Origin: Acidobacteriaceae bacterium
GTDB taxonomy: Bacteria > Acidobacteriota > Terriglobia > Bryobacterales > Bryobacteraceae
Direction: 5' to 3'
Length of the DNA: 64,000 nucleotides
NCBI GenBank assembly: GCA_019244055.1
Contig: JAFATG010000268.1
Span: 1-64,000, forward strand
Each line of letters starts with the position of its first letter. The first letter of the stretch is position 1. Both the position numbers and the translations under genes were made by a program. The notes below the pieces were generated by a model. The model was given only the letters and a program-made list of their open reading frames with translations. It was not told the origin of the DNA and searched no databases. Shown in pieces: positions 1 to 64,000 of this stretch.

Positions 1-147
1 GCGGGAACTGTGCTCACTGAAAGCATGGTTGCCATTCGCAGACCAGGAACCGGACTCCCGCCATTTCGCATCACCTGGATATTAGGCCGGGAATTGAAGC
101 AAGATGTCGCAGCCGGAAGCCTGTTCACTCTGGAGATGCTGATGTGA
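1..147 (+). CDS. neuB: Nonulosonate synthase, C-terminal end (NeuB/LegI family), cut by window edge
   Basis: Only the last 48 codons are present, open from base 1 to the TGA at 145-147. They read as the C-terminal SAF (antifreeze-like) domain of N-acetylneuraminate/legionaminate synthase: the RRPGTGLPP stretch followed by LGRELKQDVAAG and a leucine-rich end is typical of that domain, which caps the active site of the neighbouring subunit in the dimer. The enzyme condenses phosphoenolpyruvate with an N-acetylated hexosamine derivative to give a nine-carbon nonulosonic acid. The stop overlaps the GTG start of the following 2-epimerase gene (GTGA), so the two are translationally coupled. The presence of LegB- and PtmE-like genes downstream suggests a legionaminic-type rather than a plain sialic acid product, but the substrate cannot be read from this fragment. 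Confidence 0.75.
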   Translation, partial: AGTVLTESMVAIRRPGTGLPPFRITWILGRELKQDVAAGSLFTLEMLM

Positions 148-1352
148 GGACGATCGGCGTTGTCAGCACCAGCCGCTCGGATTACGGAATCTATAAACCA
201 CTGCTGGAAGCGATCAGAAAAGATGCCGAGCTTGAGCTGCGTGTTCTGGTTTCGGGCATGCACCTGTCATCGCAATACGGAACTACGGTACGCGCAATCG
301 AGCAAGATGGGTTCGACATAGCGGAGCGGATCGAGATGCTATTGTCTTCCGATACACCGCAAGGGATCAGCAAATCGATTGGGGTGGGCGTAATCGGGTT
401 TGCGGACTCCTTCAGCCGGTGGCGCCCCGACATCCTGGTCGTGCTGGGCGATCGGTTCGAGATGCATGCCGCGGCGCTGGCGGCGCTCCCTTTCAAAATC
501 CCAGTGGCACACCTCTCCGGAGGTGAACTCACTGAAGGGGCCATCGACGATGCCTTGCGGCACAGCCTGACCAAGCTCAGCCACCTGCATTTTCCTGCTA
601 CCGAGGAATACGGCCGGCGCATCGCCCAAATGGGAGAAGAGCCGTGGCGAGTAACAGTCGCGGGTGAGCCGAGTCTCGATCAACTGCGCACCATCCAGTT
701 CCTGTCGCGCGAGGAATTGGAGCGCCGCTTCTCTCTGCGGCTTGACCGTCCATTCGTGCTGTCGACGTTTCACCCCGTCACGCTGGAGTATGAACAGGCC
801 GAATGGCAGATCGGCCAGTTGCTGGCAGCATTGGAAAGCACTGGCACGCGAGCGGTGTTTACCATGCCGAACGCGGATACCGGGAACCACATCATCCGCG
901 ATAAGATTCAGCAGTTTGTCGCGGCGCACGAAGACTCGAGGGTGATCGAGAGCTTCGGGAGTCATGCATATTTCAGCATGATGAAGCTGGCCTCGGCGAT
1001 AGTAGGCAACTCCTCGAGCGGCATCGTGGAAGCGGCTTCGTTCGCGCTCCCGGCAGTGAACATCGGTACGCGACAGGATGGCCGAGTACGCGCCCGCAAT
1101 GTCATTGATGTGGGTTATGGAAAGCATGAGATCGCCCGCGGCATAGCGAAAGCCGTTTCGCGTGCATTCCGTGATTCCCTAGACGGGCTGGTGAACCCCT
1201 ATGGCTCAGGGCAAGCAAGCCGGATCATCACGGAGCGTCTGCGGAGCGTAGAGCTCGGCGACAGGCTGATTCGCAAGAAGTTCTACAGCCCTCCCATCGC
1301 GCTGGAGGACGATCGAAAGCCCCTGAGCCACAAGGGACAAACCGATGGCTGA
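144..1352 (+). CDS. neuC: UDP-N-acetylglucosamine 2-epimerase, hydrolysing (NeuC/LegG family)
   Basis: 402 aa. It belongs to the hydrolysing UDP-HexNAc 2-epimerase family (GT-B fold), which releases UDP and inverts C2 to supply the ManNAc-like substrate of the nonulosonate synthase. Visible family features are the N-terminal VVSTSRSDYGIYKPLL segment, LVVLGDRFEMHAAALAA near residue 100, the HLSGGELTEGAIDDALRHSLTKLSHLHF block near 125-150 and GNSSSGIVEAASF near 290, which binds nucleotide. The GTG start overlaps the end of the synthase gene, and the 3' end overlaps the next gene by 8 bp, so it sits inside a tight operon. The substrate may be the 6-deoxy-2,4-diacetamido sugar (LegG) given the LegB homologue downstream. 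Length is normal for the family. Confidence 0.9.
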   Translation: MRTIGVVSTSRSDYGIYKPLLEAIRKDAELELRVLVSGMHLSSQYGTTVRAIEQDGFDIAERIEMLLSSDTPQGISKSIGVGVIGFADSFSRWRPDILVVLGDRFEMHAAALAALPFKIPVAHLSGGELTEGAIDDALRHSLTKLSHLHFPATEEYGRRIAQMGEEPWRVTVAGEPSLDQLRTIQFLSREELERRFSLRLDRPFVLSTFHPVTLEYEQAEWQIGQLLAALESTGTRAVFTMPNADTGNHIIRDKIQQFVAAHEDSRVIESFGSHAYFSMMKLASAIVGNSSSGIVEAASFALPAVNIGTRQDGRVRARNVIDVGYGKHEIARGIAKAVSRAFRDSLDGLVNPYGSGQASRIITERLRSVELGDRLIRKKFYSPPIALEDDRKPLSHKGQTDG

Positions 1353-2382
1353 GGGATGGGAAGTAGGCGGAGAATTCCATTGGATGGGATTGCCGCAGGG
1401 ACCGTTTCTCGCCCTACCCGAGCCACTTTCATGGTTTGCGTTGGGCAGGCATGCCGTGGTCGCACTGCTCCATTCGTTACCTCGAGGAGCGCGCCGCTTG
1501 TGGGTACCGAGCTACTTCTGCTTTGACGTTGCCGAATATTGGAAGTCGTTCACCGAGGTTGTGACATACAAGGACGATCCGCGTCGAGCTGAGCCGGACT
1601 GGTTGAGTTTGCGACCCGCAGCGACAGACCTCGTGATCGCCGTCAATTACTTTGGGGTTCGCAGCGGAAAGGCATGGCAAATCTGGCGCGGTCGCACCCA
1701 TTGCGTTCTGGTGGAAGATCACAGCCATGATCCGGTATCGGATTGGGCACTCGAATCGCAAGCCGATTATGCTTTCGCTTCTCTGCGTAAGACACTCCCA
1801 GTACCTGACGGCGGAATTCTCTGGTCGCCTCGGAGATTGGCTATGCCTGCTACCGGAACCTGCCAGAATCCAGCCAGTGCGCTGAAGCTCGCTGCGATGC
1901 TCTGGAAAGAGGCTTACTTGGAGAGCGGGGGAGATCTTGAACTGAAACTAATTTATCGCGCCTGGCAGCAAGAGGGCGAGAAGGATTTCGATCGGGCCGA
2001 AAGGTGTTCCGCCAGCGTGTTGTCGCAGCAATATCTGACCCGGGGGGTGCCAACCAAGTGGCGACGACAACGTGCCACAAACGTACGACAACTGCTGTCT
2101 GCCTTGGAAGACGTTAAGAAATTGCGCCCCATCTTTTCGCAATGGCCGAGCGATGCTGCTCCTCTGGGAGCGGTGTTTGAGTTCGAATCGCAAGCAAGGC
2201 GTGATGCCATGCGTCGGAAACTGCAGGATCACAGCGTGTACTGCCCAATTCATTGGCCTCCGGTCGGGGACTGCGATCCGGCCGCCAGTGCGTTGGCGCT
2301 GCGTCTGCTGACTATTCCTACCGACCAGCGCTATGGGCCTGGCGATATGGAGAAAATTGCCGGATTTGTGAGAAATCCTTAA
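1345..2382 (+). CDS. DegT/DnrJ/EryC1-like PLP-fold protein (putative sugar aminotransferase)
   Basis: 345 aa. It resembles fold-type I PLP enzymes of the DegT family that aminate nucleotide-linked sugars, but is divergent. The N-terminal FALGRHAV and VPSYFCFDV segments correspond to the start of the PLP-binding domain. VEDHSHDP near residue 127 replaces the usual EDAAQA-like motif. The SLRKTLPVPDGG segment near residue 150 carries the likely Schiff-base lysine. An AAGGGA-like ribosome site (AAGGGACAAACCG) precedes the ATG, which overlaps the epimerase gene by 8 bp. In this operon it could provide an amino group during assembly of the glycan or nonulosonate, but it is shorter and less typical than known LegC proteins. 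Its exact substrate is not deducible. Confidence 0.6.
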   Translation: MAEGWEVGGEFHWMGLPQGPFLALPEPLSWFALGRHAVVALLHSLPRGARRLWVPSYFCFDVAEYWKSFTEVVTYKDDPRRAEPDWLSLRPAATDLVIAVNYFGVRSGKAWQIWRGRTHCVLVEDHSHDPVSDWALESQADYAFASLRKTLPVPDGGILWSPRRLAMPATGTCQNPASALKLAAMLWKEAYLESGGDLELKLIYRAWQQEGEKDFDRAERCSASVLSQQYLTRGVPTKWRRQRATNVRQLLSALEDVKKLRPIFSQWPSDAAPLGAVFEFESQARRDAMRRKLQDHSVYCPIHWPPVGDCDPAASALALRLLTIPTDQRYGPGDMEKIAGFVRNP

Positions 2383-2452
2383 GATGTGTGTCGGATACAT
2401 TAGTTCGAATCAAGCTAGCGAAACGACCTCATATCATGGCCCTCGAGGACTC

Positions 2453-3136
2453 ATGCCGTCCATAGCAACTGAGCCGGATCCTGTTTGGGAGCAGATTTTC
2501 AGCCATCGAGAGTGGGGCAAATATCCGCCTGAGCACGTCGTGCGCTATGTGGCGCGCACGTTTTACCCGGCACCTGAGCGCTCCAAGGTTCATCTGTTAG
2601 AAATCGGATGCGGCCCCGGCGCGAACGTGTGGTTCATGGCGCGGGAGGGATTTCGAGTTTCCGGTATTGACGGTTCGGCAACAGCTATCCGGAAGGCGCG
2701 AGAGCGCCTCGCAAAGGAAGGATTGAGTGCTGACCTGCATGTGGGCAATTTCATGAGCCTGCCGTGGGCCGACAATGCTTTCGACGGCGTTCTGGAGAAC
2801 GTGAGCCTTTGTAGCAATCGCACCGAAACTATCCGCATGGCACTCGCGGAAGTGCTTCGGGTACTGAAGCGAGGCGCGCCATTTCAAGCTTCGTTTTTCA
2901 CCACTCGGACTTGGGGTTACGGTACTGGTACCAAAGTTGAACCTGACGGGTTCAGGGACATGACAGAGGGCCCGTTGGTCGGCACAGGTTTTTGGGTCTT
3001 TCTTACCTGGGAGAAGCTTGACGATCTCTTTCGGGATTTTGCGGACCGTTCGGTCGAACGAATTTCCTGGACGATGGAGAACGAAAAGCACCTAGTCGAA
3101 CAGTTTGTGATTACCTGCCGCAAACCAGAGAGATAG
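2453..3136 (+). CDS. Class I SAM-dependent methyltransferase
   Basis: 227 aa from the preferred ATG at 2453, which has GAGGA five bases upstream. An upstream in-frame ATG at 2384 would add 23 residues that do not look conserved. The Rossmann motif I LLEIGCGPGANVWFMA with the acidic SGIDGS end of strand 2 defines the SAM site, and NFMSLPWADNAFDGVLE is motif II/post-motif. The start EPDPVWEQIFSHREWGKYPP resembles methyltransferases found in polysaccharide clusters. It lies in the glycan operon between an aminotransferase-like gene and the CBS-nucleotidyltransferase, so O- or N-methylation of a sugar is plausible. The acceptor is unknown. Confidence 0.75.
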   Translation: MPSIATEPDPVWEQIFSHREWGKYPPEHVVRYVARTFYPAPERSKVHLLEIGCGPGANVWFMAREGFRVSGIDGSATAIRKARERLAKEGLSADLHVGNFMSLPWADNAFDGVLENVSLCSNRTETIRMALAEVLRVLKRGAPFQASFFTTRTWGYGTGTKVEPDGFRDMTEGPLVGTGFWVFLTWEKLDDLFRDFADRSVERISWTMENEKHLVEQFVITCRKPER

Positions 3137-3153
3137 CGAGAGCGCGCGAATTT

Positions 3154-4269
3154 ATGAATTCGGGAGTTCCAAACCCAGATCGTTCGCACGATGCCGAAAG
3201 TCCGGAGCTAGATCGGGAAAATGTGCCACTTCCGCTGGTGAGCGCACAAGATTCTATCCGCGCCACGATGGAAGTGATCGACCGTTATGCAATGGGAATC
3301 GCCATCGTGGTAGATGCGAACGGCTGTATTCTCGCCACCGTCACCGACGGCGACATTCGCCGTGCCATTCTCGCAGGTACCAATCTCGACGGTCCTGTAT
3401 CGCATCTGCGTAGACCTGGGCAAGAGAAGCCTGTAGTTGCAGACATCAGCACGTCGGAAGGCAAATTGCTTGCCCTCATGGAGCGATACAGCGTGCGGCA
3501 AGTTCCGCTGCTCGACGAAAATGGCCGGGTACTTGGGTTGGCGGTACAACAAGAGATTCTTCGCCAACACGAGTTGCCCGTTACCGGAGTCATCATGGCG
3601 GGCGGTTACGGAAAGCGTCTGCTGCCGTTAACTGAGAGCGTGCCCAAGCCTATGCTGCCAGTAAACGGCCGGCCGCTGCTGGAACATACCCTCAGCCAGC
3701 TGCGGCAGTCTGGAATACGCAGCGTGAACGTTGCCACGCACCATCTCAGCGAAAGCATTATGGAACATTTTAAAGATGGGTCGGAGTTTGGCGTTCAGTT
3801 GCAGTACTTCCATGAGACGGAGCCGTTAGGCACTGCGGGAGGATTGGCCAAGATGACTGCCGGCACTGATCCTCTGCTGATTATCAACGGTGATGTTCTA
3901 ACCACCGTAGATGTCCGTGCTATGCTCGATTTTCATCGCGAGCACCGCGCCTCGCTGACGGTCGGCGTGCGGCAATATGACATCGAGGTGCCCTTCGGCG
4001 TGATCGAGACCGAAGGTGTCCGAGTAACCGGCATACAGGAGAAGCCAGTTTTGCGGCACTTCATTAATGCCGGCATCTACATGGCCGACCGCGATGTGTG
4101 CCGCCTGGTGCCAGACGGCCGGCGCTTCGACATGCCGGACCTGATCGCCGCTGTGATCGAGGCCGGCGGCGGCGTTATCAGTTTCCCGGTGCGTGAATAC
4201 TGGATTGATATCGGCCGGATCGAACAGTACCACAAGGCGGAGCTCGATCTCGCAGCGGGAATGCTTTGA
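3154..4269 (+). CDS. ptmE: CBS-domain sugar-1-phosphate nucleotidyltransferase (PtmE-like)
   Basis: 371 aa. Residues about 25-140 form two CBS repeats (segments MGIAIVVDANGCILATVTDGD and RQVPLLDENGRVLGL). Residues about 144-371 are a Rossmann-like nucleotidyltransferase with the pyrophosphorylase signature GVIMAGGYGKRLLPLTE followed by VPKPMLPV, and IINGDVLT for the metal-binding Asp. This two-domain arrangement is known from PtmE of Campylobacter, a glucosamine-1-phosphate guanylyltransferase that feeds GDP-linked precursors into legionaminic acid synthesis. Next to a LegB homologue and a nonulosonate synthase the same role is the best guess. The CBS part probably regulates activity by binding a nucleotide. 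Whether GTP or CTP is used cannot be read from sequence. Confidence 0.75.
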   Translation: MNSGVPNPDRSHDAESPELDRENVPLPLVSAQDSIRATMEVIDRYAMGIAIVVDANGCILATVTDGDIRRAILAGTNLDGPVSHLRRPGQEKPVVADISTSEGKLLALMERYSVRQVPLLDENGRVLGLAVQQEILRQHELPVTGVIMAGGYGKRLLPLTESVPKPMLPVNGRPLLEHTLSQLRQSGIRSVNVATHHLSESIMEHFKDGSEFGVQLQYFHETEPLGTAGGLAKMTAGTDPLLIINGDVLTTVDVRAMLDFHREHRASLTVGVRQYDIEVPFGVIETEGVRVTGIQEKPVLRHFINAGIYMADRDVCRLVPDGRRFDMPDLIAAVIEAGGGVISFPVREYWIDIGRIEQYHKAELDLAAGML

Positions 4270-5258
4270 GTAACGGTGCGTGGAGTGGTAGAAAAGTCCT
4301 GGTCACGGGTGCGGGTGGTTTTATAGGCAGCCACCTGGTTGAACGCCTGGTTGAATTGGGTGCCGATGTGCGCGCTCTGGTGCGGTATACCTCCACTGGG
4401 CATTTGGGGTGGTTGGACGCGTCGCTGCACAAGGGCGATATCGATATCGTCCTCGGTGACATCCGCGACTGTGACAGCGTCCGCAGCGCAGTACAGGGTC
4501 GGTCGGTGGTGTTTCACCTGGCGGCACTCATCGGTATTCCGTATTCGTATCGCGCAGCGCAATCCTACGTGCGCACGAATATCGAGGGGACTTTGAACGT
4601 TCTGCAGGCGGCCCGTGACTTCGACGCCGAGCGCGTGTTGTGCACTTCTACGAGCGAGGTCTACGGGACGGCTCGGTACGTCCCGATGAACGAAGAGCAT
4701 CCGTTGCAGGGTCAGTCTCCGTATTCCGCAAGCAAAATTGGCGCGGATAAAATTGCGGAGTCTTATTACATATCGTTTGGGCTGCCGGTTTCGATTGTCC
4801 GCCCTTTCAACACTTATGGACCGCGCCAATCGGCGCGCGCAGTAATCCCAACCATAATCACGCAGGCGCTGGCAGGCCATAAGATTGAGCTAGGCGCGCT
4901 GTCTCCGAGTCGCGATTTTAATTACGTTTCTGACACGGTAGAGGGATTTCTTTGTACTGCGCTGGAAAAACAGGTGATCGGCAGAACGCTCAACTTCGCT
5001 TCCGGGGTGGAGATTACAATCAGCGAGCTGGCAGAGCTAATTGGCCGCCTCATGGGCAAACGATTCACACCTGTATTGGAGGAGCAGAGGGTCCGCCCGG
5101 AGCACAGCGAGGTGAAGAGGCTTTGCGGGGATGCCACGCTGGCTCGCCAGGTGTTGGGTTGGCAATCGCGCGTGAAACTCGAGGAAGGACTGCGGCAGAC
5201 CATCGCCTGGTTCGAGAGCAATTTGCGGAATTACCGCATCAAAGAATATGCTATTTGA
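4266..5258 (+). CDS. legB: NAD-dependent nucleotide-sugar 4,6-dehydratase (LegB-like)
   Basis: 330 aa extended SDR. The N-terminus holds the NAD site GAGGFIGSHL (residues 17-26). The catalytic YxxxK is YSASK in the QSPYSASKIGADKIAE segment, with STSEVYGTA upstream providing the catalytic Thr/Ser region, and RPFNTYGPRQ is the substrate-side motif. The run VRYTSTGHLGWLD after strand 2 is characteristic of LegB-type enzymes, which convert GDP-GlcNAc to the 4-keto-6-deoxy sugar in legionaminic acid synthesis. Translation appears to start at a TTG that overlaps the stop of the preceding gene (TTGA), so it is coupled to it. Plain UDP-sugar 4,6-dehydratase or epimerase activity is the alternative. 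Confidence 0.75.
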   Translation: MSNGAWSGRKVLVTGAGGFIGSHLVERLVELGADVRALVRYTSTGHLGWLDASLHKGDIDIVLGDIRDCDSVRSAVQGRSVVFHLAALIGIPYSYRAAQSYVRTNIEGTLNVLQAARDFDAERVLCTSTSEVYGTARYVPMNEEHPLQGQSPYSASKIGADKIAESYYISFGLPVSIVRPFNTYGPRQSARAVIPTIITQALAGHKIELGALSPSRDFNYVSDTVEGFLCTALEKQVIGRTLNFASGVEITISELAELIGRLMGKRFTPVLEEQRVRPEHSEVKRLCGDATLARQVLGWQSRVKLEEGLRQTIAWFESNLRNYRIKEYAI

Positions 5259-5329
5259 GATCTGCACCAGGAATCACTCCCTTCTGGCTGCTGCATTTAG
5301 CGGATATTCGCGCATCCTCTCTGATCGAG

Positions 5330-6835
5330 ATGAGTGAGCCCGTCTCGACCGCCGAAAATTCGCCTCTCTTCCCATCGGTCCACATGTGGGACCTGTTCCG
5401 CCGACTGGCGGGAGCTTCGGCGGTGTACGGCCTGGCGAATTTCGGCATCCGAGCACTCAACTTCTTACTGCTGCCGCTGTACACGCGATATCTTTCCCCC
5501 ACGGATTACGGCCAGATCTCCCTGGCCGAGACATTCGCTGCGTTTCTGTCGCTCGTGATAGCGCTTGGCTTCGATACCGCAATCGAGCGCATGTACTTTC
5601 AGCATCTGGATCAACCAAAGGTGCTGGCTTCGTATCTTGGCAGTGCGCTGAAGTTTGCCTTGGCAGCAACGGCTTGCGCCATTCTGCTGACAGTCACCAC
5701 CGGGAGGCCAATTTTTCATACCTTTGCACCACATCTTGACATCCCGTACAGATTTCTCATCTGGGCAATCATCACGTCAGCGTCGGCGCAGTTTTTGCAG
5801 TATCAGCTAGTCATCTTTCAGTCACAAGGCAGGGCGAAGAGCTACGGGGTACTTTCCGTCGCCTCGTTCCTAATCACGGCATCTCTTGCAGTGGGCCTTG
5901 TGGTATTCGCGGGCCAGGGCGCGAGTGGCATGCTCCTTGGAAAATTAGCTGCCGCGCTAATTGGGTTGATCGTAGTCTTATTTCTCTTCTCGCCTGTGCT
6001 GTGTGCACCGTTTCGCTGGCAATACGTGCGCGAAACACTCGCCCTCGGAATTCCGCTGGTGCCACACCAGTTGATGGCCGGCGGATTGATGGCGGCAGAC
6101 CGCTTTATTCTTAGCTATTATCGCGATCTGCGCGAGGTCGGCCTGTATTCCATCGCTTACACCTTTGGCGGAGTAATGTCGCTGGTCACCATGTCTTTGA
6201 GTCAGGCGTGGGCCCCCATATATTACGAGTTGGCGCGGAAAAACGAGGAGGATCGGCGCCGCGCAATGGGACGCATTTGCTCGGAGCTCGTGCTTTTGCT
6301 GTCGGCCGTGGCCTGCTTCGGAGCTTTGATTGCACAGGGCTTCATTGCCCACTTTCTCGACCATCGCTACATTGCGGCTGCACGGATAGTGCCTTGGATC
6401 ATCGGGGCGTATCTCGCTCACTCTGTCTTCACAACGTTTATGCTAGCGGTGATGCAGGCGAAGCGGACACAATGGCTCATGTTGGTGAGCTTTATCGCCC
6501 TAATGGCAAATACGATCCTCAACTTTGCCTTGATTCCGCACTGGGGAATGTACGGCGCCGCCTACGCGACCATTGCGGCATATGTGGTCGAAATGATCGT
6601 CATGTACTTCGTGGCGCAACGGCTGTACTACCTCAGCTATGACCTGCCTCGCATAACGGCTGCGTGCAGCGTCTTCCTGATCGCCCTGGCAGCAACTCAA
6701 TGCCACTGGCCGGATAACCGGCGCTGGCTTGCCATGGTGTTGACAGGAGCGTTGTGTTTTGGCTTGTTGGCCGCGCTGGGGTTGAAGCACGCGGTCGATC
6801 TCTTGCGCACGCGGCGACCTGCGTTTGGCTCATGA
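5330..6835 (+). CDS. wzx: Wzx-type oligosaccharide flippase / polysaccharide transporter
   Basis: 501 aa integral membrane protein of the MOP superfamily (polysaccharide_synt). The start LFRRLAGASAVYGLANFGIRALNFLLLPLYTRYLSPTDYGQISLAE is the classic N-terminus of O-antigen/teichuronic flippases, and about 12-14 hydrophobic segments follow. Open reading continues upstream to 4952, but that part overlaps legB in another frame. The ATG at 5330 begins the conserved region and follows the legB stop by 71 bases, so it is preferred. Its role would be to flip lipid-linked glycan units, possibly nonulosonate-containing, across the inner membrane. The stop overlaps the next start (ATGA). Confidence 0.85.
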   Translation: MSEPVSTAENSPLFPSVHMWDLFRRLAGASAVYGLANFGIRALNFLLLPLYTRYLSPTDYGQISLAETFAAFLSLVIALGFDTAIERMYFQHLDQPKVLASYLGSALKFALAATACAILLTVTTGRPIFHTFAPHLDIPYRFLIWAIITSASAQFLQYQLVIFQSQGRAKSYGVLSVASFLITASLAVGLVVFAGQGASGMLLGKLAAALIGLIVVLFLFSPVLCAPFRWQYVRETLALGIPLVPHQLMAGGLMAADRFILSYYRDLREVGLYSIAYTFGGVMSLVTMSLSQAWAPIYYELARKNEEDRRRAMGRICSELVLLLSAVACFGALIAQGFIAHFLDHRYIAAARIVPWIIGAYLAHSVFTTFMLAVMQAKRTQWLMLVSFIALMANTILNFALIPHWGMYGAAYATIAAYVVEMIVMYFVAQRLYYLSYDLPRITAACSVFLIALAATQCHWPDNRRWLAMVLTGALCFGLLAALGLKHAVDLLRTRRPAFGS

Positions 6836-7764
6836 TCAAGACCCTGGCTAAACAGTTGCCGCATCCCATTCTGCTGCGCGTGTATCATGCTCACTACCTT
6901 CGGCAGCAGCGTGCCCTGGCGGTTAACTTGGCGTCTATAACGAATCTGCCGCTGTTGGAAATACTACGCCTGTCGCCGCTGAAAACCAGCGATACCGTGT
7001 TTATCCTAGGCAGTGGCTGGTCCATCAATGAAATTCCCGCGCAACGCTGGAAGACGATGGCGATGCACGACACGATCGGCTTCAATTTCTGGCCGGTCCA
7101 TCCGTTTGTGCCGCGTATCTTCGTATTCGAGAATCTGTGTGCTGGTATGCAGCAGGATCTGTATCGCGCCTTTTACGCGACCATCGCGCGCCGCAGCGAG
7201 GAATATCGAGAGACAGTGAAGATTGCGACGGAACCTCACCCGCAATCGGAGCGGCAGCTTCTGCATGAATTACCGCGCGCTTTCCGGGAAAACCTGTACG
7301 TGGGCTATACGGCTCCGGTAACAGCGCGTAGCAACGCAGAGCTGGAATCGGGTATGCGCTATCTCCTATCGACCGGTGTGCTGCAGCCAGGCGATCAGGT
7401 GCGCTGGCTGTTCAAGTATGGTGGCTCTGTCGTCGCGATGCTAAGCCTGGCGGTGAGGATGAATTACAAGCGAATCGTTCTCTGCGGCATCGATTTGGGC
7501 AAGCAGGATTATTTCTATCATCTTCGTGAGCGCTATCCGGAAAGCGCCGATTGGGAGTTTGCGCCTCGAAAGGACATTCACCTTACTGCGCGGCGTTTGC
7601 CTTGGATGGTCCCAGCGCAAGAAGTGATCTGGGCCTTCGAGAAGGTGGTGCTCCGGCCGGCCGGGATCGAGCTGTTCGTGGAGAATCGCAGCTCGACTCT
7701 TTATCCTCAAGTCGCGGAAGCGCCCCCTTCCTTGTGGCAAGTACGGACGACCAAAATTGGTTAG
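6832..7764 (+). CDS. GT42 sialyltransferase-like / DUF115-like protein
   Basis: 310 aa, ATG overlapping the flippase stop. No confident family name, but the layout matches bacterial alpha-2,3/2,8-sialyltransferases of CAZy family GT42 (CstII type): a nucleotide-binding loop FILGSGWSINEI near residue 62 (compare GNGPSL in CstII), the segment GFNFWPVHPF, then GGSVVAMLSLAVRMNYKRI-VLCGIDL near 210-230 (GV-AVA-ALGYK-I-L-GIDF in GT42), an Ile-His-Leu-Thr region near 255 where GT42 has its catalytic His, and a closing helix ending IELFVENRSS (compare the C-terminal strand of GT42). The operon also makes a nonulosonate, the donor class used by GT42. Alternative: a DUF115/MptE-like glycan protein. Homology is remote and inferred by eye. 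Confidence 0.5.
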   Translation: MIKTLAKQLPHPILLRVYHAHYLRQQRALAVNLASITNLPLLEILRLSPLKTSDTVFILGSGWSINEIPAQRWKTMAMHDTIGFNFWPVHPFVPRIFVFENLCAGMQQDLYRAFYATIARRSEEYRETVKIATEPHPQSERQLLHELPRAFRENLYVGYTAPVTARSNAELESGMRYLLSTGVLQPGDQVRWLFKYGGSVVAMLSLAVRMNYKRIVLCGIDLGKQDYFYHLRERYPESADWEFAPRKDIHLTARRLPWMVPAQEVIWAFEKVVLRPAGIELFVENRSSTLYPQVAEAPPSLWQVRTTKIG

Positions 7765-7802
7765 AGCTAGTTCTTCAATCCAGAATCGCGCATCTGACGG
7801 CT

Positions 7803-9380
7803 TCAGCGACGTTTGCGCCGTTGTATCAGGCGATCGACTACCGTGATGTTACCTGCCTGATTAAAGGTATGGCAGCCCGTGCTGCCGTTCCATGGAGTAT
7901 GCAATCGTCCGATTTCCAGTTCCTCGAAATCAGAGACCCCCAGCCGCGTGATCTTGTTGAAGACCACTTCACGGCCGTACTGTACGGAGCAGTCCTGTGC
8001 CGGCCGAACCACATCTTCTCCATTGCGGAAAATCCGTCCAGCGGGCCGGCTGCTTCTCGCATCCGACTTCACAGGATTGAGGCGATGCGGTAGCCATGGC
8101 CCTCTTAGAGAATCCGCGTAAAAGATGCACAGCTCATCCCGCACGTCGAGAAACAGCCACCAGCGTTCATCCTGGTACCAAAGCGTGCCATCAGCGCCAG
8201 CGATGTTGTCGATCAGCACCGTATCAAGTTCCCATTGATCGGGGAACCGCACGCAGCGACAGAGTTCGACCCTGCCGGCGGCAGTTGTTTCAGGAAGCAT
8301 TAAAAGTTCGCCTTCGTGCTCGAAAACGAAGGGATAGGAGAGGTGATACGGCTTGTCTAGTGCCGTGACCGGACCCGACCATTCGCCGGACGAGGACCTC
8401 GACAGAACGGCGATATGCCCCTTCCCTGATCGGTATGGATACTCTTCGATAAAGACGTGCAGGGCGCCATCTTTCTCGAGTAAGAACGGGTCGCACCAGA
8501 AACGGTCAGCGGGCGGAGTAACGACTTGCGGATTGGCGAGCCGTGAGAAATCAGGCGAGCTGTCCACGGCAAGTTGCCATTGCTCCACACTCAGGTATGA
8601 GCCGATGGCATGTTTCGCAAAGCGGCTCAACAGTCGGAGGATTGCGAGATTGGCCTCCGAACCGTCACCGTGCAAAGGGTTGGTAAGCGCAGGAAGTTCC
8701 AGCGAAGGACGCTTTTTGCGCGCGGCAACTGGCAAAAGCCATCGCCGCAAAAGATCGGACGCCTTCTCTGCAAGCGCAGCCTGGTTTCGAATCCAACTAC
8801 GAGGATCCGTGCGCGCGACAATCGATTCGAGTATATGAGGCGAGGCTGAGGCAGGAACTGTCTCCACTAGAGAAACGGAGCTGAGCGAACGGTGGACAAC
8901 CTCCCAAAGGCCGGGGAACCTATGCTGATGCGGACTCGTTCCAAACTGCACGCTCCATACAGGAACAGCAACGCCGTCTAGCTTAACGTGATCGGCATCC
9001 GGAGTGGCCAGGAGCACATCGGCACGAGAGATCGTCAGGTGTGCAGCCAGTTCGGTTGAATCGCTGCTATTCAAGGGAATCAGAGATTTGCCAGTGGCGA
9101 CGACGTCTATTGCTTGCAACGGGCCATGGGCTGCAAGATAGCGCCGGCGCTCCCAGGCAGCATATTTCTCGACCATCCAGGGGTACGAATGCTGCGCCGC
9201 ATGCGACACGTCAGCAACCAGCACCAACTCGGCGCACTGCTGGGCCAATGCCGACTGCAGGGCCTGCCATATCCATCGTGGACATCGGCGCTTGGCAGTG
9301 AGGAGGGCTAGCCGAAGGCCTGCGTTATGGCGCTTGATGCAGGTTGAACCGTCGCTGGAATTTGCGTCCTGCTGGTTCAT
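7803..9380 (-). CDS. Two-domain GINT1-like glycosyltransferase/propeller protein with formyltransferase-like N-terminus
   Basis: 525 aa. The C-terminal half (about 265-520) looks like a five-bladed beta-propeller of the glycosidase 43/68 type as found at the N-terminus of glucosamine inositolphosphorylceramide transferase (GINT1): FWCDPFLLEKDGALHVFIEE, GHIAVLSRSSSGEWSGP, SYPFVFEHEGELLMLPET and DGTLWYQDERWWLFLD are repeated blade motifs with DPF and FIEE/LPET acid residues. The first about 200 residues (LRLALLTAKRRCPRWIW; ISRADVLLATPDADHVKLDG) resemble the formyltransferase-like module often attached in bacteria. It ends convergently against the glycan operon, 38 bp away, and probably acts on the same surface polymer. 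The catalytic role is not proven for bacterial members. Confidence 0.55.
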   Translation of the reverse strand: MNQQDANSSDGSTCIKRHNAGLRLALLTAKRRCPRWIWQALQSALAQQCAELVLVADVSHAAQHSYPWMVEKYAAWERRRYLAAHGPLQAIDVVATGKSLIPLNSSDSTELAAHLTISRADVLLATPDADHVKLDGVAVPVWSVQFGTSPHQHRFPGLWEVVHRSLSSVSLVETVPASASPHILESIVARTDPRSWIRNQAALAEKASDLLRRWLLPVAARKKRPSLELPALTNPLHGDGSEANLAILRLLSRFAKHAIGSYLSVEQWQLAVDSSPDFSRLANPQVVTPPADRFWCDPFLLEKDGALHVFIEEYPYRSGKGHIAVLSRSSSGEWSGPVTALDKPYHLSYPFVFEHEGELLMLPETTAAGRVELCRCVRFPDQWELDTVLIDNIAGADGTLWYQDERWWLFLDVRDELCIFYADSLRGPWLPHRLNPVKSDARSSRPAGRIFRNGEDVVRPAQDCSVQYGREVVFNKITRLGVSDFEELEIGRLHTPWNGSTGCHTFNQAGNITVVDRLIQRRKRR

Positions 9381-9594
9381 CGCTGCGTATTCTTGGACAA
9401 CAGATGAAAAGCTGGGAGGATTGTGTCTTTGCGTTTCGCCCCTGGCAAGTGCATGGTCAGTAGTGATGAAACCTCCGGCTGCCTAGCACAGATAAACGGC
9501 AGCCCATCCGCAACCCGCTGTACGGTAACCATAATGGTATACCGAGCGCTTCAGGCCAGATGCCAAGCTCTCAGCCGATCTCTCGCTACTCTAG

Positions 9595-11409
9595 TTATGG
9601 CCGCTGCGACGTAGAAGTTTCTGTCGGCTTCGGCTTCGCGGACGGTGCTGATGGGGTCGGATCGCTAGAAACCGGCTTGCCGCCTCCGGCTTCAGTACCA
9701 CCGCTCGTCCCCCTGGTGAGATACGGGAACATTGGCGTTATTTGGAACGCCATTTTTTCGCTCGCGAATAAGATGTGCACCGGACGGGTCTTCTGAATCG
9801 TAATTTGATCAGACCAGGAATCCAACCTAATGCGTCCACCCAGCGGAAGAGCGGCGATCTGGTTTACATCCCGAACTCGAAGTGCCGGCGCCCCGACGGT
9901 TAGTGACCCCATCCGAATTCCACTCTGGGGGGAATCCAGTGGATTGCCGAACTCTCCCTTGAGCAGGTGCGGCAGTTGGGGGGCTTCAGACTTCATCGCT
10001 GCCAGGAAAAGTCCCGCCGATGGGAGCTTGTCCTTGTAGGGAGAGTTCTGAAGCAGTTGCAAGGCCTTCGTATCCGCCTCCTTCTCCTCTTCCGGAGTGC
10101 GACGCACGGTGATATTGCTAACCGTCTGCTCGTCGGGGAATATCATGCGATCGCTGAACGCGTATTTCTCGTTGAGCTGGTGCGACGAGAGAATATGTCC
10201 CATTTCGTGCGCCAGGATCACGGCTAATGAGGCCTCGTCAGGCAACGCGTCGAGCAAACCACGGCTAACCACAATGGTGTGGCCTACCGTGAAGCTCTCC
10301 ATAGGCTGCGTGAGCAAGACCCGACAACGGACCTCGGGTTCCACATCGAGCTTGTTGGTTATCTCGAGATTCTGCACTACGGTGTTCAGCACCTTGTCAA
10401 CAGGGCCCTCAGGCGCTAGGAACGCAGCCCGTTGCATGCGTTCGAGGACGTTGTCTTCTGCCTGCCGCTGCCATGCGCGTTCCCCTTCGACCGCGGTCAG
10501 ATCCTGCTTCGAGTTGCTCTCGTCTTTGACCTTGTCTGTGGAATCGACCGCAATGTCGGTGTACTCGCTGTTCTTGCTGGGATGGGTAACATCGTAGCCC
10601 CAGAGCAAAGTTTGCGCGCGGAAATCCCAGTGATCTCTGCCGCGCATCAGGTCTGTTTCCTCGCTGTACACGTAAGCCGGCAGCCATTGGTCGTTGCCCA
10701 TGTTCAGCCGCCAGCTATCAAAATGTAGGTATTCGCCGTGCTTGGGTTGCGGTGTATAGGTCCCATTGAAGCGCACCACGTTGTATTGCTGGTCCTCAGC
10801 CCAGATACGGCCGATAAACCTAGCTTGGCTCTGAGGCAGCTTGGGCTTCACATCGATGACCAGAGTGCGTACGTCGCCAAGGAACTCCCTGCGCATGAAC
10901 CGGAACTCATAGTGCTGACGGTCGAACGCGCTCATGTCCATGATGATCATCTGCGCAAAGCCATCGGACATGTAGCCCGTCTGCTGGCTGTCCGAGTGCT
11001 TCAGGTGGGTGACCTTCTGCATGCTGCTGAATATCTTGTGCAACGTACTGGTGTGCGCTGCCTCTTTCTGGTCCGGGTGATCCGGCAGGAAAGTGACGTC
11101 ATTCACGCCTGCCTGCAGCTTGATCCTGCCGAGAAAGTACTCGTCGCTGACTGGCACGACGGCGAGGTCCTTGTCGGGACGCATGTTCTGGATGTACGTC
11201 TCCACCATCGGGCTGTATTGCCTAAGGTTCTTGACGAACTGTGATTCGCGGTTCGCGATCTTGTCCAGCACAAGGTCAAACTTGGGATCTGTTTTCCACG
11301 TTTCTGTTTCAACGTTGGAAGCTTTCTTGTCCTTCGCGCCGAATACGGTGCAAACCAACATCAGACTCAACAATGAAACACTCAAGCGAGCACGCTTGAA
11401 TTCCGACAT
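9595..11409 (-). CDS. Exported M48-family zinc metallopeptidase
   Basis: 604 aa. The ATG at 11409 is preceded by GGAGG at ideal distance, so 18 extra upstream codons are excluded. Residues 1-26 form a signal peptide with a hydrophobic core SVSLLSLMLVCTVFG. The peptidase part has VILAHEMGHILSSH (HExxH, His401-Glu402-His405) and a downstream PEEEKEADTKALQLL segment with the third zinc ligand. The 300 residues before it (about 90-290) form a beta-rich domain with YMSDGFAQMIIMDMSAFDRQHYEF and RRTVL-like segments, perhaps an outer-membrane lipoprotein-type fold. The C-terminus is Gly/Pro/Ser/Thr-rich and low complexity. It is probably a periplasmic quality-control protease, as in BepA-like proteins, though no TPR repeats are visible. 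Substrate unknown. Confidence 0.8.
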   Translation of the reverse strand: MSEFKRARLSVSLLSLMLVCTVFGAKDKKASNVETETWKTDPKFDLVLDKIANRESQFVKNLRQYSPMVETYIQNMRPDKDLAVVPVSDEYFLGRIKLQAGVNDVTFLPDHPDQKEAAHTSTLHKIFSSMQKVTHLKHSDSQQTGYMSDGFAQMIIMDMSAFDRQHYEFRFMRREFLGDVRTLVIDVKPKLPQSQARFIGRIWAEDQQYNVVRFNGTYTPQPKHGEYLHFDSWRLNMGNDQWLPAYVYSEETDLMRGRDHWDFRAQTLLWGYDVTHPSKNSEYTDIAVDSTDKVKDESNSKQDLTAVEGERAWQRQAEDNVLERMQRAAFLAPEGPVDKVLNTVVQNLEITNKLDVEPEVRCRVLLTQPMESFTVGHTIVVSRGLLDALPDEASLAVILAHEMGHILSSHQLNEKYAFSDRMIFPDEQTVSNITVRRTPEEEKEADTKALQLLQNSPYKDKLPSAGLFLAAMKSEAPQLPHLLKGEFGNPLDSPQSGIRMGSLTVGAPALRVRDVNQIAALPLGGRIRLDSWSDQITIQKTRPVHILFASEKMAFQITPMFPYLTRGTSGGTEAGGGKPVSSDPTPSAPSAKPKPTETSTSQRP

Positions 11410-12058
11410 CCAATCCTCCAAATCCGAGTCAAGACAAACGGGAGACGACCCTGAGCCGCCCATGCGCCTTGATAGGGTGGCCCTCGTAGCGCGGGCGAAA
11501 AGAGAAGATTCTCAGCGGTCGGTTTCGGCGTCGGCTGTTCCTTTAACGTAGCTATGGGCTGGGGTATTGGTAGTGGGGAAGACAGTCGCGGCACGGCCAG
11601 GTGTACGCTGAAACGCCCGCCAATCGGGCTTATGATGACAGCGACAAAGGAAATCCCGCTTTCCGCGATCCAAACCAACAGCCCTAACCAGCATATAAAA
11701 CTGAGCCCAAACGAGCGGCTTGACGTCACAAGAGCCATTCTTAACGTTCTTGATGGTGAGGGTCTGCGGCTACCAATTCCAACTTGGCTGCCAATGTGCC
11801 GACCCTTGCTCCTCTGGTACAATTTTCACGCCCTGTTCCAATATCATAGATCCACTTTTCGCCAATCCTGGATCGGGCGGCGGGCATATCGAGGGCGGAT
11901 CTGTGTTCATTGGCAAACAAACCATTCTCGAATTCGACCGATCCCTCGCGTCAATTGCTTGGGATCCTTGCCTCCAGTGCCTTGCATTTGAACTGCTTAG
12001 AGTAAAAACCGAGTTTGGCGGTGTAAGCGCAAACCTTACCTACAACCCCATAGACTCC
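11410..12058. other. Non-coding or decayed stretch before the broken permease
   Basis: About 650 bases without a convincing gene. The forward frame that continues into the broken permease is open from 11720, but its 113 codons are Cys-rich, unlike any permease N-terminus, and have no ribosome site. On the reverse strand a 146-codon frame at 11382-11822 has one hydrophobic run but overlaps the peptidase start. It must contain the promoter of the M48 gene. I see no tRNA, repeat or clear terminator here. Confidence 0.5.
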
Positions 12059-14398
12059 ATGCTTTCACTATTCCAAGATTTGAAATTCGTATTTCGACAA
12101 ATTGCGCAAGTCACCGGGATTTACGGCAACGGCGAGGCGGGAGTCACGGCGCCCGACATTCAAGCCTATATGCGCGATACGCATTCGTTTGAACACCTCG
12201 GCGGAGTTGGCTTCGCTTCCTATGAGCTTTCCGGCATCGCGGAACCCGCTCAGGTGAATGCTTCACGCCTGAGTGCCGGAACTTTTCTTGCCCTTGGTGT
12301 TGCGCCGCTGCTTGGCCGGACGGTTACTGCCGAAGAGGACGAGCGCAGCCAGCAAGTTGCTGTGCTGAGTTATCCGACGTGGCAGAGCCGGTTCAATGGG
12401 AATCCGCATGTATTGGGCAGCAAGATCCTGCTGGACCGCAAACCGTATCTCGTCATCGGCGTTATGCCACGACAGTTCGAATTTCCGCTAGTACCGGGCC
12501 GCCTGAACCGCTGTGAGCTTTGGGTGCCAATGAGCCTGACTCATCAGGAGTTGACACAGGGCGCCGCGAGTTGGAATTACGGCATGGTTGGCCGCCTCAA
12601 ATCCGGGGTCGCACCTAGCCAGGCCCAAAGCGATGCTGCGCGGGTGGCGAAGGAGATCATGCTCAACTATCCGGCATTCATGAAGAGCCTGCATATCAGT
12701 CCAGTGGTGCGGCCGCTGCAGGAAGAAACCGTGGAACAAGCGCGCCCGCTGGTGCGAACGCTGTTTCTAGCAGTCGCGGTCGTGCTGCTAATCGCCTGCG
12801 CCAACCTTGCCGGGCTGATGGTAGTACGCGCGATTCATAGACAGCGGGAGGTCGCGGTACGCCTGGCGCTCGGTGCGCGCGCCGCAGCCCTGCTGCGCGA
12901 GGCAATTCTCGAGAGTCTGACGATCAGCGTGGGCGGCGGGCTGTTGGGCTTGGCGCTTGCGGCGTTGGCATTGGGCGCTGGCAGAAATCTGCTACCGGAA
13001 AGTCTTCCGCGCATTAGCGAGATATCCCTGAACTGGAATGTGGTGGGCTTTGCGCTGCTGCTGGCGGTAGTGACCGGCGTGCTCTGCGGATTGGCGCCGG
13101 CCTTTGTCGCTCTTCGCACGAGCGTGAATGACACTCTCTAGGAAGGCGGGCGCACTGGTTCCGCCGGCGGAGCCCACACACGGCTGCGCTCCTCGCTAGT
13201 TGTCGCCGAGATTGCAATTGCCCTGTTGCTGCTGACTGCCTCAGGGCTGCTGCTACGCAGCTTTGAAAAAATGCGTTCGGTCGATCTTGGTTTCCGGCCT
13301 GGACACGTCACCGCGGCTAACTATTCGCTCCCGCGGAGACAATACACCAGTCAACCGGCGGTGGACAGTTTCAACAAGGAACTGCTGCTTCGCCTTGAAC
13401 GACTTCCCGGCGCCGAGGCGGCAGGCCTGACCAGTTTCCTTCCCGCTTCAGGAAACAACAGTAACGAGACATTTCTGGTGGATGGCTACGTCCCGCCCAA
13501 GGGGGCGAAAATGAACCTCGCCAGCCCGGCCACTGTGATGGGGAATTATTTCCGCGCGATGGGAATTCCGTTGCTGAGAGGACGCACGTTTACTGAAGTC
13601 GACAGGGCGGGCGTGCAGTTGGTTGTGGTTGTAAGCCGCAAGTTCGCCCAGCACTTCTGGCCTAAGCAAGATCCGATCGGCAAGCGGATCCGGCTCGGGA
13701 TGCAAGAAACTCCGACGCCGTGGATGACCGTCATAGGCGAGGTGGCGGACGTCAAACTGAGTTCTCCAGATTCGGAAACGAAGGAGGAGTTCTATCAGCC
13801 TGTAGAACAGGCGGAAGAGTCTATCGGTTCCCTCGCCTCCCCGACCGATCTCAATGGCAATGGTGGCTATATTGTGTTGCGCTCGGCGTTGCCCCCGGAG
13901 CAGATGGAAAACGCTCTTCGTGCGACGGTTCGCTCGATTGACCCGCAACTGGCGCTGACACAAGTGCAGACTATGGAGCAGGCTGTCTCGGACAGCGAGG
14001 CTCCTCGCCGTTTCAACACGGTTCTGATTAGCAGCTTCGCACTCGCAGCGGTGTTGCTGGCTGTCCTGGGCATCTACAGCGTCATCGCCTTCTCAGTCGC
14101 CTCGCGCGTGCAGGAGTTGGCGATCCGCATGGCGCTTGGTTCGCAGCGCTCTGGCATTATGCGCCTGATTCTGGTCTCCGGCACGAAACTCGCCATCATC
14201 GGCTGTGTCCTCGGGCTCGCGGGGGCCGCCGCGGCTTCAGGTCTGCTACGCTCGTTCCTTTTCGGCGTGAGCCCGTTCGATGCACCGGTGCTGATTTTGG
14301 CTGTGATCGCCGTCTTTGTTCTTGCTCTCGCGGCCTCGGCAGTTCCGGCAGGGCGCGCGGCTTCGCTTGATCCCGCGCAAGCGCTGCGAGCGGAATAG
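12059..14398 (+). pseudogene. ADOP/MacB-type ABC permease, broken by an amber codon and an N-terminal deletion
   Basis: The frame begins MLSLFQDLKFVFRQIAQ, a typical ADOP permease start, but jumps directly to VTGIYGNGEAGVTAPD. The first transmembrane segment and its ALGIGANTAIF-like signature, present in every other copy in this window, are missing (about 40-50 residues). A TAG at 13139-13141 interrupts the second half. The same frame continues without shift (EGGRTGSAGG, then a normal TM segment LLLLTASGLLLRSF) to 14398, ending LDPAQALRAE as in intact relatives. So there are two independent lesions in an otherwise well kept sequence, suggesting recent inactivation. Intact family members have two MacB_PCD plus FtsX modules and are thought to act in macrolide/peptide export or envelope functions. 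An intact paralogue follows at 14496. Confidence 0.8.
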
Positions 14399-14495
14399 GT
14401 ACGGGCGGGGAGCTCACTTGCTGGCGGGCCCGACAGCGAATATCAGTTTTCGGGAACTCGCAGCAGTTCATTTCGTACAACTAAGAGGCTATTGA

Positions 14496-17051
14496 GTGCA
14501 AAACCTGCCCGGCATTTTTCGGTATACCTTGCGGCAATTCCGGTTGTCTCCAGTCTTTACGGCCGCCGCCATATTAACCCTCGCTTTGGGAATCGGCGGC
14601 ACCACAGCGATCTTCACTTTGATTCACGCTGTGATGCTGCGCTCCTTGCCGGTCTCGGATCCCGCACGTCTGTATCGGATCGGTGACGGCGACAATTGCT
14701 GTGTCGAAGGCGGCCCTCAAGACCGGTGGGGTATGTTCTCGTTCCCGCTATATGAGCGGCTGAAAGCGGAAGCACCAGAATTTGAAGAGTTAGCTGCCTT
14801 TCAGGCAGGCGGCGCAAGGGTAAGCGTGAGGCGCGAAGGCATCGATATAGCCGCCAAGCCTCTGCGCTCCGAATATGTCACGGGAAATTATTTTTCAACT
14901 CTTGGCGTAAGGGCATTTGCAGGGCGCGTGTTTACCCCGGAGGACGACAAGCGCTCCGTTCCGCCGGTTGCCGTAATCAGTCATCAGGCTTGGCAAGCGA
15001 CGTACGGTGCCAATCCCTCCGCCGTCGGTGGAACCTTCGTGATCGAAGGACATCCTTTCACAGTGATTGGAGTTGCGCCGCCGGGATTTTTCGGCGACAC
15101 ATTGCGTGCCGACCCGCCCGATATCTGGATTCCCGTACAGCAGGAGCCGATGACTGACGGTAGCGGCACGTTGCTCTCTCAGTCCGTGAGCGCGTGGTTG
15201 CGTGTCATCGGCCGCTTGCGTCCGGGGGCTTCGATTGCGGGCATTGCTCCGCGCCTAACCGGAGTCCTCCGACAATGGATGCAGCACGATTCCGGCTACC
15301 CCTCCAACTGGATGCCGGACGTGATCCGGATGTTCCCCAAACAGGTGATCAACGTGGTCCCCGCAGGCGCCGGGGTAGCGGAGATGAAGGAAGAGTACGG
15401 GCGAAGTCTCGAGATCCTGCTCGCCGTTTGCGGCCTCGTGCTGCTTATCGCTTGCGCCAATGTTGCGAACTTGCTCTTGGCTCGCGCTGTGTCCCGCCGC
15501 CCGCAAACTGCCGTGCGGCTCGCGGTAGGCGCGAGCAGCGGTCAAATCATTGGGCAGGCGCTCATCGAGAGTATTCTGCTGGCGCTCGCCGGTAGCATCG
15601 CCGGGCTCGCCGTTGCAACGGGAGCGGCGCGGTTGCTGCTGGCGCTCGCCTTCCGAAGCTCGCATTTCCTACCGATCTGCACCCGCCCGTCGCTCATCGT
15701 ACTCGCGTTCGCCTTTGGGCTGGCCTTGTTGACGGGGATCATCTTCGGCGCTGCCCCGGCGTGGTTTGCTACCCGAACGGATCCGGTAGAGGCGTTGCGG
15801 GGAGCGGGCCGTTCCACAAGCGATCATTCTTCGCTCGCGCGCAAGGCGTTGCTGGTTGTGCAGGCTGCCCTCTCCATTGTGTTGGTCGCTGGAGCGACCA
15901 TGCTGGCGCGAAGCCTCAACAACATTGAGCACCAGGACTTCGGCTACCAAGTTCCAAACCGAGTGGTGGTTTCTCTGAACCAGCCCCCCGCAACGTATAC
16001 TCTGCCGAAATTGCAAGCACTGTATCGCGAAATCGAGGCACGCCTCAATGCTTTGCCGGGAGTGCAAGGCTCAGGCCTTGCGTTGTATAACCCGCTCACG
16101 AATAACTGGGGCGAGCTGATCTACGTGGCAGGCCATCCTGCTCCCAAAATGAATGAGGAGGCGGGCGCGTCATGGGACCGGGTGAGCGCCAACTATCTCC
16201 AAAACTTTGGCGTGACGCTCCTTCGCGGGCGAACATTTACTACCGCCGATAATGAACGTACTGCGCCCGTAGCCATTGTCAACGAAGCGTTCATCAAACA
16301 CTTCTTCAAAAACGAAGACCCGTTAAACCGGCATTTCGGCCTGGATATGCCGGAGAATGCCAATACTTTCCGTATCGTGGGCATCGTGCGAGACGCCAAG
16401 TTCGCGGGATTCGGCTTGAGCAGGCCGGCGCGGCCAATGTTTTATGTGCCACTTGCGCAGAACGTCGATTATAAAGACGCAATGATGCAGCGGATTGAGT
16501 TGCAATCGCACTTTATCGGTGGAATGATGCTCGTGACAAATGCCTCGCCTGGAACTCTCGAACCTCTGCTCACTCGTGTGTTGGCGGGAGTAGACCCGAA
16601 CCTGACGATTGAGAGCGTGAGGACCATGCGTCAACACATAACTCTTACCTTCGATCAGGACCGCGCCGTGGCTGGTCTTGCCGGCCTGTTCGGGACGGTA
16701 GCGCTCCTTTTAGCGGCCGTTGGCCTTTACGGGGTCACTGCCTATACAGTTGCGCAACGAACGAACGAAATCGGCGTTCGGATGGCGGTTGGCGCTGATC
16801 ATACGAAGGTGGTTCGCCTCATACTCAGTGGAGCCTGCAAACGTGTATTGGTAGGGCTCGCACTGGGCCTACCGTTGGCTGTAGCGGCCGGACGCCTGAT
16901 CTCGTCTCAGTTATACGGGGTTTCCTTTTGGGATCCGCTCGCGCTGATCGTAGCGGCAAGTTCCCTCACGCTCTGCGCCTTTGCCGCGGCTTTAATTCCG
17001 GCCAGCCGCGCCGCATCCATCTCTCCGATGAATGCGCTCAGAACTGAATAG
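14496..17051 (+). CDS. ADOP-class long ABC permease (two MacB_PCD-FtsX modules)
   Basis: 851 aa, GTG start with an AAGAGG site a few bases upstream. TM1 at about residues 20-43 carries the LTLALGIGGTTAIF signature, followed by a periplasmic MacB_PCD domain (about 60-270), three TM helices around 300-430 (first with ILLAVCGLVLLIACANVANLLLARA), a second MacB_PCD (about 455-690) and a final FtsX module of three helices ending ISPMNALRTE. Both FtsX modules include the RL-LAVGA-type coupling helix (VRLAVGASSG, VRMAVGADH). No ATPase gene is adjacent, as is usual for these acidobacterial permeases, so its energy source is unclear. It lies 97 bp behind a broken paralogue, with no regulator nearby. 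Confidence 0.9.
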   Translation: MQNLPGIFRYTLRQFRLSPVFTAAAILTLALGIGGTTAIFTLIHAVMLRSLPVSDPARLYRIGDGDNCCVEGGPQDRWGMFSFPLYERLKAEAPEFEELAAFQAGGARVSVRREGIDIAAKPLRSEYVTGNYFSTLGVRAFAGRVFTPEDDKRSVPPVAVISHQAWQATYGANPSAVGGTFVIEGHPFTVIGVAPPGFFGDTLRADPPDIWIPVQQEPMTDGSGTLLSQSVSAWLRVIGRLRPGASIAGIAPRLTGVLRQWMQHDSGYPSNWMPDVIRMFPKQVINVVPAGAGVAEMKEEYGRSLEILLAVCGLVLLIACANVANLLLARAVSRRPQTAVRLAVGASSGQIIGQALIESILLALAGSIAGLAVATGAARLLLALAFRSSHFLPICTRPSLIVLAFAFGLALLTGIIFGAAPAWFATRTDPVEALRGAGRSTSDHSSLARKALLVVQAALSIVLVAGATMLARSLNNIEHQDFGYQVPNRVVVSLNQPPATYTLPKLQALYREIEARLNALPGVQGSGLALYNPLTNNWGELIYVAGHPAPKMNEEAGASWDRVSANYLQNFGVTLLRGRTFTTADNERTAPVAIVNEAFIKHFFKNEDPLNRHFGLDMPENANTFRIVGIVRDAKFAGFGLSRPARPMFYVPLAQNVDYKDAMMQRIELQSHFIGGMMLVTNASPGTLEPLLTRVLAGVDPNLTIESVRTMRQHITLTFDQDRAVAGLAGLFGTVALLLAAVGLYGVTAYTVAQRTNEIGVRMAVGADHTKVVRLILSGACKRVLVGLALGLPLAVAAGRLISSQLYGVSFWDPLALIVAASSLTLCAFAAALIPASRAASISPMNALRTE

Positions 17052-17096
17052 CCGCCGCTGCTTGCGGGGCGGTGAGGGAAACGCCCTTGTTGCCGT

Positions 17097-17102
17097 TACA
17101 AT
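17097..17102 (+). promoter_or_regulatory. -10-like TACAAT of a predicted leaderless mRNA
   Basis: TACAAT ends six bases before the ATG at 17109 and no Shine-Dalgarno sequence precedes that ATG, so transcription would begin at or next to the start codon. No good -35 is visible. One of seven such sites in the window. Confidence 0.45.
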
Positions 17103-17108
17103 TCGCCT

Positions 17109-17489
17109 ATGGAGAAAGCTGCGGAACAAGACCCGCGAATCTACCTCGCCGCAGAAAGAACATTTCTCGCTTGGTTACGTACCGGATTGGGTCTAATCGG
17201 TGTGGGCTTTGCAGTAAGTCGCTTCGGTTTATTTCTGCGCGAAGTCAGCGCCACAACTCCTAATCTCCCTATCCACACCACGGGCCTTTCGGTCTGGACC
17301 GGCGTGGCACTGGTGGGCTTGGGAGTGGTCGTAAACATCAGCGCTGTTGTGCGCCATGTTCGTCTGGTGCATCAATTGAGTTCGGGAACGTGGGTAGCGG
17401 GACGGGTCTCCATCTACACGGTCGCGATTGGCATCTTGCTTGCTGCTGTTGGGCTTGCTATGGCCGTATATCTGAGTCTCGTGCATTAG
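17109..17489 (+). CDS. DUF202 (YidH-like) small membrane protein
   Basis: 126 aa. The cytoplasmic N-terminus DPRIYLAAERTFLAWLRTGLG is the DUF202 hallmark (AERT-LAW-RT), followed by three TM helices at about 27-45, 64-82 and 97-120, with RVSIYTVAIGILLAAVGLAMA as the last. Function of the family is unknown. Some members assist the assembly or gating of other membrane proteins. It appears monocistronic: the preceding permease ends 57 bases upstream and the next gene is on the other strand. Confidence 0.85.
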   Translation: MEKAAEQDPRIYLAAERTFLAWLRTGLGLIGVGFAVSRFGLFLREVSATTPNLPIHTTGLSVWTGVALVGLGVVVNISAVVRHVRLVHQLSSGTWVAGRVSIYTVAIGILLAAVGLAMAVYLSLVH

Positions 17490-17527
17490 AGCCGTCTCGG
17501 AGCCGCCGTACGTGATAGCGGGTCACT

Positions 17528-17845
17528 TCAGCGAGATTTCGCAGGCATCAGCAGAGCGCAGTGAACTTGAGCAGGCGTTATCGAGATGCTCGCAAGCTCT
17601 AGATGGCGGACTGAGGCTTCCTCTTTTCGCGGTTCCTCTAGAGCGCGTTGGAGCTGATAGACAAGCCGAAGATCTTCGTAATAGTTCAAGGCCCGCCTTC
17701 CAAGACTGGTAAGATCCTGCTGCGCACTTTGGAGGGCTGCTCCTGTTGGGCCTGCGAATATGGCCAAGGACAGAATAGCCGTCGCGATTCCCATCAGAAA
17801 TCGCGGCTGAAGTGTTGCTTTTGTCTGCTCTTTATTGTTGGGCAT
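17528..17845 (-). CDS. Small exported protein, unknown function
   Basis: 105 aa. The ATG at 17845 has AGGAG eight bases upstream, so the longer upstream reading is excluded. After a charged start (MPNNKEQTKATLQPRF) there is one hydrophobic stretch at about 17-36 (MGIATAILSLAIFAGPTGAAL) that reads as a signal peptide with a possible cleavage after an Ala, then a helical, Gln/Leu/Arg-rich part (RRALNYYEDLRLVYQLQRALEEP). No family recognised. It converges on the DUF202 gene. Confidence 0.6.
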   Translation of the reverse strand: MPNNKEQTKATLQPRFLMGIATAILSLAIFAGPTGAALQSAQQDLTSLGRRALNYYEDLRLVYQLQRALEEPRKEEASVRHLELASISITPAQVHCALLMPAKSR

Positions 17846-18029
17846 GATCGTTACTCCTGAACGTCTGCTTTCATGGGTACGTCGAATGAGGGGAGATGAA
17901 ATCGACACGAAGGCAGACATTCCATCGCTGAAAATGATCGGAAAAAAGTGCACGCTCGTGTCGATTTCGCGCGCTTTGATTCGATAAACAGATAGGAACT
18001 ACGCTCAACTAAGCGAAGGAGAGACAGCG

Positions 18030-18449
18030 GTGAGGGTAATGGTAGTAGTGAAAGCCTCGAAGGATTCGGAAGCCGGAGTCATGCCCAGTAAGAAGCTACT
18101 TACGGAGATGGGAAAGTTCAATGAGAAACTGGCTGAGGCCGGCGTGATGCTAGCCGCCGAGGGACTCCAGCCCACCTCGAAAGGTGTGCGCGTCACGTTT
18201 TCCGGAGACCAAAGGACGGTTATAGATGGCCCGTTCGCCGAGACGAAGGAACTTATTGCCGGATTCTGGCTGTGGCAGGTGAACTCAATGGAGGAAGCAA
18301 TTGAATGGGTGAAGCGGTGCCCGAACCCTCACGCAGATGGCGGGGTAATCGAGATTCGCCCGCTATTTGAGGCTGCGGATCTCGGGCCGGAATTCACGCC
18401 GGAACTCCAGGAGCAAGAAGAGCGGATTACAGCAAAGTTGGCGCGCTAG
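18030..18449 (+). CDS. YciI-like (YCII/DGPF domain) protein
   Basis: 139 aa, GTG start with AAGGAG about nine bases upstream. The ferredoxin-like YCII domain is marked by MRVMVVVKASKDSEAG at the start and DGPFAETKELIAGFWLW near residue 70, the DGPF motif that names the family, then EEAIEWVKRCPNPHADGGVIEIRPL. Related proteins often accompany ECF sigma factors, but none is adjacent here. The biochemical role is unknown; YciI-type folds are suspected of dehydratase or muconolactone-isomerase-like chemistry with a conserved His/Asp. Confidence 0.85.
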   Translation: MRVMVVVKASKDSEAGVMPSKKLLTEMGKFNEKLAEAGVMLAAEGLQPTSKGVRVTFSGDQRTVIDGPFAETKELIAGFWLWQVNSMEEAIEWVKRCPNPHADGGVIEIRPLFEAADLGPEFTPELQEQEERITAKLAR

Positions 18450-18587
18450 GCCGGGAGTTCTGCCTCGCCCTGAACGCCGGACCATCATCGAATCGCGCCT
18501 AGCGGCGAGCCCAACCGGCGCGCGTTTGTCAGATTCTCACCTGCAGGGCGGCGAAGAGCGAGTGACGCCCTGCGCGCTATTAGCAGA

Positions 18588-18593
18588 TAAAGT
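18588..18593 (+). promoter_or_regulatory. -10-like TAAAGT of a predicted leaderless mRNA
   Basis: TAAAGT ends seven bases before the ATG at 18601, which lacks a ribosome binding site. It is the same geometry as at 17097, 19144 and 24326. No convincing -35. Confidence 0.4.
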
Positions 18594-18600
18594 GAAAGTT

Positions 18601-19128
18601 ATGACGGCGCTGGAGGCTTACGAGTTGACGACCCAAGGAGGCGCAACAGACTTCGCCCGGGTAATTAAAGTTTGCGAATCCTTCGGACGGTACTGCCTCA
18701 TCAGTGGACTGGCGGTTAACTGTTATGTGGAACCGGTGTATACGCTCGACGCCGACATTGTCGTGATCGCTGCGAATCTTCGCGCTTTGACCGCCAATCT
18801 CCGAGAGGAAGGATTCAAAACCGAAGAACATTTACACTCGCTGAACGTGCTGGCCCCGACAAGCGAGCTGCGCATTCAATTCACAACCGACGACAGATAT
18901 CAGGCATTCTTAGCTCGGTCGATCGAAGCCGAAGTGCTAGGGCTTCGAGTGAAGGTCGCGAGCATCGAGGACGTCGTTCGGGGAAAGCTCTGGGCTTATG
19001 GCGACCCCCAACGGCGATTGAGCAAGCGCAAAAAGGACGAGCTGGATTTGATTCGGCTCGCGGAAAAGCATCCTCAACTGAAATCTATGTACCCCAGCGA
19101 GCTGGTTGAGCAGATCGAGCGAGGATGA
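18601..19128 (+). CDS. Nucleotidyltransferase-fold protein (AbiEii/MNT-like)
   Basis: 175 aa from the ATG at 18601; an open extension to 18367 overlaps the YciI gene and is not used. YCLISGLAVNCYVEPVYTLDADIVV (residues about 31-55) looks like the Gly-Leu plus DxD core of a minimal nucleotidyltransferase (polymerase-beta fold), and VASIEDVVRGKLWAYGDPQRRLSKRKKDELDLIRLAE near 115-150 is the common C-terminal signature of AbiEii-type and related proteins. No partner antitoxin or HEPN gene lies next to it, so a toxin-antitoxin role is unsupported. It may be a stand-alone relative. Confidence 0.6.
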   Translation: MTALEAYELTTQGGATDFARVIKVCESFGRYCLISGLAVNCYVEPVYTLDADIVVIAANLRALTANLREEGFKTEEHLHSLNVLAPTSELRIQFTTDDRYQAFLARSIEAEVLGLRVKVASIEDVVRGKLWAYGDPQRRLSKRKKDELDLIRLAEKHPQLKSMYPSELVEQIERG

Positions 19129-19143
19129 GGCACCTCTAAAAGC

Positions 19144-19149
19144 TACAGT
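19144..19149 (+). promoter_or_regulatory. -10-like TACAGT of a predicted leaderless mRNA
   Basis: TACAGT ends six bases before the GTG at 19156. The spacer is GGGGTT and no Shine-Dalgarno site is placed correctly for that start. Confidence 0.4.
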
Positions 19150-19155
19150 GGGGTT

Positions 19156-20532
19156 GTGACACCCGTTTCAGCAGATATCGATTCCTATCTAGAAGACGCG
19201 TCCGGATATCGCGGGTGGGCGGATCGAGTGGTGCGCCCGGGAACGGTCGAGGAAGTCGGTGAGATTGTCCGCGGTTGCGCCCAGAGCCAAACCTCGCTCA
19301 CGATTGCGGGTGCCGGAACGGGATTGACGGGCGCGCGCGTGCCGCACGGGGGAGTGCTGCTGTCCCTCGAGCGATTTCAAGAAATTCGGGTGGACAAGGG
19401 CCAGGCGTGGTGCGGAACAGGGGCGCTGCTCAAAGATCTGCAAAAAGCCGCGGCGCAAACGAAACAGTTCTTTGGTCCGAATCCGACCGAAGATTCGGCT
19501 TCGATCGGCGGGATTATCAGCACGAATGCCGGCGGTGCGCGGAGCTTCCATTATGGAGCGGTGCGCCGGCATGTGCTCGCCCTGGAAGTGACGTTCATGA
19601 CGGGAGAAACGATCACCGTGCGGCGCGGGGAACCGGTGAATTTTCCGTTTCGGCCGATCCGCGTGCCCGAGACGAGCAAGAATTCAGCCGGATATTTTTT
19701 GCGCCCGGGCGCCGAATGGGTAGATCTCCTGGCAGGCAGCGAGGGCACTCTGGGAATTATCACGCACGCGGAGATGCAGCTGTATGATGAACCCGCGGCG
19801 CTGCTGAGCGGCGTAATCTTTTTCGCGTCAGACGAAGAGACGCTGGATGCGATCGAGCAGTGGAGGGAAATCCCGGAACTGCGACTGCTTGAATTCCTGG
19901 ACGAACACTCGCTGGATTTCATGCGCGGGAATTATCCGGCAATTCCGGCAGCAGCCCGAGCCGCGCTCATGATTGAACAGAATCTTGCTTCCGACGAGGA
20001 CTCAGAGGTGGACGCCTGGGCGGAACGCTTGGAACAGCAGAACGCGTTCGGCGAAGCGTCCTGGTTTGGTTTGCGGGCGGCGGACCACGAACGCTTTCGC
20101 GAGTTCCGGCACACGCTGTCTGCGAGTGTGACTGACAAAGTGCGCCGGAGAGGCTTTCATAAATTCAGCAGTGATTTTGCAGTGCCGTTCCGCTACCATC
20201 GCGAGCTGTACCGGCACTATAAGCGAAGATGCGAGGAAGTTCTGCCGGGCCAGTACACGATATTCGGCCATGCCGGTGATGCGAATAATCACGTCAATTT
20301 CCTGCCAGCCTCCAAGGAACAGTCGCAATTAAGCGAGGAACTGCTGAATGAGTTTGCACCTTTTGTGGTTTCGCTCGGGGGCACGGTCGCGGCAGAACAC
20401 GGGATTGGCAAGGTCAAGACCGATCTGCTGAAGGTGATGTATTCGGCGGACGAGATTGAGGCGATGAAGGACGTCAAACGCCGGCTCGATCCCGAGTGGT
20501 TGCTCGGGCGCGGAACGATCTTCGACCTCTGA
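19156..20532 (+). CDS. FAD-linked oxidase, GlcD / D-lactate dehydrogenase type
   Basis: 458 aa, GTG start. The N-terminal PCMH-type FAD domain shows RPGTVEEVGEIVRGC, AGAGTGLTGARVPHGG (pyrophosphate loop), FFGPNPTEDSASIGGIISTNAGG and GSEGTLGIITHAE. The C-terminal FAD-oxidase domain has FGHAGDANNHVNFLP and AAEHGIGKVK, the conserved metal/substrate histidines of D-2-hydroxyacid dehydrogenases. It should oxidise a D-2-hydroxy acid such as D-lactate or glycolate. No glcE or iron-sulfur glcF partner is adjacent, so electrons may pass to another acceptor. It converges with the M56 gene, leaving only 18 bp. Confidence 0.85.
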   Translation: MTPVSADIDSYLEDASGYRGWADRVVRPGTVEEVGEIVRGCAQSQTSLTIAGAGTGLTGARVPHGGVLLSLERFQEIRVDKGQAWCGTGALLKDLQKAAAQTKQFFGPNPTEDSASIGGIISTNAGGARSFHYGAVRRHVLALEVTFMTGETITVRRGEPVNFPFRPIRVPETSKNSAGYFLRPGAEWVDLLAGSEGTLGIITHAEMQLYDEPAALLSGVIFFASDEETLDAIEQWREIPELRLLEFLDEHSLDFMRGNYPAIPAAARAALMIEQNLASDEDSEVDAWAERLEQQNAFGEASWFGLRAADHERFREFRHTLSASVTDKVRRRGFHKFSSDFAVPFRYHRELYRHYKRRCEEVLPGQYTIFGHAGDANNHVNFLPASKEQSQLSEELLNEFAPFVVSLGGTVAAEHGIGKVKTDLLKVMYSADEIEAMKDVKRRLDPEWLLGRGTIFDL

Positions 20533-20550
20533 AGCCGCCAACGCCTTCCA

Positions 20551-22074
20551 TCAAGGCTTGTATTTTTCCTTGGGGTCCAAAGTAACTCGAAAATCGCCCG
20601 ACGACGATCGATCGACAAACTCGATAGTCAAGCTACCTATGCCTTCGAAGTGAGCATAACGCCAGTCTTCAAACGGATAGGTCATCGCGGAACCGCCGCC
20701 TTCCGATTCAGGACGGTTGTAACTGCCGCCGGCCGGGTGGGAGTCGATTTCATCAGGCGGTCCATACCGTATGTAGATGCGGCCGCGATCGGTCTTCCAG
20801 CCCGGTAAATTCCCTCCCCAATGCCTGTTTGCGTATGCGATACGCCGGTAATGCTCTTCCTTGAACTCATTCTCGGGCGTGCCCGGTGTGGGATCACGCC
20901 GCGCCCAGAACTGCTTCACAAACTGCTCGCGTTCTTCGTCCGTCTTCAGAGCTTCAAAGGCGGCCTTTTCTTCATCCGAGATGATATAGACCACGTCCTC
21001 GTTGAGCCATTTCTGCCAGGGATTATCCACGTTTTGGCGGAATTGCTGCGAAGCGACATTTGAATTGCTGTTAATGTGCCAGGCGGCCAGCACCATTGCG
21101 GTACTCGCCATCAGAACCACAGCCGCCAGAGCAGGCGCCCAGATCCCGCTGGGACCTTTCGGATAGAGCAGACGCTTGATACGTTTCATGAGATTTCCTC
21201 CTGTTGCCGCCACCGCCGTCTCGCGCGCGGGCCATTCTTGTTTCAATCGATTTTGTTCGAGTGCAGTCAATGCGAGGGCATAGCCGTGTGCGTCGCCTCT
21301 CAAGTCCACCACAATGTCGTCGCAGCAGTTTTCACGCTCAGCGCGGATGACTCGCGACATCCACCACACGGCCGGGTGATAGAAAAGAAGGCCTTCAATG
21401 AGTCGCTGGTAAGCGTTGATAAGGTAGTCTGACCGCCTGACGTGCGCCAGCTCGTGCAGCAATATTGCTTCTATGTAATCCGGTGACAGGCCAGCCAAAA
21501 GACCCAGCGGCACCAGAACGATCGGACGAAAATGCCCAAGCACCACGGGCGTCTCAACCAGCAACGACTCCAGTAACACCACAGGCCGCGAGACCTTCAG
21601 CTCGAGGGCTAAGCGACTGATAGTACGCTGCCAGGAATTCGGTGCTGTGCATGTGCCGCGTCGCTGCATCGTAGATAATGACAGCCAACTAGCGGCGTAG
21701 CGCAGGTAAAATAGGCTAACCCCGATTATCCATACAGGAGCGAGCCACGGCACCAGCCTGCCGAAATCCGAAAATTGTCCGTTACTCCCGTCCGCATCGG
21801 GCATCGAGTTCCATGGCGGAAGGCTCACCCGGCTCGGCGTTCCTGCACTGCTGTTAAGCTCAGGCAGAAAACGAATCAGTGTAACGGCAAAACCCGCGAG
21901 CATTGCAAGCAATGCCACACAGCCGGCCACATATCGAACACGCGGTGAGCGAAGTAAGACAAGTAGCGTCGCCAGAACCGCCGCGATAAGGGCGCCTTCC
22001 CATAACGAGTGAATTAGAGTCCACCCCAACGCGTCCGAAATCTCTGTTTTCACCACGAAATCGAGCAGCCTCAT
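20551..22074 (-). CDS. M56 (BlaR1/MecR1-like) membrane peptidase fused to a GWxTD domain
   Basis: 507 aa. Three TM helices lie at about 21-41, 48-68 and 108-128. The cytoplasmic gluzincin core has LLHELAHVRRSDY (His207, Glu208, His211) and RAERENCCDD near 244-253 with the third ligand, and TM4 lies near 311-332. Where BlaR1 carries a penicillin-sensing domain, this protein instead has an acidobacterial GWxTD domain: NPWQKWLNEDVVYIISDEEK, FWARRDPTPGTPENEF and GWKTDRGRIYIRYGPPDEI. The gene overlaps the BlaI-type repressor gene upstream (ATGA), so the pair forms a signal-protease/repressor unit in which sensing by the GWxTD domain would trigger cleavage of the repressor. The signal is unknown. 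Confidence 0.85.
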   Translation of the reverse strand: MRLLDFVVKTEISDALGWTLIHSLWEGALIAAVLATLLVLLRSPRVRYVAGCVALLAMLAGFAVTLIRFLPELNSSAGTPSRVSLPPWNSMPDADGSNGQFSDFGRLVPWLAPVWIIGVSLFYLRYAASWLSLSTMQRRGTCTAPNSWQRTISRLALELKVSRPVVLLESLLVETPVVLGHFRPIVLVPLGLLAGLSPDYIEAILLHELAHVRRSDYLINAYQRLIEGLLFYHPAVWWMSRVIRAERENCCDDIVVDLRGDAHGYALALTALEQNRLKQEWPARETAVAATGGNLMKRIKRLLYPKGPSGIWAPALAAVVLMASTAMVLAAWHINSNSNVASQQFRQNVDNPWQKWLNEDVVYIISDEEKAAFEALKTDEEREQFVKQFWARRDPTPGTPENEFKEEHYRRIAYANRHWGGNLPGWKTDRGRIYIRYGPPDEIDSHPAGGSYNRPESEGGGSAMTYPFEDWRYAHFEGIGSLTIEFVDRSSSGDFRVTLDPKEKYKP

Positions 22075-22463
22075 TTTGCCTCCTTGGCGTACTCGTCCAG
22101 CAATTTGCGAAGCTCAGCCAACTCGGCTTTTGTTGTTTTCTTAGCTGACAGCGCGCCAATCAGAAGCGCTTTCGCAGAGCCGCTAAACGCACGTTCCAAC
22201 AGATGGCCGGCTAGTTGTTGCTGTGTCCATTCACACGGCCGCGCAGCGCTGTAAATATGGGCGCGCTGCTCTTCGTCGCGAAGGAGAAGTCCTTTATCGG
22301 ACATTATCTGCATAAATTTCAGAATCGTGCTGTACTGTGCCGGGCGCCGCTGGTTGATGCGTTCATGGACTTGCCTGACTGTGGCGGGACCTGTGCTCCA
22401 CAGCACGGCCAGTATTTCCAATTCGGCATCGGTTGGGCGGGGTGGTTGTGCTCCCTTCGGCAT
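22071..22463 (-). CDS. BlaI/MecI-family winged-helix repressor
   Basis: 130 aa. The conserved start PTDAELEILAVLWSTGPATVRQVHE followed by the recognition region AQYSTILKFMQIMSDKGLLLRDE is diagnostic, and the C-terminal helices (LLIGALSAKKTTKAELAELRKLLDE) form the dimer interface. It should repress its own operon together with the M56 peptidase, with release by proteolysis. The ATG has no ribosome binding site; a promoter lies immediately upstream and suggests a leaderless mRNA. Confidence 0.9.
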   Translation of the reverse strand: MPKGAQPPRPTDAELEILAVLWSTGPATVRQVHERINQRRPAQYSTILKFMQIMSDKGLLLRDEEQRAHIYSAARPCEWTQQQLAGHLLERAFSGSAKALLIGALSAKKTTKAELAELRKLLDEYAKEAK

Positions 22464-22471
22464 CTAGGAAG

Positions 22472-22500
22472 ACTTTACTACTAAGCTTTTCCTATGTCAA
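22472..22500 (-). promoter_or_regulatory. Promoter of the blaI-M56 operon
   Basis: On the minus strand TTGACA (22500-22495) is followed after 17 bases by TAAAGT (22477-22472), then eight bases and the ATG at 22463. This is a consensus -35 and a fair -10 with ideal spacing. The transcript would start at or just before the start codon. The spacer contains TTAGTAGTAAAG, which may be part of the BlaI operator; that part is inference. Confidence 0.65.
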
Positions 22501-22522
22501 GCGCCTTAACGCAGATGAAGCA

Positions 22523-23872
22523 TTACCCCTCGTTGACCGGATCAGGTGGCTGAGCATCCAGTTTTTCGATCAGCACCGTAGCGATGCGATTGCGATTCAT
22601 TTCGGTAATCGTGAAGTGCCGGCCGCCGTACTCGATGCTGTCTTTCACGCGGGGAATGTAGCCGAATTGGAAGAGTAGGAATCCGGCGAGCGTCTCAAAC
22701 CCCGCTTCAGTTGGAAGCACGATGTTGTAGCGGGTTTCGAGGTCACGAATCGTGGTACTGCCTTCGAGCTGAAGAACTTTGTCCTGGTACGAAGAGACCG
22801 GACGCGCGACATCGTGCTCATCCCCGATGTCTCCAAAGATCTGCTCGAGGACATCTTCAAGCGTGACGAGACCGACTATGGTGCCGAATTCGTTTACGAC
22901 AAGAGCCAAATGCATGTGGCTGGCGCGGAATTCGTCGATGAGCTGATTCAGCGGCTTGGTTTCGGGAACGACTACCGGTTTACGAATAAGACGGCGGAGA
23001 CGGAATGGCCGGGGTGCGCGCTGGCGCTCATGGGCAAAGCGTTGCTCGTCCCAGATGCGCATGAGGTCCTTGTAATGAACGACGCCGATGATCTGCTCGG
23101 GATTATTTTCGTAAATGGGCACGCGGGAGAATTTGTGCTCGGCCATCGTGCTCAGGATCCGTTCCAGGCTGGCGTCTACGGGAAGGGAGATGATGTTGTG
23201 ACGCGGGGTCATGATTTCGCGAGCGGAGTAATCGGATAGCTCGATCAGGCGCTGAATAGCATCCTGCTCAAACTGTTGCAGATGACCTTCGTGCCGGCTG
23301 GACTGAACGATGTACTTGAGTTCTTCAGGCGAGTGACCGCCGTGAGCGTGTCCGCCGCTGCCGACGCCGAGAATTCTCAACACCAGCGCAGAGGTGCGTT
23401 CGATCACGACTACGAACGGTTGGGATAAGCGGTAAAAGACCAGGAGCACGGGCGCGGCGAGCACCGCGATGCGATCGGCCTTTTCGATCGAGACATTCTT
23501 GGGAACAACTTCGCCTATGACCACATGGGCGTAGCTGATGATCAGAAAAGCAAATGTGAAGGCGACGGCGTGCAGCAGCGCAACCGGAATGTCTTTACCA
23601 AGCGGCTCAATGGCGCCACGCAACAGTTTGTAGAACGTATCCTCCCCCGCCCAACCGAGTCCGAGACTGGCGAGAGTGATGCCGACCTGAGTTACCGACA
23701 GAAGTCGACCCGGGTTCGCGAGAAGATTGAGGGCGCTTTGCGCGCCGGCTTGTCCCTGCTCGGCTAGCTCGCGCAAGCGGGACTGGCGAACGGACACGAG
23801 CGCGACTTCCGCCGCAGCGAAGAATCCGTTGGTCGCCAGAATGAAAATCAGAACAAGAAAGCGGACCGCCAT
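22523..23872 (-). CDS. CNNM/CorC-like membrane protein with CBS pair (HlyC/CorC family)
   Basis: 449 aa. The DUF21/CNNM transmembrane domain occupies about residues 1-185 with the signature FFAAAEVALVSVRQSRLRELAEQG and GEVVPKNVSIEKA. A CBS pair follows (about 205-335: REIMTPRHNIISLPVDASLERIL; FRASHMHLALVVNEFGTIVGLVTLEDVLEQIFG), and then a CorC_HlyC domain (about 350-440: LQLEGSTTIRDLETRYN). Family members take part in Mg2+ or Co2+ transport and homeostasis. A His/Gly-rich linker (GSGGHAHGGHSPEE) precedes the CBS region and could bind metal. It appears monocistronic, upstream of the BlaI gene on the same strand. Confidence 0.9.
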   Translation of the reverse strand: MAVRFLVLIFILATNGFFAAAEVALVSVRQSRLRELAEQGQAGAQSALNLLANPGRLLSVTQVGITLASLGLGWAGEDTFYKLLRGAIEPLGKDIPVALLHAVAFTFAFLIISYAHVVIGEVVPKNVSIEKADRIAVLAAPVLLVFYRLSQPFVVVIERTSALVLRILGVGSGGHAHGGHSPEELKYIVQSSRHEGHLQQFEQDAIQRLIELSDYSAREIMTPRHNIISLPVDASLERILSTMAEHKFSRVPIYENNPEQIIGVVHYKDLMRIWDEQRFAHERQRAPRPFRLRRLIRKPVVVPETKPLNQLIDEFRASHMHLALVVNEFGTIVGLVTLEDVLEQIFGDIGDEHDVARPVSSYQDKVLQLEGSTTIRDLETRYNIVLPTEAGFETLAGFLLFQFGYIPRVKDSIEYGGRHFTITEMNRNRIATVLIEKLDAQPPDPVNEG

Positions 23873-24144
23873 TCATCAGCAACCATGATGGCAAAGTAGC
23901 GCGCGAGCGTCGCTCACTCGCGATGCAGCAGAGCTCTCTTGAGAAATTCCAGTTCTGGAAGATGGAATGCTAACTTACCCGCAAAGCAACCATAGGTCAA
24001 TCTGCGAAGCGTTTCGCGCCGGCAGATATCCAGCAAGTAGCGCGACAGCTACAGTGGGCCTGTTTCCATATTGATCGCATCTTCTGGTAACATCCACCCA
24101 CTGTTCCTTTCTCGACGGCAGTGGGGTATGCCGGCAGGCTTTAA
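23873..24144. other. Intergenic stretch, nothing recognised
   Basis: It holds the region upstream of the CorC-like gene. A short imperfect inverted repeat (GCGAG ... CTCGC near 23900-23920) is visible but without a T-run. No tRNA, small ORF with a ribosome site, or repeat was seen. Confidence 0.4.
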
Positions 24145-24300
24145 AACGGAAACTACGACTTTTCGCCCGGCTTCCTCGACAACGCCACCATCTCGCAGAC
24201 AAGCGAATTCACCCGAGGCGGCAGCATTGCTTACAAGAACCAGGCCGATAGCTCAGTTACCGGAGCATACGGCTACCCCGATTTCTACACCCAACGGTGA
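24145..24300 (+). pseudogene. Possible C-terminal remnant of a lost gene
   Basis: A frame of 51 codons after a TAA, without a start codon, ends at TGA 24298-24300. It reads like real protein (NYDFSPGFLDNATISQTSEF, then an Ala/Tyr/Gly-rich end GAYGYPDFYTQ), with Gly, Tyr, Asn and Thr use suggesting an exported beta-rich protein. The codon third positions are GC-rich as in genes nearby. I could not assign a family. It could be a chance frame. Confidence 0.3.
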
Positions 24301-24325
24301 GAGCTGAACACCTACAACGGCAGAG

Positions 24326-24331
24326 TACAAT
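24326..24331 (+). promoter_or_regulatory. -10-like TACAAT of a predicted leaderless mRNA
   Basis: TACAAT ends six bases before the GTG at 24338. The bases between are CGGTGG and no other ribosome site is present. Confidence 0.45.
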
Positions 24332-24337
24332 CGGTGG

Positions 24338-26599
24338 GTGCTAACCCGCGCAGTACGCATTATCAATGTGAGCATAGCCGTCCTGGTTGTGCTCATTGCG
24401 TTTGCGGTTTACTGGTACGCGGTGCGGCCCCTGCCGAAAACATCTGGCGAGATTACGGCCCCGATTCGGGCAAACGCAACGATTAAGAGAGATGCGCGGG
24501 GAGTCCCGCACATTGAAGCCGCCTCCTGGCAGGACGCAATTTTCTTGCAGGGCTTCGTGACGGCTCAAGACCGGTTGTGGCAGATGGATGCGCTGCGGCG
24601 TTTGGGCGAAGGCGAGCTGGCGGAGGTGTTCGGACAGGGCGCCCTGGCACAGGATGAGCGGACGCGCCGCATGCGATTGGGCGAGATCGCGGACGCGGGC
24701 GTGACGCGGCTCCGGCCGCAAGACCGCACGGTGTTTATCGAGTACGCAAGAGGCGTGAACTACTTCATCGACCGCCGGCGCGGAGATTATTCCCTGGAAT
24801 TCTCCATACCAGGACGAGAGTATGCGCCGAAGCCTTGGACGATAAAGGATTCCTTGGCGATTGCGCTCGTGATGTACCGGACACTGACGGATGATTCCAA
24901 GAACGATTTCGATCGAGGCGTGCTTTTGAGTGCAGGCGCGGATCCCGAGAAGTTTCAGATTCTGTTTCCTGCCGTGCAAGGGCAATTCGTGAGTCCTGGA
25001 TCGAATGCATGGGCCGTTTCCGGCACTCACACGATGGACGGAAAGCCGATACTCGCGAACGATCCACATCTGGAATACGGAATCCCGGGCACATGGCATT
25101 TAGTGCATTTGAAAGCGCCCGGTTTGAATGTTTCGGGCGCCGCGCTACCTGGCGTTCCCAGCGTGATAACGGGCCATAACGAGCAGATAGCGTGGGGCGT
25201 CACCAACTTGGCCGCCGATGTGATGGATCTGTATGCGGAACAGATGGATGACAGCACGGGTCGGTACGCGTATCAGGGAACCGTACAGCAGGCGCAACTT
25301 GACCGGCAATTTATCGGTGTGAAAGGCGCAAAACCTGCCGAGGTAGATATCTGGGTGACACGGCACGGACCGGTGATTTTTCACCAGAACGGAAGAAGCT
25401 ATAGCATGCGCTGGAGCGCGACGGATGGCTTCGGTTTCCCTTTTTTCGATTTGGATCGCGCGCAGAACTGGCAGCAGTTTCGGTCGGCGCTGGCGGTCTT
25501 TTGGGGACCCGGACAAAATTTTGCGTATGCGGACAAGTCAGGTCACATCGGCTATCAGGCAACCGGGGCCGTTCCAATCAGAGGGAACTTCGAGAGCAAC
25601 GTACCGCTGGATGGAGCGTCGGGAAAGTTCGAATGGAACGGGTACATACCGTTTGACCAGTTGCCCAGCTTTTGCGACCCAGCAGGCGGGATCGTGGCAA
25701 CAGCAAATCAGGATCCGTTTCCGTCGAGTTTTCCGTACCGGGTGAATGGTCGATATGACGACGCATACCGAGTCGATCAGATTCGTGCACGGCTACGAGC
25801 GAAACCGCGGCTGACGGTCAGCGACATGTTGGCGATTCAGAAGGATGTCTACGCTGCCTACGATCACTTCTTGGCAGAACAGGTATTAGCGGCGTGTCAG
25901 AAGAAGGGCAGCCGAGACGAATTGGTTCGAGATTCTATTCCACTCCTACGTGGCTGGAATGGGCAGATGGACAAGGATGAAGCGGCTCCTATGATGGTGG
26001 AGGCCCTGAGCGACAACCTGCGGCAGAGCATGGTCCGGCTCAGTCTGCAGCCTGGTCGCGAGAATACGGAGATTGCCGTTCTTCCACGTTGGGGCGTAGT
26101 ACAGAACCTGCTTGATACGCGGCCCGCAGGGTGGGTTGCCAACAATGATTGGGATACGTGGCTGCTGAACAATTTCAGTGCCGCGCTGCAAGAAGGGCGC
26201 AAGCGGCAGGGGTCTCGAGTGGCGAGTTGGCGCTGGGGGCGTTTGCTGGAGTGGACGTTTGCGCATCCGGTGGGCAAACAGCTCCCGCTCGTGAGCGGGT
26301 ACTTCGACATTGGACCAATCCAGATGAGCGGCTCTGGCACTACTGTCAAGCAGACGACGCCTAGCTTGGGGCCATCGGAGCGAATGGTCGTGGATCTGGG
26401 CACGCTTGATGAGTCGGTCCAGAACCTGGCAGTCGGCGAATCAGGATACGTGGCGTCGCGGCATTACAAGGATCAATGGAGTGCCTACTATGTGGGCAAA
26501 AGCTTCCCGATGGAATTCGACAATGTGCACGCGACAGACGTCCTGCGGGTGAGAGCGGAAAGCTTCCCTCCTTCCTCCGGCGATAATCACTGGCAGTGA
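24338..26599 (+). CDS. Penicillin acylase family Ntn-hydrolase (S45)
   Basis: 753 aa precursor, GTG start. A single N-terminal TM/signal anchor lies at about 7-28. The small-chain part includes KRDARGVPHIEAASWQDAIF and GFVTAQDRLWQMDALRR, both typical. Autocatalytic cleavage is expected between Gly221 and Ser222 in SPGSNAWAVSGTHTMDGKP; the freed Ser222 is the nucleophile. Downstream are ANDPHLEY, PGVPSVITGHNEQIAWGVTN and the Asn of ATANQDPFP. Family members hydrolyse amide bonds of penicillins, cephalosporin side chains or acyl-homoserine lactones, here in the periplasm. The natural substrate cannot be told from sequence. The gene is coupled to a DUF72 gene by a GTGA overlap. Confidence 0.9.
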   Translation: MLTRAVRIINVSIAVLVVLIAFAVYWYAVRPLPKTSGEITAPIRANATIKRDARGVPHIEAASWQDAIFLQGFVTAQDRLWQMDALRRLGEGELAEVFGQGALAQDERTRRMRLGEIADAGVTRLRPQDRTVFIEYARGVNYFIDRRRGDYSLEFSIPGREYAPKPWTIKDSLAIALVMYRTLTDDSKNDFDRGVLLSAGADPEKFQILFPAVQGQFVSPGSNAWAVSGTHTMDGKPILANDPHLEYGIPGTWHLVHLKAPGLNVSGAALPGVPSVITGHNEQIAWGVTNLAADVMDLYAEQMDDSTGRYAYQGTVQQAQLDRQFIGVKGAKPAEVDIWVTRHGPVIFHQNGRSYSMRWSATDGFGFPFFDLDRAQNWQQFRSALAVFWGPGQNFAYADKSGHIGYQATGAVPIRGNFESNVPLDGASGKFEWNGYIPFDQLPSFCDPAGGIVATANQDPFPSSFPYRVNGRYDDAYRVDQIRARLRAKPRLTVSDMLAIQKDVYAAYDHFLAEQVLAACQKKGSRDELVRDSIPLLRGWNGQMDKDEAAPMMVEALSDNLRQSMVRLSLQPGRENTEIAVLPRWGVVQNLLDTRPAGWVANNDWDTWLLNNFSAALQEGRKRQGSRVASWRWGRLLEWTFAHPVGKQLPLVSGYFDIGPIQMSGSGTTVKQTTPSLGPSERMVVDLGTLDESVQNLAVGESGYVASRHYKDQWSAYYVGKSFPMEFDNVHATDVLRVRAESFPPSSGDNHWQ

Positions 26600-27471
26600 T
26601 CCGCATCGGACCTGCTGGATGGAATTACAAAGATTGGGCTGGCATTGTGTATCCCGCCGTGCGCCCGTGTGGCTTCAGCGAGCCCGGATATCTGGCAAAC
26701 TACTTCGATACGCTCGAAATCAATACCAGCTTTTACGGTCCGCCCCAGCCCGAAACTGCGCGGAAATGGACGCAGGCGATCAGCCACAATCCGCATTTCA
26801 AATTTACGGCAAAGCTATGGCGCGGTTTCACTCACGAGCGGAACGCAAAGTTCGAAGATGAGAAGCTCTTCAAAGCAGGCATGGAGCCGATCGCGGCGGC
26901 TGGCCGGCTTGACGCACTCCTTCTGCAATTTCCGATCTCGTTTAAAAACACGCCGGAAAACCTGGCATACCTGCGGGCTCTGACCGCGCGTTTTCAGGAG
27001 TACGCCCTGGTTATCGAGATCCGGCACGCAAGCTGGAACCAGGAGCAAGTCATCGAAGTCCTGTCTGATCTGAGCATCGGATTGTGCAACATCGATCAGC
27101 CTTTGCTCGGCCGAGCGCTCAAGCCCTCTGCGCATTCCACATCGCGGGTGGGCTACATTCGTCTGCACGGGCGAAATTACAAGAGCTGGTTCAGCGAAAA
27201 CTCGCAAGCGCACGAACGTTACGATTACCTCTACTCGACTGAAGAGCTGGAACCGTGGATTGATCGCATCAAAACCGTTTCAACGCAAACAGAGGACACG
27301 TACGTCGTTTCAAACAATCACTACCTCGGCAAAGCAGCAGTAAACGCAATCGAGATCGCCTCGATTTTTCGTGGTGAGCCAGTGAACGCGCCGTCGTCCC
27401 TCGTACAGCGCTATCCCGAGCTGAAGGAATTCGTAAAAGCCAGTGAGTCGCCTGAAACGCTATTTGGCTAA
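26596..27471 (+). CDS. DUF72 (YecE-like) TIM-barrel protein
   Basis: 291 aa. The start IRIGPAGWNYKDWAGIVYP, the segments FDTLEINTSFYGPPQPETARKW, FKFTAKLWRGFTHE, LLQFPISFKNTPENL and the end YVVSNNHYLGKAAVNAIEIA fit DUF72 throughout, and the length is usual. The function of this family is unknown; a barrel with conserved Glu, Asn and Arg residues suggests an enzyme. The GTG start overlaps the penicillin acylase stop by four bases, so the two genes are co-translated. Confidence 0.9.
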   Translation: MIRIGPAGWNYKDWAGIVYPAVRPCGFSEPGYLANYFDTLEINTSFYGPPQPETARKWTQAISHNPHFKFTAKLWRGFTHERNAKFEDEKLFKAGMEPIAAAGRLDALLLQFPISFKNTPENLAYLRALTARFQEYALVIEIRHASWNQEQVIEVLSDLSIGLCNIDQPLLGRALKPSAHSTSRVGYIRLHGRNYKSWFSENSQAHERYDYLYSTEELEPWIDRIKTVSTQTEDTYVVSNNHYLGKAAVNAIEIASIFRGEPVNAPSSLVQRYPELKEFVKASESPETLFG

Positions 27472-27530
27472 GCGTCACCATCCTGTGAATCCGCAACACG
27501 CGGTTTCAATTTCAGAAAGGTGAAACTAAA

Positions 27531-27686
27531 ATGTCCGAATTAGAAAAGCAGATCGCTAATCGCGTTGCCGACAACGCGGATCTAGAGGGTGCCCAGGATC
27601 TCATCGACGCGCACATCGATGCAGTGACTGGGGGTTACATCATCATCTACCACGTCAACTTTACAAAAGTTGTCGAACACTTCTAG
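27531..27686 (+). CDS. RiPP precursor peptide with double-glycine leader
   Basis: 51 aa, ATG preceded by AGAAAGG at 27515-27520. The leader (residues 1-35) is acidic and helical and ends LIDAHIDAVTGG, a classic double-glycine processing site for C39 peptidases. The predicted 16-residue core, Tyr36 to Phe51 (27636-27683), is YIIIYHVNFTKVVEHF: half aromatic or beta-branched, with no Cys and no Ser. Aromatic-x-x triplets (YII, YHV, HVN, FTK) match the pattern crosslinked by three-residue-cyclophane radical SAM enzymes; FTK recalls the W-x-K bridge in darobactin. A radical SAM gene begins 54 bases downstream and a C39 exporter follows. Product class is inferred; the cleavage site is well supported by the exporter. 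Confidence 0.75.
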   Translation: MSELEKQIANRVADNADLEGAQDLIDAHIDAVTGGYIIIYHVNFTKVVEHF

Positions 27687-27740
27687 GGCTGTGGATTCGC
27701 TGAATGATGCAGCGTTTCTATGTCCTAGCTCTAGCCGGAA

Positions 27741-28937
27741 ATGCTGGATCATTCCGCGATTTCCCCAATTGGGAATGCAATGCGGAAAGATCTAAACATC
27801 GTTTTCAAAATTAGCGAGCGTTGCAATCTGAAGTGCGACTATTGCTATTTCTTTTTCGGAGGCGATGAAACATGGAAAAAACACCCGCCACTCGTCTCAC
27901 GTGAGGTTGTGCAAGACCTTGGCGCTTTTGTGGCGCGGGCCGCGCGAGACGAACAACTCGAACTTATCCACCTCATCTTCCACGGCGGCGAGCCTCTGCT
28001 GATGAGCAAGCCTCGATTTACCGAAATGTGCGAGACCCTCCGCGGATATGAAAACGGTTTTCAATTCAGTTTTGCCCTGCAAACCAACGGTGTCTTAGTA
28101 GACGAAGGCTGGATCGATATTTTTGAGCGCTACCGTGTCACGGCAGGAGTGTCGTTGGACGGGCCGCCCGTTGTAAACGACTTGCATCGCCTGGATTTCA
28201 AGGGTCGTAGTTCCTATGACGCAACCGTAGCTGGCCTGCGGCTGCTGCAACAGGCGGCCACACAAGGAAGAGTGAGCGCGCCCGGGTTGCTTTGCGTAAT
28301 AAATCCTTTCGCCGACGGCGCGAAGGTTTACCGCCATTTCGTCGACGATCTAGGCGTAAAGCATATGAGCTTTCTAACGCCCGATTACACTTGGGACTCG
28401 ATCGTGGGCGAGCCAGTGATTCGCGGTGTCGAGCGGTTTCTCCTGGCAGCTTTGCGCGCCTGGTTGGCAGACAAAAACCCCAAAATTCAAGTTCGCGTCT
28501 TCTCGGAATTGCTTGCGGCGATGGTTGATCAGCGTGCAATGGAGCTTGTCCAAACCTATCGCGACGATTATCGCAACATCATCTCGGTGTCCTCGAATGG
28601 CGACTTGGGACCGGAAGACACGCTGCGCACCCTCGACCCGCGCTTTGCCTCGATGGGTTTAAATGTCGAAAGCAACGACTTGCGCGATCTTTTTGAGTCG
28701 GGCGCCTGGCGCGAACAGGCCGATGCGGTGACAATAAGGCCGGAGAAATGCAAAACTTGCGACTGGTGGAAGCTCTGTAAAGCTGGACGTCCGGTTAATC
28801 GCTACTCCAGAGCAGCGGGGTTCTCGAATCATTCTCTCTACTGCTCCGGTTTGAAAGACCTCTATGCGGAGATCGGGGCATTTCTCGTCCGCAACGGGAC
28901 ACCTCTCGCCGAGCTTGCTCTCCGACTCGCCAGTTAA
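27741..28937 (+). CDS. Radical SAM/SPASM-type RiPP maturase (FxsB/XyeB-like)
   Basis: 398 aa; a second in-frame ATG at 27780 would remove 13 residues. The radical SAM cluster motif is CNLKCDYCYFFFGG (Cys28, Cys32, Cys35). LIFHGGEPLL (residues 78-87) and ALQTNGVLVDEGW are typical of peptide-modifying members. The C-terminus has a reduced SPASM-like domain with four cysteines (Cys337, Cys340, Cys346, Cys368); the Gly-rich segment usual after the third is KAGRPVNRYS. The SVSSNGDLGPEDTLRTLDP region lacks the SPASM entry Cys, as in FxsB/XyeB/GrrM enzymes that form C-C or C-O crosslinks between aromatic side chains and a residue two positions on. It probably acts on the 51-residue peptide just upstream. 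Confidence 0.85.
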   Translation: MLDHSAISPIGNAMRKDLNIVFKISERCNLKCDYCYFFFGGDETWKKHPPLVSREVVQDLGAFVARAARDEQLELIHLIFHGGEPLLMSKPRFTEMCETLRGYENGFQFSFALQTNGVLVDEGWIDIFERYRVTAGVSLDGPPVVNDLHRLDFKGRSSYDATVAGLRLLQQAATQGRVSAPGLLCVINPFADGAKVYRHFVDDLGVKHMSFLTPDYTWDSIVGEPVIRGVERFLLAALRAWLADKNPKIQVRVFSELLAAMVDQRAMELVQTYRDDYRNIISVSSNGDLGPEDTLRTLDPRFASMGLNVESNDLRDLFESGAWREQADAVTIRPEKCKTCDWWKLCKAGRPVNRYSRAAGFSNHSLYCSGLKDLYAEIGAFLVRNGTPLAELALRLAS

Positions 28938-28946
28938 GACAATACC

Positions 28947-29165
28947 ATGCAGCCCCCCAACAGTTCAGAGCACAATAGAATCGAAAACAAGGCAACGCTC
29001 CGCTATAGTCATCAGTCCTTCCGCCCCGAAGCAGTGGAAGCATACGCGACCCGGCAGGCTGGTGAGCCATGGGATGCGAGACACCGGCTAGAGAGTTGGA
29101 TGATCGCCGTGTTGACAGTGGTAGCCGCTGTAGCACTTGCTTTCGTCTTCGCGGGAGGTCAGTAA
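28947..29165 (+). CDS. HlyD-like stub: truncated membrane-fusion-protein N-terminus
   Basis: 72 aa, nine bases after the maturase and three before the exporter. Residues about 22-70 (SFRPEAVEAYATRQAGEP, then RLESWMIAVLTVVAAVALAFVFAGG) match the cytoplasmic N-terminus and single TM anchor of HlyD-type adaptors for bacteriocin exporters, which begin FRPEA...R...G. Those proteins normally continue for another 330-380 residues with a periplasmic hairpin; here the frame stops (TAA) exactly where the periplasmic part should begin. No ribosome site is obvious. It may be a gene remnant or a deliberately small one-TM partner of the exporter. No other adaptor gene is in the window. Confidence 0.6.
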   Translation: MQPPNSSEHNRIENKATLRYSHQSFRPEAVEAYATRQAGEPWDARHRLESWMIAVLTVVAAVALAFVFAGGQ

Positions 29166-29168
29166 ATC

Positions 29169-31271
29169 ATGGCCGCCGCACCCCGTCCTCTTGCAGCAGT
29201 CCGGCCTCCGCACGTTCCTGTCATTCTTCAGGGCGAGACCAGCGAGTGTGCGCTAGCCAGTCTCGCCATGATCGCTGCCGCTTGCGGCCTTAAAGCGGAT
29301 TTGGCGGCTTTTCGGGCAAGAGTGGCGATTACTCCTCGTGGCGTCAATCTGCGCACTCTGATGAACCTCGCCGCCGGCATCGGCCTTGCGCCGCGGCCGG
29401 TTCGAATTGGCCTCCAGCGTATTGGAGATCTGAAGATGCCCGCCATTCTGCACTGGAACATGGATCATTTCGTGGTGCTGGAACGGGTTCGGGGCAATGT
29501 CGCTACCATCGTGGACCCGGGGCGTGGCCGCCTCAAAATGACTCTCGATGCGATGTCTCCGCATTTCACTGGTATCGCCATAGAGTTCACGCCCACCGCC
29601 AGCTTTCAGCCCGGCACAATACGCCTCTCCCGCAGTTTTCGCCGTGTTTGGCTTGACGACCGCCGCTTGCGTTCTGCCGCCCTTTCCACGCTTTGGCTGA
29701 CCCTGTTGCTCCAGCTCGCTATCATTGCCATGCCCTTTGCGTATCGCAACATCATTGACCGCGCGGGCGGATGGCTAGCGGATCCGCGTGTCCTCCGGAT
29801 CGCCTGTGGCATCGGCCTCATGATGATGGTTCAGGCGGGCTCGGCCTGGACCAGAGGATTGGTGATTACGCGTCTAGGCGGAGTTTTTGTCCATCGCGTT
29901 TCCACCCACATCGTCGCGCGGCTCTTTTCGCTGCCGGTCGCATTTTTCCGGCGTCAGATGCTCGGCGATGTTTTATCGCGCGTTCGTTCTGTGGACACAA
30001 TCCGCCGCTTTGTGACCGATCAGGCCGCGCCCATGGTCATTGACCTTCTGGTCGGCTCAGTAACCGCCGGCTTGATGATGGTTTTCAGCCCACATCTGGC
30101 TCTGATAGTTGTCATCGGATTGACGATCGAGACAACCGTCCGCGCGTTCGGATTACGGAAGCAGCGGCAATTGTCCGAAGATCTCCTCGAAGCGGAAGGA
30201 AAGGAAATGTCGCGGCTGCTGGAATCCATGCGCGCGATTCAGGCCATCAAGCTGGCGGGCAGGGAGGCCCAGCGCTTTGCCGTTTGGGAAAACGAATTCG
30301 TTCGTGTGCTCAACGCTAACGCCCGCTTGAGCCGCCGCCGCAACGGAGTTGGCGCCATCACTTCGGCTGCCGGCGCTTTGGAATTAGCCGCTGTTTTAGC
30401 GGTTGGAGTTCTGGGAGTTGGTTTCGCGCCGGTCACCACGGGAGCGCTATTCGGCTTTCTTGCCTACCGCGCTGTCTTTCGTGAACGAGTCTCTTCCGTT
30501 ATGGAAAGCGTTTGGTCGATGCAACTGGCAACGGTCCATGTTCGGCGGCTTGACGATCTCATGTTGACCGAGCCCGAATCGCAAGGCGGTGCGCTTACCC
30601 AGATCAAGGGCCCTGGCTGCCTCAAGTTGGAGAACATCAGCTTTCGCTACGCCCCCACTGAGCCGCTCGTCCTTGACGATGTATCACTAGAATGTCCCGC
30701 GGGTGCATGCGTGGCAATTGTCGGTCCGTCCGGCAGTGGCAAGTCTACGCTGGTCAAGCTGATCCTGGGCATTGAAAAGCCTCAGCGGGGTAGTATCAAG
30801 CTCGATGGTATACCGATTGACGAGGTCAATCGCCAGGTGTGGCGCGAGCGCTTCGGGACGGTCATGCAGGACGACACGCTACTGGCGGGATCGATTAACG
30901 AAAACATAGCGTTTTTCGATCCTCGAATTGATGTGGATAAAGTCCGCGCTGCAGCCACGGACGCTGCCATACACGAGGAAATCCAAGCCATGCCCATGGA
31001 TTATGGAACACTCATCGGCGACATGGGGGTGCAAGTTTCTGGCGGACAACGCCAGCGTCTTCTGATCGCCCGCGCACTCTACCGCGGGCCTGGGCTCATT
31101 CTCTTCGACGAGGGTACGGCCAATTTGGACGCGATCTCAGAGCAAAAGATCTCTGAGGTACTCGCCGCTCTCTCTCTGACTCGCATCATCGTCGCGCATC
31201 GATCGCATCTTCTGACGGTTGCCGACATCGTCTATGAAGTCCGTGACGGAAAGGTATCCCGCATTCGTTAA
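29169..31271 (+). CDS. Peptidase-containing ABC exporter (C39 peptidase-TMD-NBD)
   Basis: 700 aa. The C39 domain (residues 1-140) keeps the full catalytic set: Gln21, Cys27 in QGETSECALASLAMIAAACG, His100 in NMDHFVVLERV and Asp116 in IVDPGRG. Six TM helices follow at about 165-450. The ATPase has Walker A GPSGSGKSTLVKLILG, signature VSGGQRQRLLIARAL, Walker B LILFDEGTANLD and the H-loop IIVAHRSHLL. It should cut the leader after the double glycine of the 51-residue precursor and export the modified core across the inner membrane. The next gene starts after 15 bases, so the operon continues into a MacB-type permease. Confidence 0.9.
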   Translation: MAAAPRPLAAVRPPHVPVILQGETSECALASLAMIAAACGLKADLAAFRARVAITPRGVNLRTLMNLAAGIGLAPRPVRIGLQRIGDLKMPAILHWNMDHFVVLERVRGNVATIVDPGRGRLKMTLDAMSPHFTGIAIEFTPTASFQPGTIRLSRSFRRVWLDDRRLRSAALSTLWLTLLLQLAIIAMPFAYRNIIDRAGGWLADPRVLRIACGIGLMMMVQAGSAWTRGLVITRLGGVFVHRVSTHIVARLFSLPVAFFRRQMLGDVLSRVRSVDTIRRFVTDQAAPMVIDLLVGSVTAGLMMVFSPHLALIVVIGLTIETTVRAFGLRKQRQLSEDLLEAEGKEMSRLLESMRAIQAIKLAGREAQRFAVWENEFVRVLNANARLSRRRNGVGAITSAAGALELAAVLAVGVLGVGFAPVTTGALFGFLAYRAVFRERVSSVMESVWSMQLATVHVRRLDDLMLTEPESQGGALTQIKGPGCLKLENISFRYAPTEPLVLDDVSLECPAGACVAIVGPSGSGKSTLVKLILGIEKPQRGSIKLDGIPIDEVNRQVWRERFGTVMQDDTLLAGSINENIAFFDPRIDVDKVRAAATDAAIHEEIQAMPMDYGTLIGDMGVQVSGGQRQRLLIARALYRGPGLILFDEGTANLDAISEQKISEVLAALSLTRIIVAHRSHLLTVADIVYEVRDGKVSRIR

Positions 31272-31286
31272 CGGAAAGGCCTGATC

Positions 31287-33773
31287 ATGCAGAGCGTCCT
31301 AAAAAATCTTCGCTACGCCGCGCGCCAGTTGCGCTGTTCGCCGGAATTCACCGCCCTCGCGCTTATCACTCTAGCCCTTGGCATAGGAGCTAATACCGCG
31401 ATGTTCACGGTCGTGGAGAGCGTGCTCTTGCGGCCTCTTCCCTATGGCGATCCAGATCGGCTCGTCCATATCGGCGGATCAGATATCGCGTCTGCCGGCG
31501 CCGTTTCGTGGCTCGACTATCTCGACGTTCGCAATGAGTCGCATGCTCTCTCGAGTGTGGCTGCATACTCGACCGACATGGCCGTTGTGCAGGATAAAGG
31601 CGCTGCCGTGAGTGTCGTCAGCTCCGAAGTAACTTCCAATCTCTTTGGCATCCTTGGCCGGCAGCCGCTGAAAGGACGTACGTTTACTGAGGAAGAAGCA
31701 CAAGCCAATGGCCCACAAGCCATACTGATTTCGCAGGGGCTCTGGCGCGAGGTCCTTCGCAGCGACCCGGCGGTTTTGGGCCGGACTCTCCGCGTAAATG
31801 GACACGACCGCACCATCGTTGGAGTGATGCCTCGGGGCTTCCATTTTCCCGAAGCGGCAGGCAAGGACATCGAGAAAGGGTTGTGGCTTCCCATGCAGCC
31901 AACCTCTGAGATGCTGCAGGAACGTGGTGCCGATTTTTTCACGATCCTCGGAAGACGAGCTCCCGGCGTACTCCTGCCGCAAGTGCAAGCCGAAATGAGC
32001 CTGATCGCCAAACGCATCCGTGACACCGATCGGCGCGCTGATCGGAAATTGGGGTTCCGTGCCCAGTCGTATCAGGAGACGGTTACCGGCCCCGTGCGTG
32101 AGGTGTTCCTGGCGTTGGCTGCCGCGCTGGGAATCGTGTTGTTAGTCGCCTGCGCCAACATCGCAAATCTATTGATCGCCCGTGGTCTCGGCCGTGAGCA
32201 CGAGTTTGCCGTGCGCGCAGCCCTCGGCGCCGGACGCTGGCGCCTTGTCGGCCAGATGATCGCCGAAGCCGGTGTGCTGACCGCGCTCGGCTGCAGTCTC
32301 GGTGTTCTGCTGGCTTATTGGCTTGTGGGGGCAGTCCATCGCTTGCCGCCGGATACCATTCCGCGCTCTCAAGCGATTGAGGTCCGCTGGACCGTCATGA
32401 TATTCCTTGTGGCGCTTGCTATCATCACAACTGTTTTATCGGCACTGCTCCCTGCATTGCTCGTGGCCAAAGTGAATGCACGAGCAGTTCTGCGCACCGG
32501 TTCTGGGAGTTTAGGTAAGAGATGTCTCAGCACGAGAACCTGCGTTTGGCTGGCGGGGGCCGAAGTCGCTCTGTCGGCGCTATTACTGGTTGCGGCGGGA
32601 CTCTTGTTCCGGACACTTTGGGATCTGGAGCACGCCCGACTCGGCTTCGATACTTCCCATGTCACTTCATTCGTTGCGATGCCCGCGGATGCATCCGGTT
32701 TTGGGAATATGACGGTGAGCGCGGCAGGCGGCACACCGGTCTCGGTCGCGACAACTCTCTATTACCCGCTGCTTGAGGCGTTGCGTCACGTCCCCGGCTT
32801 CCGAGGCGCGGCCTTGGTGACAGCGCCCCCATTTTCCGGATTCGCCTTGCAAACCAACTTTCGCGCTATCGGGTTGCCGGATGAGACCCAAACGGGGTTC
32901 GCGGCAAGACTGACCGCCATAAGTGGAGGGTTTGAAGAGTTAATGCGGACGCCTATTGTGCGCGGCCGGAGTATTACTGAACAAGACACGGCCGACGCAC
33001 GCTTCGTAGCCTTGATTAATGCGACGCTGGCAAAAAAGTATTTCGCTGGTAGAGATCCGCTCGGCCAAAGACTGGATCTTGGAGGCGAAGCCACGGGCAT
33101 GTTGAAGTCCTACACCATAATCGGCATCGTCGGCGATCAGGTCGAGACGCGTGCTTCGCAGGCCATAGAACCGTTACTCATGCTGTCCTACCAGCAAGTC
33201 CCGCCCACGTCGCTGTACTATCCAGCGTTGCTCAGGACCGCAGTGCATTTTGTTGTGAGAACGAGAGGTAATCTCGCCGCTGCACCGGCCGCGCGCGCAA
33301 TATTCCACCGCAATGCCCCGGATCTCGCCTTGGACAAATTTCAAACTATGCAAGAGGCGGTGGATCAGAGTAACTTCGGTCCCCGTATTGGCCTCTACCT
33401 CATTGCCGCGTTTGCCGGGCTAGCTGTCTTAACTGTGATTGTGGGGCTGTACGGCGTACTATCTCAGGTGGCCGCCCAGCGTTCGAAAGAATTCGGAATC
33501 CGAATGGCTTTGGGCGCGACGCGCCAGAGTATAGTCCGATCGGTGTTGTTGTGGGGATCACGGATTGTCGCTATAGGGCTGTCCGTTGGAATTGTTCTTT
33601 CCTTTTCGATGGGTCGGCTGATAAAAAGCTTTTTGTATGGAGTGAAGCCGCTGGATGTGAGTACGTACGGTTTGGTCGTCATCGCCCTCTTCACGATTGG
33701 CATAGGCGCGGCTCTGATTCCGGCCTGGCGTGCGGCCTCATTCGAGCCGCTCAACGCTCTACGGGACGAATAG
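31287..33773 (+). CDS. ADOP-class long ABC permease linked to the RiPP operon
   Basis: 828 aa, ATG with GGAAAGG upstream. The N-terminal TM segment has ITLALGIGANTAMFTVVESVLLRPLP split over residues 25-50; two MacB_PCD periplasmic domains (about 50-260 and 430-660) alternate with FtsX modules that include LVACANIANLLIARGLGRE and IRMALGATRQ, and the end is FEPLNALRDE. It starts 15 bases after the C39 exporter on the same strand, so it is probably co-transcribed. A role in self-immunity or in moving the peptide onward through the envelope is possible because the HlyD adaptor is truncated, but this is inference. No ATPase of its own is adjacent. Confidence 0.9.
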   Translation: MQSVLKNLRYAARQLRCSPEFTALALITLALGIGANTAMFTVVESVLLRPLPYGDPDRLVHIGGSDIASAGAVSWLDYLDVRNESHALSSVAAYSTDMAVVQDKGAAVSVVSSEVTSNLFGILGRQPLKGRTFTEEEAQANGPQAILISQGLWREVLRSDPAVLGRTLRVNGHDRTIVGVMPRGFHFPEAAGKDIEKGLWLPMQPTSEMLQERGADFFTILGRRAPGVLLPQVQAEMSLIAKRIRDTDRRADRKLGFRAQSYQETVTGPVREVFLALAAALGIVLLVACANIANLLIARGLGREHEFAVRAALGAGRWRLVGQMIAEAGVLTALGCSLGVLLAYWLVGAVHRLPPDTIPRSQAIEVRWTVMIFLVALAIITTVLSALLPALLVAKVNARAVLRTGSGSLGKRCLSTRTCVWLAGAEVALSALLLVAAGLLFRTLWDLEHARLGFDTSHVTSFVAMPADASGFGNMTVSAAGGTPVSVATTLYYPLLEALRHVPGFRGAALVTAPPFSGFALQTNFRAIGLPDETQTGFAARLTAISGGFEELMRTPIVRGRSITEQDTADARFVALINATLAKKYFAGRDPLGQRLDLGGEATGMLKSYTIIGIVGDQVETRASQAIEPLLMLSYQQVPPTSLYYPALLRTAVHFVVRTRGNLAAAPAARAIFHRNAPDLALDKFQTMQEAVDQSNFGPRIGLYLIAAFAGLAVLTVIVGLYGVLSQVAAQRSKEFGIRMALGATRQSIVRSVLLWGSRIVAIGLSVGIVLSFSMGRLIKSFLYGVKPLDVSTYGLVVIALFTIGIGAALIPAWRAASFEPLNALRDE

Positions 33774-33802
33774 GCCTGCGAATCCACTTCAGCACAAAAA
33801 GA

Positions 33803-33824
33803 AGCGGCAGCCGAAGCTGCCGCT
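33803..33824 (-). terminator. Rho-independent terminator after rpoC
   Basis: A perfect 9-bp stem (AGCGGCAGC/GCTGCCGCT) with a four-base loop. On the minus strand the loop is TTCG closed by C-G, the very stable cUUCGg tetraloop, followed at once by TCTTTTTG. On the plus strand a T7 run starts eight bases after the stem, so it may also stop transcription from the ADOP permease side. Confidence 0.9.
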
Positions 33825-33849
33825 GGTCCTATTTTTTTGTTGAGAAGCC

Positions 33850-36800
33850 TTACGCCTCTTCGGCTCCCACCGCTTCTTCGCCGAGCTCTTCCGACAGCCC
33901 GCCGTTGTAGATACCGGGCGTTTCGTCGGAGTAGTCTGCCAAGCTCTCTCCGAACGCCACTTCCTGTTCGGGCATCGGCTCTTCCTCTACTACGTCCTCG
34001 CCGGCGATCTTCACGCGCCGGTAATATTCCATGCCGGTTCCGGCCGGAATCAGTCGGCCCATGATCACGTTCTCCTTGAGTCCGCGCAGGTAATCCACCT
34101 TGCCGTTAATGGCAGCTTCGGTCAGAACGCGCGTCGTCTCCTGGAAGCTCGCCGCCGAGATGAACGAATCAGTTGACAGCGATGCCTTCGTGATACCGAG
34201 CAGAATCGGCTTGCCCGTAGCGGGCCGGCCGCCTGCGTCAGTTACCCGGCTGTTCTCTTCCCGGAATTTGAATTTGTCCACTACCTCTTCGGGTAGGAAC
34301 TCCGTATCGCCGATATCTTCGACACGCACCCAGCGCATCATCTGCCGTGAAATCACTTCCAGGTGTTTGTCGTTGATGTTTACGCCCTGCAGACGATAGA
34401 CTTCCTGGATTTCATTCACCAGGTATTTCTGCAGTTCCTTTTCGCCCAGCACGGCCAGGATGTCGTGCGGATTGCGCGGGCCATCCATCAGGGGATCGCC
34501 CGAGCGCACGCGCTCGCCTTCCTGCACGTTGATGTGTACGCCGCGCGGAATCGAGTACTCCTTCTGCACGCCGTCATCGCCAACGATGTAAAGCTTACGC
34601 ATGCCTTTCGTGACTTCGCCGTACTTTACCGTACCGTTGATTTCAGCAATCACGGCCGTTTCGCGAGGCTTCCTCGCTTCGAACAGCTCCACCACGCGAG
34701 GCAGACCGCCGGTGATATCTTTGGTCTTCGTCGTCGCGCGCGGAATCTTCGCCAGCACGTCGCCCGCATGTACCACTTCGCCGTCCGACACCATCAGGTG
34801 TGCATGCGTCGGCATCAGGTAACGCTTTTCTTCCGAGCGGCTGCCGCCTTCCGGACGCACAATGATGGTCGGGAATCGCTTTTCGTCGGATGATTCCGTC
34901 ACCACCACCTGCATATTGCCGGTGATTTCATCCACCTGTTCCTGCGTCGTAACGCCATCGATCAGATCCTTGAAGTGAATCGTCCCGCTGACCTCCGTCA
35001 GAATCGAGAAGGTGTACGGATCCCATTCAAGCAGGATCTGGTTCGCTTTGACCGGAGCCCCATCTTCGACGTTGATCTTCGCGCCGTACACCACCGGATA
35101 GCGTTCGCGTTCGCGATTCTTTTCGTCAACGATGATGAGGATGCCGTTGCGGTTCATCGCGACAAGTTCGCCCTTGTTGTTGCGAACTGTATTCACGTTG
35201 TTGAACCGGACGAATCCATCGCTCTTGGCATCCTGGGTGGACTGTTCGCTGACACGAGTCGCCGCGCCACCGATGTGGAACGTGCGCATCGTGAGCTGCG
35301 TACCAGGTTCACCGATGGATTGCGCCGAAATAATGCCGACCGCCTCGCCGCGTTCCACCATCCGGCCCGTCGCCAGGTTGCGGCCGTAGCAGAGACGGCA
35401 CACGCCTCGTTTCGATTCGCAAGTCAGCACCGAGCGGATCTTCACGCGCTCAATACCGGAAGCTTGAATGGCGCTGGCCAGCTCTTCCGTGATCTCCTGG
35501 TTAACCCCCACAATCACGTTGTTCTCGTAATCGCGTTGATCTTCGAGAACCACGCGGCCCACAATGCGGTCGCGCAGCGGCTCGATAATTTCGCCCGATT
35601 CGATGATCGGCTCTACATAGATGCCGTCCGTGGTGCCGCAGTCGTCTTCCGTGATGATTACGTCCTGCGCCACGTCGCACAACCGGCGAGTCAGATAACC
35701 CGAGTCGGCCGTCTTCAGCGCCGTATCGGCCAGTCCCTTGCGGGCGCCGTGTGTCGAGATGAAGTACTGCAACACGTCCAGGCCTTCACGGAAGTTTGCC
35801 GTAATCGGCGTTTCGATGATTTCGCCCGATGGTTTCGCCATCAGGCCGCGCATGCCGGAGAGCTGGCGAATCTGTTGCTTCGATCCGCGGGCGCCCGAGT
35901 CGGCCATAATGTAAATCGGATTCAGATTCCGGCCCGTCCGGTCATCCTCTTCCATGTTCTTGAACATCTTGTCGGAGACCGCTTCGGTGACCTTCGACCA
36001 GATTTCAATGATCTTGTTGTAGCGCTCGGATTGAGTGATCGCGCCTTCCTGATATTGCTGCTGGACTTCGATCACCTGCTGCTCGGCCTCGCGCACCATG
36101 CTGCTCTTCTCTTCGGGAACAACCATATCATCGATCCCGATTGAAATGCCGGCTCGAGTCGCGTACAGGAAGCCAAGCTTCTTGACTTCATCGAGCATCT
36201 GCACAGTAGTTTGTAGCCCAAACTTCAGGTAGCAGTACTGCACAAGTTGCCCGAGCCCTTTCTTTTTCAGCAATCCGTTAATAAACGGCATCTGCTTCGG
36301 AAGAACATCGTTCAGAATGACGCGGCCGACCGTCGTGTCCATGTACTGCTTGCTGAACTCGATCGGCTCGGTGTGCATGATGTTCTGGTTATCGAACGCC
36401 TTGTTCAGGTCAATAACGCGTCCCGTGTACCGCAGCTTGATGCCGGTGAGCGTTTCCACTTCACCCATTTCAAGCGCGATCAGCACGTCTTCAATCGAGG
36501 CGAACGTGCGGCCGGAGCCCTTCGCGTTCGGGCGCATTTTGGTGAGGTAATACAGACCCAGCACCATGTCCTGCGTCGGTATCGCAATCGGTCCTCCGTG
36601 CGCGGGAGACAGAATGTTGTTCGAAGCGAGCATCAGCGTCGCTGCTTCAATTTGCGCTTCAGGCGAAAGCGGAATGTGAACCGCCATTTGGTCGCCATCG
36701 AAGTCGGCGTTGAAAGCCGTACAGGTGAGCGGATGCAGCTTGATCGCCTTGCCCTCGACCAACACCGGTTCGAAAGCCTGAATACCCAGGCGGTGTAACG

Positions 36801-38082
36801 TGGGAGCGCGATTCAGCAGAATGGGGTGATCCTTGATAACTTCCTCGAGGATGTCCCACACAACCGGATCCTGCTGCTCAACTAGTTCCTTAGCCTGCTT
36901 GATCGTCGTGCAGTGGCCGCGCTGCTCCAGCCGATGATAAATAAACGGCTTGAACAGCTCGAGGGCCATTTTCTTGGGCAACCCGCACTGGTGCAGTTTC
37001 AGCTCAGGGCCGACCACAATCACCGAGCGGCCGGAGTAATCGACGCGCTTTCCAAGCAGGTTCTGCCGGAAACGTCCCTGCTTACCTTTAAGAGTGTCGG
37101 AGAGCGACTTTAGCGGACGGTTATTGGCACCACGCAGAACGCGCCCGCGGCGTCCGTTGTCAAAGAGCGCATCCACCGCTTCCTGCAGCATGCGCTTTTC
37201 GTTGCGCACGATAACATCAGGAGCATGCAGCTCCATCAGCTTCTTCAAACGATTGTTGCGGTTGATGACGCGGCGATACAGGTCATTCAGATCCGAGGTC
37301 GCAAAGCGGCCGCCATCCAGCGGAACCAACGGACGAAGCTCAGGCGGAATCACCGGAATCGCATCCAGAATCATCCACTCAGGCTTGTTGCCGGATTTCC
37401 GGAAGCTCTCGACGACCCGCAGACGCTTGGCGTACTTCAGCTTTTTCTGCGCTGAGGTCTCCGTCTTCATTTTTTCCCGGATTTCCTGGCTCAGCGTCTC
37501 GATATCGATCTTCTTGAGAAGCTCCTTCACACCTTCGGCGCCCATCATGGCGACGAATTTGCCCGGGAATTCCTGATCCAGTTGCCGCTTGCGCTCATCG
37601 CTGATCACTTCGCCCAGGTTCAGGCCCGTCGCCTCACCTGGATCAATCACCACGAACGCTTCGTAATACAGGACGCGCTCCAATTCGCGCAGCGTAATAT
37701 CGAGCAGGTACCCGATGCGGCTTGGCAGCCCTTTGAAAAACCAGACATGCGAGCTGGCGCTCGCCAGTTCGATATGACCCAGCCGCTCGCGGCGAACGCG
37801 AGACAACGTTACTTCTACGCCACACTTATCGCAGATCACTCCGCGATGTTTCATGCGCTTGTACTTGCCGCACAGGCACTCCCAATCCGCCACGGGTCCG
37901 AAGATCCGGGCGCAGAATAGGCCGTCGCGCTCAGGCTTGAACGTGCGGTAATTGATCGTCTCAGGCTTGGTTACTTCGCCGTGTGACCAGCTCCGGATCT
38001 TCTCCGGGGACGCGAGACTGATTCGAATCGAATCGAAATCGGCAATGAGATTGGCTCTATCGTACGGGGAGGAACGATACAT
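33850..38082 (-). CDS. rpoC: DNA-directed RNA polymerase beta' subunit
   Basis: 1410 aa. The zinc-binding N-terminus [20 protein letters not shown], the catalytic [12 protein letters not shown] motif (three Asp holding Mg2+), the switch/clamp region [21 protein letters not shown], the trigger-loop area MGARGSK-like (here [20 protein letters not shown]) and the second zinc site with [14 protein letters not shown] are all present. C-terminal residues are acidic ([22 protein letters not shown]). It forms the catalytic core with RpoB. It is last gene of the ribosomal protein/RNA polymerase operon and ends at the strong terminator 33803-33824. Start ATG lies 133 bases after the rpoB stop. Confidence 0.98.
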
Positions 38083-38215
38083 GAATTGTCCTTAGTTAAC
38101 CTTCAGCTCTTTACCGCGAACTCCGGCGTCAACACCTTTGTTCGCATCGGCCCGTTTCTATACTGCAAATGGAGCGCGGGGCACGGATTCTGACGCTCCA
38201 TTCGCAACATGTCCT

Positions 38216-42517
<4,302 letters not shown>

Positions 42518-42987
42518 CTACGCTTGTCCTTTAGGAAACCAATGGCACAGTGACGACATTCAGCAATTCGCAATCATCGAGTCGAGTAACAGCACGAAAG
42601 CTGCTTACGACCATCTCAGCGGCGAACCAGACGATCCGGCGCCGTATGCTGGAGCGGCGCAACCAGCCGCACGGCGATAAAAACTACAGGAAAAAAACCG
42701 GGTGACGATACTACTGGAGCAGGGCTACAATACGGTTCAACAAGGGTGATTGAATCAAAAAAGGAGCGTTCAAAGAGAACTAGATTTTTGGGCATGCAAA
42801 GGCCCCGCCAACCCATATGGGTCCGCGGGAGAACTTTAAACAACTGAAACCACAAATTGGATGTTGGACCGTCCCGGCTCGACGTGTACTCCCAGGATAA
42901 CACAATTGGCGCCAGCCACGTCAACGGACGCGACCGGCGGACCGCCTTGCAAGCCTAATACCCGGTAAAACCCGGAAAACAAAGCTC
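42518..42987 (-). promoter_or_regulatory. 470-bp rplL-rpoB leader with a probable internal promoter
   Basis: No gene lies here. On the minus strand TTGACG (42924-42919) is followed by TTATCC at 18 bases or by an extended -10 TGTTATCCT (TATCCT 42899-42894), which would give rpoBC its own start and a leader of about 370 nt. Downstream there is a 10-bp perfect palindrome CCCATATGGG near 42812-42823, a GC-rich segment that can fold near 42640-42690, and AAAGGA before the rpoB ATG. Gammaproteobacteria have an attenuator and RNase III site in the same gap; an analogous role is inference. Confidence 0.5.
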
Positions 42988-43371
42988 TTACTTTACTTCG
43001 ACCGTTGCACCTGCGTCGACGAACTTCTTCTTGATCGCCTCCGCTTCGTCCTTATTTACGCCTTCTTTGATCGGCTTGGGCGCGGCGTCCACTAGGTCCT
43101 TCGCTTCCTTCAGACCCAGGCTCGTGACTTCGCGCACCGCTTTAATAACGTTAATTTTGTTCGCGCCAACCGCCGTCAGAACCACCGTAAACTCAGTTTT
43201 CTCTTCCGCCGGGGCCGCTGCTGCGGGGCCGCCTGCTGCTGGAGCCGCTACCGCGACCGAAGCCGCAGCCGCCGATACGCCCAGCTTCTCTTCGAGCAGC
43301 TTGACGAGCTGAGAGGCCTCCAACAAGGTCAATCCCTGAATCTGTTCTGCAATTGCGTTGATATCCGCCAT
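42988..43371 (-). CDS. rplL: Ribosomal protein L7/L12
   Basis: 127 aa. The N-terminal dimerisation helices ([20 protein letters not shown]) are followed by an Ala/Gly/Pro hinge ([25 protein letters not shown]) given here in overlapping terms, and the C-terminal factor-binding domain with [20 protein letters not shown] and [18 protein letters not shown]. It is the stalk protein that binds L10 and recruits translation GTPases. It follows rplJ by 63 bases in the usual order, and it is the last ribosomal gene before the long rpoB leader. Confidence 0.97.
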
Positions 43372-43434
43372 CTTCTTCTTACTCCCTTACAATGTTCTGT
43401 TTTGATTTGCCGGCGGATGCACCGCCAAAAACCT

Positions 43435-43962
43435 TTACTGCTTGAACTTGTTCTCTTTCCCGGCTTGGTCGAGCACCACCGCCAGGTTCCGCCCCACGCC
43501 ATTAATCGAGCTGACCAGCCGTGTGGCATTAGCGTTGATCAGGTACAACAATTTCGCGTAGATCTCTTCCTTCGGCGGCATCGCGGCCAAATCATTGACC
43601 GCCTTGATGTCGACCGCCCGGCCTTCGACCATGCCGGCCTTGAAGGTGAATGCCGCGTTGTCCTTCGAATACTTTGTCAGCGCCTTTGCCAGCGCCACCG
43701 GATCCTTCGAGGTATAAGCGAGTGACGTCATCCCTCGCAACGCCCCGAGCAGTTCGCTCGCCGGTGTCCCCTCGGATGCCTTTGCGGCGATGTTGTTCTT
43801 CACAACTCGATACCGCCCGCCTGCCTCGCGAATCGCCTTACGAAGCTGGAAGTCCTGGCTCACCGTCAGCTTTTCGTAGCTGGTCACGAACAGGTTCTTG
43901 TTCTCGCTGATCGTCTTCTTGAGATCTTCCAGATCCTTCTTCTTCTCGTTCTTGTCCTTCAT
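43435..43962 (-). CDS. rplJ: Ribosomal protein L10
   Basis: 175 aa. Starts MKDKNEKKKDLEDLKKTISE, with the RNA-binding N-terminal domain (LFVTSYEKLTVSQDFQLRKA, YRVVKNNIAAKAS) and the C-terminal helix YLINANATRLVSSINGVGRN that anchors L7/L12 dimers. It forms the base of the ribosomal stalk and in many bacteria represses its own operon through a leader RNA. It lies 26 bases after rplA; the lysine-rich first 12 residues are slightly longer than usual. Confidence 0.97.
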   Translation of the reverse strand: MKDKNEKKKDLEDLKKTISENKNLFVTSYEKLTVSQDFQLRKAIREAGGRYRVVKNNIAAKASEGTPASELLGALRGMTSLAYTSKDPVALAKALTKYSKDNAAFTFKAGMVEGRAVDIKAVNDLAAMPPKEEIYAKLLYLINANATRLVSSINGVGRNLAVVLDQAGKENKFKQ

Positions 43963-43988
43963 TCGGCTGCTTCCCTGCTCTCGCTTCG

Positions 43989-44696
43989 TTATGCCGTTTT
44001 CGTATTGAATGCGGTCACGTCCAGGTGTACGCCCGGGCCCATGGTGGAGCAGATCGTAGCGCTCTTGACGTACTTACCCTTGGCCGCCGACGGTTTCGCT
44101 TTGATCACCGCCTGAATGAGGCTATTCGTGTTTTCCAGCAGCTTGTCGCTGGCAAAGCTCACTTTTCCGACAGGCGCATGAACCACACCCGTTTTGTCAA
44201 CGCGGAACTCGACCTTACCGGCTTTAATCTCGTTGATCGCGGTGCGCACATCGGTCGTCACGGTACCCGTCTTCGGATTGGGCATCAGCCCCCGTGGGCC
44301 GAGCACTTTACCCAAACGGCCAACCGATCGCATCATGTCAGGCGTAGCGATCACGGCATCATAATCAATCCAGTTCTCCGCCTGAATCTTGGTGACCATC
44401 TCCTCGCCGCCCACGAAATCCGCGCCCGCCTCTTGCGCCTCGCGAATCTTATCGCCCGAGGCAATCACCAGCACCCGTTTTGATTTACCCAAACCGTTCG
44501 GCAGAACCACCGTGCCACGCACCATCTGATCTGCGTGCTTCGGGTCCACGCCCAGGCGCATGTGCACCTCGACTGTCTCGTCGAACTTCGTGAACTTGAT
44601 CCTTTGAACAAGGTTCACCGCCTCGGCAAGCTGGTACGGCTTTGGATTGACCTGCTTGGCCGCGGCTTCATACTTCTTTCCGGGCTTTTGACTCAT
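43989..44696 (-). CDS. rplA: Ribosomal protein L1
   Basis: 235 aa. [21 protein letters not shown], the block [36 protein letters not shown] and the C-terminal [18 protein letters not shown] are full L1 signatures. It binds 23S rRNA at the E site and the mRNA of its own operon. It is the first gene of the unit here: normally rplK (L11) sits directly upstream, but the next gene upstream, 249 bases away, is an unrelated NIPSNAP gene on the same strand. Confidence 0.97.
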
Positions 44697-44769
44697 AATG
44701 TGACTGGTGCAAGCGGCTCAGGTGTACACACCAACCCTCGCCTCCCAAAATTTGGTTGGAACCTCCTCT

Positions 44770-44800
44770 AAAATAGCACAGCTCCTGCCGCGATATTCAA
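44770..44800 (-). promoter_or_regulatory. Candidate promoter of the rplA operon
   Basis: On the minus strand TTGAAT (44800-44795) and an extended -10 TGCTATTTT (TATTTT 44775-44770) are 19 bases apart, in the 249-bp gap before rplA. Spacing is long and the match is moderate. GGAGG follows 11 bases later, far from the rplA start. No second candidate is better. Confidence 0.3.
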
Positions 44801-44945
44801 CCGCCCTGATCTGCACAACATTCAAGACGGTAAACAGGCTGGAAGGAAGGTCCGGCGATCGTGAGGCTGCGCCATGGCGGAACCGGCTCACTGAATCGCC
44901 GAAAACAAGAGGGGCCGCAAAATTACGCCACAATCTCTGAATCCT

Positions 44946-45659
44946 TCAGTTCCGGACGGCTGCTCGCTTCTTCCATTCCGGATCATTGCCGAAATCGCGC
45001 CACAACCGGTCCCGCGCCGCCAAGTCGTCGTACGACAGCATATACATCAGATTCGGCTGGTTCGGCCCCACAATCGTCTCGCCGAAAAACACTGGACGCA
45101 TCCCGAGCCGCTGAAAAATCCCCATCTCGCCTTCATTGAACATCGCCACCTTGCGGGCGAGCGTCACAAATGTTTGCGATTCGTACCTCCTCAGCTCGAA
45201 GACTCGTGGCGAATGCGTTTCGGAGCTTTCGGGAATGCTCACAAATGGCATTCCGGCAAAGCTCTTGAGAAGGCTGCTTTCCACGCGTACGAACGGCAAT
45301 CCCGAACCGGAATCCAGCTTCTGAAACGCGCGCCGATGAGCAGCGTCGGAGGATAGCTTCGTCACTACGTTCTGCATCTCCCCGAGTGATGCAAACTGCG
45401 TAAGAGTGACATAGTATGGGCCATCCGGCCCGATCAAGTTCGAAAACGCTCCGGCGAGTTTCACTCCAGCCCGCGCCAGCGCCGGCGAAAGTCCACCTTC
45501 CAGGTAATCGGCTACCCGCGCCGGTTGATCTTCCCGGCTGTTGTGCATGCGCCAGGTCTTGATTTCGAGGTAGGTTTGCACGCTCTCCGCGGCAGCGGCG
45601 CTGCTGCTACCAAGGAACGCCGACGCGGTGAGTCCGGCGAGCATTTGGCGGCGATCCAT
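44946..45659 (-). CDS. NIPSNAP-family protein with Tat signal
   Basis: 237 aa. The N-terminus MDRRQMLAGLTASAFLGSSS is a twin-arginine signal with Ala-rich cleavage region. Two ferredoxin-like halves follow; the second, RVFELRRYESQTF ... MGIFQRLGMRPVFFGETIVG ... MYMLSYDDLAARDRLW ... DPEWKK, is the NIPSNAP domain. The function of bacterial members is unknown; they are probable periplasmic dimeric alpha-beta-barrel proteins. The ATG has no ribosome site but TACAGT ends seven bases before it. Confidence 0.85.
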   Translation of the reverse strand: MDRRQMLAGLTASAFLGSSSAAAAESVQTYLEIKTWRMHNSREDQPARVADYLEGGLSPALARAGVKLAGAFSNLIGPDGPYYVTLTQFASLGEMQNVVTKLSSDAAHRRAFQKLDSGSGLPFVRVESSLLKSFAGMPFVSIPESSETHSPRVFELRRYESQTFVTLARKVAMFNEGEMGIFQRLGMRPVFFGETIVGPNQPNLMYMLSYDDLAARDRLWRDFGNDPEWKKRAAVRN

Positions 45660-45666
45660 CGTCTCG

Positions 45667-45672
45667 ACTGTA
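45667..45672 (-). promoter_or_regulatory. -10-like TACAGT of a predicted leaderless mRNA
   Basis: On the minus strand TACAGT (45672-45667) is followed by seven bases and the ATG at 45659. There is no Shine-Dalgarno sequence in the gap. Confidence 0.45.
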
Positions 45673-45695
45673 CAACGGACTCTTCCCCAATCGCT

Positions 45696-46094
45696 TTATT
45701 TGCCGTCTCGCATCGCCTGAATCAGCGCTTCCATATGATCCAGGTACCGTTCGAACGCTTTCTTACCCGCCGCAGTGAGTTTATATTCGGTCCTCGGCAT
45801 CCGGCCCTCGAAGCTCTTCGTGCACTCGACATAATGCGCTTCCTCTAAACGCCGCGCATGCACGCTCAGGTTGCCGTCGGTGGTTTGCAGGAGCTTTTTT
45901 AGCTCGTTGAAGGTGAGCGATTCATTGACTGCCAGCGCACTGACAATCCCCAGACGCATCCGCTCATGGATGACCCGGTCGAGATCCGGTAGAGCGTTCT
46001 CGACGGCCTGGTGCTCGCCCAATTTCAGTGTCTTCGAAGAGCGCGCCTTTGCGGCGCCAGGCTCCATGTGTCTTGCCATTGCGGATTTAGCCAC
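45696..46094 (-). CDS. Winged-helix regulator (HTH_27, MarR/ArsR-like)
   Basis: 132 aa from a GTG with GGAGG just upstream. The DNA-binding domain is [46 protein letters not shown] with the wing region [29 protein letters not shown], typical of the transcriptional regulators paired with multi-TM proteins in Acidobacteriota. It overlaps by 8 bp the end of the membrane-protein gene upstream, so the two are one transcript. Ligand and targets are unknown; autoregulation is likely. Confidence 0.8.
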
Positions 46095-46695
46095 CGTGCC
46101 TCCTTGCGATCACAATTCCGAAAACAACGTGCAGCCCACCAAACCCCGCCATTAGAAACCAATTACCCCATCCCTGGGGAGCAGCCAAAGAAAGCGCTCC
46201 AAGGAACATGAAGCACAAACCCATTACCGGAACGATGCGCACCGAAAACGCACCGCCCGTTACTACCGACGCCCCATATAGCAGCAGCCACAGTCCCGGC
46301 AGTACCTGCAACACATCCAGACGGTAGAGGACCGCCGTTAACACAGCACCGGCCAAGAGGGGAGGCATGAAGCTCAGAAGAGCACGTCGCGCAGCACGCG
46401 ATTGCAGTGACAGATCTAACCGTTTCGATTTCAATTTCACAGCTACGAACGCAACGGCCAGCGCCAATACCGCTTCGGCCAACCAGAAGAAAAACTGCCG
46501 ACGCTGGCCAAGGCCTACCGAGAACATGCCTGCGGCGAGAGCGGTTACGCCAATAACCACGCCGCCCCATCCCGGAACTGCCGTAAAGGAACCGGCACGC
46601 TCCATCGTGTCGCGTATAAAACGCAGATTGTCCGCGGCCCTGCGGTCAATCGGAACCGGTTCGCTCAGAATCGAAGCACGTTGTGCGGCAGCCAT
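46087..46695 (-). CDS. Membrane protein co-transcribed with the winged-helix regulator
   Basis: 202 aa from the ATG at 46695, which has AGAGG upstream; a longer reading to 46830 overlaps a remnant on the other strand. The first 50 residues ([35 protein letters not shown]) are soluble and acidic, followed by about six TM helices from [20 protein letters not shown] to the end [16 protein letters not shown]. The family is known only as an uncharacterised acidobacterial membrane protein next to an HTH_27 regulator. It may sense or respond to membrane conditions. Confidence 0.65.
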
Positions 46696-46762
46696 CAATC
46701 CTCTAACGGCGAGTATACTACGCGAGGCAAGTTCTTTACCCGACAAAGAGAGCCTTCGAGGA

Positions 46763-47035
46763 ATGGCACGCTGTTTCTCCGAGCTGAAACAGCGCGTCAA
46801 ACTGGTTGCTCCAAGATTCGATCTCACCACCAGGCTGTTCTACGTCGTGGCCTCGCAGAGCTACAGCGTGTTTTATCTCACTGCAGAAGGAAAAGCGGAA
46901 GGCTTCGCCGGTCGCGATAATTTCCTCAACTTCCCGGGACGCATCAAAGCCATCGATTACCTCGACGGCAGGCAATACGTCGTGCTGGGGGCAGGCGACA
47001 CGCTACTCGCATTCGCTCTGGCCAAGGCTCCCTAG
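46763..47035 (+). pseudogene. Remnant of a PQQ-dependent (quinoprotein) dehydrogenase
   Basis: About 90 codons without a credible start or ribosome site. The sequence RFDLTTRLFYVVASQSYSVFYLTAEG resembles the late propeller blades of acidobacterial quinoprotein alcohol dehydrogenases (P-TGLFYV-A-E). It then jumps to IKAIDYLDGRQYVVLGAGDTLLAFAL, the standard C-terminus of those enzymes (DGKQYV-V-AG-L-AFAL). About 70-100 residues between the two parts are missing, so this is an internally deleted 3' fragment. No other part of the gene is found upstream, where the opposite strand is coding. Confidence 0.55.
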
Positions 47036-47051
47036 TGCCAGAAGAACTATT

Positions 47052-47633
47052 TCAGAAGTCCTCTCTCGTTTTTTGCCGCCCCGACTTAAAACTCTCTCCG
47101 CTGCCCTGCTCAGCCTTTGTATCGTTCCTGTGTACGAAGACATGGTAGGCAACGCCATCCCAGGCGTTGTGAATGCCGACGAACAGCAATAGCAGCACTG
47201 CAGCTCCAACACCAAACAAGGCCTGGCGCGTATAGCCTGGAGCCGCAAATGCCGAGGCCGCGAGTACTGCGTAAGCGGCCAAAGGCAGCACAACATGAAA
47301 CAACCAGTCCTCGAACTCTGGCTCATAGATGTCTTGCTTGCCCATGCGGCGAGCTACGATCACCGCGTAGGCTATCCCGCTGAAGCCCGCAACCCCCCAA
47401 AGGGCTGCAGCAATGGTGATCAGTTGCCATGGAGCGCGTAGAAGCGCAGACAAAAACAGAACGGAGCTGAAATGAACGATTGTCGGTGTCGCAAACGCGG
47501 CGCCGGCCTCCGCCGCGCGTATTGGGGGCCTCTCGGCAATGAGCGTCATAACGACGAACTGCAATCCGATCAGGGCGCCCGCGGCCGAGCCGACGATTAC
47601 GTAGAAGCTGTCCCACTTAACGAGCTCTGACAT
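47052..47633 (-). CDS. Uncharacterised membrane protein
   Basis: 193 aa, ATG with AGGAGG upstream. Five hydrophobic segments at about 8-30, 48-65, 71-92, 112-132 and 138-155: the first (SFYVIVGSAAGALIGLQFVV) and HFSSVLFLSALLRAPWQL are typical of small proteins of unknown function common in Acidobacteria and Proteobacteria. The C-terminus is hydrophilic and charged (HRNDTKAEQGSGES). It lies 43 bases after the ADOP gene at 47677 on the same strand and may be the last gene of that operon. Confidence 0.65.
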   Translation of the reverse strand: MSELVKWDSFYVIVGSAAGALIGLQFVVMTLIAERPPIRAAEAGAAFATPTIVHFSSVLFLSALLRAPWQLITIAAALWGVAGFSGIAYAVIVARRMGKQDIYEPEFEDWLFHVVLPLAAYAVLAASAFAAPGYTRQALFGVGAAVLLLLFVGIHNAWDGVAYHVFVHRNDTKAEQGSGESFKSGRQKTREDF

Positions 47634-47676
47634 GATTCCGTTCCTCCTCTAAACCACTGGCGCTGGAAAGCGCCCG

Positions 47677-50130
47677 TTACTCGTGGCGCAGTGCCTGGAT
47701 CGGATCAACCCGACTCGCGCGCTGTGCCGGCAGCCACACCGCAAGTAGAGCTACTGCGCTCAGTAGAATTGGGACAAGAACAAACGTAAGTGGATCCAAT
47801 GCTTCGACGCCAAATAGAAGCCCGGCGATGAAGCGGGTCAAGCCCAAGGCCGCGGCGATTCCGATACCCATTCCAGTAAGAGCCAGGCGCATACCCTGAA
47901 ACACGACCATCTTCCGCACTTCACCCGATCTGGCTCCTATCGCCATGCGAATTCCCATCTCATGCGTACGCTGCTGGACAGAGTAAGCCATTAATCCGTA
48001 AATCCCAATTGAGGCAAGCAGCAGGGCGGACGCGCCGAAAATCGTCATCAGGAGCATGTTGAACCGCTGGCGAGCAGTGGATTGTGACGTGATCTCCTGC
48101 ATGGAATGAAGGGGAGGAACCGGCTCCTGCGTCGCTTCACGAAGCTCGTTCAGAATTGCGGAATTGAGCGAAGCCGATCGGGTGCGAGTGCGAATGACCC
48201 AGGCCACCGTCCGGCCCGAGTTGCGAGTATCGCTAAGTTGCGCGCCCGGGACAAAGACGGTTGGTTGCGGAGGTTCATCGAGCCCGTTATCGTGAACATC
48301 ACCTACGATCCCGACGATCTGGCGCGCGGGCTCGTCGAAATTCGGAAGACCTTTTCCGATGAACAGGCGCTCCTGAAGCGGAGCACGGCCCAGAGGATCG
48401 TGCGGCCAGAGCTCGTGAGCCATCGCTTCGTTGATGATGGCGACGCCGGGAGCGCCGAGGCGATCGGTGTCGCTGAACAGGCGTCCGCGAACGAGAGGAA
48501 CTTTCAGCACATTGAAATAGCTGGACGAGACCACCATCCAGCGCGCGGAACCGTGCGACGGGCCTGTCAGCGGCCGGCCCGCAATGACAATGGGAAGGCT
48601 ATTGAAGCCGCCTTCAAGCGGCAATAGGCGCGTGAAGCCCGCGCTTCCCACTCCGGGCAACGCATCAAGCCGGCGGAATACGTCGCGAACGATTGCATCG
48701 ACGCCGGTCCTTCTCGCGGTTCGTGGATCCAGCGATGTATGCGTCGTTATTACGTTACTCGGATCGAAGCCTGGATTCACCGAATGCAAAGCGAGCAACG
48801 TCCGGATGAGCAGAGCTGCTCCTATCAACAAAACGAGCGCGAGGCTCATTTCAGCCACAACAAACATGGAACGAAGCGACACGAGCGAGCGCCCAAGGCG
48901 CGTTTCGAGATGTGCTTTCAACGCGGTGTTCAAGTCGGCACGCAAGGCCTGGAGTGCCGGGATCAGACCGAAGACTAGTCCCGTCACCAGGGCCAGCAGC
49001 ATGGTGAAGGCGACAACGCGCCAGTCGAGCGTAACGTTTGCGCCCTTGATCCCGACACGCGGGAGGTCGGAAGGAGCAAGAGCCAGGAGCGCGTAGATAC
49101 CGGCCCTACCGAGTGCAAGTCCGAGCACCCCACTCGCCAGGGCGAGCAAAACGCTCTCCGTGAGTAGCTGCCGGACGATTCGCCCGCTAGAAGCGCCTAC
49201 CGCGAAGCGAATGGCGATCTCTCGATGCCGTGCCGACGCCCTGATAAGCAAGAGATTTGCAACGTTAACGCAAGCGACCAGCAAAACCAGGCTGACGGCA
49301 CCGGAGAGAAACAGAAGAGACGAGCGGACGTGCTTCACGACAACGTCGCGCATCAGCTCAACACTGAAGACGTCTCGCCGGCTGGTTGAGAGCGAGTCGG
49401 GAAATTTGCGGTAAAACTCGCGAGTGGTGAGCTGAAGATGCGCGTTTGCCATTGCCAGCCTGATGCCGGGCTTGAGGCGGCCGACAGCCTGGAAATAGTG
49501 TCCCTGGTTCGTGCTATTGGGATCGATGGCAAATGGAGCCCAAATATCAGGCGGTTCGAGAGTTTCCGTCTGAATGCCGGGTGCCGTGATGCCGACAACT
49601 TGATAGGAGGCGCCGCTTAGTGAAACGGTTCTGCCGAGAATCCGGGAATTGCCGCCGAAAGCTCGCTTCCAGAACGCGTCGCTCAGAATTACGGCGTTGC
49701 TTCCGTTCGGTTGTTCCTCTTCGGCGGTGAATCCACGGCCGTAGGCGATGGGCAGACCGAAGAGCCGGAAGTAATCGGTGGTGACGAAGAGCGCAACAGC
49801 ACGTTGAGGCTGGTCGACATTGGTCAAATTCAGCGAGCCAGCATAATAGCCGGACACGTCCTGAAACAAACTGGTCTGCTCACGCCATAGATTGAATTTG
49901 ATTTCGGAGGCAGCGAAGCTGGAACCCTCCCTGCTGGTGGACATGAACGCAATCACGCGATCGGGCTGCGGAGCGCGCAATGGCTTCAGTAAGACTGCAT
50001 TTACAACTGAAAAGATTGCTGTATTTGCTCCAATGCCAAGCGCCAGGACGGCCATCGCCGTGACTGTGAAGGTCGGCACGCGCAGAGACGCCCGGAGCAA
50101 ATAGTTCAGATCCTTGAGAAAGGATTCCAT
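47677..50130 (-). CDS. ADOP-class long ABC permease of the GntR/ABC operon
   Basis: 817 aa. N-terminus MESFLKDLNYLLRASLRVPT, then TM1 with MAVLALGIGANTAIFSVVNA, two MacB_PCD/FtsX units (second TM set begins LFLSGAVSLVLLVACVNVAN; conserved IRFAVGASSG and IRMAIGARSG coupling helices) and the end VDPIQALRHE. It starts only five bases after the stop of the ABC-2-like permease, so the two share an mRNA. Close neighbours encode an ATPase and a GntR regulator. Whether that ATPase energises this permease as well is open. Confidence 0.9.
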   Translation of the reverse strand: MESFLKDLNYLLRASLRVPTFTVTAMAVLALGIGANTAIFSVVNAVLLKPLRAPQPDRVIAFMSTSREGSSFAASEIKFNLWREQTSLFQDVSGYYAGSLNLTNVDQPQRAVALFVTTDYFRLFGLPIAYGRGFTAEEEQPNGSNAVILSDAFWKRAFGGNSRILGRTVSLSGASYQVVGITAPGIQTETLEPPDIWAPFAIDPNSTNQGHYFQAVGRLKPGIRLAMANAHLQLTTREFYRKFPDSLSTSRRDVFSVELMRDVVVKHVRSSLLFLSGAVSLVLLVACVNVANLLLIRASARHREIAIRFAVGASSGRIVRQLLTESVLLALASGVLGLALGRAGIYALLALAPSDLPRVGIKGANVTLDWRVVAFTMLLALVTGLVFGLIPALQALRADLNTALKAHLETRLGRSLVSLRSMFVVAEMSLALVLLIGAALLIRTLLALHSVNPGFDPSNVITTHTSLDPRTARRTGVDAIVRDVFRRLDALPGVGSAGFTRLLPLEGGFNSLPIVIAGRPLTGPSHGSARWMVVSSSYFNVLKVPLVRGRLFSDTDRLGAPGVAIINEAMAHELWPHDPLGRAPLQERLFIGKGLPNFDEPARQIVGIVGDVHDNGLDEPPQPTVFVPGAQLSDTRNSGRTVAWVIRTRTRSASLNSAILNELREATQEPVPPLHSMQEITSQSTARQRFNMLLMTIFGASALLLASIGIYGLMAYSVQQRTHEMGIRMAIGARSGEVRKMVVFQGMRLALTGMGIGIAAALGLTRFIAGLLFGVEALDPLTFVLVPILLSAVALLAVWLPAQRASRVDPIQALRHE

Positions 50131-50135
50131 TCGCC

Positions 50136-51635
50136 TCAGTGTATCGGTGTGAGGCGCACTTCGAAATCGCGCAGACGAATGTCACGAATCTCGAATTCGC
50201 GACGAATATGGGCGAGCGGCTCCAAAGTTTGGACGGCAGCCCCCGCGAAGGCACCGGGTTCCGTGTTGAAGGAGAAGAATTGAGTGACCGGCTCGAGGCT
50301 TAGCCCGGCGGGAAACGGCGAATAGGACAGGAATTCGAGGCGTGACTGACCCGTTCTTGTCCGGGATCCGTCTTGCACGGCCGGTATGAAGGAGAACGAT
50401 ATCAGATCACGGCGGGGGCGAAACCCAGAGCTGCAAAACACTGCGCCGTTTCCCATTCCAGGTCCCGGACCGGCCGAACACAAACCGACGTTCGGCACCA
50501 AGACGGAGCGGCTCTGGAACGGGATGACGGTCGTGCGCCCGTCGCCATAGAGCGTCAAATACAGAGAACCGCGGAAGGTTACCGGCTCGTTTCGAATTTG
50601 CCTATACCAACCAGTGTCGACGGCCGTGTCTAGCGAGGTTGCATTCCATTCGTTCTCGAAGTAGGTCCATGGTGTTCGATCTGCACGCCATGAGCGGACG
50701 CCGGCAGCTTCAATGTTGACCGTAAGGCCGTCGGGTTTTACTTCGGTACCGGATGGGATTCCGGTAATCTCTAACGGGAGCTCAATACGGACTTGATCCT
50801 TCCCTTGAAAGAGAGCGCGTGCTGCCCATTTTCGATTCGAATCGAAGGCTATCTGTATCGAAGAAAGATCTACGCGCTTCGAGGGGAGACGGGATTGGAT
50901 CGCGAAGGCGGTCGTCCACGGTAAGGCTGGAACTCCGAAGAGTACCAGCAGAGTGGCGGCAACGCCTATTGTGCGAGTGCTAGTGGTCTTTCGCCGTGCA
51001 TACTGCCAAACAATGATTGGAACGGAAGCTGCCACGACGAGAAGCAGCGCAGAGTAAATTCTCATCCACTCCAATTCGGGCCAAAAGGCATAGCGATGGA
51101 GCAGTGGTGCTGAGAGGTTATAAAGCAGGACAGCTATCGAGAACGCCAATGACGTGAGTACCAGCTGCAACAATCCGGCGGTGAGGGTAGAAAGGGCGGC
51201 AACCGGGAGTACGAAAGCCGCAGCCAGCAAAACCTGGGTCCACAGAAGACCCGTAAGCTGGTGAATGGGAGAGAAGCCATACGCCTGAATAATCACCGCA
51301 TCGGCAACGAGCAACGGGAGGTGAACGAAGACCGCAATGAAGAGTGCCTTCGCCCCGAGCAGGCTTTTCCACGCGTAAGGCCGGGTGACCCAGAACTGGC
51401 GATCGCCTGGGAGCGGCTCATCATGGACGACTCGGGCAATAAGAATCCACCAGGCAAGCGGTAACAAGAACAGCAGGAGACCCCAAGCGAATCCCTGGTT
51501 CGCTCCTGGTTCGGAGAAGTCGCGGGCGCGGCGAGCTCCAGCGAACGCAAATGCCGCTGCTATCAGGAGAGCCGCGGCGATTTCATACCGAAGGTGGCGA
51601 ATGTCTTTCCTGAAGATATGAAGAGTTTGCCGCAT
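50136..51635 (-). CDS. ABC-2-type permease of a YtrABC-like system
   Basis: 499 aa from the ATG at 51635 (11 further upstream codons are open but lack support). About six TM helices occupy residues 25-245: ALLIAAAFAFAGARR, GLLLFLLPLAWWILIARVV, FIAVFVHLPLLVADAVII, VLLAAAFVLPVAALSTL, VLTSLAFSIAVLLYN and YSALLLVVAASVPIIVW; then one more at about 235-255. The last 230 residues are a soluble, probably periplasmic, beta-rich domain (LSSIQIAFDSNRKWAARALF; LTLYGDGRTTVIPFQSR). It is preceded by the ATPase gene (36 bp) and is the likely membrane partner of that ATPase. Confidence 0.7.
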   Translation of the reverse strand: MRQTLHIFRKDIRHLRYEIAAALLIAAAFAFAGARRARDFSEPGANQGFAWGLLLFLLPLAWWILIARVVHDEPLPGDRQFWVTRPYAWKSLLGAKALFIAVFVHLPLLVADAVIIQAYGFSPIHQLTGLLWTQVLLAAAFVLPVAALSTLTAGLLQLVLTSLAFSIAVLLYNLSAPLLHRYAFWPELEWMRIYSALLLVVAASVPIIVWQYARRKTTSTRTIGVAATLLVLFGVPALPWTTAFAIQSRLPSKRVDLSSIQIAFDSNRKWAARALFQGKDQVRIELPLEITGIPSGTEVKPDGLTVNIEAAGVRSWRADRTPWTYFENEWNATSLDTAVDTGWYRQIRNEPVTFRGSLYLTLYGDGRTTVIPFQSRSVLVPNVGLCSAGPGPGMGNGAVFCSSGFRPRRDLISFSFIPAVQDGSRTRTGQSRLEFLSYSPFPAGLSLEPVTQFFSFNTEPGAFAGAAVQTLEPLAHIRREFEIRDIRLRDFEVRLTPIH

Positions 51636-51671
51636 AGTGTCAAGCCGCCTTTCGACCGGCCTTTGCAAGGG

Positions 51672-52538
51672 TCACAAAAATGGCGCGCAGAGGCATCGGC
51701 CTAACCGCGATTTTTTGGGATTTTGGAAGAGCCGGTCCACTTGTGCCATGGTTCGTTCCTGTTCGAATTGCGTGTCGATGAAACGAACGACGGAATCGGA
51801 ATGCTCCTTATTCAACCAAGATGACGGCCAGTTTGTCGGGATATCGGCAGCTGTAGCAGTAACGATCTCGATTTCGCGGAATCGTTCAGTGAGAGAGGAC
51901 ATTTCCTCGGAAAACTGGAGACGGCCGCGATCAAGATAGCCAATGTGGCTGGCGAAGCTTTCGATTTCACCCAGATCGTGCGAGGAGATACGAATCGTTG
52001 CCCCCTCCGCGCCGTCCAAGATGCCTTCGATCAACTCATCGCGCACCAGAGAATCGAGGCCGGAAAATGGCTCATCCAGAACGAGAAGACGCGGCCGATA
52101 AGCGAGCGAGGACGCAAGTGCCGCCTTCATGCGCATGCCACGTGATAGATGTCTTAGCTTGCGATTCGGCGGAAGATCGAACTGGTGGAGCAGCTCCGCA
52201 GCTCTCGCCGAATCCCATGTCGGGTAAAACGGCTTCAAGTAGCGGAGAAAGCCCTGCACGGTCATCCAATCCGGCAATTCCTGGTTTTCCGCAACATAAC
52301 CGATCTGAGCGAAATCACATGGCGACATTTGCCGCGAATCATGGCCAAATATCTCTGCGGTGCCCGCGCTCGGCCGACGAATATTCACCAGAATTTGGAG
52401 GGTGGTCGTCTTCCCTGCCCCGTTTGGCCCGACCAGACCGTAGACGCTGCCTTCCGGTACGGCCATGTTCAGGCAATCAAGGACAACGGTACTGCGGAAT
52501 CGCTTCGACAGATCAACGGTTCGGACGATGTCGTTCAT
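51672..52538 (-). CDS. ABC transporter ATPase (YtrB/BcrA-like)
   Basis: 288 aa from the ATG at 52538, with GGGAG six bases upstream and the start overlapping the regulator stop (ATGA). Walker A is GLVGPNGAGKTTTLQILV, the Q-loop AENQELPD, the signature LSRGMRMKAALASSLAY, Walker B LLVLDEPFSGLD and the H-loop ISSHDLGE. The signature has LSRGM instead of LSGGQ, as in YtrB/BcrA-type drug or envelope-stress transporters. It pairs with the permease 36 bases downstream and is under control of the GntR gene upstream. Confidence 0.9.
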   Translation of the reverse strand: MNDIVRTVDLSKRFRSTVVLDCLNMAVPEGSVYGLVGPNGAGKTTTLQILVNIRRPSAGTAEIFGHDSRQMSPCDFAQIGYVAENQELPDWMTVQGFLRYLKPFYPTWDSARAAELLHQFDLPPNRKLRHLSRGMRMKAALASSLAYRPRLLVLDEPFSGLDSLVRDELIEGILDGAEGATIRISSHDLGEIESFASHIGYLDRGRLQFSEEMSSLTERFREIEIVTATAADIPTNWPSSWLNKEHSDSVVRFIDTQFEQERTMAQVDRLFQNPKKSRLGRCLCAPFL

Positions 52539-52942
52539 TGCTTGCTCCCGTCGCATTTCTTGTTCCCGTCCAGGCGCTCCCAATGCTCATTGACGGCCGT
52601 TGTCACGTCGTCTACGCTGAGGCCCAGCTTTTTGGCCTCGACGACGAGTTGTTCGAGTTCCCTTTTTAATAAGTTGCTGCGCTCGGCGGCGGTCGAGGAG
52701 GTCCGCCCCGCAACGACCGTACCAATCCCGGAACGGACTTCGAGCACGCCTTGCGCGACCAGATGCATCACAACTTTATGTGCGGTATTGGGGTTGATCC
52801 TGAGCGATTTACTCAGCACGCGCACGGAGGGAAACGGATCACCAGGGCGCATCTGACCGGAGATGATGGCCTTCTTCGCCGCGTAGACGACCTGTTCGTA
52901 AAGAGAGACGCCCGGCTCGAAGGCCAGGCGGAATGGTATCAC
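52535..52942 (-). CDS. GntR-family regulator, YtrA subfamily
   Basis: 135 aa, GTG start. The winged helix is SLYEQVVYAAKKAIISGQMRPGDPFPSVRVLSKSLRINPNTAHKVVMHLVAQGVLEVRSGIGTVV, split here into its helix-turn-helix parts, and the short C-terminal helical domain (LLKRELEQLVVEAKKLGLS) is typical of YtrA proteins, which govern ABC exporters. There is no ribosome site; a consensus promoter with an overlapping inverted repeat lies directly upstream, so autorepression of the whole operon is likely. Confidence 0.9.
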   Translation of the reverse strand: MIPFRLAFEPGVSLYEQVVYAAKKAIISGQMRPGDPFPSVRVLSKSLRINPNTAHKVVMHLVAQGVLEVRSGIGTVVAGRTSSTAAERSNLLKRELEQLVVEAKKLGLSVDDVTTAVNEHWERLDGNKKCDGSKQ

Positions 52943-52945
52943 AGC

Positions 52946-52977
52946 TGTATTATAACTGCTAGTACACCAGCTTGCAA
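52946..52977 (-). promoter_or_regulatory. Promoter and GntR operator of the YtrA-like operon
   Basis: On the minus strand TTGCAA (52977-52972), 17 bases, then a perfect TATAAT (52954-52949). Six bases later comes the GTG start at 52942, so the mRNA is predicted to be leaderless. An inverted repeat TGTACTA, 7 bases, TAATACA (52966-52946; six of seven pairs match) covers the -10 and is a likely binding site for the GntR protein. Confidence 0.75.
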
Positions 52978-52996
52978 TGACGAAGCGGCCCGCTTC

Positions 52997-55591
52997 CTAC
53001 TCCTCCCGGAGCACGCGCATGGCATCTACGTGAGAGGCGCGCAAGGCGGGAAGCAACGAAGCCGAAGCCGCGACGATGAGGACAATCGCTGCCACGCCGG
53101 AATAAGTCAGGAAATCCGAGCGAGAGATGCCATATAGCATTCCTGCCAGCAAGCGCGTTAGCGCGGCGGCGAGTAACAGTCCGGCGATGCAACCGGCGAC
53201 CGATATTCCGACTCCGCGCACGAGGAACTTCTTTAGAATCTGGTTGGGCAAGGCGCCGAGCGCGATGCGGAGACCTGTCTCGCGATTACGCACGGTTACG
53301 AAATAACTGAGCGTTCCATAGATTCCGACGCAGGCGAGAGAAATTGCCGTCAAAGCGAAGAGGGTGAGCAGCAGAGTTCGGAGCCGGTTCTCGGCCAGTG
53401 AATCGTAGAGGCGCTGTTCCAGCGGCGTGATGTCGAAGACGGAGCGTGAGGGTAAGATCTTCTGAATCGCACGGCGGATGGTGGAAGCCATTGCTGCGGG
53501 ATCGCCGGCTGTACGTACGAGGTAAAAGGGATCCGGGTTGCCACCTTCGACACAACGGTAGACAGTTGGGACCGGCGCCTGATTCAGCGAATCTTCACGG
53601 TCATCGGATGATATGCCGACAATTTCTGGCGGAGCGTGCACATAGAAATCGTGTGAAACGTTAAAGTGATGGCCTAGCGGCGAAAGATTCGCCAGGTAGG
53701 TGTTCACGAAACTACGATTGACGACAGCGGTTTCTGTATTTGTGTTCTGGCAGGAGTGTCCGGCGAGCATCGGAATCTGCACCGTCTCGAAGTAGCCGGC
53801 AGAAACGAATCTCATATCGGCAACGACCTTGCGATCGGGAAGCGAGGGGGTATCGACGATCGTCAACTCGTCCGGATACTTAAATGACGCACCAGGCACG
53901 AATATGGAGGTTGCAGCATTCTTCACGCCCGGAACAGCGCGGAGAGCTTCTAGGGTTGTTTGGATACGCTGATTCAACTTCTTCATATCTGCCGTTTCGC
54001 CGTAACTTCCGGTGATGTGGAAAGTCAGCACATGCGCGGCGTCGAAACCCGGCGACACGCGCCCTAGTTCCTGAAAACTGCGGAGAAGGAGGCCCGCGCC
54101 AATGAGCAGCGTGACCGCCAGCGCCACTTGCACTCCGACGAGAGCCCACTGGCCACTGAGACGTGCTGACACCTGTGTACGGCTGTTGTTTGCAAGGGAC
54201 GTTGATAAGGAACGACGCGAGGCGTGAATCGCGGGCGCGAAGCCGAAGAGGAGCGTCGCGCCGATCGCGCAGGCGAGCGTGTAGAGTACGATGCGCCAAT
54301 CGAGCGAGATTTCCTCGACACGCGGCAGACTTTTGGCGAGCAGACGGAACGCGTGGGAAGCCGCAGCCGCTACGGCAAGCCCAATGCCCGCGCCGATTGT
54401 CGCGAGAGCGAAGGACTCAGTCAGAAGCTGCGCTACGATCGATCGCCGAGAGGCACCGAGAGAATAGCGGATCGAAATTTCGCGCTCGCGCTGCGTGGTT
54501 CGAGCGAGCAGCAGTGCGGCGATATTGCTGCAGGCGATCAGGAGCAGTAAAGAAACCGAGCCAAGAAGGATTAGCAGGGACCGGCGCACACCCGCCACAG
54601 TGGTCTCTTTGAGCGGTTGAATTTCAACGGTCAGGTCCTTGTCGGTTTTGGGAAATTCGCGGCCAAGCTGGGCCTGCACCGCGGCGAGATTGGCGCGCGC
54701 CTGCTCGATCGTTACGCCTGGCTTGAGCCTGCCAATCGTGGTGTACCAGGTCGAATTGCGATCGTGGGTGTACGGCGCATCAATGGGAACTGGAGACCAG
54801 ACATCGACTTCGCGATCCGGAAAGAGGAACGAAGCCGGCATGATGCCGACGATGGGATAGGAGTACTTGCCCATTCGGAGCGTCTTACCAACGGCACCGG
54901 GATCTGCGTGAAAACGCCGCTCCCAAAGGCGATTGCTAATGAGCACGGCATTGGGACCGCCAAAGTGCAACTCCTCGGGGCGGAAGTCCCGGCCGATTTC
55001 GGGCGCAACGCCCCACACCTGAAGAAAACGTGGCGCAACCCAGGCGATCGTGAGCTTTTCGGGCATAGATCCCGAAGTCTCGCTGGCGTCTTCGGTGTAA
55101 TAGCCGGTGATGGCATGAAACGTGGAGTTCGAACGATTCCATTCCTCGAGGCGGACGGGCGCGGTGACGCTTTCAGGGGTCTTCCGTTTGGGGTTGTACT
55201 GGTGCAACAGCATCAAGCCGTTGGCATCGGGAAACGGAAGCGGCTTGAGGAGAATTGCATCGACCGCTGAAAAAACAGCGCTGTTCGCTCCAATAGCGAG
55301 AGCGATGGTAAGAATGATTGCAAGCGAGAAGGTCGGAGATTTGCGAATGAAGCGGAAGGCGCTCTTCAGATTCGCGAGGGTAGTTTCGAGGGTGGCGATG
55401 CGATGCACGTCGCGGCATTCCTCCTTGATCTGCTCATTGCCGCCGAATTCGAGAGTCGCTTCCCGGCGAGCCTGTTCCGGATCGATTCCCGCGGCGATCT
55501 TCTGGTCCATGAGCTCTTCGAAATGAAAGTGCAGCTCGTCATCCAGTTGCTTCTCATTCGCGCGAAGAACGAACAACTTGCGCCATTTCAC
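52997..55591 (-). CDS. ADOP-class long ABC permease with N-terminal prefix domain
   Basis: 864 aa, GTG start with AGGAG upstream. The first about 75 residues (LDDELHFHFEELMDQKIAAG, DPEQARREATLEFGG, EECRDVHR) are the permease-prefix helical domain found in PadR-linked ADOP permeases. TM1 has LTIALAIGANSAVFSAVDA; two MacB_PCD/FtsX modules follow (IRYSLGASRR and LRIALGALPN coupling helices) and the end is VDAMRVLREE. It follows the PadR gene by 10 bases and is therefore controlled by it. Probably senses or exports an envelope-active compound, but the substrate is unknown. Confidence 0.9.
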   Translation of the reverse strand: MKWRKLFVLRANEKQLDDELHFHFEELMDQKIAAGIDPEQARREATLEFGGNEQIKEECRDVHRIATLETTLANLKSAFRFIRKSPTFSLAIILTIALAIGANSAVFSAVDAILLKPLPFPDANGLMLLHQYNPKRKTPESVTAPVRLEEWNRSNSTFHAITGYYTEDASETSGSMPEKLTIAWVAPRFLQVWGVAPEIGRDFRPEELHFGGPNAVLISNRLWERRFHADPGAVGKTLRMGKYSYPIVGIMPASFLFPDREVDVWSPVPIDAPYTHDRNSTWYTTIGRLKPGVTIEQARANLAAVQAQLGREFPKTDKDLTVEIQPLKETTVAGVRRSLLILLGSVSLLLLIACSNIAALLLARTTQREREISIRYSLGASRRSIVAQLLTESFALATIGAGIGLAVAAAASHAFRLLAKSLPRVEEISLDWRIVLYTLACAIGATLLFGFAPAIHASRRSLSTSLANNSRTQVSARLSGQWALVGVQVALAVTLLIGAGLLLRSFQELGRVSPGFDAAHVLTFHITGSYGETADMKKLNQRIQTTLEALRAVPGVKNAATSIFVPGASFKYPDELTIVDTPSLPDRKVVADMRFVSAGYFETVQIPMLAGHSCQNTNTETAVVNRSFVNTYLANLSPLGHHFNVSHDFYVHAPPEIVGISSDDREDSLNQAPVPTVYRCVEGGNPDPFYLVRTAGDPAAMASTIRRAIQKILPSRSVFDITPLEQRLYDSLAENRLRTLLLTLFALTAISLACVGIYGTLSYFVTVRNRETGLRIALGALPNQILKKFLVRGVGISVAGCIAGLLLAAALTRLLAGMLYGISRSDFLTYSGVAAIVLIVAASASLLPALRASHVDAMRVLREE

Positions 55592-55601
55592 GGTATGGCT
55601 C

Positions 55602-55937
55602 CTAGTGAGCGGTCTGCATAATTAGGGCAACTGCTTCGGACAGCCGCTCCCAATTCGACTGCTCTTTGTCCAATTGCTTGCGGCCTTTGGAGGAGAGCCG
55701 GTAGAACTTAGCTTGTCTGCCATTGCTGGAAGAGCCCCAGTCGGCTTCGAGCCAGCCCCGTTTTTCCAACCGGTGGAGAGCCGGATAAAGCGATCCTTGC
55801 TGGACCTGCAACACTTCCTTGGATATCTGCCGGATCCGCTGGGAAATGCCGTAGCCGTGTACTGGCCCCAGAGCGGCGATCTTGAGGATGAGCATGTCGA
55901 GCGTGCCTTGCAGAAGGTCCGACCGTTCGATGGGCAT
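55602..55937 (-). CDS. PadR-family transcriptional regulator
   Basis: 111 aa. LLQGTLDMLILKIAALGPVHGYGISQRIRQIS is the PadR helix-turn-helix start, and VLQVQQGSLYPALHRLEKRGWLEADWG with the wing RQAKFYRLSSKGRKQL completes the domain. AGGAGA precedes the ATG at good distance. In Acidobacteriota this short PadR form (subfamily with C-terminal SNWERLSEAV) is regularly paired with an ADOP permease gene, as here. It should bind the inverted repeat upstream and repress both genes. Confidence 0.92.
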   Translation of the reverse strand: MPIERSDLLQGTLDMLILKIAALGPVHGYGISQRIRQISKEVLQVQQGSLYPALHRLEKRGWLEADWGSSSNGRQAKFYRLSSKGRKQLDKEQSNWERLSEAVALIMQTAH

Positions 55938-55953
55938 CGTCTCTCCTAGACTT

Positions 55954-55990
55954 TCTACCTATGCTTAACACGCGATATGTAGATTGTCAA
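55954..55990 (-). promoter_or_regulatory. padR promoter region with probable PadR operator
   Basis: On the minus strand TTGACA (55990-55985) is a consensus -35; a -10 is weak. An inverted repeat TCTACATA, 14 bases, TAGGTAGA (55983-55954, one mismatch) lies downstream of it and covers the expected -10 and start site, suiting a repressor site. Confidence 0.5.
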
Positions 55991-56036
55991 GGAGAAAAGG
56001 AGCCCAGTGAGTCTAGGCTTTGGGTGTGAGCTTACG

Positions 56037-56873
56037 CTACGCGGCCGTCTTCCCCTTGTGAGAGGTTTTCTTCACAGCGCTGCGCTGTGATGTGGAAGTT
56101 TTTCCGCCGCTGGTTTTCGCAAGGCTCTGCTGCAAGGCTTGCATCAAATCAATGATCGGCGCCTTCCGAGGCTGTTTGACCGGAGTGATCTTCTGGCCGG
56201 TGCGTTTCTTCTCGATCAGCTTCTCCACATTCTGCTTGTATTCGTCATGAAACTTCTCAGGTTCGAAGGGGCCCGCAAGCGTATCGACCAGCTTCTTAGC
56301 CAAATCGATCTCTTTCTTGTCGAATTTTGAACTTGTGGTGGCACGGACTTCGTTCGCCTTATGCAGTTCGTCCACGAAATACATCGTATGCAGCATAATG
56401 GCATGCTCGGCGGGACGAAGAATGACGATGTGCTCGCGGCCGTGCATGGCTACCTTGGCAACGGCGTCGTAACCGCTCTCCTGCATCGCCTTGAAGAGCA
56501 GGGCGTAGGGCCGGCTGACTGCCCCCTCGGGCGCGACGTAATACGAGGTCTCAAAGAAGATCGGGTCGATCTCGCTCACCCGAACGAATTGAATAATTTC
56601 CATAGTGCTGGCAGTCGGAGGTGCGATTTTTTCCAGGTCCTCAGGCTCGACCACCACGTAGCGGTCCTTTTCGTACTCGTAGCCTTTGACGATTTCGGAA
56701 CGTTCGACCGGCCGATCCTCAGCGGTGCAGTAGAACACTTCCCGGATGCGGGAAAGATCTTTCTTATGAAGCATGTGGAAGTGCACCGGTTCAGGGCGCG
56801 CCGCGGCAAACAGGCGTATAGGGAAAGACACTAGGCCAAAACTCAAATAGCCTTTCCAGACAGTGGCGGGCAT
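56037..56873 (-). CDS. ku: Ku protein (bacterial non-homologous end joining)
   Basis: 278 aa from the ATG at 56873. MPATVWKGYLSFGLVSFPIRLFAAARPE is the standard bacterial Ku start, followed by VKGYEYEKDRYVVVEPEDLEKI, IDPIFFETSYYVAPE and HGREHIVILRP. These form the beta-barrel/bridge ring that binds DNA ends. The C-terminal tail is Lys-rich (KKTSHKGKTAA) as in forms that interact with DNA and LigD. No ligD gene is in the window. The start lacks a clear ribosome site. It is divergent from the GH15 gene, with 73 bases between. Confidence 0.95.
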   Translation of the reverse strand: MPATVWKGYLSFGLVSFPIRLFAAARPEPVHFHMLHKKDLSRIREVFYCTAEDRPVERSEIVKGYEYEKDRYVVVEPEDLEKIAPPTASTMEIIQFVRVSEIDPIFFETSYYVAPEGAVSRPYALLFKAMQESGYDAVAKVAMHGREHIVILRPAEHAIMLHTMYFVDELHKANEVRATTSSKFDKKEIDLAKKLVDTLAGPFEPEKFHDEYKQNVEKLIEKKRTGQKITPVKQPRKAPIIDLMQALQQSLAKTSGGKTSTSQRSAVKKTSHKGKTAA

Positions 56874-56946
56874 AGCAGAGAAATAACGGCACGCAGGGTT
56901 CCATCTAGAAATCGAGACCTTTCCCGATGACCTACTCGAATCGCTT

Positions 56947-59376
56947 ATGACGCTTGACCTTGAACGCCATGCCAGGACAAAACTCGACGAAAATGTGTTG
57001 GCCCCGGGAGCGCCCGGCAAAAAGCCACGCTGGACGACAGGCGCAAAAACAGCAATTGGAACCGCCGTTTCGCAAGAGAGCCGGCTCTGGTTCACAATTT
57101 CAAAGGGCAACATGAATGAGGTCTACTTCCCGAGCATTGATGAGGCGAATACGCGCAGGATGAAATTCCTGGTGACGGATGGCAGCGCGTTCTTCTCCGA
57201 CGAGGAACACGACGCTACGCACAAGGTCGAGTATCTTCGAGCCGGTGTTCCTGCGTTCCGGATTACGACGGAGTGCAAGCAAGGCCGGTATCGAATCGAG
57301 AAAAACATCGTGTCAGATCCGGACCGGGACACGCTTCTCATGGATGTGAGTTTCCAGCCAGCAGACCGCGGCCTGCACTTGTATGTGGTATTGGATCCCC
57401 ACGTCGCCGATTCGGGGGCGCATAACGAGGCCTGGGTCGGAGCCTACAAAGGAATCAGAATGTTTTTCGCGAGGCGGCACGAGACCGCTCTGACGCTGGC
57501 ATGCGGCGACGGCTTTGAGCGAATGAGTGTCGGGTTCAAGGGCGTGAGTGATGGGTTTACGGACATACGGCAGCACAAGCGCATGACATGGAGCTACACG
57601 CTGGCGCAGGACGGCAATGTGACGTTCTGCGGCGAGATCAAGCGGGGCGGCCTGGAGAATGGGTTCCGGTTGGTGCTGGCCTTTGGGGGACATGGCGCCG
57701 AAGCGGGACAGCAGGCGCGGGCCGGCTTGCTGCGGAAATTCGAGGATGTGTTGGAGAAGTATTCGAAGGAATGGTGCGCTGAACAGGGCAAGTACAAGAA
57801 TGTTCCGGAGTCACGCAAGGACGGCCTCGACTTCTATCGCGTGAGCACCGCAGTGATGCAGATGCACGAATCGAAGCGGTTCCCGGGTGCCATCGTGGCC
57901 GCGCTCTCCATTCCGTGGGGATTCGCCAGGGGCGATGAAGATATCGGAGGGTATCACGTTATCTGGCCGCGCGATATGGTGCAGGCGGCACTCGGGAAAC
58001 TAGCGTGCGGCGATGCCGAGAGCGCCAGGCGCGCGATTTTTTATCTGAAGTGCACACAGGAAGCGAATGGCCGCTGGCCGCAAAACATGTGGCTGGACGG
58101 AACACCGCACTGGACGGCTACCCAAATGGACGGAACCGCCTTCGGGATTCTGTTAGCCGATCAGTTACGCAGAACCGGCGAGTTGCAAAAGTGCGAGCCC
58201 TGGCCCATGATCCGCCAGGCCGCTGCCTTTCTTTTGCAAAACGGGCCAGTAACGCAACAGGAGCGTTGGGAAGAGAACGCCGGTTACTCGCCCAACACCA
58301 TCGCCATCGAAGTCGCAGCGCTACTGGTTTCAGCGGATTTCGCCGAGCAGGAGCGCCAGCCGGAGCTGGCTGAGTTTCTTCGGCAAACCGCGGATGCCTG
58401 GAATGAAGTGATCGACGAATTGACCTATGCCTCAAATACTGACTTCGCACGCCGGCATGGGATTTCCGGCTATTACATCCGCATCGCACCTCCGGAAGCA
58501 ATGCGGACGGGATTGCAAGAGGAAACAACAATCCGGCTGAAGAACTTGCCCAAAGAACAGGCCGAAAAGAGAGCGGTCGAGGTGGTAGGCCCGGATGCTC
58601 TGGCTTTGGTCCGCTTCGGGCTGCGGTCCGCGAAAGACCGGCGTATGGTGGAGACGGCGAAGATCATCGATGCCACCCTGAAGATTCAGGTCTCGAACGG
58701 TCCAGTCTGGCATCGATACACCCACGATGGATATGGTGAGCAGGCGGACGGCGCGCCTTTCGAAAAGACAGGCATCGGTCGCGGATGGCCTCTCCTGGCC
58801 GGAGAACGAGCGCATTTTGAAATCGCAGCCGGTAATTACAAGGAAGCAGATTCGTTGCGGCAGACGATGGAAGCACAAACGAGCGAATGCGGATTGTTTC
58901 CGGAGCAGGTCTGGGATAGCGACGACATTCCTGAGCATGACCTCTACAACGGCCGCCCAAGCGGCAGCGGCATGCCGCTGGTATGGGCTCACGCGGAGTA
59001 CGTTCGGCTGCTGCGTTCCTTGAAAGAGCGAAAAGTCTGGGACATGCCGCCTCAGCCAGTGCGGCGTTATCAAGAAGAGAAGAAAACGGCACCCTTTTCG
59101 ATCTGGACGTTCCGGGAGCAGCGCGCCCGCCTGGTTGCCGGAAAGAAATTAAGATTGGACCTGCTGGCGAAGGCCCGCGTGCGTTGGACGGTCGACAATT
59201 GGGCGAACATTCAGGACACCGAAACGGCGGCGCCGATTCTGGGCGTACATTGCGCGATGCTCAATACAGCGGGACTAAAGCCGGGCGATTCTATCGTTTT
59301 TACCTTTCATTGGTCCGACTCCGACCGCTGGGAAGGACAAAACTTCGAAGTCAAAGTGATTCCCCAACCCGCATAA
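56947..59376 (+). CDS. GH15 glucoamylase/glucodextranase-like glycoside hydrolase
   Basis: 809 aa. The N-terminal beta-sandwich (about 20-270: GTAVSQESRLWFTISKGNMNEVYFP) is the glucodextranase-type domain of bacterial GH15 enzymes; the (alpha/alpha)6 barrel holds GYHVIWPRDMVQAALG (about 335-350), the catalytic acid region ERWEENAGYSPNTIA (439-453) and the catalytic base region GLFPEQVWDSDD. A further beta domain ends the protein. It should cleave alpha-1,4 or alpha-1,6 glucose links from non-reducing ends. No signal peptide is visible, so it may act on internal glycogen. Divergent from ku. Confidence 0.88.
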   Translation: MTLDLERHARTKLDENVLAPGAPGKKPRWTTGAKTAIGTAVSQESRLWFTISKGNMNEVYFPSIDEANTRRMKFLVTDGSAFFSDEEHDATHKVEYLRAGVPAFRITTECKQGRYRIEKNIVSDPDRDTLLMDVSFQPADRGLHLYVVLDPHVADSGAHNEAWVGAYKGIRMFFARRHETALTLACGDGFERMSVGFKGVSDGFTDIRQHKRMTWSYTLAQDGNVTFCGEIKRGGLENGFRLVLAFGGHGAEAGQQARAGLLRKFEDVLEKYSKEWCAEQGKYKNVPESRKDGLDFYRVSTAVMQMHESKRFPGAIVAALSIPWGFARGDEDIGGYHVIWPRDMVQAALGKLACGDAESARRAIFYLKCTQEANGRWPQNMWLDGTPHWTATQMDGTAFGILLADQLRRTGELQKCEPWPMIRQAAAFLLQNGPVTQQERWEENAGYSPNTIAIEVAALLVSADFAEQERQPELAEFLRQTADAWNEVIDELTYASNTDFARRHGISGYYIRIAPPEAMRTGLQEETTIRLKNLPKEQAEKRAVEVVGPDALALVRFGLRSAKDRRMVETAKIIDATLKIQVSNGPVWHRYTHDGYGEQADGAPFEKTGIGRGWPLLAGERAHFEIAAGNYKEADSLRQTMEAQTSECGLFPEQVWDSDDIPEHDLYNGRPSGSGMPLVWAHAEYVRLLRSLKERKVWDMPPQPVRRYQEEKKTAPFSIWTFREQRARLVAGKKLRLDLLAKARVRWTVDNWANIQDTETAAPILGVHCAMLNTAGLKPGDSIVFTFHWSDSDRWEGQNFEVKVIPQPA

Positions 59377-59408
59377 CGAATAAAGCATCGTAGAGTGGAA
59401 TTTCGCCT

Positions 59409-60935
59409 ATGGGATTCCACGTTTCAAGCGTTACAGAGGAAGTGCAAGAGCTGCTCGCCCGTTTGGGAGTGAAGCGCGACGCCTTCGAGAATGGGTCGCT
59501 CGAAGCCCGTTCACCGATCACCTGGGAAGTGATCGGGCGCGTTTCCAGCGACAGCGCTAACCAAGTGGACCGCAGAATCCAGGTCGCGCACCGGGCATTT
59601 CTCGAGTGGCGCTCAGTTCCGGCTCCGCGGCGCGGAGAACTCGTCAGACTGCTGGGTGAAGAGCTGCGCGATAACAAAGATGCTCTCGGACGGCTGGTCA
59701 CAATTGAAGCAGGCAAGATCGTCTCCGAAGGTTTGGGCGAAGTGCAGGAGATGATAGATATCTGCACGTACGCAGCGGGATTATCGAGACAACTGTATGG
59801 GCTCACGATAGCCACTGAGCGGGCCAGGCACCGGATGAGCGAGACGTGGCACCCGCTCGGTGTGACCGGAATCATCTCAGCATTCAATTTTCCCGTCGCT
59901 GTCTGGTCCTGGAACGCCGCGCTGGCTTTGGTGTGCGGCAATTCGGTGGTTTGGAAACCTTCGGAGAAGACACCGCTCACTGCACTGGCGACCCAAGCGC
60001 TCTTTGAGCGCGCAGCAAGCCGATTCGGTGGCGCGCCGGATGGGCTTTCGTCGGTTCTGATCGGCGGCCGTGCCACAGGGGAAGCGCTGGTGGATCACCA
60101 TTTGGTACCGCTGCTTTCCGCGACCGGATCCACGACGATGGGCAGAGCAGTCGGCCCACGATTGGCTCAGCGATTTGCCCGGCCGATTCTCGAGTTAGGT
60201 GGTAACAACGCGGCGATCGTATGTTCTTCGGCTGATTTAGATCTGGCCCTGAGAGCGATCGCTTTCGCGGCGATGGGAACGGCCGGGCAGCGTTGCACAA
60301 CCCTGCGCAGGCTCTTCGTGCATGACGATGTGTACGAAAAATTGATCCCGAGCTTGAAGCAGGTGTACGCCTCCGTGACGATAGGTGATCCGCGCAACGA
60401 GGGCACGCTCATAGGTCCGCTCATTGATGGGTCTGCCTTGCAGAACATGCAGAACAGCTTGAATGAAGCGCGTGGCACCGGCGGCAACGTTACGGGTGGC
60501 GAACGGGTCAGCGCTTGTACGGAGGAGGCGTTCTACGTCAGGCCGGCCTTGGTCGAGATGCCGCGGCAGACGGAAACGGTAAAGCGTGAGACGTTTGCTC
60601 CCATTTTATTCGTGATGCGCTATCGCGAGATAGAGGAAGCAGTGCGTTTACACAACGAAGTTACGCAGGGACTCGCGTCTTCGATTTTCACGACAGATCT
60701 TCGCGAAGCGGAACTGTTCTTGTCGGCGGAGGGGTCCGATTGCGGTATTGCAAACGTGAATATAGGGCCGTCTGGCGCAGAGATCGGCGGCGCGTTCGGC
60801 GGCGAGAAGGAGACCGGTGGAGGACGCGAATCGGGTTCGGATTCATGGAAAGCCTACATGCGGCGATCCACGAACACGATTAATTACGGGCGCGAGTTAC
60901 CGCTGGCCCAAGGAGTGAAATTCGATGTCGAATAA
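59409..60935 (+). CDS. ALDH7-type aldehyde dehydrogenase (piperideine-6-carboxylate dehydrogenase-like)
   Basis: 508 aa. Residues identified: Asn160 in ISAFNFPVAVWSWNAAL, Glu262 in LELGGNNA and the nucleophile Cys296 in GTAGQRCTTLRR. The NAD-site GNSVVWKPSEKTPL and GGGRESGSDSWKAYMRR end fit the ALDH7 (antiquitin/AmaB) group, which oxidises alpha-aminoadipate semialdehyde in lysine breakdown or betaine-type aldehydes. A TAGAGT sequence lies 12 bases before the ATG. The gene overlaps the SDR gene by 11 bp, forming an operon with it and YbaK. Confidence 0.85.
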   Translation: MGFHVSSVTEEVQELLARLGVKRDAFENGSLEARSPITWEVIGRVSSDSANQVDRRIQVAHRAFLEWRSVPAPRRGELVRLLGEELRDNKDALGRLVTIEAGKIVSEGLGEVQEMIDICTYAAGLSRQLYGLTIATERARHRMSETWHPLGVTGIISAFNFPVAVWSWNAALALVCGNSVVWKPSEKTPLTALATQALFERAASRFGGAPDGLSSVLIGGRATGEALVDHHLVPLLSATGSTTMGRAVGPRLAQRFARPILELGGNNAAIVCSSADLDLALRAIAFAAMGTAGQRCTTLRRLFVHDDVYEKLIPSLKQVYASVTIGDPRNEGTLIGPLIDGSALQNMQNSLNEARGTGGNVTGGERVSACTEEAFYVRPALVEMPRQTETVKRETFAPILFVMRYREIEEAVRLHNEVTQGLASSIFTTDLREAELFLSAEGSDCGIANVNIGPSGAEIGGAFGGEKETGGGRESGSDSWKAYMRRSTNTINYGRELPLAQGVKFDVE

Positions 60936-61830
60936 TCAGGTGATTCTGATCACGGGCACGAGCAGCGGATTCGGCCGCCTGGCCGCGGAAACGCTGGCGC
61001 GCCGTGGTTATCGCGTATTTGCGGGGATGCGAAATGTTGCGGACCGCAATGCGAAAGCGGCAGAAGAACTCGGAACCTTGGCACAACGAGAGAACCTGCG
61101 CCTCGAAGTCTTGGAACTGGATGTATCCAGCGATGCCTCCGTGGAAAGCGCCGTTCCACAAGTGCTCGCGACAGCCGGACGAATCGATACAGTCATCAAT
61201 AACGCAGGAGTCGCATCGAACGGCATCACCGAAGCATTTTCGGTATCCGAATTTGAACGGGTATTTGCCACCAATTTCTTTGGAGCCGTGAGGGTGAACC
61301 GTGCCGCTTTGCCTGCCATGCGCCGGCAGCGCAGCGGGCTTCTGATCCACGTAAGTTCCGGTTTGGGGCGCATCGTTATTCCTTATTCGGCCCCCTATTG
61401 CTCGAGTAAATTTGCGATGGAGGCATTGGCTGATTGTTATAGATTCGAGCTGTATCCCTTGGGAATCGATTCGGTTGTGGTCGAGCCCGGTGCGTTCCGC
61501 AGTGCAGTTTTCGACAATGCGCTCAGGCCGTCCGATACAGCGAGAGCGAACGAGTATGAAGGGTTTGAATTTACCGAAAGAATCAACGCGACGTTTGCCG
61601 CAACCCTCGAGTCCTCAGAGGAGAGCCCGCAGGAGGTGGCAGATGTTTTCGTCCAGTTGATTGAAACGCCGTTTGGCGAGCGCCCCTTACGAACGCTGGT
61701 CGGAGCCGGCGTGAAGAAGGCGCTGGAAGGCTACAACCAAATTGCCGAAGCGCTACGGACCGGCATAGCGGGCTGGCTGGGTCTGGATACGACTACGTTC
61801 CCGAATACAGCAGCCAAAAGTCAGGCATGA
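60925..61830 (+). CDS. Short-chain dehydrogenase/reductase
   Basis: 301 aa, ATG with AAGGAG ten bases upstream inside the previous gene. Cofactor site TGTSSGFG (residues 10-17), NNAG (92-95), catalytic Ser144/145, Tyr158 and Lys162 (YCSSK). The order and length fit classical SDRs of the oxidoreductase group with an extended C-terminus. Substrate unknown; it could act on the aldehyde or alcohol handled by the ALDH upstream. The stop overlaps the next ATG by four bases. Confidence 0.85.
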   Translation: MSNNQVILITGTSSGFGRLAAETLARRGYRVFAGMRNVADRNAKAAEELGTLAQRENLRLEVLELDVSSDASVESAVPQVLATAGRIDTVINNAGVASNGITEAFSVSEFERVFATNFFGAVRVNRAALPAMRRQRSGLLIHVSSGLGRIVIPYSAPYCSSKFAMEALADCYRFELYPLGIDSVVVEPGAFRSAVFDNALRPSDTARANEYEGFEFTERINATFAATLESSEESPQEVADVFVQLIETPFGERPLRTLVGAGVKKALEGYNQIAEALRTGIAGWLGLDTTTFPNTAAKSQA

Positions 61831-62303
61831 AAACTAACGCGATCCGGCTGCTCGACGAGCGGAAGATCGCATACGAACTGCGCGAGTATGAAGTCGATCC
61901 CGAAGACTTGAGCGCCGAATCAGTCGCCCGGAAGATCGGCCGGCCCGCGGAGCAAGTCTTCAAAACCCTCGTCGCGAAAGGTGAGCTAAATGGCGTCTGC
62001 TTAGCTGTCGTGCCGGGCAATGCCGAGCTGGATTTGAAGGCGCTGGCGCGGCTGGCCGGCGATCGGAGGATGGAAGTTGCGCCTTTGAAGCAGGTTCAGC
62101 CGCTCACCGGGTACATTCGAGGCGGAGTAACTGCACCGGGTTGTAAAAAAGAGTACCCGGTGTATGTAGACGAGACCGCAATCTTATTCGACGCGATCTC
62201 GATTTCCGCGGGCGTGCGTGGCACTCAGATACTGCTCAGCCCTGGCGATTATCTGCGCCTCACGAACGCAGTTACAGGAGATATCGCCAAACCAAAGCAG
62301 TGA
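61827..62303 (+). CDS. ybaK: YbaK/EbsC-type Cys-tRNA(Pro) deacylase
   Basis: 158 aa. MKTNAIRLLDERKIAYELREYEVDP is the N-terminus of the family, the conserved FKTLVAKGELNGVCLAVVPG carries the substrate-site lysine, and GYIRGGVTAPGCKKEYPVYVDE holds the GGVSP-like loop (here GGVTAPG). The protein hydrolyses mischarged Cys-tRNA(Pro) in trans. It is coupled to the SDR by ATGA. Its stop codon directly abuts the stop of the convergent gene, with no base between. Confidence 0.9.
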   Translation: MKTNAIRLLDERKIAYELREYEVDPEDLSAESVARKIGRPAEQVFKTLVAKGELNGVCLAVVPGNAELDLKALARLAGDRRMEVAPLKQVQPLTGYIRGGVTAPGCKKEYPVYVDETAILFDAISISAGVRGTQILLSPGDYLRLTNAVTGDIAKPKQ

Positions 62304-63242
62304 CTACGCCAGCGCGTCTTTGCAGTACTGGTAGCACTTCGCAACTTCTTGTTGTGACGTGCCCGTCCCCTTGTACTCGTATTCAATGAAAGCGGGAATC
62401 GGATAGCGGTTCTGCTTTAGAAGCAGAAGAACTTGTTTGATCGGCGTGTCGCCTTCGCCCCAAGGGACATTCGGACCTTGATTCTTCTCCCGATCCTTGA
62501 GGTGAAGCAAGACGATCTTACCGTGATTCTTCTGGATGAAATCCACGGCATCGTAGTTGGCTGCGGTGAAGTGGCCTATATCGAGGTTGATGCGATAGAA
62601 GGGCGACATCTCCAATGCCTTTGCGAAGCTTTCGGGAGTAGCGAATTGATTCGGGTCCTTAACATCGGAGTGGCCGTGCATGGCGACAATCATTTTGTGC
62701 TTCGCGGCAAACGGCACCACTCGCTGCGCTACAGGCAGAGTTGTGGAAGCGGTGATAATGTTCACGCCGAGAGCTTTCGCCATCAGGAAGCCCCGGTCAA
62801 TCTCCTCGTCTGTGAAATGTTGGCCAAAGCTGTAGTTGTAGGCGTACAGATTGATTCCGGCGTCATTGAATTTTGTCTTAACGTTTGTAAAATAATCGAG
62901 CGGAACCGAAACTCGCCATTGCCGCAGTTTTTCGGAGGCGGCTGCAAAAGCCGCGCGGCGTTCCTCCGGAGTCCTATTTGCGAGGCTGCGGAACATGGCC
63001 TCAGGCGCAACAGCTCCACCCTCTTCGACATGCGGTGAAAACAGCTCGCAATCTCCGAGTCCGTCGGCCGCCATGGCCTGAATGGCTTGATCGAGCGGCA
63101 GATCGCGGAAGCTGTAAGACTGAACGCCGAGCTGGACTCCGTTGATCTTGGAGTCGATCATTTTGCCGAAGGCCATGGCAGGAACGCCCGCCGCGGCTAA
63201 TTTGAGCACGTCCCTTCTAGTTGGCGTTAGGGATTTCATCAT
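62304..63242 (-). CDS. Tat-exported xylose-isomerase-like TIM-barrel (sugar phosphate isomerase/epimerase family)
   Basis: 312 aa from the ATG at 63242. A GTG at 63278, overlapping the ku stop (GTGA), would add 12 residues and give coupled translation; neither has a strong ribosome site. MMKSLTPTRRDVLKLAAAGVPAMAFG is a twin-arginine signal. The AP endonuclease 2-like barrel shows GVQLGVQSYSFRDLPLDQAI, YNYSFGQHFTDEE, MHGHSDVKDP, RINLDIGHFTAANYDAVDFI and HLKDREKN with metal-binding His/Asp/Glu residues. Such exported enzymes are common in Acidobacteria and Planctomycetes and act on inositol- or sugar-like compounds. Substrate unknown. Confidence 0.8.
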   Translation of the reverse strand: MMKSLTPTRRDVLKLAAAGVPAMAFGKMIDSKINGVQLGVQSYSFRDLPLDQAIQAMAADGLGDCELFSPHVEEGGAVAPEAMFRSLANRTPEERRAAFAAASEKLRQWRVSVPLDYFTNVKTKFNDAGINLYAYNYSFGQHFTDEEIDRGFLMAKALGVNIITASTTLPVAQRVVPFAAKHKMIVAMHGHSDVKDPNQFATPESFAKALEMSPFYRINLDIGHFTAANYDAVDFIQKNHGKIVLLHLKDREKNQGPNVPWGEGDTPIKQVLLLLKQNRYPIPAFIEYEYKGTGTSQQEVAKCYQYCKDALA

Positions 63243-63274
63243 GAAAAAACGAGCATATGCGGCTTCGAGCGAGA

Positions 63275-64000
63275 TCACTTTTTCCCGCTTCCGTGGGACT
63301 TGCCCTTTCGCGCCAAGGGCCGTGAAGATTCGTCCACCGAAGCTGAAGCTGAGGGCTTTCTGAGGTTCGCCAGGCTGCGCCGGAGCGCATCCGAAATATC
63401 GACTACGGCTGCAGCTCGGGAAACCTGCACCTCGGGCGAGACCGGCTGACCCGCCACTTTTCTCGCAAGAATTGATTCCAGCTTCTCGCGATAGGTATCG
63501 CGGTACTTATCAGGCTCGAAAGGCGCCGCCAGCGAGTGAATCAATGTTTGCGCGAGCGACAACTCCTTTTCGTTGACAAGGGTCGAATCGGCGCGGTACT
63601 CCTCGTCGGAGCGCACTTCGGAGGCGTAGAACATTGTGTGGGCGAGTAGTCCGGTTCGTCCCGGTCTCAGCACAATGACGTGCTCGCGGTTATGCATCGC
63701 AAACTGGGCGATTGCCACCAATCCTGTCTCGCGCATAGACGAATACAGGAGCGAATAGGCCTTCTGCCCAGCCTCTTCCGGCGTAACGTAATAGGAAGTC
63801 TCGAAGTAAACCGGATCGATTTCGGCTAACTCCACAAATTCCGAAATTTCCATGTTCGTCGAGGTCTTCGGAGAAATGTTCTTCAACTCCTCGGGTTCTA
63901 CAGTGACGAACCGGCCCTTCTCGTACTCGTAGCCTTTGACGAGAGATCGGGCAGGAAGGACCTCGCCGGTGTCAGCGTGAAGCGCGGCCTGCTTGATGGG
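63275..64000 (-). CDS. ku: Second Ku protein, N-terminus beyond the window
   Basis: The reading frame is open from the window end (codon 64000-63998) to a TGA at 63277-63275, 241 residues of the C-terminal part. LVKGYEYEKGRFVTVEPEELKNISPK, EIDPVYFETSYYVTPEE and HNREHVIVLRPGRTG match Ku, and a Lys/Gly-rich tail (RKGKSHGSGKK) ends it. It differs clearly from the Ku at 56037, so it is an old paralogue, not a tandem copy. The missing start should lie about 40 codons beyond base 64000. The downstream isomerase-like gene may be coupled. Confidence 0.92.
   Translation of the reverse strand, partial: PIKQAALHADTGEVLPARSLVKGYEYEKGRFVTVEPEELKNISPKTSTNMEISEFVELAEIDPVYFETSYYVTPEEAGQKAYSLLYSSMRETGLVAIAQFAMHNREHVIVLRPGRTGLLAHTMFYASEVRSDEEYRADSTLVNEKELSLAQTLIHSLAAPFEPDKYRDTYREKLESILARKVAGQPVSPEVQVSRAAAVVDISDALRRSLANLRKPSASASVDESSRPLARKGKSHGSGKK

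Follow-up and report, generated by a model that had tools for sequence, protein, structure and literature searches.

A five-gene operon at positions 27,531 to 33,773 of the window (the whole 64,000-nucleotide stretch of DNA analysed here) is best read as a Xye-type triceptide operon that would make, crosslink and export a short peptide, with MacB-type handling of the product in the periplasm; we give this reading a probability of about 0.82. The locus is a genuine RiPP operon and of a kind already known; it forms a new branch of that kind and no new RiPP class. Its genes and RNA features are the following:

27531..27686, + strand: precursor gene, 51 aa, under purifying selection
27696..27762, + strand: RNA hairpin lying just 3' of the precursor gene, z -3.1
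27780..28937, + strand (open frame from 27741): maturase gene, recognised from NCBIfam, trees and alignments
28947..29165, + strand: HlyD-like stub gene, 72 aa, conserved in six loci
29169..31271, + strand: C39 exporter gene, with Pfam C39, ABC_membrane and ABC_tran
31287..33773, + strand: ADOP gene, TIGR03434, co-occurring with the maturase
33803..33824, strand not assigned: GC-rich hairpin in the gap where the ADOP and rpoC genes converge, probably a bidirectional terminator, which faces rpoC

As a sequence-only reading of this DNA had proposed, all five ORFs are present on the + strand and tightly packed, with gaps of 3 to 15 bp downstream of the maturase. The ATG at 27780, where the matching residue is the first one in all close homologues, is the probable start of the maturase, in preference to 27741. 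In each of the five genes, stub and ADOP among them, pN/pS is 0.15-0.43 relative to the window sequence, with synonymous sites near saturation and few amino-acid differences. The interpretation of the locus as a RiPP pathway is supported by a small double-glycine ORF beside the maturase in every relative, upstream of it in five loci and just downstream in one (L011); the sequence-only reading had named the lack of such an ORF in relatives as a refutation, and on this count it stands. The same reading called the RiPP probably undescribed, which overstates its novelty, since the enzyme groups with XyeB and the operon matches the known Xye layout. We found no account of the locus in the literature searched, which did not reach the main triceptide survey. 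Phage records contain no relative of the operon, and viral contigs yielded only weak fragments of 25-27%. On the rpoC side, eight congeners lack the operon and also lack the DUF72 and acylase genes beside rpoC, in a flank that is variable anyway.

In a scan of 84,980 species genomes the maturase had five close relatives, two of them encoded in one Bryobacterales MAG (L009 and L013), two in other acidobacterial MAGs (L010 and L011) and one in the cultivated myxobacterium Polyangium fumosum DSM 14668 (L012). With the window these make up the six loci compared here, four of which, the window included, lie within a single genus and cannot be counted as independent. Each of the five carries the stub besides the maturase and the leader of the precursor, and the C39 gene is seen in all four whose contig is long enough to show it. 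The maturase is found in 3 of 17 congeners and, in the phylum of Polyangium, in a single match among 331 genomes. The operon occurs in two forms, in one of which (L010, L012 and L013) a gene for an aKG-HExxH enzyme of TIGR04267 lies between maturase and stub:

L010 10163-11350: HExxH gene
L012 10229-11395: HExxH gene
L013 1990-3168: HExxH gene

The other form (the window, L009 and L011) is without the HExxH gene at that place and carries an orthologous ADOP 3' of the exporter. The MAG containing L009 and L013 has one operon of each form, the contig of L013 stopping short of the ADOP position. HExxH enzymes of the TIGR04267 family beta-hydroxylate residues in cyclophane peptides (PMC12636437, on ChlH). 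The whole genome to which the window belongs has no enzyme of this family, so the product of the window's operon should be without such a hydroxyl. Further 3-CyFE-like maturases (L004-L008), more distant at 28-35% identity and on other tree branches, are sparsely distributed in Acidobacteriota.

On sequence grounds the maturase is a three-residue-cyclophane (triceptide) enzyme of the XyeB clade. Its three best NCBIfam models, XyeB (343 bits), YhhB (255 bits) and FxsB (227 bits), all describe cyclophane-forming enzymes, and of the solved enzymes its best match is ChlB, a cyclophane synthase (154 bits). The XyeB score lies below the equivalog cut-off of 450 bits (TIGR04496), though a maximum-likelihood tree of 24 enzymes groups the maturase with XyeB and with enzymes from Paracoccus and Pseudoalteromonas (support 98/99). 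Family scores, the ChlB match and the tree place it among the 3-CyFE radical SAM/SPASM enzymes, and the earlier radical SAM/SPASM assignment is confirmed by the CxxxCxxC motif and four further cysteines of the SPASM part, all invariant in alignment with XyeB. Identity to characterised or annotated relatives is 25-38%. An AlphaFold model built from five sequences reached a mean pLDDT of 49 and was too poor for a fold search. A darobactin-type (daropeptide) assignment was rejected, the DarE model giving 98 bits against a cut-off of 650.

The precursor of 51 residues consists of the double-glycine leader MSELEKQIANRVADNADLEGAQDLIDAHIDAVTGG and the core YIIIYHVNFTKVVEHF, and its description as such by the sequence-only reading held, the leader being kept in all six loci. 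Judging from this leader beside the maturase in six of six loci, in Acidobacteriota and in Polyangium fumosum, the precursor is no chance ORF. In the relatives the 35-aa leader is 66-91% identical to that of the window, and in the five genomes each operon has it once (E 1e-17 to 3e-8), with no further occurrence at a meaningful E-value. In the core of the window the motifs HVN and FTK are directly adjacent; the relatives have HFN-YVE, HIQ-YTD, HIQ-FTE, HVQ-FKQ and FSR-YID, the core from Polyangium fumosum being GFSLHVQFKQQQK. A tandem aromatic-x-[NQRKDE]-aromatic-x-polar motif is present in all six cores, recognised post hoc and matched by shuffled cores at 1-29% each, and HxN or HxQ stands first in five of them. 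Each core thus has the aromatic-x-x motifs for i to i+2 crosslinks that mark triceptides. The proposal that the core is unlike known cores was too strong, as the same kind of motif is seen in XyeA (FAR-WDK). The precursor itself has no match to the XyeA family in NCBIfam, and its pairwise comparison with one XyeA gave only E 0.004. Cysteine is absent from all six cores, which rules out thioether RiPPs (sactipeptide, ranthipeptide or lanthipeptide).

The Xye operon of Xenorhabdus bovienii (NZ_FO818638) comprises xyeA, xyeB, xyeC, an HlyD gene and a C39 exporter gene. The window has the same gene order without xyeC, with a stub instead of the full-length HlyD and with the ADOP added. Both have a double-glycine leader, a tandem aromatic-x-polar core and a maturase of the same clade, with identities of 38% to XyeB and 33% to XyeE, so that of the genes that define a Xye system (double-glycine precursor, radical SAM, HlyD-type and C39) the window has each, the HlyD-type one as a stub only. 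The core motifs differ, FAR-WDK in XyeA standing against HVN-FTK, with His first, in the window. XyeC is aspartyl-protease-like and is not similar to the relatives' HExxH gene; its place in the six loci is taken by the HExxH enzyme or by nothing. YhhB, HaaB and FxsB, triceptide maturases that crosslink His and Tyr, are likewise cyclophane formers and can use His as the aromatic partner, but they belong to another tree branch and to other operons, and a C39 exporter is absent in the loci seen. The ChlB/ChlH system and loci from Rhizobium and Rhodococcus have an HExxH gene of TIGR04267 behind the radical SAM gene, as do L010, L012 and L013, and differ in this from the window and its genome. The darobactin cluster DarABCDE resembles the window in combining a radical SAM-crosslinked peptide with a MacB-type permease, whereas its maturase is of another family and it has no C39 exporter. 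What is new in the present loci is the His-first motif, the HExxH gene in three of them, the conserved stub, the hairpin behind the precursor gene and the ADOP orthologue confined to the congeners with the maturase.

In each of the six loci the precursor gene is followed by a long RNA hairpin, with z from -2.1 to -6.3 against shuffles. In the relatives it is found at these positions:

L009 8786-8880: hairpin
L010 8912-8967: hairpin
L011 3062-3119: hairpin
L012 8878-8932: hairpin
L013 876-938: hairpin

In alignment its arms are 92% paired, and the covariation is suggestive only, as 32 of 500 shuffles reach its score. No Rfam family matches the hairpin and its arm sequence is no genome-wide repeat. 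The hairpin travels with the precursor, because in L011, where the precursor sits behind the maturase, it is found there too. It is probably a partial terminator (attenuator) or a stabiliser of the mRNA 3' end, and its likely role would be to keep the level of precursor above that of the enzyme.

The pathway would start with precursor made in excess, helped by this hairpin. Links from i to i+2 are known between Trp, Phe, Tyr or His and the beta-carbons of Asn, Arg, Asp, Ser and Ala, and links of His, Tyr, Phe and Trp to a beta-carbon have been established for HaaB, YhhB, YxdB and XncB (PMC11002830). Together with the enzyme family and the core motifs, these links make a bicyclic triceptide the most likely product. 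The maturase would form one ring through a bond between the aromatic carbon of His41 and the beta-carbon of Asn43, and another through a bond between Phe44 and the beta-carbon of Lys46, so that the core would carry two strained rings next to each other and be about 4 Da lighter, at a predicted 2017.046 Da against 2021.077 Da before modification. For the core from P. fumosum, two links predict 1569.805 Da, to which hydroxylation by the HExxH enzyme would add 15.995 Da.

The product most likely acts as a bacteriocin against neighbours, as far as can be inferred. Peptides with double-glycine leaders exported by C39 transporters include signals, and each operon has one precursor with no immunity gene recognised, so it is possible, if doubtful, that the product is instead a signalling peptide or other communication molecule with no antibacterial action; however, the operon is without a regulator or two-component system, the patchy spread in congeners and in the Polyangium phylum fits antagonism better, and so do the fast-changing cores, which would be less expected of a housekeeping signal.

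Export of the presumed bacteriocin would involve the remaining three genes. The stub is a single-pass membrane protein with the motif FRPEAVEAY, conserved with a length of 72-80 aa throughout the six loci, in each of which its hydrophobic helix ends 1-3 residues before the stop. This conservation upholds the gene that had been named an HlyD stub; the name itself is less secure, a match of 11 residues, with FRPEA, to the beginning of XyeD, the one transmembrane helix and the gene position being no more than suggestive of a link to HlyD. The stub matches no Pfam or NCBIfam family, and the periplasmic coiled-coil and lipoyl domains of an HlyD-type adaptor are missing from it in six of six loci. 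In the C39 exporter, alignment with XyeE bears out the intact triad claimed before, Cys, His and Asp being invariant. This protein would cleave after Gly-Gly and pass the core into the periplasm, with the stub as an accessory. If the stub is a reduced HlyD, the usual route to the outer membrane is closed to the exporter: without the periplasmic part there would be no tunnel to it.

The last gene encodes a duplicated MacB-type permease that scores 733 bits against the TIGR03434 cut-off of 622 and belongs to the ADOP family. A gap of 15 bp separates it from the C39 gene. ADOPs lack an ATPase domain, and the operon holds no ATPase or adaptor partner for this one. Adjacency alone means little, because ADOP genes number at least 67 in this genome, with four of them in the window, that of the operon included. 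The other three, and the MacB-type genes of Polyangium, are these:

14517-17048, + strand: ADOP gene
47680-50118, - strand: ADOP gene
53000-55375, - strand: ADOP gene
L012 4094-8413, - strand: genes for a MacA-like adaptor, an ATPase and two permeases of MacB type, running divergently to the precursor gene

Orthologues 65-67% identical to the operon's ADOP occupy the same position in L009 and L011. Among the 17 congeners the orthologue is found in exactly three, the same three that have the maturase, and the best ADOP match in the other 14 is 44%. Two random sets of 3 out of 17 would coincide in 1 of 680 cases, for a count whose three members belong to a single genus and in which several of the MAGs are incomplete. 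The flanks of the operon differ, with rpoC and DUF72 in the window and other genes in L009. That the triceptide operon is real and the ADOP a bystander, adjoining it by chance and carried along, would agree with the abundance of ADOP genes and with L010 and Polyangium, which have no ADOP at the position 3' of the exporter; we regard it as unlikely, since the neighbouring genes of three loci are orthologues, since nothing comparable is matched among the 14 congeners that lack the maturase, since the ADOP lies so close to the C39 gene, and since Polyangium has its own MacA, MacB-type and ATPase genes beside the precursor.

We favour the view that the ADOP works with the triceptide operon. Within about 9 kb on each side, L010 has no MacB-type neighbour, so that such a partner is common but neither universal nor essential. 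On a Gloeobacter plasmid (L033) a cyclophane-type maturase is flanked by adaptor, ATPase and ABC permease genes, and linkage to MacA/MacB-like genes is thus not confined to darobactin. The linkage to an ADOP, earlier thought to be new, has gained support, because the orthologue occurs only with the maturase; its novelty lies in an ATPase-less ADOP at that place, MacB-type permeases being already known beside cyclophane radical SAM genes (DarBCD; the Gloeobacter plasmid). MacB pumps take periplasmic substrates, and a second pump across the inner membrane may be needed (PMC5985334), with which a two-stage export path fits. Once in the periplasm, the peptide would be handled by a protein of MacB type, which is the ADOP in the window and a MacAB-like pump in Polyangium, either to be exported further or for self-protection; for an ATPase-less ADOP, self-protection is as possible as export handling. 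We found no paper naming a function for ADOPs.

It is improbable that the maturase makes another crosslink or modification and no three-residue cyclophanes, as the sub-cut-off XyeB score, the His-first motif and the low identity to characterised or annotated relatives might suggest, given that its closest families are all cyclophane formers, that the tandem i to i+2 geometry of the motif matches and that no core contains Cys.

These loci extend Xye-type triceptides to soil Acidobacteriota and to the cultivated P. fumosum, in which the chemistry is testable, with His-to-Asn/Gln links predicted beside Phe/Tyr-to-acidic/basic links. Only tentatively can they be taken as a triceptide subfamily of their own, with the usual tripartite secretion path replaced by a reduced HlyD of one helix and an ATPase-less ADOP dedicated to the system, and with the peptide handed over in the periplasm. 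If true, this would provide the first concrete function for ADOP permeases, of which Acidobacteria have dozens. Given these very large families, the operon offers a defined setting for asking what ADOPs do.
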